A DNA stretch of 64,000 nucleotides from Orenia metallireducens. GTDB lineage: Bacteria; Bacillota; Halanaerobiia; Halobacteroidales; Halobacteroidaceae. The position numbers and the translations under genes were made by a program. The stretch lies in the NCBI RefSeq assembly GCF_003001995.1, contig NZ_PVNB01000021.1, positions 1 through 64,000 on the forward strand. Direction: 5' to 3'. Shown piece by piece: positions 1 to 64,000 of the stretch. A model generated the notes under the pieces. It made no database searches. It was not told the DNA's origin and was given only the letters and a program-made list of their open reading frames with translations. Within the stretch, counting starts at the first letter, position 1; every line of letters begins with the position of its first letter.

Positions 1-93
1 CACACCTGTTCTCATTTCGAACACAGCAGTTAAGTCCTCCAGCGCCGATTGTACTGCAGGGGCAGCCTTGTGGGAGAGTAGGTCACTGCCAGA
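1..93 (+). rRNA. rrf: 5S ribosomal RNA, 3' part
   Basis: The first bases read as the 3' two-thirds of a bacterial 5S rRNA: the loop region CGAACACAGCAGTTAAG, then the GTGGGAGAGTAGGTCACTGCC distal part. The 5' end lies outside the window, so an rRNA operon (16S-23S-5S) presumably sits immediately upstream. The 3' end is set at about 93 by analogy and is uncertain by a few bases. tRNA-Asn follows within about 10 bases, as is common for Firmicute rRNA operons. Confidence 0.9.
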
Positions 94-103
94 ATCGTAG
101 TGT

Positions 104-179
104 TCCCTGATAGCTCAGTTGGTAGAGCAGATGGCTGTTAACCATCGAGTCGCAGGTTCGAGTCCTGCTCGGGGAGCCA
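104..179 (+). tRNA. tRNA-Asn (anticodon GTT)
   Basis: A full cloverleaf can be drawn. The acceptor arm is TCCCTGA/TCGGGGA with one G-T pair, the D-loop is GCTCAGTTGGTAGAGC, the anticodon loop CTGTTAA carries GTT, and the T-arm is GCAGGTTCGAGTCCTGC. The CCA end is encoded. It directly follows the 5S rRNA and is probably cotranscribed with the rRNA operon. Confidence 0.96.
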
Positions 180-192
180 TTTTTTATTTTTT

Positions 193-221
193 GATACCTT
201 ATTTTTAAGGTATCTTTTTTT
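193..221 (+). terminator. Terminator of the rRNA/tRNA-Asn transcript
   Basis: The arms GATACCTTA and TAAGGTATC form a perfect 9-bp stem with a four-T loop, followed by seven Ts. This is a strong intrinsic terminator closing the rRNA operon. Confidence 0.9.
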
Positions 222-354
222 ATTTGTATATATATTTTTTTCTGTTGAATACTAATTATTAATATTATAAAAAGATTTTATGTATAAAGTTAAGTAATAA
301 TTAATCTGAGAGAGCTAATTAATAATAATTGCTATTAATAAGACCTAATAGGAT

Positions 355-385
355 TTGTACTTTTATACTGTTTTTATTATATAAT
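355..385 (+). promoter_or_regulatory. Likely sigma-A promoter of ctsR operon
   Basis: TTGTAC (355-360) and TATAAT (380-385) lie 19 bases apart, a little longer than ideal. The -10 box is consensus, and the CtsR operator begins ten bases downstream, where the start of transcription would be. The -35 assignment is the weak part. Confidence 0.5.
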
Positions 386-394
386 ATAGATAAA

Positions 395-413
395 GGTCAG
401 AGTAGGTCAGAAA
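395..413 (+). promoter_or_regulatory. CtsR operator
   Basis: The tandem heptads GGTCAGA-GTA-GGTCAGA match the known CtsR box (direct repeat of RGTCAAA-type heptads with a 3-base spacer). The site sits just downstream of the -10 box and about 25 bases before the ctsR start. This implies autorepression of the whole ctsR-mcsA-mcsB-clpC operon by its first product. Confidence 0.85.
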
Positions 414-436
414 AGTCAATTTAAGGAGAGATTGGT

Positions 437-898
437 ATGAAAAGTCTTTCTGATAATATAGAAGACTATATTAAAAGTTTATTAGAAGCTAATAGCACTA
501 TAAAAATCCAAAGAAATAAATTAGCTGATAAATTTAAGTGTGTACCTTCTCAAATTAATTATGTTTTAAAAACTAGATTTTCTGTTGAAAGAGGTTATAT
601 AATAGAGAGTTATCGTGGTGGAAATGGATATATTAAAATTACAAAGCTTAGTTTAGATATTAATCAAAATCTAATAAATAGATTATACAATATAATAGGA
701 AATTATATTAATCAAAAACAATCTTTTAGTATAATAGAACGATTATTTGAAGAAGATATTATAAGTTTTTCAGAAAAGTCATTATTAAAAACCATGGTCA
801 ATAGAGATAGTATAGGATTAAGCTTGCCGGCAAGGGATAAAGTAAGGGCTCGATTGCTTAAAAATGTCTTAGAGACTTTGTTAAGAGAAAAGGGGTGA
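437..898 (+). CDS. ctsR: Transcriptional repressor CtsR
   Basis: Repressor of class III heat-shock (clp) genes; binds tandem heptad operators and is released on heat or by McsB action. The protein has 153 residues, the usual family length. Residues 1-70 form the winged helix-turn-helix, ending in the glycine-rich wing RGGNGYIKI, whose Arg60 corresponds to the conserved operator-contacting arginine. The rest is the helical dimerisation domain. The start is an ATG preceded by AAGGAGAG. It is first gene of the operon, with mcsA starting 4 bases after its stop. A CtsR box lies upstream at 395-413. Confidence 0.95.
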   Translation: MKSLSDNIEDYIKSLLEANSTIKIQRNKLADKFKCVPSQINYVLKTRFSVERGYIIESYRGGNGYIKITKLSLDINQNLINRLYNIIGNYINQKQSFSIIERLFEEDIISFSEKSLLKTMVNRDSIGLSLPARDKVRARLLKNVLETLLREKG

Positions 899-902
899 GT
901 AT

Positions 903-1412
903 ATGTTATGTCAAAACTGTCAAGAGAATGATGCAAAAGTACATGTAAGTAAGATTATTAATGGGGAAAAAGAGGACATATATCTTTGTGAAGAATGTGC
1001 TCATATAACTGGAGACTTAGATTTTGGTCTTGATTTTTCTTTTAATAATCTATTGACTGGATTATTAAATAATCAGTTTCATCCTCACCATAAAATTAAT
1101 TTATCAAATAATAACATTAAATGTGAATTTTGTGAGTTGACTTATGACACATTTAGTAAAAGTGGTAGATTAGGTTGTAATGAGTGCTATAACTCCTTTA
1201 CAGACAAGATAGATAAAGTTTTACGAAGAATTCATGGAAATAACAGACATACAGGAAAGATACCTAAAAGGGCTGGAGAGAAAGTAATGGCTAAAAGAAA
1301 GGTCAAAAAACTTAGAAAGTTAATGGATGAAGCAGTAGCAAAAGAAGAATTTGAAAGAGCAGCAGAGCTTAGAGATGAAATTAAAGAATTGAAAGATGAA
1401 ATTGGTGAATAA
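903..1412 (+). CDS. mcsA: Protein-arginine kinase activator McsA
   Basis: Activates the McsB arginine kinase and takes part in CtsR control and ClpC-dependent degradation. Four CxxC pairs are visible (Cys3/6, 29/32, 74/77, 92/95), giving two zinc-binding modules. The last ~35 residues hold a UVR motif (EEFERAAELRDEIKEL), which also occurs in ClpC and UvrB. Length is 169 residues, close to Bacillus McsA. It sits between ctsR and mcsB with only 4 and 15 bases of spacing, so it is surely cotranscribed. Confidence 0.95.
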   Translation: MLCQNCQENDAKVHVSKIINGEKEDIYLCEECAHITGDLDFGLDFSFNNLLTGLLNNQFHPHHKINLSNNNIKCEFCELTYDTFSKSGRLGCNECYNSFTDKIDKVLRRIHGNNRHTGKIPKRAGEKVMAKRKVKKLRKLMDEAVAKEEFERAAELRDEIKELKDEIGE

Positions 1413-1427
1413 GAAAGGAGGGGGATC

Positions 1428-2459
1428 ATGACTGGTGAAGTTATAAGTCAATGGATGAAAAAGACAGGGCCGGATTCTGATGTGGTAATCAGTAGTAGAA
1501 TCAGGTTAGCTCGTAATTTGGAAAACATTAGATTTACTAATCAAGCAAGTGATGATGAGTTAAAAGAAGTAATAGGTAAGATTAATAATTTATTATTAAA
1601 TAATAATAAATTTGATTTAAATTTATTAGAATTAGGTGATTTGTCTAAGAATAAGAGGAATATGCTAGTAGAAAAACATCTAATTAGTCCTGATTTATCT
1701 GAAAAAAATATCAATAATGCAGTAGCATTATCTTCTGAAGAAATTATTAGTTTAATGATCAATGAAGAGGATCATTTGCGTTTGCAGGTTCTTTTACCTG
1801 GTTTACAGTTGCAAGAGGCATGGGAGATGGCCGATAAAATAGATGATTACCTAGAGCAAGAAATCAATATAGCTTTTGATGAAAAGTATGGTTATTTAAC
1901 ATCCTGTCCTACAAATGTAGGAACAGGATTAAGATCATCTATAATGGTTCATCTACCTGCCTTAACTATGGTAAATAGGGTCAAAAAATTTATATCTGCA
2001 ATATCTCAACTAGGTTTAGCAGTTAGAGGGTTGTATGGTGAGGGAACCGAAACGGTAGGAAACTTATATCAAATATCCAATCAAGTAACTTTGGGAAGGT
2101 CTGAAGATGAGATAATAGAGAACTTAATAGAAGTAACTCATCAAATTATTACTCAGGAAAGAAATGCTAGAGAGATCTTATTAAAAGAAAAAGAGATATT
2201 TTTAAAAGATCAGATTTATCGTGCTTATGGCACTTTAAAGTATGCTTATAAGATATCTGTAGAGGAGGCAATGAAGCTTATTTCAAATGTAAGATTGGGT
2301 ATTGATTTGGGTATAATAGAAGACATAGAATCTACGATTTTAAATCAGCTCATGGTAATTATTAGACCGGCTACTCTACAGGTGCTTAAAGGAGAAGAGA
2401 TGACAATAGAAGATAGACATATTTATAGAGCACAATTGATAAGAGAAAGGTTACAGTGA
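1428..2459 (+). CDS. mcsB: Protein arginine kinase McsB
   Basis: Phosphorylates arginine residues of CtsR and damaged proteins, marking them for ClpCP. It has the guanidino-kinase phosphotransferase fold. ATP-contacting arginines lie in SSRIRLARNL near the N-terminus, the conserved catalytic-loop segment SCPTNVGTGLRSS follows, and the GLYGEGTE loop comes later. At 343 residues it is normal length. It is preceded by AAGGAGGGGG and followed after 12 bases by clpC. Confidence 0.95.
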   Translation: MTGEVISQWMKKTGPDSDVVISSRIRLARNLENIRFTNQASDDELKEVIGKINNLLLNNNKFDLNLLELGDLSKNKRNMLVEKHLISPDLSEKNINNAVALSSEEIISLMINEEDHLRLQVLLPGLQLQEAWEMADKIDDYLEQEINIAFDEKYGYLTSCPTNVGTGLRSSIMVHLPALTMVNRVKKFISAISQLGLAVRGLYGEGTETVGNLYQISNQVTLGRSEDEIIENLIEVTHQIITQERNAREILLKEKEIFLKDQIYRAYGTLKYAYKISVEEAMKLISNVRLGIDLGIIEDIESTILNQLMVIIRPATLQVLKGEEMTIEDRHIYRAQLIRERLQ

Positions 2460-2471
2460 GGAGGGAGTTAA

Positions 2472-4904
2472 ATGATTTTTAGTAGATTTACTGACAGGTC
2501 TCGAAAAGTAATGGCGTTATCTCAAGAAGAAGCAAAGAGATTTAATCATAACTATATAGGAACAGAGCATTTGTTGTTAGGTTTAATTAAAGAAGGAGAA
2601 GGAATAGCTGCCAAAGCTTTAAAAAGCAGTGGTTTTAGCTTAGAGCAATTAAGAAAAAAAGTAGAAGAGATGATTGGAAAAGGGAAAGAAGAGGTTAGTG
2701 ATAATAATCTACCTTTTACTCCTAGAACCAAGAAAGTTTTAAATTTATCTTTGGAAGAAGCAAGGCGTTTAGGTCATAACTATATAGGAACAGAGCATTT
2801 ATTACTAGGACTGCTTAAAGAAGGAGAAGGAATAGCTGCACGAGTTTTAAATGAAGAAGGTGCAGAATTCAATAAGATCCAATCAGAAATTATTAAATTA
2901 TTAGGGGGGACTAATATTAGTGGAAAAGGGAATTATTCTCCTAAAACTAGCTCAAAGAATTTACAGCAATTCAGTACAGATTTAACTCAATTAGCTAGTG
3001 AGAATCAGCTAGATCCAGTAATTGGACGGAGTAAAGAGATAGAAAGAGTAATCCAGATTCTAAGTCGTCGCAAAAAAAATAACCCATGTTTGATTGGTGA
3101 ACCAGGTGTAGGAAAAACAGCAATTGTCGAGGGGTTAGCTCAAAAGATTGTAGAAGGTGATGTTCCTGAAACCTTAATGAATAAAAGGGTATTGGCCTTA
3201 GATTTAAGTTCTTTATTAGCAGGTTCTAAATATAGAGGAGAGTTTGAAAAGAGACTAAAAGCAGTAATGAATGAAATCAAAGAGTCTGGAGATGTTGTTT
3301 TATTCATTGATGAGTTGCATACATTGGTAGGTGCTGGAGGAGCAGAAGGTGCTATCGATGCTGCTAATATTCTAAAACCACCTTTAGCTAGAGGTGAACT
3401 ACAGACTATAGGAGCTACAACTTTAGATGAATATCGTAAATATATTGAGAAAGACTCTGCTTTAGAGAGAAGATTCCAATCAGTTGGAGTTGAAGAGCCT
3501 AGTGTAGAAGATACCAAAAAGATTTTAAAAGGGTTGCGTGATGCTTATGAAGCTCATCATAGGGTTAAAATTACCGATGATGCAATCAATGCAGCAGCAG
3601 AATTATCCCATCGTTATATTGCTGACCGATTCCTACCTGATAAAGCCATTGATTTAATAGATGAAGCAGGTTCAAAAGCTAGGTTACAACAGAATACTGC
3701 TCCAAGTGAGATAAAAGAGTTGGATAAAGAATTAGAAAAAATTCAACAAGAAAAAGAAGCAACTATTAAAGCTCAAGAGTTTGAAGCAGCAGCTAAGTTA
3801 AGGGATAAAGAAAAGAGTATTAAAGAACGTTTAGAAGGGGTAAAGACTGAGTGGAAGAATGAAAAGGGAATGAACAATACTGATATTACTCGAGAGTGTA
3901 TTGCTGGAATAGTTTCTGACTGGACTGGCATTCCTGTTATGAAGCTAGCTGAAGCAGAGTCAGATAAGTTGCTTAATTTGGAGGAAGAGCTTCATAATCG
4001 AGTTATAGGTCAAGATGAAGCTGTTTACGCTGTTTCTCAAGCTATTAGAAGATCTAGAGCAGGATTAAAAGATCCTAAAAGACCAATTGGTTCATTTATC
4101 TTCTTAGGTCCAACAGGTGTAGGAAAGACAGAATTAGCCAAAACATTAGCTGAAGTAATGTTTGATGATGAAGATGCAATGATTAGAATTGATATGTCAG
4201 AATATATGGAAAAGCATTCAGTCTCTAGACTGGTTGGTTCCCCTCCAGGTTATATTGGTCATGATGAAGGTGGACAATTAACTGAGAAGGTAAGGCGACG
4301 ACCTTATTCAGTTATCTTATTTGATGAGATTGAGAAAGCTCATCCTGAAGTTTTTAATATATTATTACAGGTACTAGAAGATGGTCAATTAACAGACTCA
4401 CAGGGGAGAACTGTAGACTTTAGAAATACAGCCTTGATTATGACTTCAAATGTAGGAGCTAATGTTATCCAGAATAAATCAGGTAGTCTTGGATTTAAAA
4501 CTATCGAAACTAATGTAGAGAATAAAGAATATGAAGAGATGAAAAGTAGAGTAAAAACAAAGTTAAAAGAGACATTTAGACCAGAATTTTTAAATAGGTT
4601 AGATGAGATTATTGTCTTTCATGCACTTGGTGAGGAGCATATTAAAGAGATTGTAGACTTAATGCTAGAAGAATTAGAAAATAGATTAAAAGAGCGTAAT
4701 ATAAAAATTGAGATGAGCCAAGCAGCTAAAGAGATGCTTGTTAGAGAAGGTTATGATAGAGAATTTGGTGCAAGACCTTTGCGTAGAACGATAAGACGCC
4801 TTGTTGAGAACCCTCTTGCTGAAAAATTCTTATCTAAAGAATTTGATGATGGTGATACTATTAAGATAGACTTTGAGGATGATTCTCTAAAATTTACTAA
4901 ATAG
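2472..4904 (+). CDS. clpC: ATP-dependent Clp protease ATPase subunit ClpC
   Basis: AAA+ unfoldase that feeds substrates, including arginine-phosphorylated ones, to ClpP. Two Clp-N repeats fill residues 1-145 (both contain [13 protein letters not shown]). The first AAA module has Walker A GEPGVGKT near residue 210 and a DE-box FIDELH. A UVR-bearing coiled coil ([13 protein letters not shown]) follows, then the second AAA module with GPTGVGKT near 545 and a C-terminal D2-small domain. Length is 810 residues, as in other ClpC proteins. It is the last gene of the operon. Confidence 0.97.
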
Positions 4905-4912
4905 CAGAAGGG

Positions 4913-4945
4913 AGCAGTGGTGAATTCACCCTGCTTTCTTTTTAT
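4913..4945 (+). terminator. Terminator of the ctsR-clpC operon
   Basis: AGCAG-GGTG pairs with CACC-CTGCT around an AATT loop, with one bulged T on the 5' side. TTTCTTTTTAT follows. It lies 9 bases after the clpC stop. Confidence 0.85.
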
Positions 4946-5064
4946 ATCATTTCAACTTTATAGTGTTAATAACTGGTGATATTAACATATTAATCTATCA
5001 AAACATGTCTAAAACCTTTATAAAATCACTTGTTGACCTTAAATCTTCATAAAAGCTTGCTTAC

Positions 5065-5093
5065 TTGTTAATTTTACAAAAAAATGTTATAAT
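5065..5093 (+). promoter_or_regulatory. Promoter of radA
   Basis: TTGTTA (5065-5070) and TATAAT (5088-5093) have a 17-base spacer. The predicted start is about 35 bases before the radA ATG, after the clpC terminator. Confidence 0.75.
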
Positions 5094-5133
5094 AAAATGC
5101 ATGATATTAATTATTTAATTAGGTGATTTTTTA

Positions 5134-6495
5134 ATGGCAAAGAAGAAAAGAAGGTATATATGTCAAAAATGCGGTTATCAGGCCTTAAAATGGAGTGGAA
5201 AGTGCTTAGGGTGTAATAGCTGGAATACATTAGTTGAAGAGATTATTGATACTAAAGAGCAGAAAAAGGAATCACAGGTGACTACGAATATAAAACCAGA
5301 AAAGATAAGTGAGATAGAGATTAAATCAGAAGATAGAAAGAAGACTGGTTTTTCAGAGTTAGATAGAGTATTAGGTGGAGGAATTGTCCCGGGCTCCTTA
5401 ATTCTAATTGGAGGAGATCCTGGAATAGGTAAATCCACTCTTTTATTGCAAACAGCCTATAATGTTAGTCAGATATACGATAAAATTTTATACATATCAG
5501 GGGAAGAATCATCAAGGCAAATAAAATTACGGGCTGATAGATTAAAAACTGTTAACTCAAGTATGTATATATTAGCAGAAACAAATTTATTAACCATTAT
5601 CAATAATGTTGAAGAGTTAAATCCTGATTTATTAATCATCGATTCTATCCAAACCATATATAATCCCAATTTGGAATCTGCTCCTGGAAGCGTTAGTCAA
5701 GTAAGAGATGGGACAGGGAGACTGATGAGGTTGGCTAAAAAGAACAATATTCCAATCTTTATTGTTGGTCATGTTACTAAAGAAGGTTCCATTGCTGGTC
5801 CAAGGGTTTTGGAACATATGGTAGATACGGTATTGTATTTTGAAGGAGATCGTCATTATACATATCGAGTTTTAAGGGCTGTCAAAAATCGCTTTGGATC
5901 TACCAATGAGATAGGTATCTTTGAGATGAGACAAGGTGGTTTAGCAGAGGTTTTAAATCCTTCCCAGTTATTTATTTCAGAAAGGGCTGATAATGTTTCA
6001 GGTTCTGTTATTATTCCTTGTATGGAAGGAAGCAGACCTATTTTAATAGAGCTACAGTCTTTGGTGAGTTCTGCTAACTTTGGGACACCAAGTAGAATGA
6101 CAACAGGGGTAGATCACAAACGTGTCTCTTTACTTTTAGCTGTATTAGAGAAGAAGTTAGGAATTCACATCCAAGGACAAGATGTCTATATTAATATTGC
6201 TGGTGGTTTTCAAGTTGATGAACCAGCAGTAGATTTGGGGTTGATTGCAGCAGTTGTTTCTAGTTTTAGAGATATTGTTATACCTCAAGATTTTGTTATT
6301 TTGGGTGAAGTTGGTTTATCTGGTGAAGTAAGAGCCATCAGTCAAATTGAAAAGAGAATTAATGAAGCCAGTAAATTGGGCTTTACTAAATTTATTATAC
6401 CTAAAAGTAATAGTGAAGAATTAGATTATTCAGATATAGAGATTTGTGGAGTTAGTAATGTCTATCAAGTCTTGGATCTTATATTAGGGGGGTGA
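5134..6495 (+). CDS. radA: DNA repair protein RadA
   Basis: DnaB-like branch-migration helicase that helps process recombination intermediates. In order it has an N-terminal C4 zinc finger (CQKCGYQALKW...CLGC), a RecA-like ATPase core with Walker A GGDPGIGKST near residue 92, the RadA signature KNRFGSTNEIG, and a Lon-like C-terminal domain. Length is 453 residues, typical. disA begins 4 bases after the stop, and the radA-disA pair is conserved in Firmicutes, linking recombination to c-di-AMP signalling. Confidence 0.96.
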   Translation: MAKKKRRYICQKCGYQALKWSGKCLGCNSWNTLVEEIIDTKEQKKESQVTTNIKPEKISEIEIKSEDRKKTGFSELDRVLGGGIVPGSLILIGGDPGIGKSTLLLQTAYNVSQIYDKILYISGEESSRQIKLRADRLKTVNSSMYILAETNLLTIINNVEELNPDLLIIDSIQTIYNPNLESAPGSVSQVRDGTGRLMRLAKKNNIPIFIVGHVTKEGSIAGPRVLEHMVDTVLYFEGDRHYTYRVLRAVKNRFGSTNEIGIFEMRQGGLAEVLNPSQLFISERADNVSGSVIIPCMEGSRPILIELQSLVSSANFGTPSRMTTGVDHKRVSLLLAVLEKKLGIHIQGQDVYINIAGGFQVDEPAVDLGLIAAVVSSFRDIVIPQDFVILGEVGLSGEVRAISQIEKRINEASKLGFTKFIIPKSNSEELDYSDIEICGVSNVYQVLDLILGG

Positions 6496-6499
6496 ATAA

Positions 6500-7588
6500 A
6501 TGAGTTTCAATGATGAAGAGTTTACTGAAATCTTAAAATTGGTTGCTCCAGGAACCCCTTTTAGAGAAGGATTAGAGAATGTTTTACGAGCTAAGACTGG
6601 GGCTTTAATTGTAGTAGGTGATAGTGAAGAGGTCTTAGCGGCTGTTGATGGAGGATTTAATATTAATTGTGAGATGACTCCTACTAGATTATATGAACTT
6701 GCTAAAATGGATGGGGCGATTGTATTAAGTAGTGATGCCCAGAGAATTTTGTGTGCTAATACACAATTGGTTCCTGATCCTTCAATCTCTTCGGTAGAAA
6801 CAGGTACTAGACACCGTACTGCTGAAAGAATAGCCAAACAGACTAGAGAACTTGTTGTATCAATTTCTCAAAGAAGAAATATAATAACTTTATATAAAGA
6901 AGATAAAAAATATATATTAGAGCAGATTAGTGTTATTTTAACAAAGGCTAATCAAGCAATTCAGACCTTAGAAAAGTACAGGAGTGTTTTAGACCAAGTC
7001 TTAACTAATTTAAGTGCTTTGGAGTTTGAAGATTTAGTTACTATTTCTGATGTAGCTACTGCTGTTCAGAGGGCAGAGATGGTATTAAGGATTGTTGAAG
7101 AAATAGAGAAGTATATCAATGAGCTAGGTAGTGAGGGTCGTTTGATTAAGATGCAGTTAGAAGAGTTAGTGGCCAATGTTAAAGAAGAGGGATTATTAAT
7201 TATTAAGGATTATCAAGCTGAGATGGAAGGTGAAGAAGAGGTAAATGACGAAGAATCTATTGATATTTTTGAAAAGTTCTCTTCATATGTATCCGATGAA
7301 TTGCTCAGTTTATCCACAATAAGTAAGCACTTAGGTTATGGTGGTAATATAAATGCTTTAGATCTATCTATTTCACCTAGAGGTTATAGGTTATTACGAA
7401 AGATTCCCCGACTACCAATGGCAGTTATTGAAAACTTGGTAGAGGTCTTTGGGGATTTTCAAGAGATACTCAATGCATCTATTGATGAATTAGATGATGT
7501 TGATGGAATTGGGGAAGTAAGAGCCCAGGCTATAAAAGAAGGATTGAAGCGGTTAAGGGATCAAGTCTTATTAGATCGGCATATTTAG
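6500..7588 (+). CDS. disA: DNA integrity scanning diadenylate cyclase DisA
   Basis: Makes c-di-AMP from two ATP and scans DNA for branched structures. The DAC domain (about residues 1-145) carries the catalytic motifs DGA (71-73) and RHR (104-106). A helical linker follows, then a C-terminal helix-hairpin-helix domain ([16 protein letters not shown]). Length is 362 residues, as expected. The GGGGGGTGA SD lies over the radA stop, so the two genes are translationally close. Confidence 0.96.
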
Positions 7589-7597
7589 TGGTATTCA

Positions 7598-7626
7598 TTG
7601 ACATTATAAGGCATATATGATATAAT
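7598..7626 (+). promoter_or_regulatory. Consensus extended -10 promoter of carD
   Basis: TTGACA (7598-7603), a 17-base spacer and TATAAT (7621-7626), preceded by TGA (extended -10), form a perfect sigma-A promoter. The predicted start at about 7633 favours the carD start codon at 7664 over the ATG at 7649. Confidence 0.92.
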
Positions 7627-7663
7627 TAAAGGGAGTATCATGCATTGAATGGGGGTTGTGTTA

Positions 7664-8161
7664 ATGTTTGAAGTGGGAGATAAGATTGTTTATCCAAACC
7701 ATGGTGCCGGAACAATTATAGATATAGAACAAAAAGAGATTTTAGGAGAGAAGAAGCAATATTATATTATGAAATTACCAATTGGTGATATGAAGGTTAT
7801 GATTCCTAAAGATAATGTTGAAGAGATTGGACTTCGTAATGTAGTTAATAGTGATATGGTCTCTAAAGTTTATCAAGTTCTAAAGGGAGACCAAAGTGAG
7901 ATGTCTCAAAACTGGAATCGACGTTTCAGAGCTAATACTGAGAAGATAAAGACGGGAGATATCTTTGAAGTGGCAGAGGTTGTTAGAAATTTAACTATTA
8001 GAGATATTGTTAAAGGTCTGTCAACAGGAGAGAAAAAGATGTTGAATAATTCTCGACAAATTTTAATCAGTGAATTAGTTTTGGCTGAAGGTAAAGATGA
8101 AAAGGAAGTTGAAGAAAAAATCAATACTATATTTGAGGAACAAGAATTTGAAGAAGAATAA
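7664..8161 (+). CDS. carD: CarD family transcriptional regulator
   Basis: RNA-polymerase-binding regulator of the CarD/CdnL family. The N-terminal CarD/TRCF RNAP-interaction domain starts MFEVGDKIVYPNHGAG, and a helical DNA-binding C-terminal domain follows; the C-terminus is very acidic. I chose ATG 7664 because GGGGG lies 8 bases before it and the family begins MF.VGD. An in-frame ATG at 7649 would add only five residues and sits too close to the predicted transcription start. 165 residues. It has its own perfect promoter and terminator, so it is monocistronic. Confidence 0.92.
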   Translation: MFEVGDKIVYPNHGAGTIIDIEQKEILGEKKQYYIMKLPIGDMKVMIPKDNVEEIGLRNVVNSDMVSKVYQVLKGDQSEMSQNWNRRFRANTEKIKTGDIFEVAEVVRNLTIRDIVKGLSTGEKKMLNNSRQILISELVLAEGKDEKEVEEKINTIFEEQEFEEE

Positions 8162-8167
8162 AATTTG

Positions 8168-8192
8168 ACGTCAGGTTTACCTGGCGTTTTAG
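8168..8192 (+). terminator. Terminator of carD
   Basis: ACGTCAGG and CCTGGCGT form an 8-bp stem (one G-T) with a TTTA loop, followed by TTTAG. It starts 7 bases after the stop codon. Confidence 0.8.
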
Positions 8193-8469
8193 CTTTGTGA
8201 GTAATAATTATCAAATTTTTTATTTAAAGGAAATTTTTCATAAAATATTTAAATTTAAATATTTTAGGATAGTATAACCATTGAACTGTAGACTGGTATT
8301 TAAATTAAAGTTAAGTTGGATGGTAATGATGCTTGTTTAAAAAAGATAAAAAATAGGAAGGTTTGTCTTTCTATCTAATAGTTGTAAGAAGTCAAAAGGA
8401 TAAATAAGAATGATTAATTTAAAACTTTAATGAAGAATAGGTAACTATTCTAAAAAGGAGGTGAGAAGG
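8193..8469 (+). other. Intergenic region with AT palindrome, before yacL
   Basis: There is no coding signal here. Features seen: a perfect 26-base A/T-only palindrome (8241-8266, arm TAAAATATTTAAA); a hairpin around 8353-8375 (ATAGGAAG/CTTTCTAT); and a short hairpin AGAATAG/CTATTCT (8434-8451) ending just before the yacL SD. I found no convincing -35/-10 pair for yacL. Confidence 0.5.
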
Positions 8470-9570
8470 GTGTTAAATAAGTTTTGGAGATTAGTTTTTG
8501 CTACTGTTGGAGGAGTGTTAGGTTATCAGATTGTAGATTATTTGGGTTTGTCTGAAGAGATAACTTTGGATTTGTACAACCTTGTTACCAATAACAATAT
8601 CTATGGAATAATAGTAGGAGCTTTACTAGGATTCATATTATTACCTTATATAGTAGAGAAGATTGTACAGTTTATAGTCAAATTCGAAAATAATTTAGAA
8701 GGAGTTCCTGGTAAGGACATTATAGCAGGTATCTGTGGATTGATAGTTGGATTGCTTTTAGGTGTGTTGATTGTCATTGCTTTTTCAATACAGTCTATTC
8801 CTACATTTGGTTTATGGATTCAAATAGCTATTAATTTGATTTTGGGATATTTAGGTTGGAATCTAGCGGTTAATAAGAGTAAGGAATTATTTAATATTTT
8901 AATACAAGCTAATAAGAAGGATAATTCAATAGAGGTTGATAATTCAGAAGTTTTAGGGGCAAGTTATAAAATTTTAGATACAAGTGCGATCATTGATGGT
9001 AGAATAGCTGATATTTGTCAAACTGATTTTATTGAAGGTGTAATGATTATACCTAAATTTGTTTTAGAGGAATTACAGCATATTGCTGATTCTCCTGATC
9101 TTTTAAAGAGAAATCGTGGTAGGAGAGGCTTAGATATTTTAAAGAAAATTCAAAAAGAGCTGGAAATAACTGTTGAAATTTATGAACAAGATTTCCATGA
9201 TATTGATGAAGTAGATAGTAAATTGGTTAAATTAGCTAAAGTTTTAAATGGTAAAGTAATTACTAATGATTATAATTTAAATAAGGTAGCTGAACTGCAA
9301 GGTGTTTCTGTTTTGAATATCAATCAATTAGCTAATGCTGTTAAGCCAGTAGTGTTACCAGGTGAAGAGATGGAAGTTAAGATTATCAAAGATGGAAAAG
9401 AACCAGGACAAGGTATAGGTTACTTAGATGATGGTACTATGATCGTCGTTGATCATGGTAAAGATTACATTGGTGATAATATAGATATTCTGGTGACAAG
9501 TATTTTACAGACATCTGCTGGTAGAATGATATTTGCTAAACCTAAATTTTTAGCTAGACAAGCTTTATAG
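8470..9570 (+). CDS. yacL: PIN/TRAM domain membrane protein YacL
   Basis: Probable membrane-anchored ribonuclease-like protein. About four hydrophobic segments occupy the first ~135 residues. A PIN nuclease domain beginning LDTSAIIDGRI with the expected acidic residues follows, and then a C-terminal TRAM RNA-binding domain. I chose GTG 8470: the SD AAGGAGGTG (8455-8463) overlaps the upstream in-frame GTG at 8461, which therefore cannot be the start. 366 residues, as in Bacillus YacL. Its position between carD and ispD is conserved in Firmicutes. Substrate is unknown. Confidence 0.9.
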   Translation: MLNKFWRLVFATVGGVLGYQIVDYLGLSEEITLDLYNLVTNNNIYGIIVGALLGFILLPYIVEKIVQFIVKFENNLEGVPGKDIIAGICGLIVGLLLGVLIVIAFSIQSIPTFGLWIQIAINLILGYLGWNLAVNKSKELFNILIQANKKDNSIEVDNSEVLGASYKILDTSAIIDGRIADICQTDFIEGVMIIPKFVLEELQHIADSPDLLKRNRGRRGLDILKKIQKELEITVEIYEQDFHDIDEVDSKLVKLAKVLNGKVITNDYNLNKVAELQGVSVLNINQLANAVKPVVLPGEEMEVKIIKDGKEPGQGIGYLDDGTMIVVDHGKDYIGDNIDILVTSILQTSAGRMIFAKPKFLARQAL

Positions 9571-9575
9571 TAACT

Positions 9576-9613
9576 AATAATTGATTGCTGGCAACTGCTG
9601 GCAATCAATTATT
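9576..9613 (+). repeat. Inverted repeat between yacL and ispD
   Basis: AATAATTGATTGC and its exact reverse complement GCAATCAATTATT flank a 12-base centre. The 13-bp stem could stop transcription, but no T-run follows, so it may instead act as an mRNA 3'-end stabiliser. It lies 6 bases after the yacL stop. Confidence 0.7.
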
Positions 9614-9642
9614 AATGATTGGACTTAATGGAGGAGTTTTTA

Positions 9643-10335
9643 ATGAAAGTAAGTGTAGTAATTCCGGCAGCAGGACAAGGTAAGAGGATGGAAGCTAATA
9701 AGAACAAGCAGTTTTTATTATTAGGTGGTAAGCCGATTTTGTCACATACAATTACTATCTTTGAAAGCAGTTCTAGTATTGATGAGATTATATTGGTTGC
9801 TCAAAGTGAAGAGTTAGACTATTGTCAATCTGAAATCATACATAAATATAATTTTAATAAAGTGAGTAAAATAATAGCAGGTGGAGCAACGAGGCAAGAA
9901 TCGGTCTACAATGGATTGAAGGCTGTATCTGAAGATGCTGATTTTATTTTAATTCATGATGGTGCTCGACCATTATTGACAAATGAGCTAATTGAACATA
10001 TAATTACAGAGGTTGAAAAGTATCAGGCAGTGGCTATTGGTGTTCCAGTAAAAGATACAATCAAAATAATCAATCAAGATAAAGTTGTTGTTGATACTCC
10101 AAAAAGGGATAATTTAATTGCTATTCAGACACCACAGGCTTTTAGAAGAAATTTGATATTAGAGGCTTATCAAAGAGCTTGTGAGGATGATTATTTAGGC
10201 ACAGATAGCTCTAGCTTAGTAGAAAGGTTGAATAAAGAGATAAGAGTTATAGAAGGCTCTTATGAAAATTTAAAGATAACTACTCCAGAAGATTTGGAAT
10301 TGGCAGAAAGAATTATATCAAGGAGGTTGGTATGA
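9643..10335 (+). CDS. ispD: 2-C-methyl-D-erythritol 4-phosphate cytidylyltransferase
   Basis: Third step of the MEP isoprenoid pathway: MEP + CTP gives CDP-ME. The nucleotide-binding loop PAAGQGKRM opens the protein. The conserved IHDGARPLL and GVPVKDTIK segments and the C-terminal [10 protein letters not shown] follow. ATG 9643 is chosen (SD GGAGG 8 bases upstream; family starts with a short strand before AAGxGxRM) over an upstream TTG at 9619. 230 residues. The stop overlaps the ispF start by 4 bases (ATGA). Confidence 0.95.
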
Positions 10336-10805
10336 GAGTAGGTATTGGCTACGATGTTCATAAATTGGTAGAAGGTGAAAGCTTAATATTAGGTGGAGTT
10401 AAGATAGATTATTCCCATGGATTAGAGGGTCACTCTGATGCTGATGTTTTATTACATGCTATTAAAGATGCTTTATTAGGAGCGGTTGGAGAAGGAGATA
10501 TTGGGCGTCACTTTCCCGACGATGACCCCCAATATAAAGGTATTTCTAGTTTAAAATTATTAGCTGAAGTAAGTAAACTAATCTTTAATAAAGGTTTTGA
10601 GCTTAATAATTTAGATGGTGTAATTATTGCTCAAAAGCCTAAATTAGCACCTTATATCAAGCGAATGGAAGAGAACATAGCTCAGGTTCTAGACGCTGAT
10701 TTAGATAAAGTAAACATCAAGGCAACAACTACAGAAAGATTGGGTTTTGTTGGCAGAGAAGAAGGGATTGCAGCAGAAGCAATAGTAAGTGTAAAAGAGA
10801 GGTAG
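10332..10805 (+). CDS. ispF: 2-C-methyl-D-erythritol 2,4-cyclodiphosphate synthase
   Basis: Fifth step of the MEP pathway, releasing CMP to give MEcPP. The metal-binding motif GYDVHKL and the [17 protein letters not shown] segment are intact, as is the C-terminal [21 protein letters not shown]. 157 residues, typical. It is translationally coupled to ispD by the ATGA overlap, and the CBS-HutP gene starts 9 bases after its stop. Confidence 0.96.
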
Positions 10806-10814
10806 GTATAAATA

Positions 10815-11585
10815 ATGTTAGTTAAAGAGCTAATGAGTTCGACTATAATTACAGTAAGTCCAGAAGCAACTGTTGGAGAAGCAGAACGGTTAATGAGTGT
10901 AAATAGTATTGGAAAAGTAGTAGTAGCAGATGGTAAGCAAGTAATAGGGATTGTAACTGATGGGGATTTAGTAAATCAGCATAATTTAAATATACTTATT
11001 AAAGAGGTTATGAAAGCAGAAGTAATCACAATAAATGAAAATAAGAGCATTCAAGAAGCTGCTCAGCTATTATCAGATAATCAGATTAGTGGAGTTCCAG
11101 TTTTGGATGATGAAGGAGAGCTTGTTGGTATTATTACTTCTTCTGATATTGTATCGGGTTATGTTAAAGAAGAGAGAACTGCAAAGTTATCTCCAGAAAG
11201 CTCTGCTATTTACTTATCGATGACTAGAAGTAGAGAATATGAAAATTACTGGTTAGATAAGATTAAAGGGTATGGGTATAGAGTTGCTATTACTCAAACT
11301 GGTGCAAATGCTGAAAATTTACCTATTAAATTAAGAGAAAGTACAACAGTAGCGGCCATTGCTCGAGGAGTTATCAGAGAAAACTTAAGAGAGAAGATGG
11401 CTGTATCTAATGCAGTTAAGGATGCTTATACTCAACTTAATCTGGTTAATCCTGGTTTGGGTGGAGGATTTAAAGTTGCTATTGTACGAGGTGAAGGTAG
11501 GCTAGCGGTAGCCGTATTTGGAAAGTTTGGACATGCTTTGGTAGATGGACCAGAACAGCTATCTGTAGGTATGAGTGTAATTTAA
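10815..11585 (+). CDS. CBS-pair / HutP-like fusion regulator
   Basis: 256 residues in two parts. Residues 1-118 are a CBS pair (KELMSSTIITVSPEATV... and KEVMKAEVITINENKSI...), a module that usually binds adenosyl ligands. Residues ~130-256 resemble HutP, the histidine-dependent RNA-binding antiterminator of the Bacillus hut operon: the segment GVIRENLREKMAVSNAV and the C-terminal strands with VAIVRG, VAVFGKFG and VGMSVI line up with it. By this alignment, the HutP metal-binding histidines (73, 77, 138) are replaced by Met195, Asn199 and Gln249, so L-histidine/Mg sensing as in Bacillus is unlikely. Inference: an RNA-binding regulator gated by a nucleotide. It sits in one transcript with ispDF and is followed by a terminator. 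Target unknown. Confidence 0.75.
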   Translation: MLVKELMSSTIITVSPEATVGEAERLMSVNSIGKVVVADGKQVIGIVTDGDLVNQHNLNILIKEVMKAEVITINENKSIQEAAQLLSDNQISGVPVLDDEGELVGIITSSDIVSGYVKEERTAKLSPESSAIYLSMTRSREYENYWLDKIKGYGYRVAITQTGANAENLPIKLRESTTVAAIARGVIRENLREKMAVSNAVKDAYTQLNLVNPGLGGGFKVAIVRGEGRLAVAVFGKFGHALVDGPEQLSVGMSVI

Positions 11586-11593
11586 TAATATAT

Positions 11594-11627
11594 AAGGGCG
11601 GTCAGTTAAACTGGTTGCCCTTTGTTT
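11594..11627 (+). terminator. Terminator after the CBS-HutP gene
   Basis: AAGGGC...CAGTT and AACTG...GCCCTT form a two-part stem, followed by TTTGTTTT. It ends the yacL/ispDF/CBS-HutP transcript. Confidence 0.85.
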
Positions 11628-11646
11628 TAGCAAGAGGATAGTTAGC

Positions 11647-11675
11647 TTGCAAAGGCTTATAAGATGTTTTATAAT
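11647..11675 (+). promoter_or_regulatory. Promoter of gltX
   Basis: TTGCAA (11647-11652), 17-base spacer, TATAAT (11670-11675). It lies between the previous terminator and the gltX start at 11710. Confidence 0.7.
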
Positions 11676-11709
11676 AAAAATAATTATAAATTATAGGAAG
11701 GAGAACTAT

Positions 11710-13167
11710 ATGAGTGATATTAGAGTAAGATTTGCTCCAAGTCCAACGGGGCAGATACATATTGGAAATATTAGAACAGCTTTATTTAACTACTTATTTG
11801 CTAAAAAGAATAATGGAACTTTTATTCTAAGAATAGAAGACACAGATAGAGAGCGTTCTACTAATGAATTTGAAGAGGTTATTCATCGTGAGATGGATTG
11901 GTTAGGTCTAGAATGGGATGAAGGTGTTAAAGTCGGAGGAGATCATGGACCTTATCGACAAATGGAAAGGTTAGATATTTATCAGGAGTATGTAGATGAG
12001 CTTTTAGATAAGGATCTAGCTTATTATTGTTATTGTACTCCTGAAGAGTTAGATGAAATGAGAGAAGAGCAGCGTCAACAAGGTCAACCACCACGTTATA
12101 CTGGAAAATGTCGTTGCTTAGGTCAAGATGAAAAGGATAAGCTAGAAGCAGAAGGTAGAAAACCTGTTGTTAGGTTCAAAGTTCCTAAGGAAGAAAAAGA
12201 GCTTATTGTTGATGATTTAATTCGCGGAAGAGTATCTTTTAGTAGTGAGGTCATTGATGATTTTGTAATAGTAAAGTCTGATGGTATCCCTACATATAAC
12301 TTTGCAGTAGTTGTAGATGATTATTTAATGAAGATTAGTCATGTTATTCGGGGAGAAGACCATTTATCTAATACTCCAAAGCAGCAATTATTATATGAGG
12401 CTTTGGGCTGGAAGTCTCCTAGATTTGCTCATCTATCAATGATTTTAGGCACTGATAAGTCTAAGTTGAGTAAAAGAAGTGGAGAGGCTTATGTATATGT
12501 AAGTGAATATCGTAAAAAGGGATATTTACCTGAAGCCTTAATTAATTTCTTATCATTACTAGGGTGGTCTCCAGAGGATGAAGAAGAGATATTAAATAAG
12601 GAAGATATTATTAAGCAGTTCTCTATAGAGAGAGTTAATAAAAGTGCTGCTGTTTTTGATGTAGAAAAGCTAAATTGGATGAATGGAATGTATATCAGAG
12701 CCGCTGAGTTAGATCAAATAGTAGAATTAGCAAAGCCTTATATTCTTGAAGCAGGTTATGATCTATCTGATAAATCTGAAGAGTGGATTGGCTTATTAGT
12801 AGACACTGTGAGAGGTTCTTTGGACTATTTGGCAGAAATTACTGATCATCTTGATATCTTTTTTGGTGAATTAGAATATACTGATAAAGAGAAGGTGGTG
12901 GAGGATTTTAAGCAAGATAAAGTGGACATAGTCTTTGAAACTTTAAAGGATAATATCCTTGCTTTAGAAACTTTAGATCCTCAAGAGATCAAGAAGATGT
13001 TAAAAAAGACTCTTAAAGAGTTACCTGTTGGAGGAAGATTATTCTATCACCCAACTAGATTTGCTTTAACAGGAAAAGGGTCAGGTCCAGAGTTATATAA
13101 TGTAATTGCTTTATTAGGAAAAGAAGAATGTGCTAATAGGCTAGATAAAGCTTTATCTTTAAGGTGA
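11710..13167 (+). CDS. gltX: Glutamyl-tRNA synthetase
   Basis: Class I synthetase charging tRNA-Glu. The HIGH-type motif is PSPTGQIHIGN, the KMSKS-type loop is DKSKLSKRSG, and there is an SWIM-like Cys cluster CYCTPEEL. ATG 11710 is chosen: AAGGAGAA precedes it, and the family begins with RVRFAPSPTG within a few residues. The longer frame from 11647 overlaps the promoter. 485 residues. The gltX-cysE-cysS order is the same as in Bacillus. Whether it is discriminating or also charges tRNA-Gln cannot be told here. Confidence 0.95.
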   Translation: MSDIRVRFAPSPTGQIHIGNIRTALFNYLFAKKNNGTFILRIEDTDRERSTNEFEEVIHREMDWLGLEWDEGVKVGGDHGPYRQMERLDIYQEYVDELLDKDLAYYCYCTPEELDEMREEQRQQGQPPRYTGKCRCLGQDEKDKLEAEGRKPVVRFKVPKEEKELIVDDLIRGRVSFSSEVIDDFVIVKSDGIPTYNFAVVVDDYLMKISHVIRGEDHLSNTPKQQLLYEALGWKSPRFAHLSMILGTDKSKLSKRSGEAYVYVSEYRKKGYLPEALINFLSLLGWSPEDEEEILNKEDIIKQFSIERVNKSAAVFDVEKLNWMNGMYIRAAELDQIVELAKPYILEAGYDLSDKSEEWIGLLVDTVRGSLDYLAEITDHLDIFFGELEYTDKEKVVEDFKQDKVDIVFETLKDNILALETLDPQEIKKMLKKTLKELPVGGRLFYHPTRFALTGKGSGPELYNVIALLGKEECANRLDKALSLR

Positions 13168-13189
13168 GTTTTATAAAAAATAATGGCTA

Positions 13190-13432
13190 TGAAAGGGATT
13201 AGTAAATTAGATTAATTCTTTTAGAGAGAAGGTATCATAGGCTGAAAATACCTTTAAGAATATCTAATTGAATGCCCCCTTGAGCTAAATAGCTGAAAAA
13301 GTATTAGTAGGTTATTTCGTTTAGTCAGCGTTATTTGACTAGAAAGTGAGTTATCTTACTAGTAGGGTAGCTAAGCAGAGTGGAACCACGGCCTGTCGTC
13401 TCTGAATTAAAGGGGATGACAGGTCTTTTTAC
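13190..13432 (+). promoter_or_regulatory. T-box leader with Cys (TGC) specifier
   Basis: Stem I: AATTAGAT (13205-13212) pairs with ATCTAATT (13262-13269). Below it the specifier loop has AGTA on the 5' side (13201-13204) and GAATGC on the 3' side, closed by GGG/CCC. TGC (13273-13275) is a Cys codon. The T-box motif AGAGTGGAACCACGG is at 13377-13391. It is followed by terminator arms CCTGTCGTCTC and GGGATGACAGG and TCTTTTT (13392-13430). Uncharged tRNA-Cys should promote read-through into cysE-cysS, which fits both gene products. Confidence 0.93.
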
Positions 13433-13448
13433 TTGGGGGTGATAAATA

Positions 13449-14096
13449 ATGTTATTGGAAAAAATTAAAGATGATATTACTGTTATTTTTGAGCGTGATC
13501 CAGCAGCTACCAGTATATTAGAGGTTTTATTAACTTATTCGGGCTTGCATGCAATTATTTTCTATAGGATAGCTCACCCATTATATAATATTGGTTTAAG
13601 GCTCATTCCTAGAATTATATCTCAGTTTGCTAGATTTATAACAGGGATTGAGATACATCCAGGGGCTAAAATAGGTTCAGGGTTCTTCATAGACCATGGA
13701 ATGGGAGTTGTTATTGGAGAGACTACTGAAATAGGCGATAATGTTACTATTTATCAAGGGGTAACTTTGGGTGGGACAGGAAAAGAGACCGGAAAAAGGC
13801 ACCCGACTTTAGGCGATGATGTGATGGTCAGTGCTGGTGCCAAGATTTTAGGTTCAATAAAGATTGGGAATAATGTTAAGGTAGGAGCAGGAGCTGTAGT
13901 CTTAAATCCAGTTCCTGATAATTGCACTGTTGTAGGGATACCAGGTAGAATTGTGATTAAAGATGGTAAGAAGATAAAGGATAAGTGTGTTGACTTAAAT
14001 CATGGTGATTTACCAGACCCAGTACAGGAAATGTTAAATTGTATGAATAAAAGAATCAGAAAGTTAGAAGAAGAACCGATGATTGAAAGGATGTGA
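13449..14096 (+). CDS. cysE: Serine O-acetyltransferase
   Basis: First step of cysteine synthesis: serine + acetyl-CoA to O-acetylserine. A short helical N-terminal region is followed by a left-handed beta-helix with hexapeptide repeats ([34 protein letters not shown]). 215 residues, the short Firmicute form. ATG after a GGGGGTGA SD. It lies downstream of the Cys T-box and overlaps the cysS region, so cysteine supply and tRNA-Cys charging are induced together. Confidence 0.95.
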
Positions 14097-14101
14097 GTAA
14101 G

Positions 14102-15532
14102 ATGACTTTAAAGGTATATAATTCTTTATCAGGAGAAAAAGAGATTTTTAAGACTTTGGAAGATAAGAAGGTTAAGATCTACTCTTGTGGACCAACAGTT
14201 TATGATTATTTTCATATAGGAAATGCTAGAGCCTTTATGGTACCAGATATTATCAAGCGTTATTTAACGTATAAAGGGTATGATGTATTGCATGTGATGA
14301 ATTTTACTGATATTGATGATAAGATGATTAATAGAGCCAATGAGGAAGGGATCAGTGTTCAAGAGTTAGCAAATAGATTTATTACTGCTTTTTTTGAAGA
14401 TATAGAAAGGTTAAATATTAGAAAAGCAGATATTTACCCTAAGGCTACAGAGCATATTGATGATATGATTGAGATGGTTAATAGGTTAGTAGAGGATGGA
14501 TTTGCTTATGAGAGTAATGGCGATGTTTATTTTAGGGTGAGCAAATTTAGTGAGTATGGAAAGCTATCTAAGAAGAATTTAGATGATTTAGTTGCAGGTG
14601 CTCGAGTAGAAGTAAGTGACAAGAAAGAGAATCCATTAGATTTTGTTCTATGGAAAGCAAGTAAAGATGGTGAGCCAAGTTGGGAGAGCCCTTGGGGGGC
14701 AGGTAGACCTGGTTGGCATATTGAGTGTTCTGCAATGTCTAAAAGATATTTAGGTGAAGAGTTTGATATCCATACAGGTGGAGTAGATTTGACCTTCCCT
14801 CACCATGAGAATGAGATTGCTCAAAGTGAGGCTTGCTGTGACCACAAGGTAGTTAACTACTGGTTGCATAATGGTTATATCAATATTGATGGGGAGAAGA
14901 TGTCTAAATCTCTAGGTAATTTCTTTACTACTAGAGAGATTTTGAATAAGTATCCAGCTGAGGTAGTGAGGTTCTTCTTGATTTCTAATCATTATCGTAG
15001 TCCAATTAATTTTAGTGACCAGGAATTAGATAATTCAGCCAAGAGCTTGAATAAATTAGAGAATACCGTAAATAAGATAGATTCTCTACTAGCACTTGAG
15101 GTTGTTGCAGGGGATTTAAGTGGAGCAGAGCTATTAAGTGTCTATCAAGAGAAGAAAGAGAAGTTAATAGAAGCTATGGATGATGATTTTAATACAGCTT
15201 TAGCAATAGGTGTACTCCATGAGTTAGCCAAAGAGGTCAATCGCTTTGTCAATAACCCTACTTTCGAATTAACTGCTGAAGTTAAGGTGAGTTTGGAGAA
15301 GATAAAAGGGTTGTTTGATAATTTTGCTAAGGATGTTCTAGGAATTCTAGTAGAAAAGAAAGAAGGTAATAATGATTTAGTTGACCCTTTGATTTCACTA
15401 TTACTAGATGTTAGAGAGAAGTCGAGACAGAATAAAAACTACCAATTAGCTGATGAGATTAGAGATAGATTAGATGAATTGGGGATTGAAGTCAAAGATA
15501 CTCCACAAGGAGCAGAGTGGAGTTTGAAGTAG
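14102..15532 (+). CDS. cysS: Cysteinyl-tRNA synthetase
   Basis: Class I synthetase. It has the zinc-ligand cysteine of SCGPTVYDYFHIGNAR, the HIGH-type HIGN, the zinc-binding ECSA and HHENEIAQ segments, and KMSKS in GEKMSKSLGN. A GTG at 14093 is also in frame and overlaps the cysE stop, but its spacing to AAAGG is too short; ATG 14102 fits better. 476 residues. It is coexpressed with cysE under the T-box. Confidence 0.95.
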   Translation: MTLKVYNSLSGEKEIFKTLEDKKVKIYSCGPTVYDYFHIGNARAFMVPDIIKRYLTYKGYDVLHVMNFTDIDDKMINRANEEGISVQELANRFITAFFEDIERLNIRKADIYPKATEHIDDMIEMVNRLVEDGFAYESNGDVYFRVSKFSEYGKLSKKNLDDLVAGARVEVSDKKENPLDFVLWKASKDGEPSWESPWGAGRPGWHIECSAMSKRYLGEEFDIHTGGVDLTFPHHENEIAQSEACCDHKVVNYWLHNGYINIDGEKMSKSLGNFFTTREILNKYPAEVVRFFLISNHYRSPINFSDQELDNSAKSLNKLENTVNKIDSLLALEVVAGDLSGAELLSVYQEKKEKLIEAMDDDFNTALAIGVLHELAKEVNRFVNNPTFELTAEVKVSLEKIKGLFDNFAKDVLGILVEKKEGNNDLVDPLISLLLDVREKSRQNKNYQLADEIRDRLDELGIEVKDTPQGAEWSLK

Positions 15533-15545
15533 TGGAGGGGATAAA

Positions 15546-15704
15546 ATGAGGGATAATGCGACATTTTTACAGATAATAAATAATAATGAATAGTGAATAA
15601 ATAAAATGATTATCTTCATTGAGTGTATAATGATTTAGAGTTTAACTATTATTTATACTTTATTAATTATTCTTTGGGTTAAAAAGTGTCGCCATATCCC
15701 CATA
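15546..15704 (+). repeat. Imperfect long inverted-repeat element between cysS and mrnC
   Basis: The left arm (15550-15569, GGGATAATGCGACATTTTTA) and right arm (15680-15700) are about 80 % complementary. The AT-rich centre also partly folds back. A tiny frame with a good SD (GGAGGGG, ATG 15546, 15 codons) opens inside the left arm. It looks like a short non-coding hairpin element of roughly 150 bases, perhaps a MITE-like insertion; no transposase is present. Confidence 0.55.
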
Positions 15705-15772
15705 ACCCGATACTAATTTTCTTAATTCAGCTAGCACAATAAATAAAGTTATCTTAATTGGAGGGGGAAAGA

Positions 15773-16168
15773 ATGTTTGATGAATTAATTGAATTCCCAA
15801 GTCGTCCAGAGCTCTTAGCGCCAGATACAATGGCTTATATAGGTGATAGTGTTTTTGAATTATTTATTAGAAATTTGGTCTTAGAAAAAAATATGGCAAA
15901 GCCAAATCAACTACACCAAGAGGTTATCCAATATGTCAATGCTACAGCTCAAGCAAGTTTACTAGAAAAATTGAGAGATGACTTAACAGAAGAAGAGCTT
16001 GTCATTGTCCGGCGAGGTAGAAATATTAAAACAAATGTCCCTAAGAATGCAAATCCTGCTGATTATCAATATAGCACAGCCTTTGAGGCATTAATTGGTT
16101 ATTTATATTTAGCAGGAAAAGAGCAAAGATTACTAGAAGTATTTAATAAGATTAAAGAAATATTATAG
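15773..16168 (+). CDS. mrnC: Mini-ribonuclease III
   Basis: RNase III-like enzyme without a dsRNA-binding domain that matures 23S rRNA. The catalytic segment is PDTMAYIGDSVFEL, with the conserved acidic residues also in the C-terminal FEALIGYLYLAG. 131 residues, typical. ATG 15773 lies 6 bases after GGAGGGGG; a TTG 15 bases upstream overlaps this SD. The cysS-mrnC-(thyX)-rlmB order is common in Clostridia, grouping rRNA maturation functions. Confidence 0.93.
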   Translation: MFDELIEFPSRPELLAPDTMAYIGDSVFELFIRNLVLEKNMAKPNQLHQEVIQYVNATAQASLLEKLRDDLTEEELVIVRRGRNIKTNVPKNANPADYQYSTAFEALIGYLYLAGKEQRLLEVFNKIKEIL

Positions 16169-16190
16169 TCAGTTAAGGAAGAGGGTTTAG

Positions 16191-17516
16191 ATGATGAAGA
16201 TTAGTAACTTTGAAGAGACTGGGTTAGCCAAGGTAGAGTCATGGATTAAAGATAATAATATTAAAACTTTAAATATAGACACTCTTAAAGAGGCTTTGAA
16301 GGTAGTCAATATTTCATTCATAGCTGAAGGTATTAATAGAGTGCAAAGTACCTTATTGTGTGAACTCAAAGACTCCTATGTACAACAAAGTCAAAGGTAT
16401 GTAACGATGGGTGAAGAGAGTTATTCTCTGCCTAAATTATCAAGTGCTGATAGTAGACAGGCTAAAGAGTTAACTGATAGAGCATTTAAGCTATATGAAA
16501 AGATATCTGAATTAAAAGAGGGGGATTTTAAAGGAAGACCTAAGAAGGAGCATTATAAATATGAAATTCCGATAGAAGATGGAAGGTATATCTTACCTCT
16601 TTCCGCTAAGACTAATATTTCAGTAGCTATGACTGGGAATAAGCTCTGTGAACTATTTGCTCTGCTCTATGATACAAGATATTTTAAGTTGTTTGAGGGT
16701 TTTAGAGCTGAACTTATAAAATATTTGCCTGATGTTCTGGTTAAATTATTAGAAGATAACCATAATACTAATAATATAAAATTAATGGAGCTTTTATACA
16801 AAGATGATATGGACAGAATATCTTCTGCTGATAATATGATATTATTAAATGCTTTCGATAATTTAGAGTTAAAGGTAGGTCTTGGGGCAATAACCAGCAC
16901 TTCTGCAATTACTCCTTCTAAGAAGTTAGAATTATGGGGAGAAGAGGCTACTGATAAAGCTAAAGGGTTGGTACAAAGAGTCCTAGGCTATGGCCATGAA
17001 AGTATTGCTGAGCAGGCTAGAACTACCTTTGGGATGATGTGTAGTATGGTTACTTATCATCAACAGATTCGCCATAGATTACCAGAGAATCATAGAGAAG
17101 ACTTAACTAACCTTATTCTAGATACAAAAAGAGAAGTGGTTATACCTCCAAGTATCAAAAAGTCTGCTTTTTGTCAGGAATATTTAAACTTAGTTAATGA
17201 GTTTAAAGAGTTTAGACTGTATATATTAAAGGAGTATGGTGAGGAGAAAGCATTAGCGTTTATATTAAATTGTGATCAAATTAAGTTGATAATTTCGACT
17301 AATGTTAGAATTGATAATACTATGTTAGCTGAAAGAATCTGTATGAATGCACAGTGGGAGATAAGGAAGTTATCTACTAAGAAATTAAGAGTTTTAAGAG
17401 AGTTATCTGAGATATTATATGAAAATTCTCTCCCTTCTTGTATACATGGCAAGTGTAAAGAAGGTAAATTAACATGTGGAAAACAACTAGAGATGAGAAA
17501 GAAGTTTTTATCTTAA
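16191..17516 (+). CDS. Double-length ThyX-like (FAD-dependent thymidylate synthase family) protein
   Basis: 441 residues, about twice a normal ThyX. The N-half (1-~180) has S62-YVQQ-S67-QRY matching the ThyX serine/RY segment, and GRYILPLSAKT, but Cys-Glu-Leu where RHR should be. The C-half has GHESIAEQA, QQIRHR (RHR 294-296), TNVRIDNTML and AQWEIR, and a terminal Cys cluster CIHGKC...CGK, but lacks the serine/RY segment after RHR. So each half keeps a different part of the ThyX motif. It may form a composite active site, or act on another pyrimidine. An ATG 3 bases later is an equal start. Function as dTMP synthase is plausible, not shown. Confidence 0.75.
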   Translation: MMKISNFEETGLAKVESWIKDNNIKTLNIDTLKEALKVVNISFIAEGINRVQSTLLCELKDSYVQQSQRYVTMGEESYSLPKLSSADSRQAKELTDRAFKLYEKISELKEGDFKGRPKKEHYKYEIPIEDGRYILPLSAKTNISVAMTGNKLCELFALLYDTRYFKLFEGFRAELIKYLPDVLVKLLEDNHNTNNIKLMELLYKDDMDRISSADNMILLNAFDNLELKVGLGAITSTSAITPSKKLELWGEEATDKAKGLVQRVLGYGHESIAEQARTTFGMMCSMVTYHQQIRHRLPENHREDLTNLILDTKREVVIPPSIKKSAFCQEYLNLVNEFKEFRLYILKEYGEEKALAFILNCDQIKLIISTNVRIDNTMLAERICMNAQWEIRKLSTKKLRVLRELSEILYENSLPSCIHGKCKEGKLTCGKQLEMRKKFLS

Positions 17517-17556
17517 GTTATATTATTAGAATTAAAATAACTTTGTCAGAGATTGT

Positions 17557-17585
17557 TTGAAAAAATATTGTGATCTTTATATAAT
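17557..17585 (+). promoter_or_regulatory. Promoter of rlmB
   Basis: TTGAAA (17557-17562), 17-base spacer, TATAAT (17580-17585), about 37 bases before the rlmB ATG. Confidence 0.65.
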
Positions 17586-17622
17586 TTAAAGGTAAAAGAA
17601 AAATGAAAGTGGTGGAATAATA

Positions 17623-18354
17623 ATGGTCAATGTTGAAGGACGAAATCCTGTAATTGAAGCTTTAAGAGCAGGCAGAAGAATTGAAAAGATATTAGTATTA
17701 CATTCGGCTCATGGTGGACCGATTGATGAGATTTATAAGCTGGCTAAGAAGAGAAATATAAAAATAGAGAAGGTAGACAATAATCAATTAGATAGCATGG
17801 CAGATTCTCATGCTCATCAAGGAGTAATAGCTGTAGCTGAGGAGTTAAAATATTGGGATATAGATGATTTAATTGAACATGCTAAAAAAGAGAGTGATGA
17901 GCCATTATTGATTTTACTAGATGAACTAAAGGATCCTCATAACTTCGGTTCTATATTAAGAACTGCTGATGCAGCTGGAGCACAAGGAGTGGTCATTCCT
18001 AATAGGAGATCTGTTTCCTTTACTCCTGTAGTAGCTAAATCATCAGCTGGCGCAATAGAATATGTACCAGTTGCTCAAGTAACTAATTTATCTCGAACTA
18101 TAGATAAGTTAAAGGATGCTGGATTTTGGATTGGTGGTGCTGATATAGATGCAAAGCAAACCTGTTATCAAGCCAATTTAAAGGGGGCATTAGGGTTAGT
18201 CATAGGTAGTGAAGGTAGTGGTATGAGACGTCTAGTTAAAGAAAAGTGTGACTTCTTAATTAAATTACCGATGAAAGGTCATGTAGATTCATTAAATGCT
18301 TCAGTAGCTACTGGTATATTGATTTATGAGACTGTACGCCAAAGAGAGGAGTAG
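17623..18354 (+). CDS. rlmB: 23S rRNA (guanosine-2'-O-)-methyltransferase RlmB (TrmH family)
   Basis: SPOUT methyltransferase modifying the ribose of a 23S rRNA guanosine. A small N-terminal substrate-binding domain begins VEGRNPVIEAL. The knot domain has the three SPOUT motifs: LKDPHNFGSILRTADAAG, GLVIGSEGSGMRRLV and the C-terminal SLNASVATGILIYE. 243 residues, usual. Exact target is by family analogy. Confidence 0.93.
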   Translation: MVNVEGRNPVIEALRAGRRIEKILVLHSAHGGPIDEIYKLAKKRNIKIEKVDNNQLDSMADSHAHQGVIAVAEELKYWDIDDLIEHAKKESDEPLLILLDELKDPHNFGSILRTADAAGAQGVVIPNRRSVSFTPVVAKSSAGAIEYVPVAQVTNLSRTIDKLKDAGFWIGGADIDAKQTCYQANLKGALGLVIGSEGSGMRRLVKEKCDFLIKLPMKGHVDSLNASVATGILIYETVRQREE

Positions 18355-18358
18355 TAAA

Positions 18359-19171
18359 GTGTCAAATAAATCAACTTTGATAAATTCTTTATTTATTATA
18401 ATGGTTCTTATATCTTCAAAGATTGTCTATGCTAATAGTTTGGATAAAAGTATTATAAATAATATAGAGGTTTATCAGTTAACTGATATTATATCTACTT
18501 ATACAACTTATTTTGATAAAGGGGAAATGAATAGGTATAAAAATATAGCCATATCATCCAAAAAGATAAATGGTCAGTTGATTATGCCAGGAGAAATATT
18601 CTCCTTTAATGAAGTGGTAGGTCCAAGGACTAAGGATGCGGGATACAAAGAGGCTATAGAGATTATAAATGGAGAATTTGTACAGGGAATAGGGGGCGGG
18701 ATATGCCAAGTATCTTCGACCTTGTATAACTCTGTCTTACTAGCCAACTTGGAGATTATAGAAAGAGATAATCATTCTCGCCCGGTGTCTTATATTCCCA
18801 TGGGCAGAGGTGCCACAGTCTATTATAATTATATTGATTTTAAGTTTAGAAATAATAGTGATTCTCCTATAATTATCATAGCAAAGATAGTTAAGAATAA
18901 GTTAACAATTACTGTCTTAGGTAAAGATAAAGGTGAGTATGTTGAAATTATAACTTCTGCTAAAAAAGTACTAAAGCCTAAAGTGCTAAGGGAGATTGAT
19001 AGAGGGTTACCTTCAGGAACAGAAGAAATTGTAGAGCCTGGTGCAAAGGGGTTTGAGATATTAGTAAGAAGAGTAGTAAAAAAGGGGAATAAAATTATAA
19101 AAAATGAATTTGTTTCTAAGGATATTTATTCACCTAAAGATACTATTATTAAAATTAATCCTAAAAATTAA
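18359..19171 (+). CDS. Secreted VanW family protein with G5-like C-terminus
   Basis: GTG 18359 is preceded by GAGGAG at a proper distance, 5 bases after the rlmB stop. The first ~25 residues are a signal peptide (charged SNKS, hydrophobic core, VYAN cleavage region). The VanW domain follows (NEVVGPRTKDAGYKEA, the GGGICQVSSTLYN core, ERDNHSRPVSYIP). The last ~75 residues resemble a G5 domain (GLPSGTEEIVEPG). 270 residues. It is extracellular, probably acting at the cell wall; the biochemical role of VanW is not established. Confidence 0.85.
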   Translation: MSNKSTLINSLFIIMVLISSKIVYANSLDKSIINNIEVYQLTDIISTYTTYFDKGEMNRYKNIAISSKKINGQLIMPGEIFSFNEVVGPRTKDAGYKEAIEIINGEFVQGIGGGICQVSSTLYNSVLLANLEIIERDNHSRPVSYIPMGRGATVYYNYIDFKFRNNSDSPIIIIAKIVKNKLTITVLGKDKGEYVEIITSAKKVLKPKVLREIDRGLPSGTEEIVEPGAKGFEILVRRVVKKGNKIIKNEFVSKDIYSPKDTIIKINPKN

Positions 19172-19201
19172 ATTAAGGAAAAAGTTACACCCATATCTAC
19201 C

Positions 19202-19231
19202 TTGACTAAGAAAGATTACATAAGTTATAAT
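19202..19231 (+). promoter_or_regulatory. Promoter of sigH
   Basis: TTGACT (19202-19207) and TATAAT (19226-19231), 18-base spacer, about 35 bases before the sigH GTG. Confidence 0.7.
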
Positions 19232-19272
19232 AGAGGATGTAATCTTGAGGATAGGGTGGAGGGGGATTATGG

Positions 19273-19917
19273 GTGGAACAGAATCTAAATTACCAAGAAT
19301 ATATTGATTATGATAATATGACAGATGATGAAATTGTAGAATATGCTCAAAGTGGTGATAAGTTAGCTATAGAATATTTAATAAAAAAATACAAAAGCTT
19401 TGTAAAGATTAAATCAAGGTCTTATTTCTTAATTGGTGCAGATAGAGAAGATATTATACAAGAAGGTATGATTGGACTTTATAAGGCGATTAGAGACTAC
19501 AGAATTGACAAATTGGCCTCTTTTCGTGCTTTTGCTGAGTTGTGTATTACTAGACAGATTATTACTGCTATCAAGACAGCAACACGACAAAAGCATCAGC
19601 CTCTAAATTCTTATATATCTCTTAATCGACCAATCTTTAGTGAAGAATCTGATAGGACGTTATTAGATGTATTACGAAGTAGTAAATTGTCTAATCCTGA
19701 GGAATTATTTATAACTTATGAATCTTATGAAATTTTAGAGACCAGTATAAAAAAAATGTTAAGTGATTTGGAGCTAAAGGTTTTGATGGAATATTTGAAA
19801 GGAAAGAGTTATCAAGACATAGCTATTTCTTTAAAGCGTCATGTGAAGTCAGTGGACAATGCTTTACAACGTGTCAAAAGGAAATTAGAAGAATTTTTAG
19901 AAAAGAATGATATTTAG
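19273..19917 (+). CDS. sigH: RNA polymerase sigma-H type factor
   Basis: Sigma-70 family factor like Bacillus SigH (Spo0H), which drives transition-phase and early sporulation genes. Region 2 contains the DREDIIQEGMIGLYKAIRDY segment, and region 4 the DIAISLKRHVKSVDNALQRVKRK helix-turn-helix. 214 residues. GTG 19273 lies 8 bases after GGAGGGGG; an ATG 4 bases earlier is out of frame. Its position between rlmB and tRNA/tuf/rpmG-secE-nusG matches Bacillus. Its presence does not by itself show sporulation. Confidence 0.92.
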   Translation: MEQNLNYQEYIDYDNMTDDEIVEYAQSGDKLAIEYLIKKYKSFVKIKSRSYFLIGADREDIIQEGMIGLYKAIRDYRIDKLASFRAFAELCITRQIITAIKTATRQKHQPLNSYISLNRPIFSEESDRTLLDVLRSSKLSNPEELFITYESYEILETSIKKMLSDLELKVLMEYLKGKSYQDIAISLKRHVKSVDNALQRVKRKLEEFLEKNDI

Positions 19918-19999
19918 GTTAAACTGGAGTAAGTGCCTAATAAATTAATTTAATCAATTTAAATCTCTAATAATTAAATTAAATTGTTTTATTTAGTTC

Positions 20000-20028
20000 T
20001 TGACCTTTGGTTTTAAAAAGAATATAAT
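20000..20028 (+). promoter_or_regulatory. Promoter of the tRNA-Tyr-Gly-Thr cluster
   Basis: TTGACC (20000-20005), 17-base spacer, TATAAT (20023-20028), 29 bases before tRNA-Tyr. Confidence 0.8.
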
Positions 20029-20056
20029 ATTATTGTTGTTTATTTGATGTGTTTAA

Positions 20057-20141
20057 GGAGGGGTTCCCGAGTGGTTAAAGGGAGCAGACTGTAAATCTGC
20101 CGGCGACGCCTTCAGAGGTTCAAATCCTCTCCCCTCCACCA
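20057..20141 (+). tRNA. tRNA-Tyr (anticodon GTA)
   Basis: Acceptor GGAGGGG/CCCCTCC, anticodon loop CTGTAAA, a long class II variable arm (CCGGCGACGCCTTC region), T-arm AGAGGTTCAAATCCTCT, encoded CCA. Confidence 0.96.
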
Positions 20142-20150
20142 TTAATATTT

Positions 20151-20266
20151 AACAGTTAATAGTTGACAGTTGATAGTTAAGTTCATAAAAAATAAGAACT
20201 TATATTTAAGTTTTTGCTTTTATGGTTTTGACTGTCAACTGTACACTATACACTGTAAACTGAACT
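20151..20266 (+). repeat. Long-hairpin element inside the tRNA cluster
   Basis: The left arm (20151-20184) is built of short ACAGTT/ATAGTT units, and the right arm (20231-20266) of their complement (ACTGTCAACTGTACAC...). The inner part also pairs (CATAAAA...TAAG with TTTTATG...CTTA), so the entire ~115 bases can fold as one imperfect hairpin. It separates tRNA-Tyr from tRNA-Gly. Repeats of this style occur as dispersed non-coding elements in AT-rich Clostridia; a similar one is at 58133-58216. Confidence 0.65.
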
Positions 20267-20272
20267 TATTGT

Positions 20273-20349
20273 GCGGGAGTAGCTCAGTTGGCTAGAGCAC
20301 CAGCCTTCCAAGCTGGGTGTCGCCAGTTCGAATCTGGTTTCCCGCTCCA
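20273..20349 (+). tRNA. tRNA-Gly (anticodon TCC)
   Basis: Acceptor GCGGGAG/TTCCCGC, D-loop GCTCAGTTGGCTAGAGC, anticodon loop CTTCCAA, T-arm GCCAGTTCGAATCTGGT, encoded CCA. The next tRNA starts at the very next base. Confidence 0.96.
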
Positions 20350-20425
20350 GCCCACATAGCTCAGTAGGTAGAGCGCATCCATGGTAAGGATGAGGTCACC
20401 GGTTCAAATCCGGTTGTGGGCTCCA
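20350..20425 (+). tRNA. tRNA-Thr (anticodon GGT)
   Basis: Acceptor GCCCACA/TGTGGGC, anticodon loop ATGGTAA, T-arm CCGGTTCAAATCCGG, encoded CCA. It abuts tRNA-Gly with no spacer. Confidence 0.96.
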
Positions 20426-20448
20426 AATTTAATAATTAACATATAAAC

Positions 20449-20472
20449 AGGTGATTTTGTATCACCTTTAAT
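20449..20472 (+). terminator. Hairpin between tRNA-Thr and tuf
   Basis: AGGTGAT and ATCACCT form a perfect 7-bp stem with a TTTGT loop, followed by TTAATTT. It may end the tRNA transcript or attenuate into tuf. A TATAAT lies downstream at about 20476-20481, but no good -35 is seen for it. Confidence 0.55.
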
Positions 20473-20512
20473 TTATATAATATGTTTCTACATAATCTAG
20501 GAGGGAAATAAA

Positions 20513-21694
20513 ATGGCAAAAGAAAAGTTTGAGAGAACGAAACCTCATGTTAATATTGGTACAATTGGTCACGTAGACCACGGTAAAACAACAACTACCG
20601 CAGCTATTACAAAGGTATTATCAAAAGGTGTAGGAGGTTCTAACTTCGAAGACATCGATAATGCACCAGAAGAAAGAGAAAGAGGAATTACAATTGCTAC
20701 TTCACACGTAGAGTATGAAACAGAAAATCGTCACTATGCTCACGTTGACTGTCCAGGACATGCTGATTATGTAAAGAACATGATCACTGGAGCAGCACAG
20801 ATGGATGGAGCTATCTTAATCGTATCAGCAGCTGACGGACCAATGCCTCAAACAAGAGAGCATTTACTATTATCCCGTCAGGTAGGAGTACCAAAGATCG
20901 TAGTATTCTTAAACAAAGCTGACATGGTAGATGACGAAGAGTTAATCGAATTAGTAGAAATGGAAGTAAGAGAGTTAATGAGCGAGTATGAATTTGAAGG
21001 AGATGACGCTCCAGTAGTAGTAGGTTCTGCATTAAAAGCATTAGAAGAACCAGAAGGAGAATGGGCAGATAAGATCTTAGAATTAATGGATGCAGTAGAT
21101 GAGTATATCCCAACTCCAGAAAGAGATACAGACAAAGAGTTCTTAATGCCAGTAGAGGACGTGTTCAGTATTACTGGACGTGGAACAGTAGCAACTGGAC
21201 GTGTAGAACAAGGTGTTGTTAAAGTTGGAGATACAATAGAAATCGTAGGGATTAAAGATACAGAAACTACTACTGTAACAGGAGTAGAGATGTTCCGTAA
21301 ATTAATGGATCAAGCACAAGCAGGAGATAACATTGGTGCATTATTAAGAGGTGTTAAGAGAGAAGATATCGAGCGTGGACAAGTATTAGCAAAACCTGGA
21401 AGTATTACTCCACATACTAAATTCAAATCAGAAGTATATGTATTAAGTAAAGAAGAGGGTGGACGTCATACTCCATTCTTCGATGGATATAAACCACAAT
21501 TTTACTTCAGAACAACTGATGTAACAGGTTCAATCCACTTACCAGAAGGTGTAGAGATGGTAATGCCAGGAGATAACATCGAAATGGTAGGAGAACTAAT
21601 CTCTCCAATCGCGATGGACGAAGGATTAAGATTCGCTATTCGTGAAGGTGGAAGAACTGTTGGTGCTGGTGTTGTTACTGAGATTATTGAATAA
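20513..21694 (+). CDS. tuf: Elongation factor Tu, copy 1
   Basis: GTPase delivering aminoacyl-tRNA to the ribosome. The P-loop is GHVDHGKTT, with DCPGHADY and NKADMVDD (NKxD) following, then domains II and III. 393 residues. The DNA differs from copy 2 (35623-36804) at only five positions, all silent (20599, 20653, 20695, 20767, 21511). The identity includes the SD TAGGAGGGAAATAAA and stops a few bases after the stop codon, which points to recent gene conversion. It is followed by a strong terminator. Confidence 0.98.
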
Positions 21695-21725
21695 TTAAGC
21701 ATTAAATTGGTTATATTATTCTAAT

Positions 21726-21764
21726 AGAAAAGTGGGTATTAATACCCACTTTTCTACTTTTTTT
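21726..21764 (+). terminator. Terminator of tuf copy 1
   Basis: AGAAAAGTGGGTATT is followed by its exact reverse complement, a 30-base perfect palindrome, then ACTTTTTTT. Bidirectional in principle. Confidence 0.92.
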
Positions 21765-21790
21765 AGCGTTTTATCCAATGTAAATTATCA

Positions 21791-21819
21791 TTGACTTTTA
21801 TAAAGAGATATGATAGAGT
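21791..21819 (+). promoter_or_regulatory. Promoter of the rpmG-secE-nusG operon
   Basis: TTGACT (21791-21796), 17-base spacer, TAGAGT (21814-21819) with an upstream TG (extended -10). Confidence 0.6.
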
Positions 21820-21882
21820 GTATAGGGTGTAGGAAAGAACGTAAACTTTATTAAATGAACTACTTATTAGGAGGTGCCATCT

Positions 21883-22032
21883 ATGAGAGAGGTAATTACT
21901 CTAGAATGTACAGAATGTAAAAGACGCAATTACACTACTAGTAAAAACAAAAAGAATCAACGAGAAAGATTAGAAATTAAAAAATATTGTAAATTCTGCA
22001 AAGAACATACTAACCATAAAGAGACTAAGTAA
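21883..22032 (+). CDS. rpmG: 50S ribosomal protein L33 (zinc form)
   Basis: 49 residues starting [17 protein letters not shown]. Two CxxC pairs (Cys9/12, Cys36/39) bind zinc, the C+ paralogue type. SD AGGAGGTG lies 6 bases upstream. It sits before tRNA-Trp and secE as in other Firmicutes. Confidence 0.95.
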
Positions 22033-22056
22033 TTTTACTTAAAATTGTTCTTATAT

Positions 22057-22133
22057 AGGCTTGTGGCTCAATTGGCTAGAGCATCGGACTCCAAATCCGA
22101 GGGTTGGGGGTTCAAGTCCCTCCAGGCCTGCCA
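22057..22133 (+). tRNA. tRNA-Trp (anticodon CCA)
   Basis: Acceptor AGGCTTG/CAGGCCT (one G-T), D-loop GCTCAATTGGCTAGAGC, anticodon loop CTCCAAA, T-arm GGGGGTTCAAGTCCCTC, encoded CCA. It lies within the rpmG-secE interval, a placement common in Clostridia. Confidence 0.96.
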
Positions 22134-22173
22134 AATAAAAACGTTAATAATCATCAATGAGGATGTGGAATAA

Positions 22174-22377
22174 ATGGCTGACAAAGGTGCTTGGGGAAAG
22201 ACTACTAAATTTTTCCGTGAAGTAAAAGCTGAACTGAAAAAAGTAAATTGGCCAAACCGTAAAGAATTAGGATCTTATACTATGGTTGTAATAGTTACTG
22301 TATTACTTGTTGCGTTATTTATCGGAGGAGTCGATTTTGTATTTTCTAATATAATCAGGCCGATTATTCTTGACTAG
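22174..22377 (+). CDS. secE: Preprotein translocase subunit SecE
   Basis: 67 residues: an amphipathic N-terminal helix (FFREVKAELKKVNWPNRKEL, the SecE signature) and one C-terminal membrane segment (YTMVVIVTVLLVALFIGGVDF). It clamps SecY in the Sec channel. Followed by nusG. Confidence 0.95.
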   Translation: MADKGAWGKTTKFFREVKAELKKVNWPNRKELGSYTMVVIVTVLLVALFIGGVDFVFSNIIRPIILD

Positions 22378-22416
22378 AGGAGGTGTGGGTCCTACTAGAT
22401 GTGGGGTCCCTTATTT

Positions 22417-22947
22417 ATGAATAATAACATAGAATGGTATGCTATACATACTTATTCTGGCCACGAAGATAAGGTTAAAGCTAATCTTACTCAACGTATT
22501 AAGACTACTGGTATGGAAGAGAAAATATTTGAAATTGTAATTCCTACTGAAGAGAGAATTAAGGTTAAGAATGGGAAGAAAACAGTAGTTAAAGAAAAAA
22601 TATTTCCTGGTTATGCTTTAGTAAAGATGATCATGGATGATGATTCTTGGTATGTTGTGCGAAATACGCCAGGAGTAATTGGTTTTGCTAGTGCTGGTAC
22701 AAAACCAATCCCGGTTCAAAATACCGAAATGAATAAAGTGTTAAAAGATATGGGTATAGAAGAACCTAAAGCTGAAATAGACTTAGAAAAAGGGCAGACT
22801 GTTAGAGTTAGTGAGGGTCCTTTTGAGGATTTTGTAGGTGAAATTAAAGAGATAGATTATGAAAAAGCTAAACTTATGGTGTTGGTGTCAATGTTTGGAC
22901 GAGAAACACCAGTTGAATTAGAATTTGATCAAGTTGAGAAAGTATAA
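22417..22947 (+). CDS. nusG: Transcription termination/antitermination protein NusG
   Basis: RNA-polymerase elongation factor. The NGN domain begins WYAIHTYSGHEDKVK and contains KIFPGYALVKMIMDDDSWYVVRNTPGVIGF; the C-terminal KOW domain has GPFEDFVGEI. ATG 22417 gives the usual short leader before WY; an in-frame ATG at 22399 is 15 bases from AGGAGG, hence less likely, but cannot be excluded. 176 residues. Confidence 0.95.
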   Translation: MNNNIEWYAIHTYSGHEDKVKANLTQRIKTTGMEEKIFEIVIPTEERIKVKNGKKTVVKEKIFPGYALVKMIMDDDSWYVVRNTPGVIGFASAGTKPIPVQNTEMNKVLKDMGIEEPKAEIDLEKGQTVRVSEGPFEDFVGEIKEIDYEKAKLMVLVSMFGRETPVELEFDQVEKV

Positions 22948-22960
22948 GGAGGTGTAAGAG

Positions 22961-23386
22961 ATGGCTAAAGAAATCACAGGTAAAATTAGTTTGCAGATTC
23001 CTGCTGGTAAAGCTAATCCAGCTCCTCCAGTTGGACCAGCTTTGGGACAACATGGAGTAAATATTATGGATTTTTGTAAGGCGTTTAATGCTAAAACTGC
23101 TGATCAAGCTGGTAACATTATACCAGTAGAAATCACAGTTTATGCAGATCGTTCTTTTGACTTTATTACTAAAACTCCTCCAGCTGCAGAACTATTAAAG
23201 AAAGCTGCTGGTGTTCCAAAAGGTTCTGGAGAACCTAATGTTAATAAAGTTGCTACAGTAAGTTTAGATGCTGTAAAAGAGATTGCTGAACTAAAGATGG
23301 AAGATTTAAATGCTGCGAGCCTAGAATCTGCTATGAGTATGATTAAAGGTACTGCTCGAAGCATGGGGTTTGTTGTTGAAGAATAA
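22961..23386 (+). CDS. rplK: 50S ribosomal protein L11
   Basis: 141 residues. The N-terminal domain carries the proline-rich [19 protein letters not shown] loop, and the C-terminal domain binds the GTPase-centre RNA. SD AAGGAGGTG. It precedes rplA as usual. Confidence 0.97.
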
Positions 23387-23406
23387 TATAATTTCTTTTT
23401 ATAAAA

Positions 23407-23432
23407 GTGGGAGGATTTTCCGCTAATACCAC
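23407..23432 (+). promoter_or_regulatory. L1 operator (rRNA mimic) before rplA
   Basis: GTGG and CCAC close the site, with inner stem GGA/TCC and an asymmetric loop GCTAATA. This resembles the L1-binding site on 23S rRNA and known L1 leader motifs. It lies 5 bases before the rplA SD (AAAGGAGG), so bound L1 would block its own translation. Confidence 0.75.
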
Positions 23433-23447
23433 AAAGGAGGATTTTAA

Positions 23448-24143
23448 ATGTCAAAAAGATATAAAGATGCATATACAAAAGTTGATAGGGATAAGTTATA
23501 TGAAATCGAAGAAGCGTTAAAATTAGCTCAAGAAACTGCTACAGCTAAATTTGATGAAACTATTGAAGTATCTGTTAAATTAGGGGTTAATACAACTAAA
23601 AATGATCAACAAATTCGTGGAGCTGTTGTTCTTCCAAAGGGAACAGGTAAAGACGTTAAAGTGATCGTTTTTGCGCAAGGGGAAAAAGTTAAAGAAGCTG
23701 AAGCTGCTGGCGCTGACGTAGTTGGTGGAGAAGAATTAGCTGAAAAAATCAAAGAAGGTTGGTTTGACTTTGATGTAGTAGTAGCTACTCCTGACATGAT
23801 GAGTGTTGTGGGTAAATTAGGTCCTATCTTAGGTCCAAAAGGATTAATGCCAAACCCTAAAGTAGGAACAGTAACTTTTGATTTGGAACAAGCTGTTAAA
23901 GATATTAAAGCTGGTAAGGTTGAATATAGAGCTGATAAAGGTGGTAACATCCACTTGCCTCTAGGAAAAGCTAGCTTTAGTTTTGATGATTTAGATGAAA
24001 ACTTTAGAACAGTTATGGAAACTATAGTTAAAGCTAGACCTGCAGCTGCTAAAGGAAGATACTTACTTAATATTGCTGTATCAGCTACTATGGGGCCAGG
24101 TATTAAGATTGACCCTCAAGCGATTATTAGAATGTTAGGATAA
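23448..24143 (+). CDS. rplA: 50S ribosomal protein L1
   Basis: 231 residues, two-domain L1 fold with the GPRG-like [15 protein letters not shown] segment. Binds the L1 stalk and, by inference from 23407-23432, its own mRNA. A separate promoter for rplJ-rplL begins just after its stop. Confidence 0.97.
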
Positions 24144-24158
24144 TTTATAAAAAAACTA

Positions 24159-24187
24159 TTGACTTAAATAGATTGGTGTGTTATAAT
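24159..24187 (+). promoter_or_regulatory. Promoter of rplJ-rplL
   Basis: TTGACT (24159-24164), 17-base spacer, TATAAT (24182-24187). It drives the L10 leader. Confidence 0.88.
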
Positions 24188-24194
24188 CACACTT

Positions 24195-24361
24195 GTGATA
24201 AAAAAGAATACGGTTTAAAGCTGTAGACAGTAGGTGCTTTAACAAGCTTAAATAATACCTGCCGAGGCTGGAGTGACTTGTACTTGATAACATACAGTGT
24301 AATTTATTTATACTGTTCGTATATAGTTAAAAAGTCTCCAGCTTTGCTGGAGGCTTTTTAC
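24195..24361 (+). promoter_or_regulatory. L10 leader with intrinsic attenuator
   Basis: About 165 untranslated bases precede rplJ, with the L10-leader-like segments GTAGACAGTAGGTGC and TACCTGCCGAGGCTGGAG. It ends in a terminator (CTCCAGC, TTT loop, GCTGGAG, GCTTTTT at 24336-24359). In Firmicutes L10(L12)4 binds this leader to control read-through. Identification rests on position, pieces of sequence and the attenuator; the full fold was not computed. Confidence 0.75.
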
Positions 24362-24388
24362 TTTTTATTAAGGAGGTGGATGAACAGA

Positions 24389-24910
24389 ATGGGTCAACGC
24401 CGTGAAAAAGAACTTGCCGTTCAAGAATTAATCGAGAAATTTAGTAATGCAAAATCAGCGATTTTAACTGATTATCGTGGTTTAAATGTTGCTGAAGTAA
24501 CAGAACTAAGAGATAAGTTAAGAGAAGCTGGGGTTGAGTATAAGGTAGTAAAGAATACTTTAGCTTACTTAGCTGCTAAAGAAACTGGTTATGAGGGCAT
24601 TAAAGAATACTTAGCGGGTCCAACTGCAATTGCATTCTCTGAAGAGGATCCAGTTGCTCCAGCGAAGGTATTATCTGACTTTGCTAAAGACCATGAAAAT
24701 TTAGAAATTAAATCTGGTATCTTGTCAGGAGATATTTTAGATGTTGAAGGAGTTAAAGCATTAGCTGATATACCACCAAGAGAAGTGTTGCTTGCTCAAG
24801 TTGCACGTGGTATGAAGGCTCCAATCTCTGGTTTGGTATACTCATTAAAGTATCCAATCAACGGTTTGGTTTATGCGCTTAACGCAATTAAGGACAAAAA
24901 AGCTGAATAA
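24389..24910 (+). CDS. rplJ: 50S ribosomal protein L10
   Basis: 173 residues from ATG 24389 ([18 protein letters not shown]), which sits 9 bases after AGGAGGTGG. The longer open frame upstream runs through the attenuator and is not real. The C-terminal helix binds L7/L12 dimers. Confidence 0.95.
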
Positions 24911-24935
24911 ATAAAAATTAGGAGGAATGATTTAA

Positions 24936-25304
24936 ATGACTAAAGAAGAAATTTTACAAGCTATTGAGAATATGACTGTTTTAGAATTAGCTGAATTGGT
25001 TGAGGAATTAGAAGAAAAATTTGATGTAAGTGCTGCACCTGCTGTAGCTGCTATGCCTGCTGCTGGAGCTGCTGCTGGAGCTGCTGAAGAGCAAACTGAA
25101 TTTGATGTAGTAATAACTGCTGCTGGAAGTAGTAAAATCAAAGTAATCAAAGCTGTTAGAGGTGTTACTGATTTAGGACTTAAAGAAGCTAAGGCATTAG
25201 TTGATGGCGCTCCTAGCCCAGTTAAAGAAGGAGTTTCTAAAGAAGAGGCTGAAGATATTAAAGCTCAATTAGAAGAAGCTGGAGCTAGTGTTGAAGTAAA
25301 ATAA
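24936..25304 (+). CDS. rplL: 50S ribosomal protein L7/L12
   Basis: 122 residues: N-terminal dimerisation helix, Ala/Gly-rich hinge ([12 protein letters not shown]), and C-terminal factor-binding domain ([20 protein letters not shown]). It forms the ribosomal stalk with L10. Confidence 0.97.
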
Positions 25305-25336
25305 TTTTACTTTAAAGCCGAATAAATTATAAATAC

Positions 25337-25369
25337 AAAGCACTCTGTTATATAACAGAGTGCTTTTTT
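25337..25369 (+). terminator. Terminator after rplL
   Basis: AAAGCACTCTGTTAT is followed by its complement ATAACAGAGTGCTTT and further Ts; near-perfect 15-bp arms. It separates the rplJL unit from rpoBC. Confidence 0.92.
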
Positions 25370-25690
25370 ACCATAATTAAAATTTGTTTTTCTCCAATTT
25401 ATTCTTTGCTTTCAATTCTATTACAAGGTGGTTGTTATTATATATTTAAGGAGGGTGTTTATATTAGTAGATATAAATTTCTCTTGCTTGACAATAACTT
25501 GTAATTGTGTTACTATTATTTATTGTTACAAGTAACTGATTGAAATAAAAGTGAATTAAATTTCATTATAAATGTATATTTTGTTTGAGAATACAAATAA
25601 TAATTGTGTTTTATAGAGGTAATTTTTAATTAAAATAGATTATAGTTTTATTTATCTAGGCTGATAAAATCTGCGGGGGTGACTATATTT
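25370..25690 (+). other. rplL-rpoB intergenic region
   Basis: About 320 bases without a gene; the methyltransferase gene found here in Bacillus is absent. It contains an orphan SD-like AAGGAGGGTG (about 25449), the rpoB promoter (25488-25516), and arms ACTTGTAA/TTACAAGT flanking that promoter's -10 region. Nothing else recognised. Confidence 0.6.
25488..25516 (+). promoter_or_regulatory. Promoter of rpoB-rpoC
   Basis: TTGACA (25488-25493), 17-base spacer, TACTAT (25511-25516). The resulting 5' leader would be about 165 bases long. Confidence 0.75.
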
Positions 25691-28600
25691 ATGGCCAATC
25701 CAGCAAGCTCATTAAGAAGAGAAAGGCGTAGCTTTGCTAAAGTAGGAGAAGGGATGGAGATTCCTTTTCTTTTAGAAACACAAATTAAATCTTATAATTG
25801 GTTTTTAGAGGAAGGCCTATTAGAAATTCTACATGAAATCTCTCCTATTCAAGATTTTTCTGAGAATTTAGTATTGGAGTTCATTAATTATTCATTAGAT
25901 GAGCCAAAGTATGATGAGTTAGAAAGTAAGAATCGAGATGTTACTTATTCTGCACCCTTAAATGTTAAAGTCCGATTGATTAATCAAGAGACTGGTGAGA
26001 TTAAGGAGCAAGATGTCTTTATGTCTGATTTCCCACTCATGACTGAAAAAGGGACATTTATTATCAATGGGGCAGAAAGAGTAATTGTAAGCCAGTTGAT
26101 TAGATCTTCTGGGGTTTATTTTGGAGAAGAAGTTACTAAAGATGGACGTCAATTATATAACGGTAGTATTATTCCTAATCGTGGTTCGTGGATTGAATTT
26201 GAATATGATAAAAAGGATATTGTTGCTGTAAGGGTTGATAGAGGTAGAAAAATTCCTTCAACTATTTTATTTAGATCTTTGGGTTATGGAACTGATGCTG
26301 AGCTGATTGATGCTCTTGGTGACCATCAAGTTATACATAATACAATTGAGAGAGATAATAGTGAGAGCCAAGAAGAGGCTTTGATTGCTTTATATAAGAA
26401 TCAAAGACCTGGTGAGCCTCCAACTGTTGAGAGTGCTCAGAGTTTATTGGAGTCTTTATTCTTTGATACAAAGCGTTATGATTTAGCTAAAGTAGGAAGA
26501 TATAAGATTAATAAAAAGCTTGGTTTAGATGTTGACCCAGAAAAGAGGATATTAACTAAAGAAGATATTGTTGAGACAGTTAGATATATGTTGAAGTTAA
26601 TTGATAATCATGAAGGTGCTAAGATAGATGATATTGACCATTTAGGTAATAGAAGATTAAAGACTGTAGGAGAATTATTACAAAATCAATTTAGAATAGG
26701 TTTATCTAGAATGGAAAGAGTTGTTAGAGAAAGAATGACCATTCAAGATATTGATGTAATAACTCCACAAAACTTAATCAATACTAGACCTGTTGCAGCA
26801 GCTATCAAAGAATTTTTTGGTAGTAGTCAGTTGTCCCAATTTATGGACCAAACTAATCCACTCTCTGAATTGACTCATAAGAGAAGAATGAGTGCTTTAG
26901 GACCTGGTGGATTAAGTCGTGAACGTGCTGGATTTGATGTTCGTGATGTTCACCATACTCACTATGGTAGAATTTGTCCTATTGAGACTCCTGAGGGACC
27001 TAACATCGGTTTGATTGGTTCTACATGTATTTATGGTAAGACTAATGAATTTGGTTTTATTCAAACACCTTATCGTAAAGTAGTAGATGGTGTAGTGACT
27101 GATCAGATTGATTATTTGACTGCTGATGAAGAAGATGAAGTAATAGTTACTCAGGCTAATGAAAGGATAGATCAAGACGGGAAATTACTTAATGATAGAG
27201 TATTTGCCCGATATCATGAGGAAACTATTAAGGTTTCTCCTGCAAAGGTTGACTATATGGATGTATCTCCAAAACAGATTATTAGTGTATCTGCTGCTTT
27301 AATTCCTTTCTTAGAGAATGATGATGCTAACCGTGCTTTAATGGGAGCAAACATGCAGCGTCAAGCAGTACCTTTATTAAAAACTGATGCACCTCTTGTA
27401 GGAACTGGAATCGAGTATGAAGCTGCAAAAGATTCTGGAGCAACAATTGTTGCTAAAAATCCTGGAGAGGTTATGAAGGTTACTGGTGATAAGATTTTAA
27501 TCAAGACCGATGAAGGTACAGTTGATAAATATAGAATACTTAAATTTACTCGTTCTAATCAGGGTAGTTGTGTTAATCAACGACCTATAGTTAGAAAGGG
27601 AGATCGAGTAGAAAGAGGAATGATCATTGCTGATGGTCCTGCTACAGACAAAGGGGAGTTAGCTTTAGGGCGTAACTCTGTAATTGCCTTCATGCCTTGG
27701 CAAGGATATAACTATGAGGATGCTATTTTAATTAGTGAAAAACTAGTTAAAGAGGATGCTTTGACTTCGGTTCATATTGAAGAATATGAAGCTGAAGCTA
27801 GAGATACTAAGCTTGGACCTGAAGAGATTACTAGAGATATCCCTAATGTTGGTGATGATGCACTAAAAGATTTAGATGACAGGGGAATTATCAGAGTTGG
27901 TGCAGAGGTCGAACCAGGTGATATCTTAGTTGGTAAAGTAACTCCTAAGGGTGAAACTGAGCTCTCTGCTGAAGAAAGGTTATTAAGAGCTATCTTTGGA
28001 GAGAAAGCTCGAGAGGTTAGAGATACTTCTCTAAGAGTTCCTCATGGAGAAGAAGGAATTATTGTTGATGTAAAAGTCTTTAACAGAGAAGATGGAGATG
28101 AGCTCAAAGCTGGAGTTAATAAACTGGTTAGAGTTTATATAGCTAAAAAACTAAAGATTACAGTTGGAGATAAATTGGCTGGACGCCATGGTAACAAAGG
28201 GGTTATTTCACGTATCTTACCTGAGGAGGATATGCCGTTTTTACCTAATGGTGAGCCAGTAGAGATTGTATTAAATCCTCTGGGAGTACCATCTCGTATG
28301 AATATCGGACAGGTATTAGAGACTCACTTGGGGATGGCAGCAAGAGCTCTAGGTATTCATGTTTCTACTCCAGTATTTAATGGAGCTACTGAAGAAGAGG
28401 TAGAAGATATATTAGAAGAAGCAGGATTAGCACGTGATGGTAAAACGCTTTTATATGATGGTAGAACTGGTGAAGCTTTTGAAAACAGAGTAACCGTTGG
28501 GGTAATGTATATGCTGAAGTTACACCACTTAGCTCATGATAAGATGCATGGACGTTCTACTGGACCATACTCTCTTGTTACTCAACAACCATTGGGTGGT

Positions 28601-28939
28601 AAAGCTCAATTTGGTGGACAGAGATTTGGAGAGATGGAGGTATGGGCACTAGAAGCATATGGTGCTGCTCATACATTACAAGAAATGTTAACTGTTAAAT
28701 CTGATGATGTCGTTGGACGTGTACAGGCGTATGAAGCAATTGTTAAAGGGGAAAATGTACCTGAACCAGGTATTCCTGAATCCTTCAAGGTGTTAATTAA
28801 GGAAATGCAGAGTATTGGATTAGATGCAAAAGTATATTCTGAAGAAGAAGAAGAGTTATCAATTGAAGAACAAGAAATCAATGAAACTACCAAGAAATTA
28901 GGTTTAGACTTAATTGATGATGAGGGAGATGGAGAATAG
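25691..28939 (+). CDS. rpoB: RNA polymerase subunit beta
   Basis: 1082 residues from ATG 25691 ([15 protein letters not shown]), 9 bases after GGGGGTGA; a GTG 12 bases upstream overlaps the SD. Conserved blocks: the rifampicin-region [50 protein letters not shown], and the C-terminal [23 protein letters not shown]. The rifampicin-pocket residues look wild type. Confidence 0.97.
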
Positions 28940-28984
28940 TTATTAGTTATAAAAAACTAAAACTAGAGAAGGGGGAGTGTGCCC

Positions 28985-31900
28985 TTGTTTAATGTAAATA
29001 ACTTTGATTCAATGAAGATAGGTCTTGCTTCGCCAGAGAAGATTCGTTCTTGGTCAAGTGGTGAAGTAAAAAAGCCGGAAACTATTAATTATCGTACATT
29101 AAAGCCGGAAAAAGAAGGTTTATTTTGTGAAAAGATCTTTGGACCCACTAAAGACTGGGAGTGCCATTGTGGGAAGTATAAGAGGGTTAGATATAAAGGT
29201 GTTGTTTGTGACCGTTGTGGTGTAGAGGTTACACGTTCTAAGGTAAGAAGAGAGAGAATGGGGCATATTGAGCTTGCTGCTCCTGTTTCTCATATTTGGT
29301 TTTTTAAGGGGATTCCTAGCCGTTTAGGACTAGTGATGGATATGTCTCCACGTTCTTTAGAAAAGGTTCTTTATTTTGTCTCTTATATAGTAATTGATCC
29401 AGGTGAAAGTCCTTTAAGTAAAAAGCAATTATTAACTGAGAACGAATATAGAGAAGCTAGAACAAAATATGGAGATAATTTTGAAGCTGGTATGGGTGCT
29501 GAAGCAATTAGAGAAGTGCTAAGAAATATTGAGTTAGATAAAGAGGTTGAAGAGTTAAGAGAGACAATTAAGAGTGTATCTGGTCAAAGGCGTAAACGTG
29601 CAGTGAGAAGGTTAAAGGTTCTTGAAGGTTTAAGAAATTCAGGAAACAGACCAGAATGGATGATTTTAGATGTTATCCCTGTTATTCCACCTGAATTAAG
29701 ACCGATGGTCCAATTAGATGGTGGGCGTTTTGCTACTTCTGATTTAAATGATTTATATAGACGTGTAATTAATAGAAATAATCGTCTAAAAAGATTATTA
29801 GATCTTGGAGCACCTGACATTATTATCCGTAATGAAAAGAGGATGCTACAAGAAGCAGTAGATGCTTTGATTGATAATGGTCGTAGAGGCCGTCCAGTTA
29901 CTGGAGCAGGTAATAGACCATTAAAATCATTAAGTGATATGTTAAAAGGTAAGCAAGGTCGTTTCCGTCAGAATCTTTTAGGTAAACGTGTAGATTATTC
30001 TGGACGTTCTGTAATTGTAGTTGGTCCTAATTTGAGGTTAGACCAATGTGGTTTGCCTAGAAAGATGGCATTAGAATTATTTAAGCCTTTTGTAATGAAG
30101 CGTCTTGTTGATAAGGAATTAGCCCATAATATTAAAAGTGCTAAAGGAATGGTAGAAAAGCTAGATTCAAGGGTATGGGATGTTTTAGAAGAGGTTATTA
30201 AAGAGCATCCAGTATTGTTAAATCGTGCACCTACTTTACATAGGCTAGGTATTCAAGCTTTTGAACCTATTTTAGTAGAAGGAAAGGCTATTAGAGTCCA
30301 CCCATTAGTTTGTCCAGCATATAATGCTGACTTTGATGGTGACCAAATGGCTGTACATGTTCCTTTATCTGCAGAAGCCCAGGCAGAATGTAGATTATTG
30401 ATGTTATCAACTTATAATATTTTGGCACCATCTGATGGTGGAGCTATAGCTGTACCGTCCCAAGATATGGTATTGGGTGCTTATTATTTAACTATTCTTA
30501 AGGATGGAGCTAAAGGTGAAGGTAAAATCTTTGGTTCTACAGATTCTGTAATTAAAGCTTATGAAAATGATCAAATTACTTTACAGACAAAGATAAAATA
30601 TAGATTACCTAATGGTGAATGGATCGATACTGGAGCAGGAAGGGTAATCTTTAATGATGTTCTTCCTGAAGAGTTACCATTCTATAACGAAGTTTTTGAT
30701 AAGAAACGATTAGGTAGATTAGTAAGTGAAAGCCATAGAAAATTAGGGCCAAATAAAACGGCTGAGATTTTAGATTCAGTTAAGAATTTGACATTTAGCT
30801 ATGCTACTAAATCTGGTATTACTATCAGTGTAACTGATGTTGATATTCCACAAGCTAAATATGATATTGTAAAAGAGTCTGAAGATAAAGTAGATAAGAT
30901 CGAGAAGCAATATCGCCGTGGTTTAATTACTGAAAGAGAAAGATACCAAAGGGTTATCGATGTTTGGAGTAAGGCAAAAGATAGAGTTACAGAGGCGCTA
31001 ATTGATAATTTGGATGAGTTTAATCCAATTTATATGATGGCTACTTCTGGTGCTCGTGGTAATAAATCTCAGATAACTCAGTTAGGTGGTATGCGTGGTT
31101 TGATGGCGGATCCATCTGGTCGAATTATCGATATGCCAATCAAAGCTTCTTTCCGTGAAGGGTTAACGGTATTAGAGTTCTTTATCTCTACTCATGGTGC
31201 TCGTAAAGGTTTGGCTGATACAGCCTTAAGAACTGCCGATTCAGGTTATTTGACTCGTCGTCTAGTTGATGTTTCCCAAGATGTTATTGTTCGTGAAGAA
31301 GATTGTGGAACTGAAGATGGTCTATTAATTAAACCTATTTCAGAGGATGGAGAAATAATTGAGCCATTGAGTGAAAGAATTATCGGTAGAGTACCTTCAA
31401 TTGATTTAATTCATCCAAAGACTGGTGAGGTAATTGTTCATAAGAATAAAACAATTACTGAAGAAATTATGGAAGAAATTGAAGCTGCAGGGATTGAAGA
31501 GGTAGAAATTAGAACTGTCTTAACTTGTCGTACTGAGCATGGAGTCTGTCAAAGGTGTTATGGACGTAATTTAGCAGATGGTAAGATGGTTAATGTAGGT
31601 GAAGCTATTGGTATTATGGCAGCTCAGTCTATCGGTGAACCGGGTACCCAGTTGACGATGAGAACATTCCATACTGGAGGAGTTGCTGGAGACGATATTA
31701 CTCAAGGTCTTCCTCGTGTAGAAGAGTTATTTGAAGCTCGTAGTCCTAAAGGTCAAGCGGTAGTTACAGAATTAGATGGTCAGGTCAATATAGTTGAGAA
31801 TGGTAGATCTTATAAAGCTGTCATTAAAACTAAAGATGGAAGACAGAAGACATATCAATTGCCATATGGTTCTGAATTAAGAATAAAAGATGGGGATTAT

Positions 31901-32419
31901 GTTGAGGCAGGAGATAGATTAACCAAAGGTCCTCTAGACCCTGAAGATATTTTAAGAATCAGCGGAAAGAGATCTGTTCAAAAGTATCTGTTAAGAGAAG
32001 TTCAAAGTGTTTATAGATCTCAAGGTGTAGAGATCAATGATAAACACATTGAAGTAATTGTAAGACAGATGATGAACAAGGTTAAGATTAAAGAAGCTGG
32101 GAATACTGAATTATTGCCAGGTAGCCTAGTAGATATATTTGAATTCGAAGCAGTAAACGATAAAGTAATAGCAGAAGGAAAAGAGCCTGCAACAGCAACA
32201 CCAGAACTGTTAGGTATTACTAAAGCTTCTTTAGCAACTGAGAGTTTCTTATCAGCTGCATCTTTCCAAGAGACAACTAGGGTATTAACTGAAGCTTCCT
32301 TAGAAGGTAAATCTGATAGTTTATTAGGTCTAAAAGAGAACGTTATTATTGGACAATTGATTCCTGCCGGTACAGGGATGAGAAGATATCGTGAAATACC
32401 TAGCGAAGTTGTTGAATAA
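28985..32419 (+). CDS. rpoC: RNA polymerase subunit beta'
   Basis: 1144 residues. TTG 28985 is chosen: it gives (M)FNVNNFDSM, aligning exactly with the MLDVNNF start of Bacillus RpoC, and lies 7 bases after GGGGGAG; the GTG at 28979 is too close to the SD. It has the zinc ribbon [20 protein letters not shown], the catalytic [12 protein letters not shown], a second zinc site ([13 protein letters not shown]), and trigger loop/bridge region segments. Confidence 0.97.
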
Positions 32420-32434
32420 AAAGACAAAAAAGGG

Positions 32435-32463
32435 TTGACAGTTTACTTACTAAGTGTTAAAAT
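32435..32463 (+). promoter_or_regulatory. Promoter of the rpsL-rpsG-fusA-tuf operon
   Basis: TTGACA (32435-32440), 17-base spacer, TAAAAT (32458-32463), 15 bases after the rpoC stop. No terminator is seen after rpoC, so read-through also contributes. Confidence 0.85.
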
Positions 32464-32553
32464 ACGTAAGTGTGTTGTGATAAAGACTGTTTTCTCAGTA
32501 AATACTTTTTAGTTATAAATTAGGTATTAGTTTTAAATAATACACATAATTAT

Positions 32554-32577
32554 GGGATGCAAGTTAACTTGCATCCC
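32554..32577 (+). promoter_or_regulatory. Perfect palindrome in the rpsL leader
   Basis: GGGATGCAAGTT is followed directly by its reverse complement (24 bases, no mismatch), then TATCATC rather than a T-run. It lies 45 bases before the rpsL start in the 5' leader. Either an RNA hairpin used in control of the str operon or a DNA operator; no known ribosomal leader was recognised. Confidence 0.7.
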
Positions 32578-32622
32578 TATCATCAAATTATAATCTTAAA
32601 CAAATTGGAAGGAGGTGGACTG

Positions 32623-32997
32623 ATGCCAACTATAAATCAGTTGATCCGTAAAGGTAGAAAGAAAACTGCTAAGAAAAAAGGTGCTAGAGCATTAGAAGGC
32701 TCGCCACAAAAAAGAGGTGTGTGTACTAGAGTATACACTACTACACCTAAAAAGCCTAACTCTGCGTTGAGAAAGGTTGCTCGTGTTCGTTTAACTAATG
32801 GTAAAGAGGTTACAGCTTATATACCTGGTATTGGACATAACTTGCAGGAACACTCTGTAGTATTAGTAAGAGGTGGTCGTGTTAAGGATTTACCTGGTGT
32901 TAGATATACTATAGTACGTGGGGCTTTAGATACTGCAGGTGTAGAGGATAGAAAACAAGGTCGTTCTAAATATGGTGTAAAAAAACCTAGAGATTAG
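32623..32997 (+). CDS. rpsL: 30S ribosomal protein S12
   Basis: 124 residues from ATG 32623 ([12 protein letters not shown]), after GGAGGTGG. The streptomycin region [17 protein letters not shown] is wild type. The longer upstream open frame crosses the palindrome and is not used. Confidence 0.97.
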
Positions 32998-33029
32998 TTA
33001 TTTTAGGATTATTGGAAGGGGGGTAAATG

Positions 33030-33503
33030 ATGAGAAAAAATAGAGCTCAAGTTAGAGAGATAACTCCTGACCCGATATATAATAGTAAATTGGTAAGTCG
33101 TTTTATTAATTCTATTATGATTGACGGGAAGAAAAGTTTAGCAGAGAAGATTTTCTATGATGCAATGACAACCATTCAAGAGAAGGTTGAAGAAGAAGAT
33201 GATGCAATGGAAATCCTAAAAACTGCATTAAATAATGTTATGCCAGTTTTAGAAATCAAAAGTAAACGTGTTGGAGGGGCTAACTATCAAGTTCCTGTAG
33301 AGGTTAGCAACCGCAGAAGAGTTACTTTAGGATTAAGATGGATCGTTGATGCAGCTAGAAAAAGAAGTGAAAGAACAATGGTTGAAAGATTTGCAAACGA
33401 AATCGTTGATGCTTATAACGAACAAGGTGGAGCTTTCAAGAAGAAAGAAGAAGTACATCGTATGGCTGAAGCTAATAAAGCTTTTGCACATTACAGATGG
33501 TAA
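33030..33503 (+). CDS. rpsG: 30S ribosomal protein S7
   Basis: 157 residues. Two adjacent ATGs (33027, 33030); the second is better spaced from GGAAGGGGGG. Binds the 16S 3' domain; ends with the usual AFAHYRW. Confidence 0.96.
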
Positions 33504-33530
33504 TCAAAGAATAAGGGAGGGTGTTATATA

Positions 33531-35603
33531 GTGCCCAGACAATTTCCATTAAAAAAGACTAGAAATATTGGAATTATGGCGCATATCGATGCTGGTAAGA
33601 CTACAGCTACTGAACGTATTCTATTCTATACAGGGCGTGTGCACAAGATTGGGGAAACTCATGATGGTGCTTCTCAAATGGACTGGATGGAACAAGAAAA
33701 AGAACGTGGAATTACAATCACATCTGCTGCTACTACTTGTGAATGGGATGACCATAGAGTTAATATTATAGATACACCAGGACACGTGGACTTCACTGTT
33801 GAGGTAGAGAGATCTTTAAGAGTATTAGACGGTGCTGTTGGTGTATTCTGTTCAGTTGGTGGAGTTGAGCCTCAATCTGAAACAGTATGGAGACAGGCTG
33901 ATAAATATAATGTTCCTAGAATTGCTTTTATTAACAAGATGGACAGAACAGGTGCAGACTTCTACAATGTAGTACAAATGATGGAAGATAGAATTGCTGC
34001 TAACCCAGTGCCTATTCAACTTCCAATTGGAAAAGAAGAAGACTTTAAGGGTTCTATCGATTTAGTTGAAATGAAAGCAATTGTTTATGATGAAGAATTA
34101 GGGATTAATTATGAGATTGTAGATATTCCTACTGAATTAGAAGATAAAGCACAAGAATATCGTGAATTATTAATCGAAGCAATTGCTGATCTTGATGAAG
34201 AGATTATGATGAAGTACTTAGAAGGAGAAGAACTTACAGTAGAAGAGATTAAGGCTGCTATCCGTAAAGGTACTATTGAGAATAAAATAACTCCTGTTCT
34301 TTGTGGTACAGCATTAAAGAACAAGGGTCTTCAACCACTATTGGATGCAGTTATTGCTTACTTACCATCTCCAGTTGATATTCCTCCTGTAACGGGTATT
34401 AGACCTAGAACTGAGGAAGAGGTTGTTAGACCTGCAGAGGATGATGCTCCGTTCTCAGCACTAGCTTTCAAAATTATGACTGACCCTTATGTTGGTAAGC
34501 TAGCATTCTTTAGAGTATACTCTGGAGTATTAGAATCAGGTTCTTACATCTATAACTCAACTAAAGAATCAAAAGAACGTGTAGGACGTATCGTACAGAT
34601 GCATGCTAACAAACGTGAAGAGAGAGATGAAGTTTATGCAGGAGACTTAGCTGCTGCTGTAGGACTTAAAAATACAAGTACAGGTGATACTTTATGTGAT
34701 CAAGATGATCCAGTTATCTTGGAATCAATGGAGTTTCCTGAACCAGTAATTCATGTTGCTATCGAACCTAAAACTCAAAAAGATGGCGATAAATTAGGAG
34801 AGGCTCTACAGAAATTAGCTGAAGAGGATCCTACATTTACTGTTAGAACTGATGAGGAGACTGGTCAAACAATCATTGGTGGTATGGGTGAATTACACTT
34901 AGACGTAATCGTTGATCGTTTAACTAGAGAATTTAGTGTCGAAGCTAATGTTGGTGAACCGCAAGTATCTTATCGTGAAACATTTACTAAGACAGGTACT
35001 GTTGAAGGTAAATTCGTAAGACAATCTGGTGGTCGTGGTCAATATGGTCATGTAGTTATGGATGTTGAACCATTAGATCCAGGTGAAGGATTCGAATTCG
35101 TTGATAAGATTGTTGGAGGAACTATTCCTAGAGACTATATCGGTTCAGTAGAACAAGGGGCTAAAGAAGCTTTAGAAAATGGTGTCTTAGCTGGTTACCC
35201 AGTTGTAGATGTTAGAGTTATTTTACATGATGGTTCTTATCATGAAGTTGACTCTTCTGAGATGGCATTTAAGATTGCTGGTTCTATGGCAATTAAAGAT
35301 GGTGTTAAGAAGCTTAAGCCAGTATTGCTAGAACCGATTATGGCTGTTGAAGTTACAACTCCTGAGGAATACATGGGAGATGTAATTGGAGATCTTAACA
35401 GTCGTCGTGGACAGGTACAAGGTATGGATCAAAGAGGTAATGCTAGAATTGTTAGAGCAATGGTGCCATTATCTGAAATGTTTGGTTATGCAACTGACCT
35501 TCGTTCAAATACACAAGGTCGTGCTCAATATGTAATGCAAATGGATCATTACGATAAAGTTCCAGCTAATATTTCTGAAGAAATTATTTCAAAAGTTCAA
35601 TAA
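33531..35603 (+). CDS. fusA: Elongation factor G
   Basis: 690 residues, GTG start after GGGAGGGTG. GTPase motifs: [26 protein letters not shown]. Domains II-V follow, with the domain IV segment [16 protein letters not shown]. It catalyses translocation. tuf copy 2 follows after 19 bases. Confidence 0.98.
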
Positions 35604-35622
35604 TAATTAGGAGGGAAATAAA

Positions 35623-36804
35623 ATGGCAAAAGAAAAGTTTGAGAGAACGAAACCTCATGTTAATATTGGTACAATTGGTCACGTAGACCACGGTAAAACA
35701 ACAACTACTGCAGCTATTACAAAGGTATTATCAAAAGGTGTAGGAGGTTCTAACTTCGAAGATATCGATAATGCACCAGAAGAAAGAGAAAGAGGAATTA
35801 CAATCGCTACTTCACACGTAGAGTATGAAACAGAAAATCGTCACTATGCTCACGTTGACTGTCCAGGACATGCTGACTATGTAAAGAACATGATCACTGG
35901 AGCAGCACAGATGGATGGAGCTATCTTAATCGTATCAGCAGCTGACGGACCAATGCCTCAAACAAGAGAGCATTTACTATTATCCCGTCAGGTAGGAGTA
36001 CCAAAGATCGTAGTATTCTTAAACAAAGCTGACATGGTAGATGACGAAGAGTTAATCGAATTAGTAGAAATGGAAGTAAGAGAGTTAATGAGCGAGTATG
36101 AATTTGAAGGAGATGACGCTCCAGTAGTAGTAGGTTCTGCATTAAAAGCATTAGAAGAACCAGAAGGAGAATGGGCAGATAAGATCTTAGAATTAATGGA
36201 TGCAGTAGATGAGTATATCCCAACTCCAGAAAGAGATACAGACAAAGAGTTCTTAATGCCAGTAGAGGACGTGTTCAGTATTACTGGACGTGGAACAGTA
36301 GCAACTGGACGTGTAGAACAAGGTGTTGTTAAAGTTGGAGATACAATAGAAATCGTAGGGATTAAAGATACAGAAACTACTACTGTAACAGGAGTAGAGA
36401 TGTTCCGTAAATTAATGGATCAAGCACAAGCAGGAGATAACATTGGTGCATTATTAAGAGGTGTTAAGAGAGAAGATATCGAGCGTGGACAAGTATTAGC
36501 AAAACCTGGAAGTATTACTCCACATACTAAATTCAAATCAGAAGTATATGTATTAAGTAAAGAAGAGGGTGGACGTCATACTCCATTCTTCGATGGATAT
36601 AAACCACAATTTTACTTCAGGACAACTGATGTAACAGGTTCAATCCACTTACCAGAAGGTGTAGAGATGGTAATGCCAGGAGATAACATCGAAATGGTAG
36701 GAGAACTAATCTCTCCAATCGCGATGGACGAAGGATTAAGATTCGCTATTCGTGAAGGTGGAAGAACTGTTGGTGCTGGTGTTGTTACTGAGATTATTGA
36801 ATAA
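35623..36804 (+). CDS. tuf: Elongation factor Tu, copy 2
   Basis: The protein is identical to copy 1 (20513-21694); the DNA has five silent differences. This is the copy in the classical str operon position, downstream of fusA. The shared SD and sharp end of identity just past the stop codon suggest gene conversion rather than parallel conservation. Confidence 0.98.
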
Positions 36805-36824
36805 TTAAATTTATAGAAAAGGGA

Positions 36825-36854
36825 ATGAGGAGTATTATTCCTCCTCATCTTTTT
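36825..36854 (+). terminator. Terminator or attenuator between tuf and rpsJ
   Basis: ATGAGGAG and CTCCTCAT form an 8-bp stem with a TATTATTC loop, followed by CTTTTTTCT. Only 37 bases separate it from the rpsJ start and no promoter is visible after it, so either the S10 operon depends on read-through or this is a regulated attenuator. Confidence 0.82.
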
Positions 36855-36890
36855 TCTGTCTAAATTAAACGTTATTTGGAGGTGAAAATT

Positions 36891-37208
36891 ATGGCTGAAC
36901 AAGCTACAGGTAAGATTAGAATTAGATTAAAAGCTTATGAACATCAGCTTCTAGATAACTCAGCAAGAAAGATCGTTGAAACTGCTAAAAAAACTGGAGC
37001 TGACGTTTCTGGACCGATTCCTTTACCTACTAAAAAAGAGGTGTTTACAATCTTACGTGCGCCTCACGTAAATAGTAAGTCTAGAGAACAATTTGAAATG
37101 AGAACTCATAAAAGATTAATTGATATTAAAGACCCAACACCTAAGACTGTTGACTCTCTAATGAGATTAGATTTACCAGCTGGTGTTGACATAGAGATTA
37201 AACTATAA
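36891..37208 (+). CDS. rpsJ: 30S ribosomal protein S10
   Basis: 105 residues from ATG 36891 ([16 protein letters not shown]), after GGAGGTG. First gene of the S10 operon; also the NusE partner in antitermination. Confidence 0.96.
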
Positions 37209-37241
37209 TATTTATATGTGTTTTAAGGAGGTGTAGAAAAA

Positions 37242-37865
37242 ATGAAGGCGATTTTAGGTAAAAAAGTTGGTATGACACAAATTTTCACTGAAAATGGTGA
37301 AGTTGTACCTGTTACAGTTGTTGAAGCGGGACCATGTACTGTAATTCAAAAGAAAACTGAAGAGGTTGACGGATATAGCTCTGTACAATTAGGGTTTGTT
37401 GATGATAAAGAAAATAAAGTAAATAAGCCTCTAAAGGGACACTTCGATAAATATGGAGTTAATCCTAAAAAATATATTCGTGAATTTAGAGTTGAAGGAG
37501 CAGAAGCTCTAGAAACAGGAGATGAAATTAAAGCAGATACATTTGCTGAAGGAGAGAAGGTTGATGTAACTGGTATCTCTAAAGGTAAAGGATTTGCAGG
37601 TACAGTTAAGAGATGGAATTTTAATACTGGACCAAAAACTCACGGTTCTAGAAACTACAGAAGACCAGGTTCTATTGGTGCTGGATCTGACCCTGCAAGA
37701 GTATTTAAAGGGAAAAAGATGCCTGGACATATGGGACATGAACAAGTAACAGTTCAAAACTTAGAAGTTGTTAAAGTAGACCCTGAAAAGAACTTATTAT
37801 TAATTAAAGGTGCAGTTCCTGGACCTAAAAAAGGGTTATTAACTATTCGGCAAACAGTAAAATAG
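37242..37865 (+). CDS. rplC: 50S ribosomal protein L3
   Basis: 207 residues, [15 protein letters not shown] start. The internal loop with [12 protein letters not shown] and [13 protein letters not shown] reaches the peptidyl-transferase centre. Confidence 0.97.
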
Positions 37866-37886
37866 TGTTAGGAAAGGGGGATAAAG

Positions 37887-38513
37887 ATGCCTGAATTAGC
37901 TTTATACAATATTGATGGACAAAAGTCAGGGAACCTTGACTTAAGAGATGAAGTTTTTAGTGTAGAGGTAAATGAACATGTACTTCATGAAGCGGTTGTT
38001 GCTCAATTAGCGGCTAAGCGTGTTGGAAGTGCTAAGACTAAAACTAGAGGAGAAGTTGCTGGTGGTGGACGTAAGCCATGGAGGCAAAAAGGAACAGGTC
38101 GTGCTCGACACGGAAGTATCCGTTCTCCACTTTGGGTAGGTGGTGGAACTACTTTTGGACCACAACCTCGTAAATATAATAAGAAACTTCCTAAGAAAGT
38201 TAAAAAGTTAGCTGTAAAATCAGCGTTAACTTTAAAAGTTGAAGAAGGTAACTTAGTTGTTATTGATAATTTCAACTTTGCAGCACCAAAAACTAAAGAG
38301 ATGGTATCTGTATTAAAGAGTTTTGATGCAGCAGACTCTAAAGTATTAATTGTACTTTCTGAAAAGAATGATAATGTTTATAAATCAGCTCGTAATCTTC
38401 CGGGAGTGAGAGTTGTAACACCTACTAAGGTAACTGTATATGATGTTTTAAATAGTAATAAAGTAATTATGACTAAAGATGCAGTTGCTAAAGTTGAGGA
38501 GGTGCTAGCATAA
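37887..38513 (+). CDS. rplD: 50S ribosomal protein L4
   Basis: 208 residues. The tunnel loop has [20 protein letters not shown]. Its stop overlaps the rplW start by one base (TAATG), giving translational coupling. Confidence 0.97.
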
Positions 38514-38800
38514 TGAAGGATCCTCGGGATATTATTATTGCGCCTCATATTTCTGAAAGAAGTATGATGGATATGGAAGAAAATTGGTATACTTTTAAAG
38601 TAGCTATCAAAGCTAACAAGCCTGAAATCAAAAAGGCTATTGAAAAGATCTTTGATGTAAATGTTGAAAAAGTAACTACTAATCGTATGCCAGGTAAGAA
38701 GAGAAGAATGGGATATACTCAAGGTAAGACATCTAATTGGAAGAAAGCTAGAGTTAAACTAGCTGAAGGAGATAGCATCGAAATATTTGAAGGTGTATAA
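38513..38800 (+). CDS. rplW: 50S ribosomal protein L23
   Basis: 95 residues, tunnel-exit protein binding trigger factor and SRP; NRMPGKKRRMGYTQG loop is typical. SD GAGGAGGTG lies within the end of rplD. Confidence 0.96.
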   Translation: MKDPRDIIIAPHISERSMMDMEENWYTFKVAIKANKPEIKKAIEKIFDVNVEKVTTNRMPGKKRRMGYTQGKTSNWKKARVKLAEGDSIEIFEGV

Positions 38801-38827
38801 TTTTTATAAGAAAAGGAGGGAGTAAAG

Positions 38828-39673
38828 ATGGCGATTAAGAAATTTAAGCCAACCACACCGTCAAGAAGATATATGACTGTGGAGGATTTTAGTAACGTTA
38901 CAACTGATAAGCCAGAAAAGTCTTTACTTAAGCCACTGAAAAAAAGTGGTGGACGTAATGCAAATGGTCGCATCACTGTTCGTCATCGTGGTGGAGGCCA
39001 TAAGAGAATGTACAGAATTATTGACTTTAAAAGAGATAAAGATGGAGTTCCAGCTAAGGTAGCTACAATTGAGTATGATCCAAATAGATCTGCTCGTATT
39101 GCATTGTTACATTATGCAGATGGAGAAAAAAGATATATCATTGCTCCAAAAGGAATTAATGTAGGAGATGAAATTCTTTCAGGTCCTGAAGCAGATATCA
39201 AGCCAGGAAATGCATTAGCTTTAAAAGATATTCCAGTAGGTACTATAATTCATAATATCGAGCTTAAGCCAGGAAAAGGTGCACAAATGGTACGCTCTGC
39301 AGGTGCTAGTGCTCAGCTTATGGCTAAGGAAGGTAAATATGCAAATATTCAATTACCTTCTGGTGAAATGAGATTAGTTCATGTTAAATGTAAAGCTACA
39401 GTTGGTCAAGTAGGTAACGAATTACATGAAAATATTACTATCGGTAAAGCTGGAAGAAAGAGATGGATGGGTATTAGACCTACAGTTCGTGGTACTGTAA
39501 TGAACCCTCATGATCATCCTCATGGTGGTGGTGAAGGTAAGAATAAAACATCTGGTAGACATCCAGTTACTCCTTGGGGTCAACCTACTATCGGTAAGAA
39601 GACTCGTAAGAAGAAGGCTTCTGATAAGATGATTGTTCGCAGCCGTCATGCGAAGAAGCGTAGAAGAAAATAA
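38828..39673 (+). CDS. rplB: 50S ribosomal protein L2
   Basis: 281 residues. The catalytic-centre segment [17 protein letters not shown] is intact and the C-terminus is basic ([11 protein letters not shown]). Confidence 0.97.
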
Positions 39674-39695
39674 TTAATGAGAGGGGGACATTAGA

Positions 39696-39980
39696 TTGGG
39701 TCGTTCAATAAAAAAAGGACCATTTATAGATAAAAAGCTATTAGCTAAAGTTGAAGAGATGAACAAGTCTGGGAAGAAGAAAGTTATTAAAACTTGGTCA
39801 AGAAGTTCAACTATTTTCCCGCAAATGTTAGGGCATACTATTGCCGTTCATGATGGAAAAAAACATGTTCCTGTATATGTTACTGAAGATATGGTTGGTC
39901 ATAAATTAGGTGAATTTGCACCTACTAGAACATTCAGAGGACATGGAGATCACACTGAAAGATCTACGTCACTTAAATAG
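39696..39980 (+). CDS. rpsS: 30S ribosomal protein S19
   Basis: 94 residues, TTG start at 39696 giving [17 protein letters not shown] lies 13 bases before it. No ATG fits. Confidence 0.95.
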
Positions 39981-40008
39981 AGTTTAGAGAGTAAAGGGGG
40001 GTTAAACC

Positions 40009-40350
40009 ATGGAAGCAAAAGCCGTTGCTAAACGTATTCGGATTTCCCCAAGAAAAGCAAGGTTAGTTATTGACTTAGTAAGGGGTAAAGAAATTGGCGA
40101 AGCATTTGGTGTCTTAAAGAATACACCTAATAAAGCAGCAGGAATTATTGAAAAATTATTAGTTTCAGCTGTAGCTAATGCTGAAAATAATCATGGTATG
40201 ATTGCTGATGAATTATATATTTCTGAAGCATATGTAGATGAAGGTCCAACAATGAAAAGATATAAACCAAGAGCAATGGGGCAAGCAAGTCCTATTAATA
40301 AAAGAACAAGCCATCTTACAATAAAAGTGGCAGAAAAAAAGGAGGGATAA
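40009..40350 (+). CDS. rplV: 50S ribosomal protein L22
   Basis: 113 residues; [16 protein letters not shown] start region and the tunnel hairpin around [16 protein letters not shown]. Confidence 0.97.
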
Positions 40351-40353
40351 TGA

Positions 40354-41001
40354 ATGGGTCAAAAAATTCATCCACACGGTCTTAGAGTTGGTGTAGTAAA
40401 AGACTGGGACGCTAAGTGGTATGCTAATAAAGAGGATTATTCTGATTTATTACATGAAGATTTAGAGATAAGAGACCATGTGAAGGGTAAAATGTATGAC
40501 GCAGGTATTTCTAGAATCGTAATTGAAAGAGCTGCAAACAGAATTAAAATTAATATTCATACTGCTCGACCAGGAATGGTAATTGGAAAAGGTGGTTCTG
40601 AAGTAAACGACTTAAGAGCCGAATTAGAAGCTATGACTAGTAAACAAGTTCAAGTTAATGTTGTTGAAGTTAAAAATCCTGATCAAGATGCACAATTAGT
40701 TGCTGAGAATATTGCTGAGCAAATCGAAAATCGTGTATCTTTTAGAAGAGCAATGAAGCAATCTATTGGTAGAGCAATGCGTCAAAGAGGTGTTGAAGGA
40801 ATCAAGGTTCTATGTTCAGGTCGTTTAGGTGGAGCTGATATGGCTCGTACTGAAGGTTATAGTGAAGGTAGTGTACCTTTACACACTTTACGTGCTGATA
40901 TAGATTATGGATTTACAGAAGCGGACACAACTTATGGTAAAATCGGAATAAAAGTTTGGATTTATAAAGGTGAAATCTTACCTGAAATTAATGAAGACTA
41001 A
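40354..41001 (+). CDS. rpsC: 30S ribosomal protein S3
   Basis: 215 residues: KH domain with [12 protein letters not shown], then the C-terminal S3 domain. The SD AAGGAGGG lies inside the end of rplV. Confidence 0.97.
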
Positions 41002-41021
41002 TCAGAAAGGGGGCCAATGAC

Positions 41022-41456
41022 ATGTTAATTCCAAAGCGTGTTAAACATAGAAAACAACATCGTGGACGGATGAAAGGTAAAGCTCAGCGTGGTAATAAAG
41101 TTTCTTTTGGTGATTACGGTTTACAAGCTCTAGAGCCTGCATGGATTAACAATCGTCAAATCGAGGCAGCCAGAGTTGCAATTACTCGTAAAATTAAACG
41201 TGGTGGTAAGGTTTGGATAAGTATCTTCCCTGACAAACCGGTAACTGCTAAGCCAGCTGAAACAAGAATGGGTAGTGGTAAAGGAGCTCCAGAACACTGG
41301 GTTGCTGTTGTGAAGCCAGGGCGTATAATGTTTGAACTTGCTGGTGTTAGTGAAGAGCTTGCTAGAGATGCTATGAGATTAGCAGCACACAAACTGCCTA
41401 TTAAAACGAAATTTGTAAAACGGGAAGAAATGGATGGTGACAGCAATGAAAGCTAA
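41022..41456 (+). CDS. rplP: 50S ribosomal protein L16
   Basis: 144 residues; [19 protein letters not shown] start. The arginine-rich loop and [18 protein letters not shown] are typical. Overlaps rpmC by 11 bases. Confidence 0.97.
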
Positions 41457-41649
41457 TGAGTTAAGAAGTTTAACTAATGCAGAATTAGAGCAAAAGTTAG
41501 ATGAATTGAAAGAAGAATTATTTAACTTGCGTTTTCAAAATGCTACAGTGCAATTAGATAACCCTGCACGTATAAAAGAGGTTAAGAAGTCAATTGCTCG
41601 TGTTAAGACTATTTTAAATGAACGTGAACTTGGTATTAACCAAGGTTAA
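41446..41649 (+). CDS. rpmC: 50S ribosomal protein L29
   Basis: 67 residues from ATG 41446 (MKANELRSL), preceded by GGATGGTGA inside rplP. An ATG at 41434 is also in frame but less well placed. Confidence 0.94.
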
Positions 41650-41666
41650 TTGAGAGGAGGGTTAAT

Positions 41667-41924
41667 ATGGCTCGACGCAGTGCACCGCAAGAAAAGATCG
41701 GATTAGTTGTTAGTGATAAGATGGATAAGACTGTTGTTGTTGCAGTTGAAAGAAAGACTCAACATCCATTATATAAACGTGTTATCACTAGAACTTCTAA
41801 GTTCAAAGCTCATGATGAAAAGAATGAGTGTCGAGTAGGGGACAAAGTTAGAATTGTAGAAACTCGTCCTTTAAGTAAGACTAAGAACTGGGTAGTAGAA
41901 GAGATTGTTCAAAAAGCTGAATAG
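41667..41924 (+). CDS. rpsQ: 30S ribosomal protein S17
   Basis: 85 residues, OB fold; [27 protein letters not shown] is cut here to its core signature [26 protein letters not shown]. Confidence 0.96.
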
Positions 41925-41950
41925 TTTTTAATTGAAAGGAGGGTTTTGAA

Positions 41951-42319
41951 GTGATTCAACAGGAATCTAGATTAAAAGTAGCAGATAACTCAGGAGCTAG
42001 AGAACTACTTTGTATTAAAGTTTTAGGTGGTTCTAAAAAACGTTATGCTTCTATTGGTGACGTAATCGTTGCTACAGTTAAAGAAGCTATCCCTGATGGT
42101 ATGGTAAAGAAGGGTGACGTGGTTAAAGCAGTTATTGTACGGACAAAAAATCAAGTTAGAAGAAAAGATGGTTCATATATCAGTTTTGATGAAAATGCTG
42201 CTGTAATTCTTAGTAAAAACAATGAGCCACGAGGAACACGTATCTTTGGACCAATTGCTCGTGAATTAAGAGAGAAGAATTTCACAAGAATTATTTCTTT
42301 AGCGCCTGAAGTGCTTTAA
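41951..42319 (+). CDS. rplN: 50S ribosomal protein L14
   Basis: 122 residues, GTG start ([18 protein letters not shown]). Ends with the usual [10 protein letters not shown]. Confidence 0.97.
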
Positions 42320-42350
42320 TTAAAGTTTTAGAAGAAAGGAGGCAATTGGG

Positions 42351-42671
42351 ATGTCTAAGTTACATGTAAAAAAAGGCGATAAAGTTAAGGTTATCGCAGG
42401 AAAAGATAGAGGTAAAGAAGGAGAAATCCTAAAAGCTTTTCCAAAAGAAAATCGTGTTATCGTTAAAGGTGTAAATATCGTAAAAAAACATGTCAAGCCA
42501 ACTCAAGAAAATCCACAAGGTGGTATTCTTGAAAAGGAAGCTCCAATTAATAGTTCTAATGTAATGTTAGTTTGCGGAAAATGTGGAGCACCTTCTCGTA
42601 CAGGTAAAAAAGTTTTAGATAACGGTGAAAAGGTACGTTATTGTAAAAAGTGTGAAGAAGATATAGATTAA
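42351..42671 (+). CDS. rplX: 50S ribosomal protein L24
   Basis: 106 residues: KOW motif [15 protein letters not shown] near the N-terminus and a C-terminal zinc-ribbon-like [12 protein letters not shown]...CKKC, a form common in Clostridia. Confidence 0.97.
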
Positions 42672-42696
42672 TTGTTGATAGAAAGGAGGTAAAACT

Positions 42697-43236
42697 ATGT
42701 CACTTTTAAAAGAAAAATATATTAAAGAGATAGCTCCTGCTATGGTAGAAAAGTTTAATTACGCTAATGTTATGGAAGTTCCTAAATTAGATAAGGTTGT
42801 TCTTAATATGGGACTTGGCGAAGCTGCAGAGAATGCTAAGGTGCTTGATCAAGCTGTTGAAGTTTTCCAAGCTATTACTGGGCAAAATCCTGTAATTACT
42901 AGAGCTAAAAAATCAGTTGCTAACTTTAAAATTAGAGAAGGTATGCCAGTTGGTTGTAAGGTTACTCTTCGTGGAGAACAAATGTATGAGTTCTTATATA
43001 AATTAATTAATGTAGCATTACCACGTGTTCGTGACTTTAGAGGTATTTCTGGTAAATCTTTTGATGGAAGAGGTAACTATTCTTTAGGTTTAACTAACCA
43101 TACTGTTTTCCCAGAAATTAAGATCGATGATGTTGATAAAATTTTAGGAATGGACATTGTTGTAGTAACTACTGCTGAAACTGATGAAGAAGCTAAAGAG
43201 TTATTATCACTAATGGGTATGCCATTTAAAAAGTAA
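42697..43236 (+). CDS. rplE: 50S ribosomal protein L5
   Basis: 179 residues; 5S rRNA-binding protein with [11 protein letters not shown] and [20 protein letters not shown] signature parts. Confidence 0.97.
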
Positions 43237-43252
43237 TTAAGGAGGGGACAGA

Positions 43253-43438
43253 GTGGCTAGAAAGGCTAAAATAATAAAGGCTAATCGGAAGCCTAAGTAT
43301 TCAACTCGACAAGAACATAGATGTCGTAAGTGTGGACGACCACATGGTGTTATTAGAAAATTCGAATTATGCCGTGTATGCTTTAGAGAATTAGCCCACG
43401 AAGGTAAATTGCCAGGTGTTAAGAAAGCTAGTTGGTAG
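43253..43438 (+). CDS. rpsN: 30S ribosomal protein S14 (zinc form)
   Basis: 61 residues, GTG start. CRKC and CRVC pairs form the zinc site of the short C+ S14. Ends with KKASW as usual. Confidence 0.96.
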
Positions 43439-43477
43439 AAAGTTTTAATGCTGTTAATTTGAAAGGAGGTATGAACA

Positions 43478-43876
43478 GTGAATATAACTGATCCTATTGC
43501 AGATATGCTAACAAGAATCAGAAATGCAAATTCTGTTTTAAAATCAGAAGTAGAAATCCCTGCTTCTAACCTTAAAGAAGAAATTGCTCGGGTTTTACAA
43601 GAAGAAGGTTTTATTAAAGGGTTTAAAAGAATCAATAATGGACCACAGGGTACAATTAAAGTATTCTTAAAGTATGGTGCTAACGGTGAAAAGATTATCA
43701 GTGGTATCAAGAGAATTAGTAAGCCTGGATTGAGAGTTTATGCTAATAAAGAAGATTTGCCTAAAGTTTTAGGTGGGTTAGGTATAGCTATTATCTCAAC
43801 TTCTAACGGTTTAATGACAGATAAATCTGCTCGTAAAGCAGGAATTGGTGGAGAAGTTCTCTGCTACGTGTGGTAA
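43478..43876 (+). CDS. rpsH: 30S ribosomal protein S8
   Basis: 132 residues, GTG start ([17 protein letters not shown]). C-terminal segment [19 protein letters not shown] is the S8 signature. Confidence 0.97.
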
Positions 43877-43904
43877 TAATTGAATAAAAAAGGAGGTGTA
43901 GATT

Positions 43905-44435
43905 ATGTCTCGAATCGGACATCAGCCAGTTGCAATTCCTGAAAAGGTAGAAGTAACTATAGATAGTAATGTAGTGAAAGTTAAAGGTCCTAATGGAGAA
44001 TTACAACAAGTAGTTAATCCAAGAATGGATATAAAAATAGAAGATAATGAACTTGTAGTAACTAGACCAACAGACTCTAAAGTAGATAAATCTATGCACG
44101 GTTTAACTCGTAGTTTAATCGTTAATATGATTGAAGGTGTAACTGAAGGGTTTAAAAAAGTTTTAGAATTAAATGGTGTAGGTTATCGTGCACTTAAAAA
44201 AGGTAACAATTTAGAGCTACAAGTTGGATATTCTCACCCTGTAGTGATTGAACCACCAAAGGGTATTGACTTTGAAGTAGACAAGAACAAGGTTATTGTT
44301 AAAGGTATTGACAAGCAATTAGTAGGTCAGGTAGCTGCTAACATTAGAGCTGTTAGACCACCAGAACCTTATAAAGGTAAAGGAATCAAATATGTTGATG
44401 AAGTTATCAGACGTAAGGAAGGTAAAACTGGTTAA
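43905..44435 (+). CDS. rplF: 50S ribosomal protein L6
   Basis: 176 residues, two L6 repeats; C-terminal [23 protein letters not shown] signature, here quoted as PYKGKGIKY. Confidence 0.97.
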
Positions 44436-44465
44436 TAGTTAATATCCGATAAAGGAGGGAAGAGA

Positions 44466-44831
44466 ATGAGCAAGTTAAGTAAAAGAGAAGCTAGGGAAAA
44501 AAGACATAAAAGAATCCGTAATAAGGTTCAAGGTACACCAGATCGCCCTAGATTAAATGTATATAGAAGTAATCAACATATCTATGCTCAAGTCATCGAT
44601 GATTTTGCTGGCGAAACTTTAGTAGCTGCTTCTAGTGTCGATAAAGAGATCAGTGAAAAAGTTTCAAATGGTGGAAATAAAGATGCTGCTAAAACTGTTG
44701 GTGAATATATAGCTAAAAGAGCTTTAGATAAAGGAATAACTACAGTTGTATTCGATCGTGGTGGATATGATTATCATGGTCGTGTTAAAGCTTTAGCAGA
44801 ATCTGCTCGAGAAAACGGATTGAAGTTTTAA
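44466..44831 (+). CDS. rplR: 50S ribosomal protein L18
   Basis: 121 residues, basic N-terminus and the C-terminal [18 protein letters not shown]. Binds 5S rRNA with L5. Confidence 0.97.
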
Positions 44832-44860
44832 TTAATTTTTGAGTAAAAGGAGGGAAAAAG

Positions 44861-45364
44861 ATGAGCAAACTTATTGACCCTAGTAAATTAGATCTAGAGG
44901 AACGAGTTGTTAATATTAACCGCGTAACTAAAGTAGTTAAGGGTGGACGTAGATTCAGCTTTAGTGCATTAGTAGTAGTTGGTGACGGTAATGGTCATGT
45001 AGGTGCTGCAATCGGAAAAGCTAACGAAGTACCAGATGCTATCCACAAAGCTATTGATGCTGCTAAAAAGAGTCTAGTTAAAGTTCCTTTAAAAGATACT
45101 ACTATACCTCATGAAATCAATGGTATCTTTGGTGCTGGTAATGTTCTTCTAAAACCTGCTTCTGAAGGTACTGGAGTTATCGCTGGAGGTCCAGTACGTG
45201 CTGTTGTAGAATTAGCAGGAATTAAAGATATCTTAACTAAATCTTTAGGATCTAATAATCCAATTAATATGGTTAGAGCTACTATTACTGGATTAGCTAG
45301 TCTTAAAAATGCTGAAGATGTTGCTAAATTAAGAGGTAAAAGTGTAGATGAATTATTAGGATAA
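44861..45364 (+). CDS. rpsE: 30S ribosomal protein S5
   Basis: 167 residues: N-terminal dsRBD-like domain ([20 protein letters not shown]) and a C-terminal domain with [15 protein letters not shown]. In most relatives rpmD follows; here rplO starts 45 bases later. Confidence 0.97.
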
Positions 45365-45409
45365 TATATAATTTTAATTAATTTTTAAGTTGCTAAGGGG
45401 GTGAAAATT

Positions 45410-45853
45410 GTGAAATTACACGATTTAAAGCCAGCAGAAGGATCTAAAAAGAACCGCAAGAGAGTTGGTAGAGGTATTGGTTCTGGAACTGGGAAAACTT
45501 CTGGAAAAGGACATAAAGGCCAAAATGCAAGATCAGGTGGTGGAGTAAGACCTTTCTTTGAAGGTGGTCAGACTCCTTTATATAGAAGATTACCTAAAAG
45601 AGGATTCTCTAATGCTCAGTTTAGAAAAGAATATGCTATCGTCAATGTAAATGACCTCAATCGTTTTGATGCTGATACAGAGGTTACTGTAGAGGTATTA
45701 AAAGAAGCCGGTTTAATTAAGAAGGTTAAAGATGGTGTTAAGATCTTAGGAGATGGAAGCTTAGAAAAGTCTTTAACTGTTAAAGCCCACAAATTTACTA
45801 AGTCCGCAGCTGAGAAGATCGAAGCTGCAGGAGGAAAGGTAGAGGTGATATAA
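45410..45853 (+). CDS. rplO: 50S ribosomal protein L15
   Basis: 147 residues from GTG 45410 ([12 protein letters not shown]). AAGGGGGTG is its SD and overlaps the upstream in-frame GTG at 45401. Glycine-rich [15 protein letters not shown] loop intact. Four bases before secY. Confidence 0.96.
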
Positions 45854-45857
45854 CAAG

Positions 45858-47785
<1,928 letters not shown>

Positions 47786-47811
47786 CGTAGATTGAGCAGA
47801 AGTTAATATTC

Positions 47812-47839
47812 AAAAGCTATTTATATAATATAGCTTTTT
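47812..47839 (+). terminator. Terminator after adk
   Basis: AAAAGCTAT and ATAGCTTTT form a 9-bp stem with a TTATATAAT loop; the T-run lies in the 3' arm and is short. It probably ends the S10-spc transcript. Confidence 0.7.
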
Positions 47840-47937
47840 AGAAGTTTATTTTTTCGTCAACTGTCAAAAAGCTATGAGATATGGGGTGCTTGTTATGCCC
47901 CTAGTTGACGAATTTTATCTAAATAAATCAAACTTCT
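47840..47937 (+). repeat. Nested inverted-repeat element A in the adk-infA gap
   Basis: Outer arms AGAAGTTT (47840-47847)/AAACTTCT (47930-47937), middle arms TTCGTCAACT (47853-47862)/AGTTGACGAA (47903-47912), and inner GGGG (47883-47886)/CCCC (47898-47901) are all perfect and nested, so about 98 bases can fold as one structure. No coding potential. Confidence 0.65.
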
Positions 47938-47981
47938 TCTTTTAAATTATTACGTTTTTAAATTATTAATAGATAAGGATG

Positions 47982-48143
47982 GGGTTTAATTAATTTTTCT
48001 ATTAAACTTTTCAAGTTTTTGGTTTTCAGCTTATAGTGAGGACCATTTTACTAATGATGGTTGAACTGTATATGTTAGGACATTAACAGGAAACTATCAC
48101 TCCTTTAAGGTTGAATTTTTAGGTCCTCATTCATATTAAACCC
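47982..48143 (+). repeat. Nested inverted-repeat element B in the adk-infA gap
   Basis: GGGTTTAAT (47982-47990)/ATTAAACCC (48135-48143) enclose GAGGACC (48038-48044)/GGTCCTC (48122-48128). About 160 bases, ending just before the infA promoter. The centre contains a repeated GGTTGAA word. No protein frame; candidate structured RNA or remnant. Confidence 0.55.
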
Positions 48144-48151
48144 AACTTTAA

Positions 48152-48181
48152 TTGAATAAAATATGATTTTTGTGATATAAT
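48152..48181 (+). promoter_or_regulatory. Promoter of infA-rpmJ-rpsM-rpsK-rpsD
   Basis: TTGAAT (48152-48157), 18-base spacer, TATAAT (48176-48181) with TGA in front (extended -10). Confidence 0.75.
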
Positions 48182-48243
48182 GTTATACTGAGATGATAAA
48201 GTGGAATAATGTGTAAATTTGTTAAGGGGGTTAAAGATAATCA

Positions 48244-48465
48244 ATGGCAAAAGAAGAGGCTATTGAAGTTGAAGGTACTGTAATTGAACCATTACCGAAT
48301 GCGAAGTTTCGTGTAGAGTTGGAAAATGGTCACAAAGTATTGGCTCACGTTTCTGGAAAGATGAGAATGAACTTTATTCGAATCCTACCAGGGGATAAGG
48401 TGACTGTTGAACTATCACCTTATGATTTAAGTCGGGGTCGAATTACTTATCGTCATAAATCTTAA
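48244..48465 (+). CDS. infA: Translation initiation factor IF-1
   Basis: 73 residues, OB fold; [22 protein letters not shown] is represented by its core [12 protein letters not shown], ending [10 protein letters not shown]. Start ATG after AAGGGGG. First gene of the transcript that begins at 48152. Confidence 0.96.
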
Positions 48466-48492
48466 TTAGAGTAAGATAGAAGGAGGGTTAAT

Positions 48493-48606
48493 ATGAAAGT
48501 TCGACCATCAGTAAAACCTATTTGCGATAAATGCAAAGTAATTCGTCGTAAAGGGAGAGTTTATGTTATTTGTGAAAACCCTAAGCACAAACAACGTCAA
48601 GGTTAA
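48493..48606 (+). CDS. rpmJ: 50S ribosomal protein L36
   Basis: 37 residues starting [20 protein letters not shown]. Cys11, Cys14, Cys27 and His32 form the zinc site (C+ form). SD AGGAGGG. Confidence 0.96.
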
Positions 48607-48640
48607 TTTCTAATACTTTAAATTGGGAGGTGTAAATAAT

Positions 48641-49012
48641 ATGGCACGGATTGAAGGTGTTGATTTACCTAGAAATAAGAGAATCGAAATTGGTTTAACT
48701 TATATTTATGGAATCGGACGATCAACTGCTCAAAAAATTGTTGAAAAGACTGGAATTAATCCTGATACAAGAGTACGTGATTTAACTGAAGGTGAAGTAG
48801 CTGAATTACGTAGAGTTATTGATGAGGATTATCTTGTAGAAGGTGAATTAAGACGTGAAGTAAGAGGAAATATTAAAAGGTTAAGAGATATTGGTTCTTA
48901 TAGAGGTTTAAGGCATAGAAGAGGTCTTCCAGTTCGCGGACAAAATACTAAGAATAATGCTAGAACTAGAAAAGGTCCTAAGAGAACTGTAGGAGCAAAA
49001 AGAAAGAAATAA
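48641..49012 (+). CDS. rpsM: 30S ribosomal protein S13
   Basis: 123 residues from ATG 48641 ([14 protein letters not shown]), after GGGAGGTG; an upstream TTG frame is not used. Basic C-terminal tail [12 protein letters not shown]. Confidence 0.96.
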
Positions 49013-49047
49013 TAAGAAATTAAAATAGATAAATAAGGAGGGATACC

Positions 49048-49437
49048 ATGGCACGTAGGGTAAAAAAGAAGAAGAAAAAGAAGAATATTAGAGTTCAAAA
49101 AGGTCAAGCTCATATTCGCTCTACTTTTAACAATACAATTGTAACTTTAACTGATGCTAAAGGAAATACAATTGCTTGGTCAAGTGCAGGTAATTTAGGT
49201 TTGCAAGGTTCTCGTAAAAGCACTCCTTATGCTGCTCAAATGGCTGCTGATAATGCAGCAAAGGAAGCAATGGAGTATGGTTTAAAAGAGGTTGAAGTTT
49301 TTGTTAATGGACCTGGTGCAGGAAGAGAAGCGGCTATTCGCTCATTACAAGCAGCTGGATTAGAAGTAACTCTAATTAAAGATGTAACTCCTATTCCTCA
49401 TAATGGCTGTCGTCCACCAAAGCGTCGTAGAGTATAA
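49048..49437 (+). CDS. rpsK: 30S ribosomal protein S11
   Basis: 129 residues; lysine-rich N-terminus and C-terminal [16 protein letters not shown] signature. Confidence 0.97.
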
Positions 49438-49497
49438 TCTGATATAAAATTTGATATAAAACTAGGATAATGATATAAACTTGGAGGTGTAACAGAT

Positions 49498-50127
49498 ATG
49501 GCAAGATATACTGGACCTGTTTGTCGTTTATGTCGACAACAAGGGGAAAAGTTATTCTTGAAAGGTGAAAGATGTTATTCAGATAAGTGTGCTATTGAGC
49601 GTCGTTCTTATGGTCCTGGAGATCAAGGAAGAGGTCGTCGTAGCAAATTATCTGAATATGGTTTGCAGTTGAAGGAAAAGCAAAAGGTTAGAAGAAGTTA
49701 TGGTGTTTTAGAAAATCAATTTAAGCGTTATTTTGAAACTGCTGAAAGAAAGCATGGAATTACTGGTGAAAACTTCTTAGAGTTATTAGAAAGTAGATTA
49801 GATAATGTTGTTTATAGATTAGGATTTGCTACTTCTAGAAGTGAAGCAAGACAGTTTGTAAGACATGGACACATTAGTGTTAATGGTAGAAGAGTCGATA
49901 TTCCTTCTTACTTAGTAAAAGAGAATGATGTAATAGCTATTAGAGAAAATAGCAAGAGTTTAAAGAGAATTAAAGAAGTTTGTGAGTTGAATGCTGATAA
50001 AGCTCTACCTTCTTGGGTAACAGTAGATATGGAAAAGAAAGAAGGAAAAGTATTAACAGCACCTGTTCGTGAGGAAATAGATCTTCCAATTAATGAGCAG
50101 TTAATTGTAGAGTTCTACTCTAGATAA
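49498..50127 (+). CDS. rpsD: 30S ribosomal protein S4 (zinc form)
   Basis: 209 residues. N-terminal cysteines CRLC...CYSDKC form a zinc site; S4 RNA-binding domain at about 99-160. In this group rpsD lies between rpsK and rpoA rather than elsewhere as in Bacillus. Confidence 0.97.
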
Positions 50128-50140
50128 TAGCGGTTTAATT

Positions 50141-50170
50141 GTGGTTCTTTTGAACCACTTTGCTACTTTT
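50141..50170 (+). terminator. Short hairpin between rpsD and rpoA
   Basis: GTGGTTC and GAACCAC (7 bp, TTTT loop) followed by TTTGCTACTTTT, an interrupted T-run. Weak terminator or attenuator ahead of rpoA. Confidence 0.5.
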
Positions 50171-50242
50171 GCAATTAATCAAGTTATCACCCTCAATTAG
50201 AGTTGTTGAAATCTTTTCTTAATTAAAGGGAGGGTTAAGTTA

Positions 50243-51184
50243 ATGATTGAGATTGAAAAGCCAACTATTGAACGTATTGAATCAACAGATACCTACGGTA
50301 AGTTTGTAATTACCCCTTTAGAAAGGGGCTATGGGGTTACTTTAGGAAATTCATTGAGAAGAATAATGTTGTCATCTCTGCCAGGTGCTGCAATCACTTC
50401 AATTAAAATTGAAGGTGTACGCCATGAATTTTCTACTGTACCTGGAGTTGTAGAAGATGTAGCTGATCTTATCTTGAACTTAAAAGATGTAGTTATCAAA
50501 ATGAATGAAGAAGAACCTCAAACTTTAAGGATTGAAGCAAATGGTGAAGGTGAAGTTACGGCTGGTGATTTTACTGTTAGTGGTGACATAGAGATACTTA
50601 ATCCTGACCATCATATTGCTACTTTATCCGATGAAGGTGAATTTATATTAGAAGCTGTAGTAGAAAATGGACGTGGGTATGTATCAGCTGAGGATAATAA
50701 AGATGAAGAACATGTAATCGGTGTATTGCCTATTGATTCAGATTTCTCTCCTATGCGTAGAGTTAACTTTAAAGTTGAAGATACACGTGTAGGAAAAAGA
50801 AGTGATTTAGATAAGTTAACTTTAGAAGTTACTACTAATGGTAGTATTGATCCAGAAGAGTCTATTAGTTTATCTGCTAAAGTATTAGCAGAGCATTTAG
50901 ACTTGTTTATTAATCTTAGTGAAGAGATTAATAATGTGGATATTATGGTAGAAAAAGAAGAAGAAGAAAAAGATAAACTGATGGAAACAACAATCGAAGA
51001 ACTAGATTTATCTGTTCGTTCTTCTAATTGCTTAAAGAGAGCTGGAATCAACACTGTAGAAGAGTTAGCAAACACTTCAGAAGAAGACCTGATGAAGGTT
51101 AGAAATTTAGGTAAGAAATCTTTATTAGAAATCAAAGCTAAGATTGCTGAACTAGGTTTAGGTCTAGGAAAGCCTGAATTATAA
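50243..51184 (+). CDS. rpoA: RNA polymerase subunit alpha
   Basis: 313 residues: N-terminal dimerisation domain ([20 protein letters not shown]), a flexible acidic linker (KEEEEKDK), and the C-terminal domain with [19 protein letters not shown] that contacts UP elements. Start ATG after AGGGAGGG. Confidence 0.97.
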
Positions 51185-51217
51185 TAATTATAAATTTCAA
51201 AATAAGGAGGGATAGTT

Positions 51218-51559
51218 GTGGCTCAGCGGAAATTAGGTCGTAAAAGCGCACCAAGAAAAGCTTTATTTATTAGTCTAGCTAATGCTCTGTTCAAGAACGA
51301 AAGAATTGAAACAACAGAAGCTAAAGCTAAAGAAGTAAAAAGAATTGCTGAAAAATTAATCACTAAAGCTAAAAAAGGTACTCAACATCACCGTAGACAA
51401 GTAATGAGTACTCTTCAAGATAAAGAGACAGTACAAGTATTATTTGATGAGATTGCTCCAAGATTCGCTGAACGTCAAGGTGGATATACTAGAATTCTTA
51501 AAGTAGGTCCAAGACGTGGTGATTCTGCACCAATGGCTATCTTAGAGCTAGTAGAATAG
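51218..51559 (+). CDS. rplQ: 50S ribosomal protein L17
   Basis: 113 residues, GTG start ([16 protein letters not shown]). Ends the ribosomal super-cluster; ecfA1 follows after a long hairpin. Confidence 0.97.
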
Positions 51560-51649
51560 TTAAAGATTAAAGTAGATAATTTAGTTTATCTATTTGCTGC
51601 TCTATTAAGTATAGCAAATTGTGTATCATAAAAAAATATAATCAATTAA

Positions 51650-51741
51650 ACAGCCATAGTTACTTTATGATACTGGACGTAATCTTTATGTCCATAAGAC
51701 TTGGACTTTCTTATTCGTCCGGTATAAATGGCTGTTTTTTT
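51650..51741 (+). terminator. Long nested hairpin with T-run before ecfA1
   Basis: Outer arms ACAGCCAT (51650-51657)/ATGGCTGT (51728-51735), inner ATACTGGACG/CGTCCGGTAT (one G-T pair) and GTCC/GGAC, then seven Ts. Much larger than the other terminators here, so besides ending the alpha operon it could be a regulated leader for the ECF genes, whose start is 20 bases on. Confidence 0.75.
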
Positions 51742-51760
51742 ATATCAGGTTGGTGAAAAA

Positions 51761-52588
51761 ATGGGATTAATTGAGGTTCAAGACCTTTATTATAAATATA
51801 ATGATAGTGAAGAGTGGGTACTTAATGGAATTAATTTAGATATTAAAGATGGGGAATTTCTAGTAATTGTAGGACACAATGGCTCTGGTAAATCTACTTT
51901 AGCCAAAATGTTAAATGGATTATTAGTACCTAATCAGGGAACTGTAGATGTTAATGGGGATAAAACTTCTGATAGAGATAAGATCTGGGATATTAGACAG
52001 CAGGTTGGAATGGTCTTTCAAAATCCTGATAATCAGCTGGTTGCTAACATTGTAGAAGAGGACATTGCTTTTGGTCCTGAGAATTTAGGATTAGAATCCA
52101 GTGAAATTAGAAAACGAGTTGATAATTCTTTAAAAGCAGTTGCTATGGAAGAGTTTAAAAGATATGCTCCTCATAATTTATCTGGTGGTCAGAAGCAGCG
52201 TGTAGCTATTGCTGGTGTTTTGGCTATGCAACCTAAATGTTTGGTCTTAGATGAACCTACTGCAATGCTAGATCCAGTAGGTAGAAAGAGTGTAATGGAT
52301 GCTATACAGAAGTTAAATAAAGGTTTAGGAATGACTATAGTTCATATTACCCATTTTATGACTGAGGCTATTCAGGCTGATAGAATTATTGTAATGGAAG
52401 AGGGGAAGATAGTTTTAGAAGGAACTCCTCGGGATATATTTAGCCAAGTAGATAAGATCAAAGAGTACCATTTAGATGTTCCCCAAGTTACAGAGTTAGC
52501 ATTTAAACTTCACCAACAAGGTTTAAAGATAAGTCCTGATATTTTTGATATAGATAGGCTGGTGAATAAATTATGCTACTTGAAGTAA
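51761..52588 (+). CDS. ecfA1: ECF transporter ATPase EcfA1
   Basis: ABC ATPase of the shared energy-coupling module for vitamin uptake. Walker [11 protein letters not shown]-loop [10 protein letters not shown], signature LSGGQKQRV, Walker [11 protein letters not shown], and a C-terminal extension typical of EcfA. 275 residues from ATG 51761; the longer frame starts within the terminator. Overlaps ecfA2 by 16 bases. Confidence 0.95.
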
Positions 52589-53427
52589 GGAATTTAAGTC
52601 ATAATTATGATGTTGAGTTGAACCCTAACAACTATATTTTAAAGGATATTAATTTTAAAGTTGCTAAAGGGGAATTTATTGGTTTAATAGGTCATACTGG
52701 CTCTGGTAAGTCGACTTTAGTTCAGACCCTAAATGGATTGATTAGACCAACTGAAGGTAAGATTATGATTAACAACCAAGACATAACCAAAACTAAGAAG
52801 CTAAAAGAGATTAGAAAAAAGGTAGGGCTAGTCTTTCAATATCCTGAACATCAATTATTTGAAGAGACAATCTTTGCAGATGTTGCTTTTGGACCCAAGA
52901 ATTTAGGTTTGAAGGATAAGGAAATTGAAGAGAGAGTAAAGAAGGCTTTAAAGTTAGTTAACTTAGATTTTGAAGAGTTCAAAGATAGATCTCCTTTTAG
53001 ATTATCAGGTGGGCAACAAAGAAGAGTTGCTATTGCTGGAGTATTAGCAATGGAGCCTGAAATATTAATATTAGATGAGCCAACTGCGGGATTAGATCCT
53101 AAAGCAAGAAAAGAGTTGATTAAAGAGATAATTGATTTAAAAGATAAATTTGGTTTAACTATTATATTAATTTCTCATCGCATGGAAGAGGTTGCTCAAT
53201 TGGCTGATAGAGTATTGGTATTAGAGAAGGGTAAATTGGTGTTAGAAGGTGCTCCTAGTTATGTCTTTGATCATGACCAGTTACTGGAAAGTATTGGTTT
53301 AGGTATTCCTCAGGTAACAAAGATAATGAAAAACTTAAAGCAGAAGTTAAATAATTTAGAAATTACTACAGATATCTTTACTGTGGAAGAGGCGAAAGAA
53401 GAAATTCTAAAGTTGATGAGAGGGTAA
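52573..53427 (+). CDS. ecfA2: ECF transporter ATPase EcfA2
   Basis: Second ATPase of the heterodimer. Walker [11 protein letters not shown]-loop [10 protein letters not shown], signature LSGGQQRRV, Walker [11 protein letters not shown]. 284 residues. Together with EcfA1 and EcfT it forms the energising module; substrate-binding S components must be encoded elsewhere. Confidence 0.95.
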
Positions 53428-53430
53428 AAA

Positions 53431-54225
53431 ATGTTAAATGATATTATGATAGGTCAGTATATTGAAAAAGATTCTCTAATTCATAATCTCGACCCACGGG
53501 CTAAAATATTAGTTATTAGTTTTTTTATTATTTCTATTTTCTTAATAGAATCTTTTTTAGGTTATGGTGTTTTGGCTTTATTTATTTTATTAACGGTATT
53601 CTTATCTAGGATTAATTTGAAATATATTCTAAGAAGTATTAAACCTTTGCTCTTTATTATTATATTTACCTTAGTTATTCATCTCTTTATGACCAAAGGT
53701 GGTAGAGTTTTATGGCATTGGAATTTTCTATCTATTGAAGAAGAAGGGCTAAGAATGGGATCTTTTATGTCATTGCGCTTGATTTTTTTGATTTCATATA
53801 CCTCTTTGCTAACATTAACTACTTCTCCACTAGAGTTGACTGATGGTCTAGAAAGGCTATTAAATCCTTTTAAAAGAATTGGTCTTCCTGCCCATGAATT
53901 GGCTATGATGATGACAATTGCTTTAAGATTTATTCCTACATTATTGGAAGAGGCTGAGAAGATAATGAAGGCACAAAAAGCTAGAGGTGCTGATTTTGAG
54001 GGGGGGAATCTAATTCAGAAGGCTAAGAATTTAATTCCTTTATTAGTGCCTTTATTTGTAAATGCTTTTCGTAGAGCTGATGAATTAGCTCTTGCTATGG
54101 AGGCTAGATGTTATCGTGGTGGAGAAAATCGTACTAGAATGAATGTATTAGCCTTTGCACGGAAAGATTATATAGTAACAGTTATAAGTATAATATATTT
54201 AAGTTTAGTAGGTATATTTCTATAG
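53431..54225 (+). CDS. ecfT: ECF transporter transmembrane protein EcfT
   Basis: 264 residues with about five or six membrane segments. The two coupling-helix motifs are seen as KAQKARGADFEGG and AMEARCYRGGENRT (the ARG signatures). Starts 4 bases after ecfA2. Confidence 0.95.
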   Translation: MLNDIMIGQYIEKDSLIHNLDPRAKILVISFFIISIFLIESFLGYGVLALFILLTVFLSRINLKYILRSIKPLLFIIIFTLVIHLFMTKGGRVLWHWNFLSIEEEGLRMGSFMSLRLIFLISYTSLLTLTTSPLELTDGLERLLNPFKRIGLPAHELAMMMTIALRFIPTLLEEAEKIMKAQKARGADFEGGNLIQKAKNLIPLLVPLFVNAFRRADELALAMEARCYRGGENRTRMNVLAFARKDYIVTVISIIYLSLVGIFL

Positions 54226-54237
54226 TAGGTGAATTTA

Positions 54238-54972
54238 ATGAGAAATTTAAAGTGTACTGTTTCCTATGATGGCAGTAATTATCATGGTTTTCAACGCCAA
54301 GAAAATGCTTTAGCCGTTCAAGAAGTAATTGAAAGAGCAATAGAGAGTCTAGTCAAAAAAGAAATTAAGATTATAGCTGCTAGTAGGACCGATTCTGGAG
54401 TTCATGCCAAAGGTCAGGTCTTTAATTTTAAAGTAGAAAGTTCTATTCCAACTGCTAAATTTCCTATAGCTTTGAATACTAAACTTCCTGATGATGTTGT
54501 AATAGTAGATGCTTGTGAAGTTGCAGATGACTTCCATGCTCGTTATCATACTGCTGATAAAATATATGAGTATCAGATATATAATGCTGAATTTCCTTCA
54601 CCTTTTTATCGTAATTATGCTTATCATATTTATAATCAATTAGATTTGGATCTAATGAAGGAAGGGGCAGAATATTTAATTGGAGAGCGTGATTTTTCAT
54701 CTTTTCGCTCTGCTGGTTGTAATGCTAAAACTCCAATTCGTAAGATTTTTAGTATAGATATAGATAGAAAAGATAGACTAATCAAGTTGAGTATTCATGG
54801 CAATGGGTTTTTATATAATATGGTCAGAATTATTGTCGGTACATTAGTCAAGGTTGCTTTGGGAAGGATAAATCCTAAAGCTATTCAAGACATACTATCG
54901 GCTAAGGATAGAAGCAAAGCAGGACCTACTGCACCAGCGCAAGGTCTAATTTTAAAGAGGATTAACTATTAA
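54238..54972 (+). CDS. truA: tRNA pseudouridine(38-40) synthase
   Basis: 244 residues. YDGSNYHGFQRQ start, catalytic Asp in the conserved ASRTDSGVHAKGQV, and the C-terminal GNGFLYNMVRIIVGTLV. ATG 54238 after AGGTGA. The ecfA1-ecfA2-ecfT-truA-rplM-rpsI order equals that of Bacillus. Confidence 0.95.
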   Translation: MRNLKCTVSYDGSNYHGFQRQENALAVQEVIERAIESLVKKEIKIIAASRTDSGVHAKGQVFNFKVESSIPTAKFPIALNTKLPDDVVIVDACEVADDFHARYHTADKIYEYQIYNAEFPSPFYRNYAYHIYNQLDLDLMKEGAEYLIGERDFSSFRSAGCNAKTPIRKIFSIDIDRKDRLIKLSIHGNGFLYNMVRIIVGTLVKVALGRINPKAIQDILSAKDRSKAGPTAPAQGLILKRINY

Positions 54973-55060
54973 TATCACTGATAGCTTTTAGTTATTATCT
55001 CAGTAAAGATAAATTATTAAATCTCTTAGTTAGGTAGATAGAAATAAATATTAAAAAGTC

Positions 55061-55089
55061 TTGACACTTTTTGCTGGTTATAATAAAAT
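55061..55089 (+). promoter_or_regulatory. Promoter of rplM-rpsI
   Basis: TTGACA (55061-55066), 17-base spacer, TAAAAT (55084-55089). Confidence 0.85.
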
Positions 55090-55095
55090 AATATA

Positions 55096-55168
55096 CGTGA
55101 TTGTGTTTGTCACTCATGCTGGCAGCCCCGGTCAGTGTAAGTTAATAATATAAATATAAGTTACAAGG
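55096..55168 (+). promoter_or_regulatory. L13-type ribosomal leader
   Basis: The untranslated leader contains the hairpin CTGGC/GTCAG around AGCCCCG, followed by GTGTAAG and arms GTAA/TTAC up to the SD. Position (before rplM) and the GCTGGCAGCCCCGGTCAG core resemble the L13 leader family, in which L13 represses its own operon. Based on memory of the motif, not on a covariance search. Confidence 0.6.
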
Positions 55169-55178
55169 AGGGAAGAAA

Positions 55179-55607
55179 ATGAGCACATATATGGCTAAAC
55201 CACAAGACATTAATCGTGAGTGGTATGTAGTAGATATGGATGGTAAAACATTAGGACGTGTAGCTACTGAGATAGCTAAGATTTTACAAGGTAAGAATAA
55301 GCCAATGTATACTCCACATATCGATACAGGAGATTTTGTAATCGTAGTAAATGCTGATAAAGTTCATTTGACTGGAAAGAAGTTAGAGCAAAAAATGTAT
55401 CATAAACATTCTAGATACCCTGGAGGATTAAAATCAACTCCCTATGGTGAGTTATTAGCTAAAGAGCCTGAAAAGGTTATCGAGCTTGCTGTAAAAAGAA
55501 TGTTACCTAAGAATAAATTAGGTCGTCAAATGTTTAAAAAATTAAAGGTCTATGCTGGTGCTGAACATCCACACCAAGCTCAAGAGCCTAAAGAATTAGA
55601 ACTATAA
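55179..55607 (+). CDS. rplM: 50S ribosomal protein L13
   Basis: 142 residues; [21 protein letters not shown] start region and [16 protein letters not shown] end. Preceded by AAGGAGGG. Pairs with rpsI. Confidence 0.97.
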
Positions 55608-55627
55608 TACGGAAGGAGGAGATTTAA

Positions 55628-56023
55628 GTGGCAGCAGAAGTTGAATACTTAGGTACTGGACGGAGAAAAAATTCAGTTGCTCGCGTTAGATTATTGCCAG
55701 GTGACGGTAAAATCGTTGTTAACAACAAGCCTTTAGCTGACTATTTTGGTAGAGATGTTTTAGAGCAAGTTGTAAAGCAACCTTTAGAAGTAACTGAAAC
55801 TTTAGGAGAATTTGATGTAGTTGTTTCAGTTGAAGGTGGAGGAACTTCAGGACAAGCTGGAGCTATTCGCCATGGAATTGCTCGTGCATTATTAGAAACT
55901 GAAGGTGACTATAGAGGTGCACTTAAGAAAGCTGGTTACTTAACTCGTGACCCAAGAATGAAAGAACGTAAGAAATATGGACGTAAGAAGGCTCGTAAGA
56001 AGCCACAATTTTCAAAAAGATAA
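55628..56023 (+). CDS. rpsI: 30S ribosomal protein S9
   Basis: 131 residues, GTG start. [14 protein letters not shown] near the N-terminus and the terminal KKPQFSKR that reaches P-site tRNA. Confidence 0.97.
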
Positions 56024-56056
56024 TCACATTACATCAATATATCTTACTTACTACCG

Positions 56057-56083
56057 AGGAAGGGTGTTTACTCTTCCTTTTTT
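56057..56083 (+). terminator. Terminator of rplM-rpsI
   Basis: AGGAAGGGT and ACTCTTCCT form a 9-bp stem (one G-T) with a GTTT loop, then TTTTTC. Confidence 0.9.
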
Positions 56084-56160
56084 CTTATGTGTATTGAAAA
56101 TTATAATAGCTATTTAGTAAATACTATTTATATATGTAGTTGACATCGGAGGTAATTATA

Positions 56161-57231
56161 GTGTTAAATCCTAGAATTGAGATTAATCTAGCTGAGATAG
56201 AAAATAATACCAAAAAGATAGTTGAATTAGCAAGTAACAGAGGGATTGATATTTGGGCAGTTACTAAGGGAGCTACTGCTGACTTAAAGGTTGCTAAAGC
56301 TATGTTAGCAGGAGGTGCAGTTGGTTTAGCTGATTCTAGAATTAGAAATTTAAAAGGGTTAAAGAGTTTAGATTGCCCCTTAATGTTACTTAGAATTCCA
56401 ATGTTGAGTGAAGTTAATGAAGTCGTAGAAATAGTCGATATCAGTCTGAATTCCGAGCTAGAGCTTATCAAGAGATTAAATCAAGTAGCTAACAGCAAGG
56501 GTAAAGTACATAAGATAATTTTGATGGTGGATCTAGGAGACAGACGGGAAGGGATCTTACCAGAAGATCTTTTTGAGGTGGCTAAAGTTACTAAGAAATT
56601 ATCCAATATTGAGCTAATTGGCTTAGGGACCAATTTAGCTTGTTTTAGAGGAATATTACCTAATCAAGATAATATGACTCAATTGATGGATTTAGTTAAT
56701 AATATAAGGGAAGAGTTAGAGATAGAACTTCCTATTATTTCAGCAGGAAATAGTAGCTCATTACCATTACTATTGGATTTAAAGCATACCCCTGTTAGCA
56801 ATCAGCTGAGGGTGGGGGAAACCATCCTGTTGGGTAGAGAAGTCCCTAGTGGAGAAAAGTTTGAATTGACGAGCTTAGCTACCTTTAAATTAATAGCAGA
56901 GTTAATAGAGTTAAAGGAAAAACCAACTGCTTCTCAAGGGGAGCAGGGAAATAATGCCTTTGGTCAGAAACAGGAGATTTTAGATAAAGGGGTTAGAAAG
57001 CGAGGGATTTTAGGGATTGGACGGCAGGATATAGACCCTAACTCTCTTTTTCCTCTAAACCCTAAGATAAGCATCGAAGGTGCTAGTAGTGATCACTTAA
57101 TTGTTGATTTGAGCAAAGTTGATAATATTAAACTAGGTGATGAGATAGAATTTAGATTGGGTTATGGTTCATTATTACATGCTATGACATCGCCTTATGT
57201 AGAAAAGGTCTATCATATAGAGGAGGAGTAA
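56161..57231 (+). CDS. orr: Ornithine racemase (Orr-type, PLP-dependent)
   Basis: Alanine-racemase-like TIM barrel; the PLP lysine is Lys36 in AVTKG. Segments [56 protein letters not shown] and the C-terminal [13 protein letters not shown] line up with clostridial Orr, which interconverts L- and D-ornithine. 356 residues from GTG 56161 after GGAGGT. The adjacent arginase supplies ornithine, which supports the assignment. Another amino-acid racemase specificity is possible. Confidence 0.85.
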
Positions 57232-57233
57232 CT

Positions 57234-58127
57234 TTGAAAGTAAAGATAGTGGGTGTTCCTTCATATCTTGGTGCCAATTGTCGTGGTGTAGATATGGGAC
57301 CAAGTGCAGTACGTTATGCTGGTTTAATTAAGATGATAAGAAATATGGGTATAGATGTTGAAGATGCTGGAGATGTTAATATACCAAATGTAGAATCCAA
57401 AGATTTAAAAACTGAAGATATTAATTATTTAGATGAGATTATTGAAATTTGTGAAGATTTGAGTAATAAAGTAGAGGTACTAATTAAAGATAATATCATG
57501 CCTATTATCTTGGGTGGTGACCATAGTATTAGTATTGGTAGCGTTGGAGGTTTAGCTAAGGCTAAGGATAACATAGGGCTTATTTGGATAGATGCTCATG
57601 GTGACTTTAATACTCATGAAACTACTTGTACAGGGAATATTCATGGAATGTCTCTCGCGACCTTAGTAGGAAGAGGTTTGAACAAGTTAGTAGAAATTGG
57701 TGGTATCACACCTAAAGTAAAGGAAGAGAATGTAGTACTGATTGGAGTAAGAGATTTAGATAGAAGTGAAAGAGACTTATTACTGGAATCAAAGGTAACG
57801 GTTTTTACTATGGATGATATTGATAGAATGGGTATAGCTGAAGTTATGCAAAAAGCAATAGTGATTAGTAGTAAAGATACCAAAGGGGTTCATTTAAGCT
57901 TTGATATGGATGTGTTAGACCCTTTAGAAGCACCAGGAGTAGGAACACCAGTTAAGGGTGGGATTAATTATCGTGAAGCACATCTGGCTTTAGAGATGAT
58001 AGCAGAGGCTGATATTTTAACTTCTATTGAATTAGTTGAGGTCAATCCTATCTTAGACCGATATAATCGGACTGCTGAATTAGCAGTAGATTTGATTACC
58101 TCAGCACTTGGTAAGAGAATATTATAG
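57234..58127 (+). CDS. rocF: Arginase
   Basis: Hydrolyses arginine to ornithine and urea with two Mn ions. Metal ligands are in [14 protein letters not shown] and SFDMDVLDP; the family start [23 protein letters not shown] matches Bacillus arginase (here split: [14 protein letters not shown]). 297 residues. TTG start, 2 bases after orr, with AGGAGGAG as SD, so clearly one operon. Agmatinase activity is less likely from the RGVDMGP segment. Confidence 0.9.
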
Positions 58128-58132
58128 AATTA

Positions 58133-58216
58133 ACAATTAGCAATGTGAAATTTACAATTAAGAACTACAATAATAGTAATTGTTCATTGTAAACTGTACA
58201 TTGTAAATTAAAAAAG
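58133..58216 (+). repeat. Long-hairpin element before the MEMO-AMMECR1 gene
   Basis: AACAATTAGCAATGTGAAA...CAATTAAGAACTA is largely complementary to TAGTAATTGTTCATTG...ACATTGTAAATT. About 85 bases can fold on themselves. Similar in style (short CAATT/ACAAT-type units) to the element at 20151-20266. Confidence 0.6.
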
Positions 58217-58228
58217 GAGTGGTTATCT

Positions 58229-59638
58229 ATGACAGGAGTTGTTCTGGCTGCTTTAGCACCCCATCCACCGATATTAATTCCTGAGATTGGTGGAAAGGAG
58301 ATTGAGCAGATTGCTAAAACTCAAATTAGTATCAGAAAGTTGGCTGAAGAGATTAAAGAGGTTGACCCTGATATAATAGTTACTATCAGTCCCCATGGAC
58401 CAGTGTTTTCTGATGCAGTTAGTATTTTAAGTGCAGAGAATTTATCAGGTGATTTTGGGGATTTTGGACGTGAAGATGTAGAGTTAAGTTATAAGTTAGC
58501 TGAGAAGTTTACCAGTGAGTTAGCTATAGCTGCAAACAAGAATAAAATTACTACGGCAAGAATTGATAAAGCTACAGCTAGAAAATTAGAGGTCAAGATG
58601 GAATTGGACCATGGTGTTCTAGTACCTATGTATTATCTCAATGAAGTAGGGGTAAATAAACCTATAGTTCCAGTTAATATTGGGATGTTATCTTATGAGG
58701 AGCTATACACTTTTGGAAAGATAATCCAACTAGTAGCAGAGCGGTTAGAATCTAAAGTAACTGTACTAGCTAGTGGAGATCTATCACATCGCCTAACAAC
58801 TAATGCACCAGCAGGTTATGATCCTAAAGCTAAAGATTTTGATGAGAGATTAGTCCATTATCTAAACACTTTAGAGGTTGAGAATATCTTTGAGATGGAT
58901 AATCAACTGATTCAGCGAGCAGGAGAATGTGGATTACGCCCTTTAACTATGATGTTAGGGGCAATGGACCGCTTAGATGTTGATGGTGGAGTCTTATCTT
59001 ATGAAGGTCCTTTTGGCGTAGGATATGCAGTAGCGACCTATCGTGTTAAAGGGAAGAAAGAAGAAGTGGGGTTGTTAGATAAATTACATAAAAGAAAGCA
59101 GGATAGATTATCACAAATTAGAAGTAATGAAAGTGAAATTGTCAAGCTAGCCAGAAAGTCTGTAGAAGAGTATATCAAGAATAGGGAAGTTATAGATCCA
59201 CCTGCTCAACTTGAGCCTCAGTTAGCTGGAAGAGCTGGAGCATTTGTTTCAATTAAGAAAAATGGAAATTTACGAGGATGTATTGGTACTACTCAAGCTA
59301 CTAAGGCTAATTTAGCCTATGAAATTATTTACAATGCTCTTGGAGCTGCCTTTGAAGATCCGAGATTTGAGCCAGTCAATCTTAATGAAATAGATGAGTT
59401 AACCTATGCTGTAGATGTTTTAGGAGAAGCGGAGAGTATAGAGAGCATTGAGAAGTTAAACCCTAAGAAATATGGAGTTATTGTTAGACGGGGTGAAAGG
59501 GCTGGGTTGTTGTTACCAGATTTAGAAGGTATAGATACTGCTAAAAAGCAAGTGGAGATAGCTAAGAGAAAAGCTGGTATCCCAATAGAGGAAGAAGATA
59601 TAGAATTGATGAGATTTACAGTAACGAGATATAAGTAA
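58229..59638 (+). CDS. amrB-amrA: Fused AmmeMemoRadiSam proteins B and A (MEMO1-AMMECR1)
   Basis: 469 residues. Residues 1-~270 are a MEMO/class III extradiol dioxygenase-like domain (LAPHPPILIPEIGG, ISPHGPVFSD, ASGDLSHRL). Residues ~290-469 are an AMMECR1 domain with its signature LRGCIG and FEDPRFEPV. In many bacteria both occur beside a radical-SAM enzyme, forming the AmmeMemoRadiSam system of unknown function. Here that partner directly follows but is broken (59716-60074). ATG after AAAGGAG. Confidence 0.9.
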   Translation: MTGVVLAALAPHPPILIPEIGGKEIEQIAKTQISIRKLAEEIKEVDPDIIVTISPHGPVFSDAVSILSAENLSGDFGDFGREDVELSYKLAEKFTSELAIAANKNKITTARIDKATARKLEVKMELDHGVLVPMYYLNEVGVNKPIVPVNIGMLSYEELYTFGKIIQLVAERLESKVTVLASGDLSHRLTTNAPAGYDPKAKDFDERLVHYLNTLEVENIFEMDNQLIQRAGECGLRPLTMMLGAMDRLDVDGGVLSYEGPFGVGYAVATYRVKGKKEEVGLLDKLHKRKQDRLSQIRSNESEIVKLARKSVEEYIKNREVIDPPAQLEPQLAGRAGAFVSIKKNGNLRGCIGTTQATKANLAYEIIYNALGAAFEDPRFEPVNLNEIDELTYAVDVLGEAESIESIEKLNPKKYGVIVRRGERAGLLLPDLEGIDTAKKQVEIAKRKAGIPIEEEDIELMRFTVTRYK

Positions 59639-59640
59639 AA

Positions 59641-59700
59641 GTTTAAGTTTGAGTAATGAAAAAGATCTAGCTATTACTTAATTTTATTCTTAAACTTAAA
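59641..59700 (+). repeat. Hairpin between amrB-amrA and the amrS remnant
   Basis: TTTAAGTTT/AAACTTAAA outer arms and AGTAAT/ATTACT inner arms. No T-run follows, so it is not a clear terminator. Confidence 0.55.
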
Positions 59701-59715
59701 TTGTGGGGTGAAAAA

Positions 59716-60074
59716 GTGAAGGAAGCACTTTACTATCAAGATGAAGGTAAGAGGATAAGATGTCAACTCTGTCCCCATTATTGCTTGTTAGCTGAAGGGC
59801 AGAGTGGTCATTGTCAGGTTAGAAAGGTAGAGGACAATAGTATCAATTGGACATACCTCCAACTCCTATAAAGTCTCTAATTAGAGCTAAGGAGATTGCC
59901 GAGGAGAAGTTGGATTATGTTTACTTGGGGAATGTTGAGGGGCAAGAATACCGAAACACCTATTGTCCAAACTGTAAGGAAGAAGTTATTTCTAGAAACT
60001 ATAATGTTGTACAGATTAATCTCGATGGTAAAAAGTGTTCTAACTGTGGACAGGAGATTAAAGTGATTTTATAG
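59716..60074 (+). pseudogene. amrS: Remnant of AmmeMemoRadiSam radical SAM enzyme, internal deletion
   Basis: GTG 59716 opens the family N-terminus (MKEALYYQDEGKRIRC.LCPHYC, Cys16/19/23/33) but the frame stops at 59869-59871 after 51 codons. From about 59850 another frame (+2 relative) gives the family C-terminus: DIPPTPIKSLIRAKEIA, YVYLGNVEGQEYRNTYCPNC and CSNCGQEI. The middle ~210 codons, including the radical-SAM CxxxCxxC barrel, are missing. So a deletion joined the two ends out of frame. No activity is possible from this locus; a functional copy elsewhere cannot be excluded. Confidence 0.85.
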
Positions 60075-60210
60075 GATGGAATAAATTGATTGAATAACAA
60101 ATAAATATGAATTCTTATGATAGTTGAGAAATTGATATAATATACTCATTAACTGCTATTATCTATATTAAAATTCAACTAGTACACTGTACAAAAGAAT
60201 AAAAGTGACC

Positions 60211-60945
60211 TTAAAAAGGCCATTTGTCAAAAGAAAACAGATATAAACTCAGACTGGCTTGGTAAGTAGCTTGAAATATAACTGAAGTTACTAACGAATC
60301 AGTCTTTTCATATAGATATGTAGTTAAGATTGCCATTAATAGATGAATTGCAATGGTTATTAATCTTAAGTCTAAATAGCTAAGGGCATAGTATAAAGTA
60401 TTGAGCATAAATCCTATAATGATTCCATACTCTTTTTTAAAATGATAATAGACGAAGCCTCTATAGAACAATTCTTTGCTAAAGGCGGGAATCAGATAAC
60501 AGATAAATAAAATAACGAAATAAATTATACTTAGCCTAAAATCATTTCCATTATGTATATTGATTATGGAATTAACCCTTAAGTTCTTATCAGATAGATG
60601 TATGATTATTATACCAAAGAGAAAGAAAAAGCTTAACTGTAGACCTAATTTGCTATTTTCAATAAAATTCTTAAAGCTGATTCCTAACTCTTGAAAGGAT
60701 AGGTCATATACCATAGTAGTATAATATAGTAAGAAGGAGATAAAGAAACTACTTCCTATGAACTTAAAAATCATTATATAGAAGTTATTTATGTATGGTA
60801 TATCAAAGGATACATATAATTGAAAGAATAGAATCAAAAAATTAATTAGATACCAAACTAACTGTGCTTTGATAATCTCTTTAAGGTATAAGTATCTATT
60901 TTGATTATCATTATTTTCAGTAGATGGATTCTCTTCTTTAGACAT
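60211..60945 (-). CDS. CPBP-family membrane protein, catalytic residues altered
   Basis: 244 residues, about seven or eight membrane segments, from the second of two ATGs (the first, at 60951, is 2 bases from AGGAGG). The family's EExxxR motif reads KELFYR, the middle histidine motif has Asn, and the last HxxxN motif reads QATYQ (YEKTDSLVTSVIFQATYQ). So the fold of CAAX/bacteriocin-processing (CPBP) proteases is recognisable, but all usual metal/catalytic residues except one Glu and the Arg are changed. Probably a non-proteolytic relative. Only minus-strand gene in the window. Confidence 0.7.
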   Translation of the reverse strand: MSKEENPSTENNDNQNRYLYLKEIIKAQLVWYLINFLILFFQLYVSFDIPYINNFYIMIFKFIGSSFFISFLLYYTTMVYDLSFQELGISFKNFIENSKLGLQLSFFFLFGIIIIHLSDKNLRVNSIINIHNGNDFRLSIIYFVILFICYLIPAFSKELFYRGFVYYHFKKEYGIIIGFMLNTLYYALSYLDLRLITIAIHLLMAILTTYLYEKTDSLVTSVIFQATYQASLSLYLFSFDKWPF

Positions 60946-61144
60946 TTCCATTCCTCCTAGCCGTGAGATTATATGATATCTATTCTATATATGTAAAAAA
61001 ATTCCTGCTAAATTCTTATATTCACATTTGAATTCTATAATATTAATTGCTAATAGATTAGATTTTTGTTAGAATATATTTAATATAAATTCGTTAGCAG
61101 CTACAATAATTATTTGATAGCTAATCATAGAAGGAGGAGAGAAG

Positions 61145-62803
61145 ATGAGAAGTAAGAACGTAACTAAAAAAATTGATAAAGCACCTCAAAGGTCATTGTT
61201 TAAAGCGATGGGATTGACTGATGAAGAATTAGATAATCCTTTAGTTGGAGTTTGTAACTCGGTAAATGAACTGATTCCAGGTCATACTGACTTAGATAAG
61301 ATAGCTGATGCAGCTAAAGCTGGAATTAGAATGGCAGGAGGAACTCCTTTAGAGTTTGGAGCAATCGGTGTCTGTGATGGAATAGCAATGGGACATGAAG
61401 GGATGCATTACTCTTTAGCAAGTAGAGAGTTAATAGCTGACTCAGTAGAGACTATGGCACGAGCTCATGCCTTAGATGCTCTAGTTTTAATTCCTAACTG
61501 TGATAAGATTGTTCCAGGAATGTTAATGGCTGCTGCTAGATTAAACATTCCAACAGTAGTAGTTAGTGGTGGAGCAATGTTAGCTGGAAGACATAAAGGA
61601 AAAGATATCGATTTAAATACTGTATTTGAAAGTGTAGCATCATATAAAGTAGATAAAATTTCGGAAGCGGAATTATTAGAAGTAGAGAATAGTGCATGTC
61701 AGACCTGTGGTTCTTGTTCTGGTATGTTTACAGCAAATTCTATGAACTGTTTAACAGAGATTCTAGGATTAGGCTTACCTGGTAATGGTACAATCCCTGC
61801 AGTTTATGCCGATAGAATCAGATTAGCTAAATATGCAGGAATTCAGGTAATGGAGATGTTTGAAAAGGATATTAAACCTTTAGATATGTTAACAGAAGAA
61901 TCTTTTGAGAATGCTTTAAAGGTAGATATGGCTTTAGGTTGTTCAACCAATACTGCTTTACATTTACCAGCAATTGCCCATGAAGCAGGAATTGAACTTG
62001 ATTTAGAGTTAATCAATAAATATAAAAAAGAGGTTCCTCATATCTGTAGTTTGGCACCAGCAGGAAGCCATCATATTCAGGATTTACATGAGGCAGGAGG
62101 AATTCCAGCAGTAATGAAGGTGTTAAGTGAGGAAGGAATCCTTAATGAAGATTTAATCACTGTAACAGGAAAGACTATTAAGGAGAACTTAGCAAAGGCA
62201 AAGGTATTGGATACAGACGTAATCAGAGATTTCGCTACTGCTTATCATGCAGAAGGTGGATTATCATTCTTAAAGGGTAATTTAGCTCCAGATGGTTCTG
62301 TAGTTAAGCAGGCTGCTGTTGCTGATGAAATGTTAGTCCATGAAGGTCCAGCAAAAGTATTTGATGCTGAGCAAGAGGCAGTTGCAGCTATTCATGCAGG
62401 CAAGATTAATCCTGGAGATGTAGTTGTAATTAGATATGAAGGGCCTAAAGGTGGACCAGGAATGAGAGAGATGTTAACACCAACCTCCGCAATTGCAGGT
62501 GTTGGTTTAGATAAAGAGGTAGCTTTAATTACTGATGGACGTTTCTCAGGAGCTACTAGAGGAGCTGCTATTGGTCACGTATCACCAGAAGCAATGGAAG
62601 GTGGACCAATGGCAATTGTTAAAGAAGGAGATATCATTCAGATTGATATTCCTAATGGAAAATTAAATATTGATTTAACTGATGAAGAGATTCAAGCTAG
62701 ATTAGCTAACTGGGAAGCACCAGAACCTAAGATTAAGACTGGATATTTATCCCGTTATGCTAGGTTGGTTAGTTCAGCTAGTACAGGTGCAGTGTTTAAA
62801 TAA
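61145..62803 (+). CDS. ilvD: Dihydroxy-acid dehydratase
   Basis: Makes 2-oxo acids for valine, leucine and isoleucine. 552 residues. Fe-S cluster cysteines are in [10 protein letters not shown]-preceding [15 protein letters not shown] and [38 protein letters not shown] is the C-terminal signature (quoted in part: DGRFSG). ATG after AGAAGGAGG. It stands alone, without other ilv genes, and has its own terminator. Confidence 0.96.
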
Positions 62804-62832
62804 GAAAAAGGGCATCTCTGCCCTTTTTCTTA
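62803..62832 (+). terminator. Terminator of ilvD
   Basis: AAGAAAAAGGGC and GCCCTTTTTCTT (12 bp) with a short ATCTCT loop, directly at the stop codon. Confidence 0.92.
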
Positions 62833-62868
62833 TTTATATTGTAATTGCTGAATTATTTTAGATACAAA

Positions 62869-62897
62869 TTGACAATCAAATCATTTATTTGTATAAT
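62869..62897 (+). promoter_or_regulatory. Consensus promoter of a non-coding region
   Basis: TTGACA (62869-62874), 17-base spacer, TATAAT (62892-62897): both boxes perfect. Predicted start about 62904. No protein gene follows for more than 500 bases. Confidence 0.9.
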
Positions 62898-62903
62898 ATA
62901 GTC

Positions 62904-63163
62904 AGATAGTAGAAAATAGGGGGCGTGTGAATGCAAGTTGGTTTATTAATCTAAACAAATTTAATATGTTATTCTCTTTTAAAAAGATTTCATACTTTTT
63001 TATTTAAAAAAATGTGTGAGCTGATTATCTTAAGCTTTTTAGGCTTAAATGTCCAAGGGATTAGTGCGTCTATTTTTAGATATCCTTCAGGATTAAGAGA
63101 GTAACCTAGATTAATAAACTCATCTTAATAGATATAGTTATATATTTATCGTATAGTACGATA
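62904..63163 (+). ncRNA. Candidate structured RNA downstream of ilvD
   Basis: Stem P1 (62940-62953 with 63107-63120, arm TTTATTAATCTA) encloses stem P2 (GTTATTCTCTT 62968-62978 with AAGAGAGTAAC 63095-63105). Inside are hairpins TTAAGC/GCTTAA (63030-63048), TCTA/TAGA (63069-63080) and ATCC/GGAT (63082-63093). A hairpin TATCGTA/TACGATA plus TTTT (63147-63166) may end it. A 7-codon frame (SD GGGGG, ATG 62931, MQVGLLI) starts at the 5' edge and its end lies in P1. It resembles a riboswitch or regulatory RNA layout; I matched it to no known class. Confidence 0.55.
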
Positions 63164-63167
63164 TTTT

Positions 63168-63196
63168 AGGCTATGGGTTTATTCCCATAGCCTTTA
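63168..63196 (+). terminator. Terminator 1 after the candidate RNA
   Basis: GGCTATGGG (63169-63177) and CCCATAGCC (63184-63192), TTTATT loop, then TTTAT. Confidence 0.75.
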
Positions 63197-63251
63197 TATA
63201 TACAGGAGCCCCTATATCTCCTATTGTTATATAATATATCTAAGTATATTG

Positions 63252-63284
63252 AAGCCATGGGTTTATCTACCCATGGCTTTTTTG
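63252..63284 (+). terminator. Terminator 2 after the candidate RNA
   Basis: AGCCATGGG (63253-63261) and CCCATGGCT (63270-63278), then TTTTTTG. The arm and the TTTAT loop start resemble terminator 1, as if duplicated. Confidence 0.9.
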
Positions 63285-63441
63285 TATATAAAATATGAAA
63301 TTCTTATCAATTTTTTGATGATTATATATTAATTTGATTAAGGAGTGATGCGAATGATTGCAATCAGAAAAGAAGTGAGTGATAGATTAGCTTAATAAAG
63401 TTTAAAATTCAGTTATTAAAATTAGGAGGTATTTATTAGCG
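63285..63441 (+). other. Short gap with a 13-codon frame before the GNAT gene
   Basis: AAGGAGTGAT is followed by ATG 63354 and 13 codons (MIAIRKEVSDRLA) to a stop at 63393-63395. It could be a leader peptide, a remnant start of a lost gene, or chance. No promoter was recognised. The next SD, AGGAGGT (63424-63430), serves the GNAT gene. Confidence 0.4.
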
Positions 63442-64000
63442 GTGACTAATATTGAATATAAGATTGCTAAAAGTAAAGAGGAGTTTGAAAGTATCAAGGA
63501 TTTATGCCAGGAGGTTTTTGCTCAAGAGGAGATGGAGTTAATTCATGACCTAGCTTATAATTCTCCAAATAAGGAAGAGAATATCTGTTTTTATGCTTAT
63601 GATAAAAAGGCAGATAAGTATGTAGGAACAGTAAGTTTAATAGTGATGCCGATTAGATATGGTCAGGTTATCTTAGAGGCTGCTGAAATGGGAATTGTGG
63701 CTACAGCTAAAAATTATCAAGGAAGAGGAATTAATAAGAAATTAACTGAAATGCTGTTAGATAAAGCAGAAGAATTAGGATATAACATTATCGGGATTGA
63801 AGGGATACCTTATTTTTACCGACGTTATGGTTTTAATTATGCAGTTCCTATGGGTAGTGTAAATTTCAATTTAGATAAGGTAGAAACTAAAGTTGATGAA
63901 GAGATTATAATTAGGGAAGCAAAAGAAGAGGATATTCCTTTTATAGTTAACAACTTCAAAGAAGCTTCTAGTAAAGCTGATTTATGTACAATTAAAGGTG
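63442..64000 (+). CDS. GNAT family N-acetyltransferase, 5' part
   Basis: GTG 63442, open to the window end (186 codons seen). The acetyl-CoA loop is YQGRGINKKLTEML, followed by the FYRRYGF segment of the Eis-like/YitH-type GNAT group. After about residue 145 the chain starts a second, GNAT-like half (IIIREAKEEDIPFIVNNF), so the complete protein is likely a tandem or long GNAT. Substrate unknown. The start is 11 bases from AGGAGGT, a little long. Confidence 0.8.
   Translation, partial: MTNIEYKIAKSKEEFESIKDLCQEVFAQEEMELIHDLAYNSPNKEENICFYAYDKKADKYVGTVSLIVMPIRYGQVILEAAEMGIVATAKNYQGRGINKKLTEMLLDKAEELGYNIIGIEGIPYFYRRYGFNYAVPMGSVNFNLDKVETKVDEEIIIREAKEEDIPFIVNNFKEASSKADLCTIKG

Follow-up and report, generated by a model that had tools for sequence, protein, structure and literature searches.

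The window, by which we mean the whole 64,000-nucleotide stretch of DNA analyzed, contains the gene run clpC-radA-disA-carD-PIN/TRAM-ispD-ispF followed by an intact open reading frame of 256 codons, running from ATG to TAA, whose start codon lies 9 nt 3' of the end of ispF. A Pfam search of the 256-aa product identified two tandem CBS motifs (PF00571, residues 1-118, E 1.2e-29) and a HutP domain (PF09021, residues 130-254, E 1.4e-32, 113 bits where the cut-off is 25), and no other convincing domain beyond these. HutP is usually regarded as a histidine-specific antiterminator of Bacillus. The protein, here called CBS-HutP, is a widely conserved bacterial protein in which a CBS pair is combined with the fold of HutP, an antiterminator that binds RNA, and it probably functions as a nucleotide-responsive gene regulator. 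The fusion is already visible to databases, both domains being catalogued and detected by Pfam; we found no description of CBS-HutP, of HutP as a family, or of HutP together with chorismate mutase in a literature search that reached a minority of subscription journals. The features of the locus are as follows.

6500..7588, + strand: disA, within the ordinary clpC-radA-disA-carD run (window ORFs, neighborhood reading)
9649..10335, + strand: ispD, counted from a start codon inside the listed ORF (window ORFs, neighborhood reading)
10332..10805, + strand: ispF, the immediate upstream neighbor (window ORFs, neighborhood reading)
10815..11585, + strand: CBS-HutP fusion gene, 256 aa (ORF and translation; Pfam CBS twice plus HutP; 49 of the 59 genomes of the class have an orthologue)
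10815..11168, + strand: CBS pair, residues 1-118 (Pfam CBS in two stretches; Z ~18-19 to AcuB, DarB and other CBS pairs)
10947..10967, + strand: CBS1 motif G45-x-x-T48-x-x-D51, putative adenosine-type site (G45 and D51 invariant; position 48 is T/S in 36 of 45 orthologues)
11127..11147, + strand: CBS2 motif G105-x-x-T108-x-x-D111, putative adenosine-type site (G105 and D111 invariant; position 108 is T/S in 45 of 45)
11196..11582, + strand: HutP domain, residues 128-256 (Pfam HutP 1.4e-32; HutP fold at Z 14-18.6; 58 of 129 columns invariant in 45 orthologues)
11397..11399, + strand: Met195, at the place of HutP His73 (profile alignment; M/I/L/S among orthologues)
11409..11411, + strand: Asn199, at the place of HutP His77 (profile alignment; N in 43 of 45 orthologues)
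11553..11558, + strand: Glu247-Gln248, at the place of HutP Glu137-His138 (profile alignment; E in 45 of 45, Q in 43 of 45)
11594..11622, + strand: intrinsic-terminator-like hairpin just 3' of CBS-HutP (13 pairs and a T-rich tail; -16.1 kcal/mol for 11586-11640, z -2.6)
11647..11675, + strand: promoter-like site before gltX, TTGCAA-17-TATAAT (consensus scan only)

By both profile and fold, CBS-HutP belongs to the PF09021 family in the broad sense. An AlphaFold2 model built on an alignment of 45 orthologues (mean pLDDT 88.5; pTM 0.52, so the arrangement of the domains is uncertain) places helices at residues 127-135 and 140-152, a strand at 156-164, helices at 169-183 and 191-211, and strands at 217-226, 229-237 and 247-255, which is the helix-helix-strand-helix-helix-strand-strand-strand order of HutP. 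The HutP part of the full model superimposed on 4ok9 at Z 18.6 (131 residues, rmsd 2.4), with 1wpv, 1vea and the RNA complex 1wmq at Z 18.2, 18.0 and 17.6. Foldseek on the whole model returned mainly CBS pairs, so the HutP part was also modeled separately, and six HutP entries then matched at Z 14.0-15.6 (1vea 15.6) with the next fold at 7.8. Profile-profile comparison with eight true HutP sequences, for which the references were checked against PDB chains, gave a probability of 93.6 (E 2e-7). Single-sequence phmmer searches of PDB sequences, with either the HutP part or an AroH-type HutP copy described below, returned no HutP match, and for the HutP part the profile and fold searches were required. 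CBS-HutP thus resembles the HutP of Bacillus subtilis and Geobacillus thermodenitrificans (PF09021; 1vea, 1wmq, 4ok9) in profile, fold and element order. A sequence-only reading of this DNA had proposed a CBS pair at residues 1-118 joined to a HutP-like C-terminal part, and Pfam, the AlphaFold2 fold match and the profile-profile result bear it out; it had staked the assignment on a HutP profile hit and a HutP-like fold for residues 125-256, and both were obtained (93.6; Z 14-18.6).

Within this shared fold, all three metal ligands of Bacillus HutP (His73, His77 and His138) are replaced. The sequence-only reading had set Met195, Asn199 and Gln249 in their places; the profile alignment agrees for M195 and N199, but residue 249 is Leu and the glutamine is residue 248. 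A MAFFT alignment sets P246 rather than Q248 on His138, so this third ligand position is less sure. Glu137 is retained as Glu247, and N199, E247, Q248 and D203 at the former pocket are almost invariant across orthologues. Given the conservation of N199 (43/45), Q248 (43/45) and E247 (45/45), the alignments indicate a ligand site that is changed in a fixed way and not decayed. The residues E55, T56, R98, T99 and T128, invariant in true HutP, are not kept in the alignment or the profile comparison: the R98-T99 segment is absent and the other three are changed. Several of these five are, we presume, RNA contacts in true HutP, and because they are missing, recognition of UAG or hut-type RNA is not expected from the CBS-HutP sequence. 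Judged by three metal histidines, marker residues and a hutH/hutU neighborhood, CBS-HutP does not look like a true HutP; it differs further in its extra CBS pair and its position outside a hut locus. True HutP is a hexamer that is activated by L-histidine and Mg and binds NAG repeats (PMC7430163).

The two parts of the protein are under very different constraint. Relative to the window protein, the HutP part of orthologues is 68-94% identical versus 30-63% for the CBS part, and over 45 orthologues 58 of 129 columns are invariant in the former versus 8 of 118 in the latter. At distant loci the median identities of ClpC (61%), CarD (60%) and DisA (58%) all fall below the 68-74% of the HutP part. 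These values point to strong purifying selection on the HutP part, above that on most neighbors. By its conservation the HutP part resembles an effector whose partner or target is conserved; the CBS pair resembles an ordinary sensor that drifts but retains its binding motif.

Of the 59 genomes of the class, 49 carry a full-length or near-full-length orthologue, and further orthologues are found in other Bacillota clades, with full-length identities of 51-96%. Across the phylum, 36 of 398 sampled genomes, or 25 of 267 genera, encode CBS-HutP, and a scan of an 84,980-species collection recovered 49 loci. These come from Halanaerobiales and several further MAG lineages of Bacillota, and most encode proteins with 51-79% full-length identity to that of the window. 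Wherever the flanks could be read, the gene lies directly 3' of ispD or ispD-ispF and runs in the same direction, and the survey of fusions and neighbors suggested in the sequence-only reading thus finds a widespread gene in a fixed place. The downstream neighbor varies: most Halanaerobiales have gltX there, and the distant loci checked have murA plus a gene for a DPBB lytic transglycosylase. Four related loci, L188 and L190-L192, lack CBS-HutP, and there gltX comes directly after ispF, with a gap of ~20-35 nt in L190-L192 and 555 nt in L188. No remnant of the gene was found in the 555-nt gap, and L190-L192 are likewise without trace of it, from which it follows that the gene is not essential in that lineage. 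CBS-HutP is therefore conserved but dispensable, and these losses offer natural comparisons for its presence and absence.

To place the fusion within its family we gathered 125 HutP-domain sequences and built a tree of 67, a sample biased toward high-scoring hits and not a census. The tree resolves five groups, each forming one side of a branch, and the Orenia genome itself holds three of the five. Only two clades retain all three histidines: true HutP (support 100/99; H/H/H in 12/12), which adjoins hutH/hutU in most loci read, and a second histidine-bearing clade (100/97; H/H/H in 8/9) that is without the R98-T99 segment. Members of this second clade (L168-L172, L183) adjoin genes for CoA-transferase III, MadL/malonate transport, carboxyl transferase, nif/GlnB or purine permease. 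A small R/R/H clade (99/97; three sequences) includes a copy in the Orenia genome (G000:C12:62734-63120; L163:5657-6145) beside hprK and PTS IIA and a member at L181 beside another PTS-like gene; because of these neighbors, HPr kinase/PTS IIA or PTS-like, we suggest a carbon-catabolite role.

The commonest standalone type sampled is an AroH-associated clade (100/99) with Gly/Gly at positions 73 and 77 in 41 of 41 sequences. The gene for type I chorismate mutase, aroH, lies directly 3' of the standalone HutP in 29 of 31 loci across Bacillota (one aroH was confirmed by Pfam), and this conserved pairing suggests an as yet undescribed role in the synthesis of aromatic amino acids, as partner or regulator. 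Members include a copy in the Orenia genome (G000:C16:58010-58387; L164:4445-4897) and L004-L033. They share with CBS-HutP the Pfam family, the lack of histidine ligands and a side of the tree (95/85, with long stems and bootstrap not fully settled), but differ in having no CBS pair, in the Gly/Gly residues and in their place beside chorismate mutase. The CBS fusion forms its own clade (96/96), and it alone among the five has a second sensor that can be seen. Nearly all Gly/Gly and Arg/Arg proteins are open frames of ~140-190 aa, too short for an additional CBS pair, and ligand loss or change is common in the Pfam HutP family without tracking the fusion. Since other ligand-less clades (41 AroH-associated and 3 Arg/Arg proteins) are without a CBS pair, loss of the histidines does not imply that the CBS pair replaced histidine as the signal, as had been proposed from the sequence. 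We accordingly rejected metal-histidine loss as proof of a CBS takeover on the basis of the 125-sequence survey. The HutP fold thus emerges as a broad Bacillota family in which five or more clades each have distinct residues at the ligand site and a distinct gene neighborhood.

With its two tandem motifs and its fold (Z ~19), the CBS part is a CBS pair, or Bateman module. Its nearest fold neighbors are AcuB (with AMP, ADP or ATP), DarB and OpuCA. At the predicted cleft, the T/S-x-x-D motif of adenine-nucleotide-binding CBS pairs is present in CBS2 of 45/45 orthologues and in CBS1 of 36/45, and from the kept G-x-x-T/S-x-x-D motif together with the CBS fold we infer that the pair may bind adenine nucleotides. 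AcuB, DarB/CbpB and OpuCA have the CBS pair fold and the putative nucleotide motif in common with CBS-HutP but are without a HutP domain; DarB consists of CBS only, and the C-terminal domain of AcuB, which we take to be ACT, is different from HutP. In CcpN, a CBS pair is likewise joined to a nucleic-acid-binding effector, there a DNA-binding HTH in place of the HutP fold. The NCBIfam CcpN model scored 25.6 bits on the CBS part, and the CbpB model 31 bits on one CBS repeat only, well below its equivalog cut-off of 125. The nearest CBS relatives seen are three ORFs that encode a CBS pair alone, with 42-46% identity to that of CBS-HutP (G416:C22:157067-157423, G081:C4:62723-63082, G421:C100:62218-62571).

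We tentatively favor, at somewhat less than an even chance, a non-essential regulator in which the CBS pair senses an adenine nucleotide and alters an oligomeric HutP-type effector acting on RNA. The CBS pair would bind an adenine nucleotide, most likely AMP, ADP or ATP, and the nucleotide-bound pair would shift the activity of the effector domain, which, as an oligomer, would most probably bind a single-stranded RNA motif and control transcript read-through or translation. Its recognition surface would differ from that of B. subtilis HutP, without a bound histidine-metal center. RNA binding or antitermination is here predicted from the fold only, and oligomerization and the control of one domain by the other are presumed. 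The Pfam assignment, the fold match (including RNA-bound 1wmq), the CBS2 motif in 45/45 orthologues and the constraint on the HutP part support a nucleotide-responsive regulator, and the identities of 68-94% versus 30-63% fit an effector whose target is conserved, joined to a sensor that drifts. Against action on RNA stand the lost true-HutP residues, the lack of enrichment of HutP-type UAG-N4-UAG-N4-UAG in the 64-kb window (26 seen versus 34 expected) and the failure to find a conserved attenuator around the gene across orthologous loci. The missing hut-type marker residues also favor a different role for the HutP fold, namely action on a small metabolite or protein partner as a two-input metabolic sensor working by protein contact; N199, E247, Q248 and D203, almost invariant, make the pocket look reused, and the CBS-only protein DarB acts by binding Rel and pyruvate carboxylase, as three reports describe (PMC7900238, PMC9848473, PMC8822347). 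The solved members of the HutP fold, however, are ssRNA-binding antiterminators only, and the true-HutP clade adjoins its own regulated operon, and we regard a role away from RNA as unlikely, if a serious contender. A fuller version of the RNA reading strikes us as doubtful: a HutP-fold transcript regulator, gated by adenine nucleotides through the CBS pair, would couple mRNA read-through directly to the energy state of the cell (or to c-di-AMP), and would represent one of five or more family branches, each fitted to a different metabolic signal. If RNA is indeed bound under nucleotide control, CBS-HutP would be a protein switch through which energy state acts on mRNA control; because the sensor is fused to the effector, nucleotide control can be tested in vitro.

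More specific assignments of ligand or target fare worse. The disA gene ends 3.2 kb upstream of CBS-HutP (4.3 kb start to start) and shares its gene run in the window and in most Halanaerobiales loci, and the c-di-AMP-binding CBS pairs of DarB and OpuCA are fold neighbors, so that c-di-AMP made by DisA could be the ligand, a link that the earlier reading had itself offered as speculation. The distribution does not support it: seven loci with CBS-HutP (L101, L103, L105, L107-L109, L112) have no disA at this place in the run, L188 and L190-L192 have disA without the fusion, and the low CbpB score also speaks against it. An argument from co-occurrence was rejected as uninformative, a diadenylate cyclase domain being present in 58 of 59 class genomes. 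The clpC-radA-disA-carD run is standard Bacillota synteny; the nearness of disA is ordinary synteny and weak evidence, and we consider c-di-AMP an improbable ligand. Membership of the HutP family would also allow CBS-HutP to be a true histidine-type HutP, with a different mode of L-histidine binding and a role in regulating histidine use, yet all three metal ligands are replaced, CBS-HutP never adjoins hut genes in the loci read, and a search with PF00221 found no histidine ammonia-lyase in the Orenia genome and the enzyme in 28 of 59 class genomes versus 49 of 59 for CBS-HutP; we give this reading almost no credence. Very unlikely as well is that CBS-HutP antiterminates the next gene, gltX, at the hairpin at 11594-11622, in the manner of hutP on hutH. 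A terminator-like hairpin does separate the two genes here, and by eye L064 and L067 have a similar one, but most orthologous loci do not, most Halanaerobiales loci having a short gap; the distant loci checked have murA in place of gltX as the next gene, and gltX in the window has its own promoter-like site. As a general mechanism, cis antitermination of gltX was rejected because neither hairpin nor neighbor is conserved.

Other transcription signals lie in the window. A perfect TTGACA-17-TATAAT inside ispD (9976-10004) is a candidate promoter for ispF and CBS-HutP, as a consensus match only. Rfam models identified a T-box leader between gltX and cysE (13180-13406, 129.7 bits) and a ribosomal protein L10 leader at 24203-24370 (63 bits).
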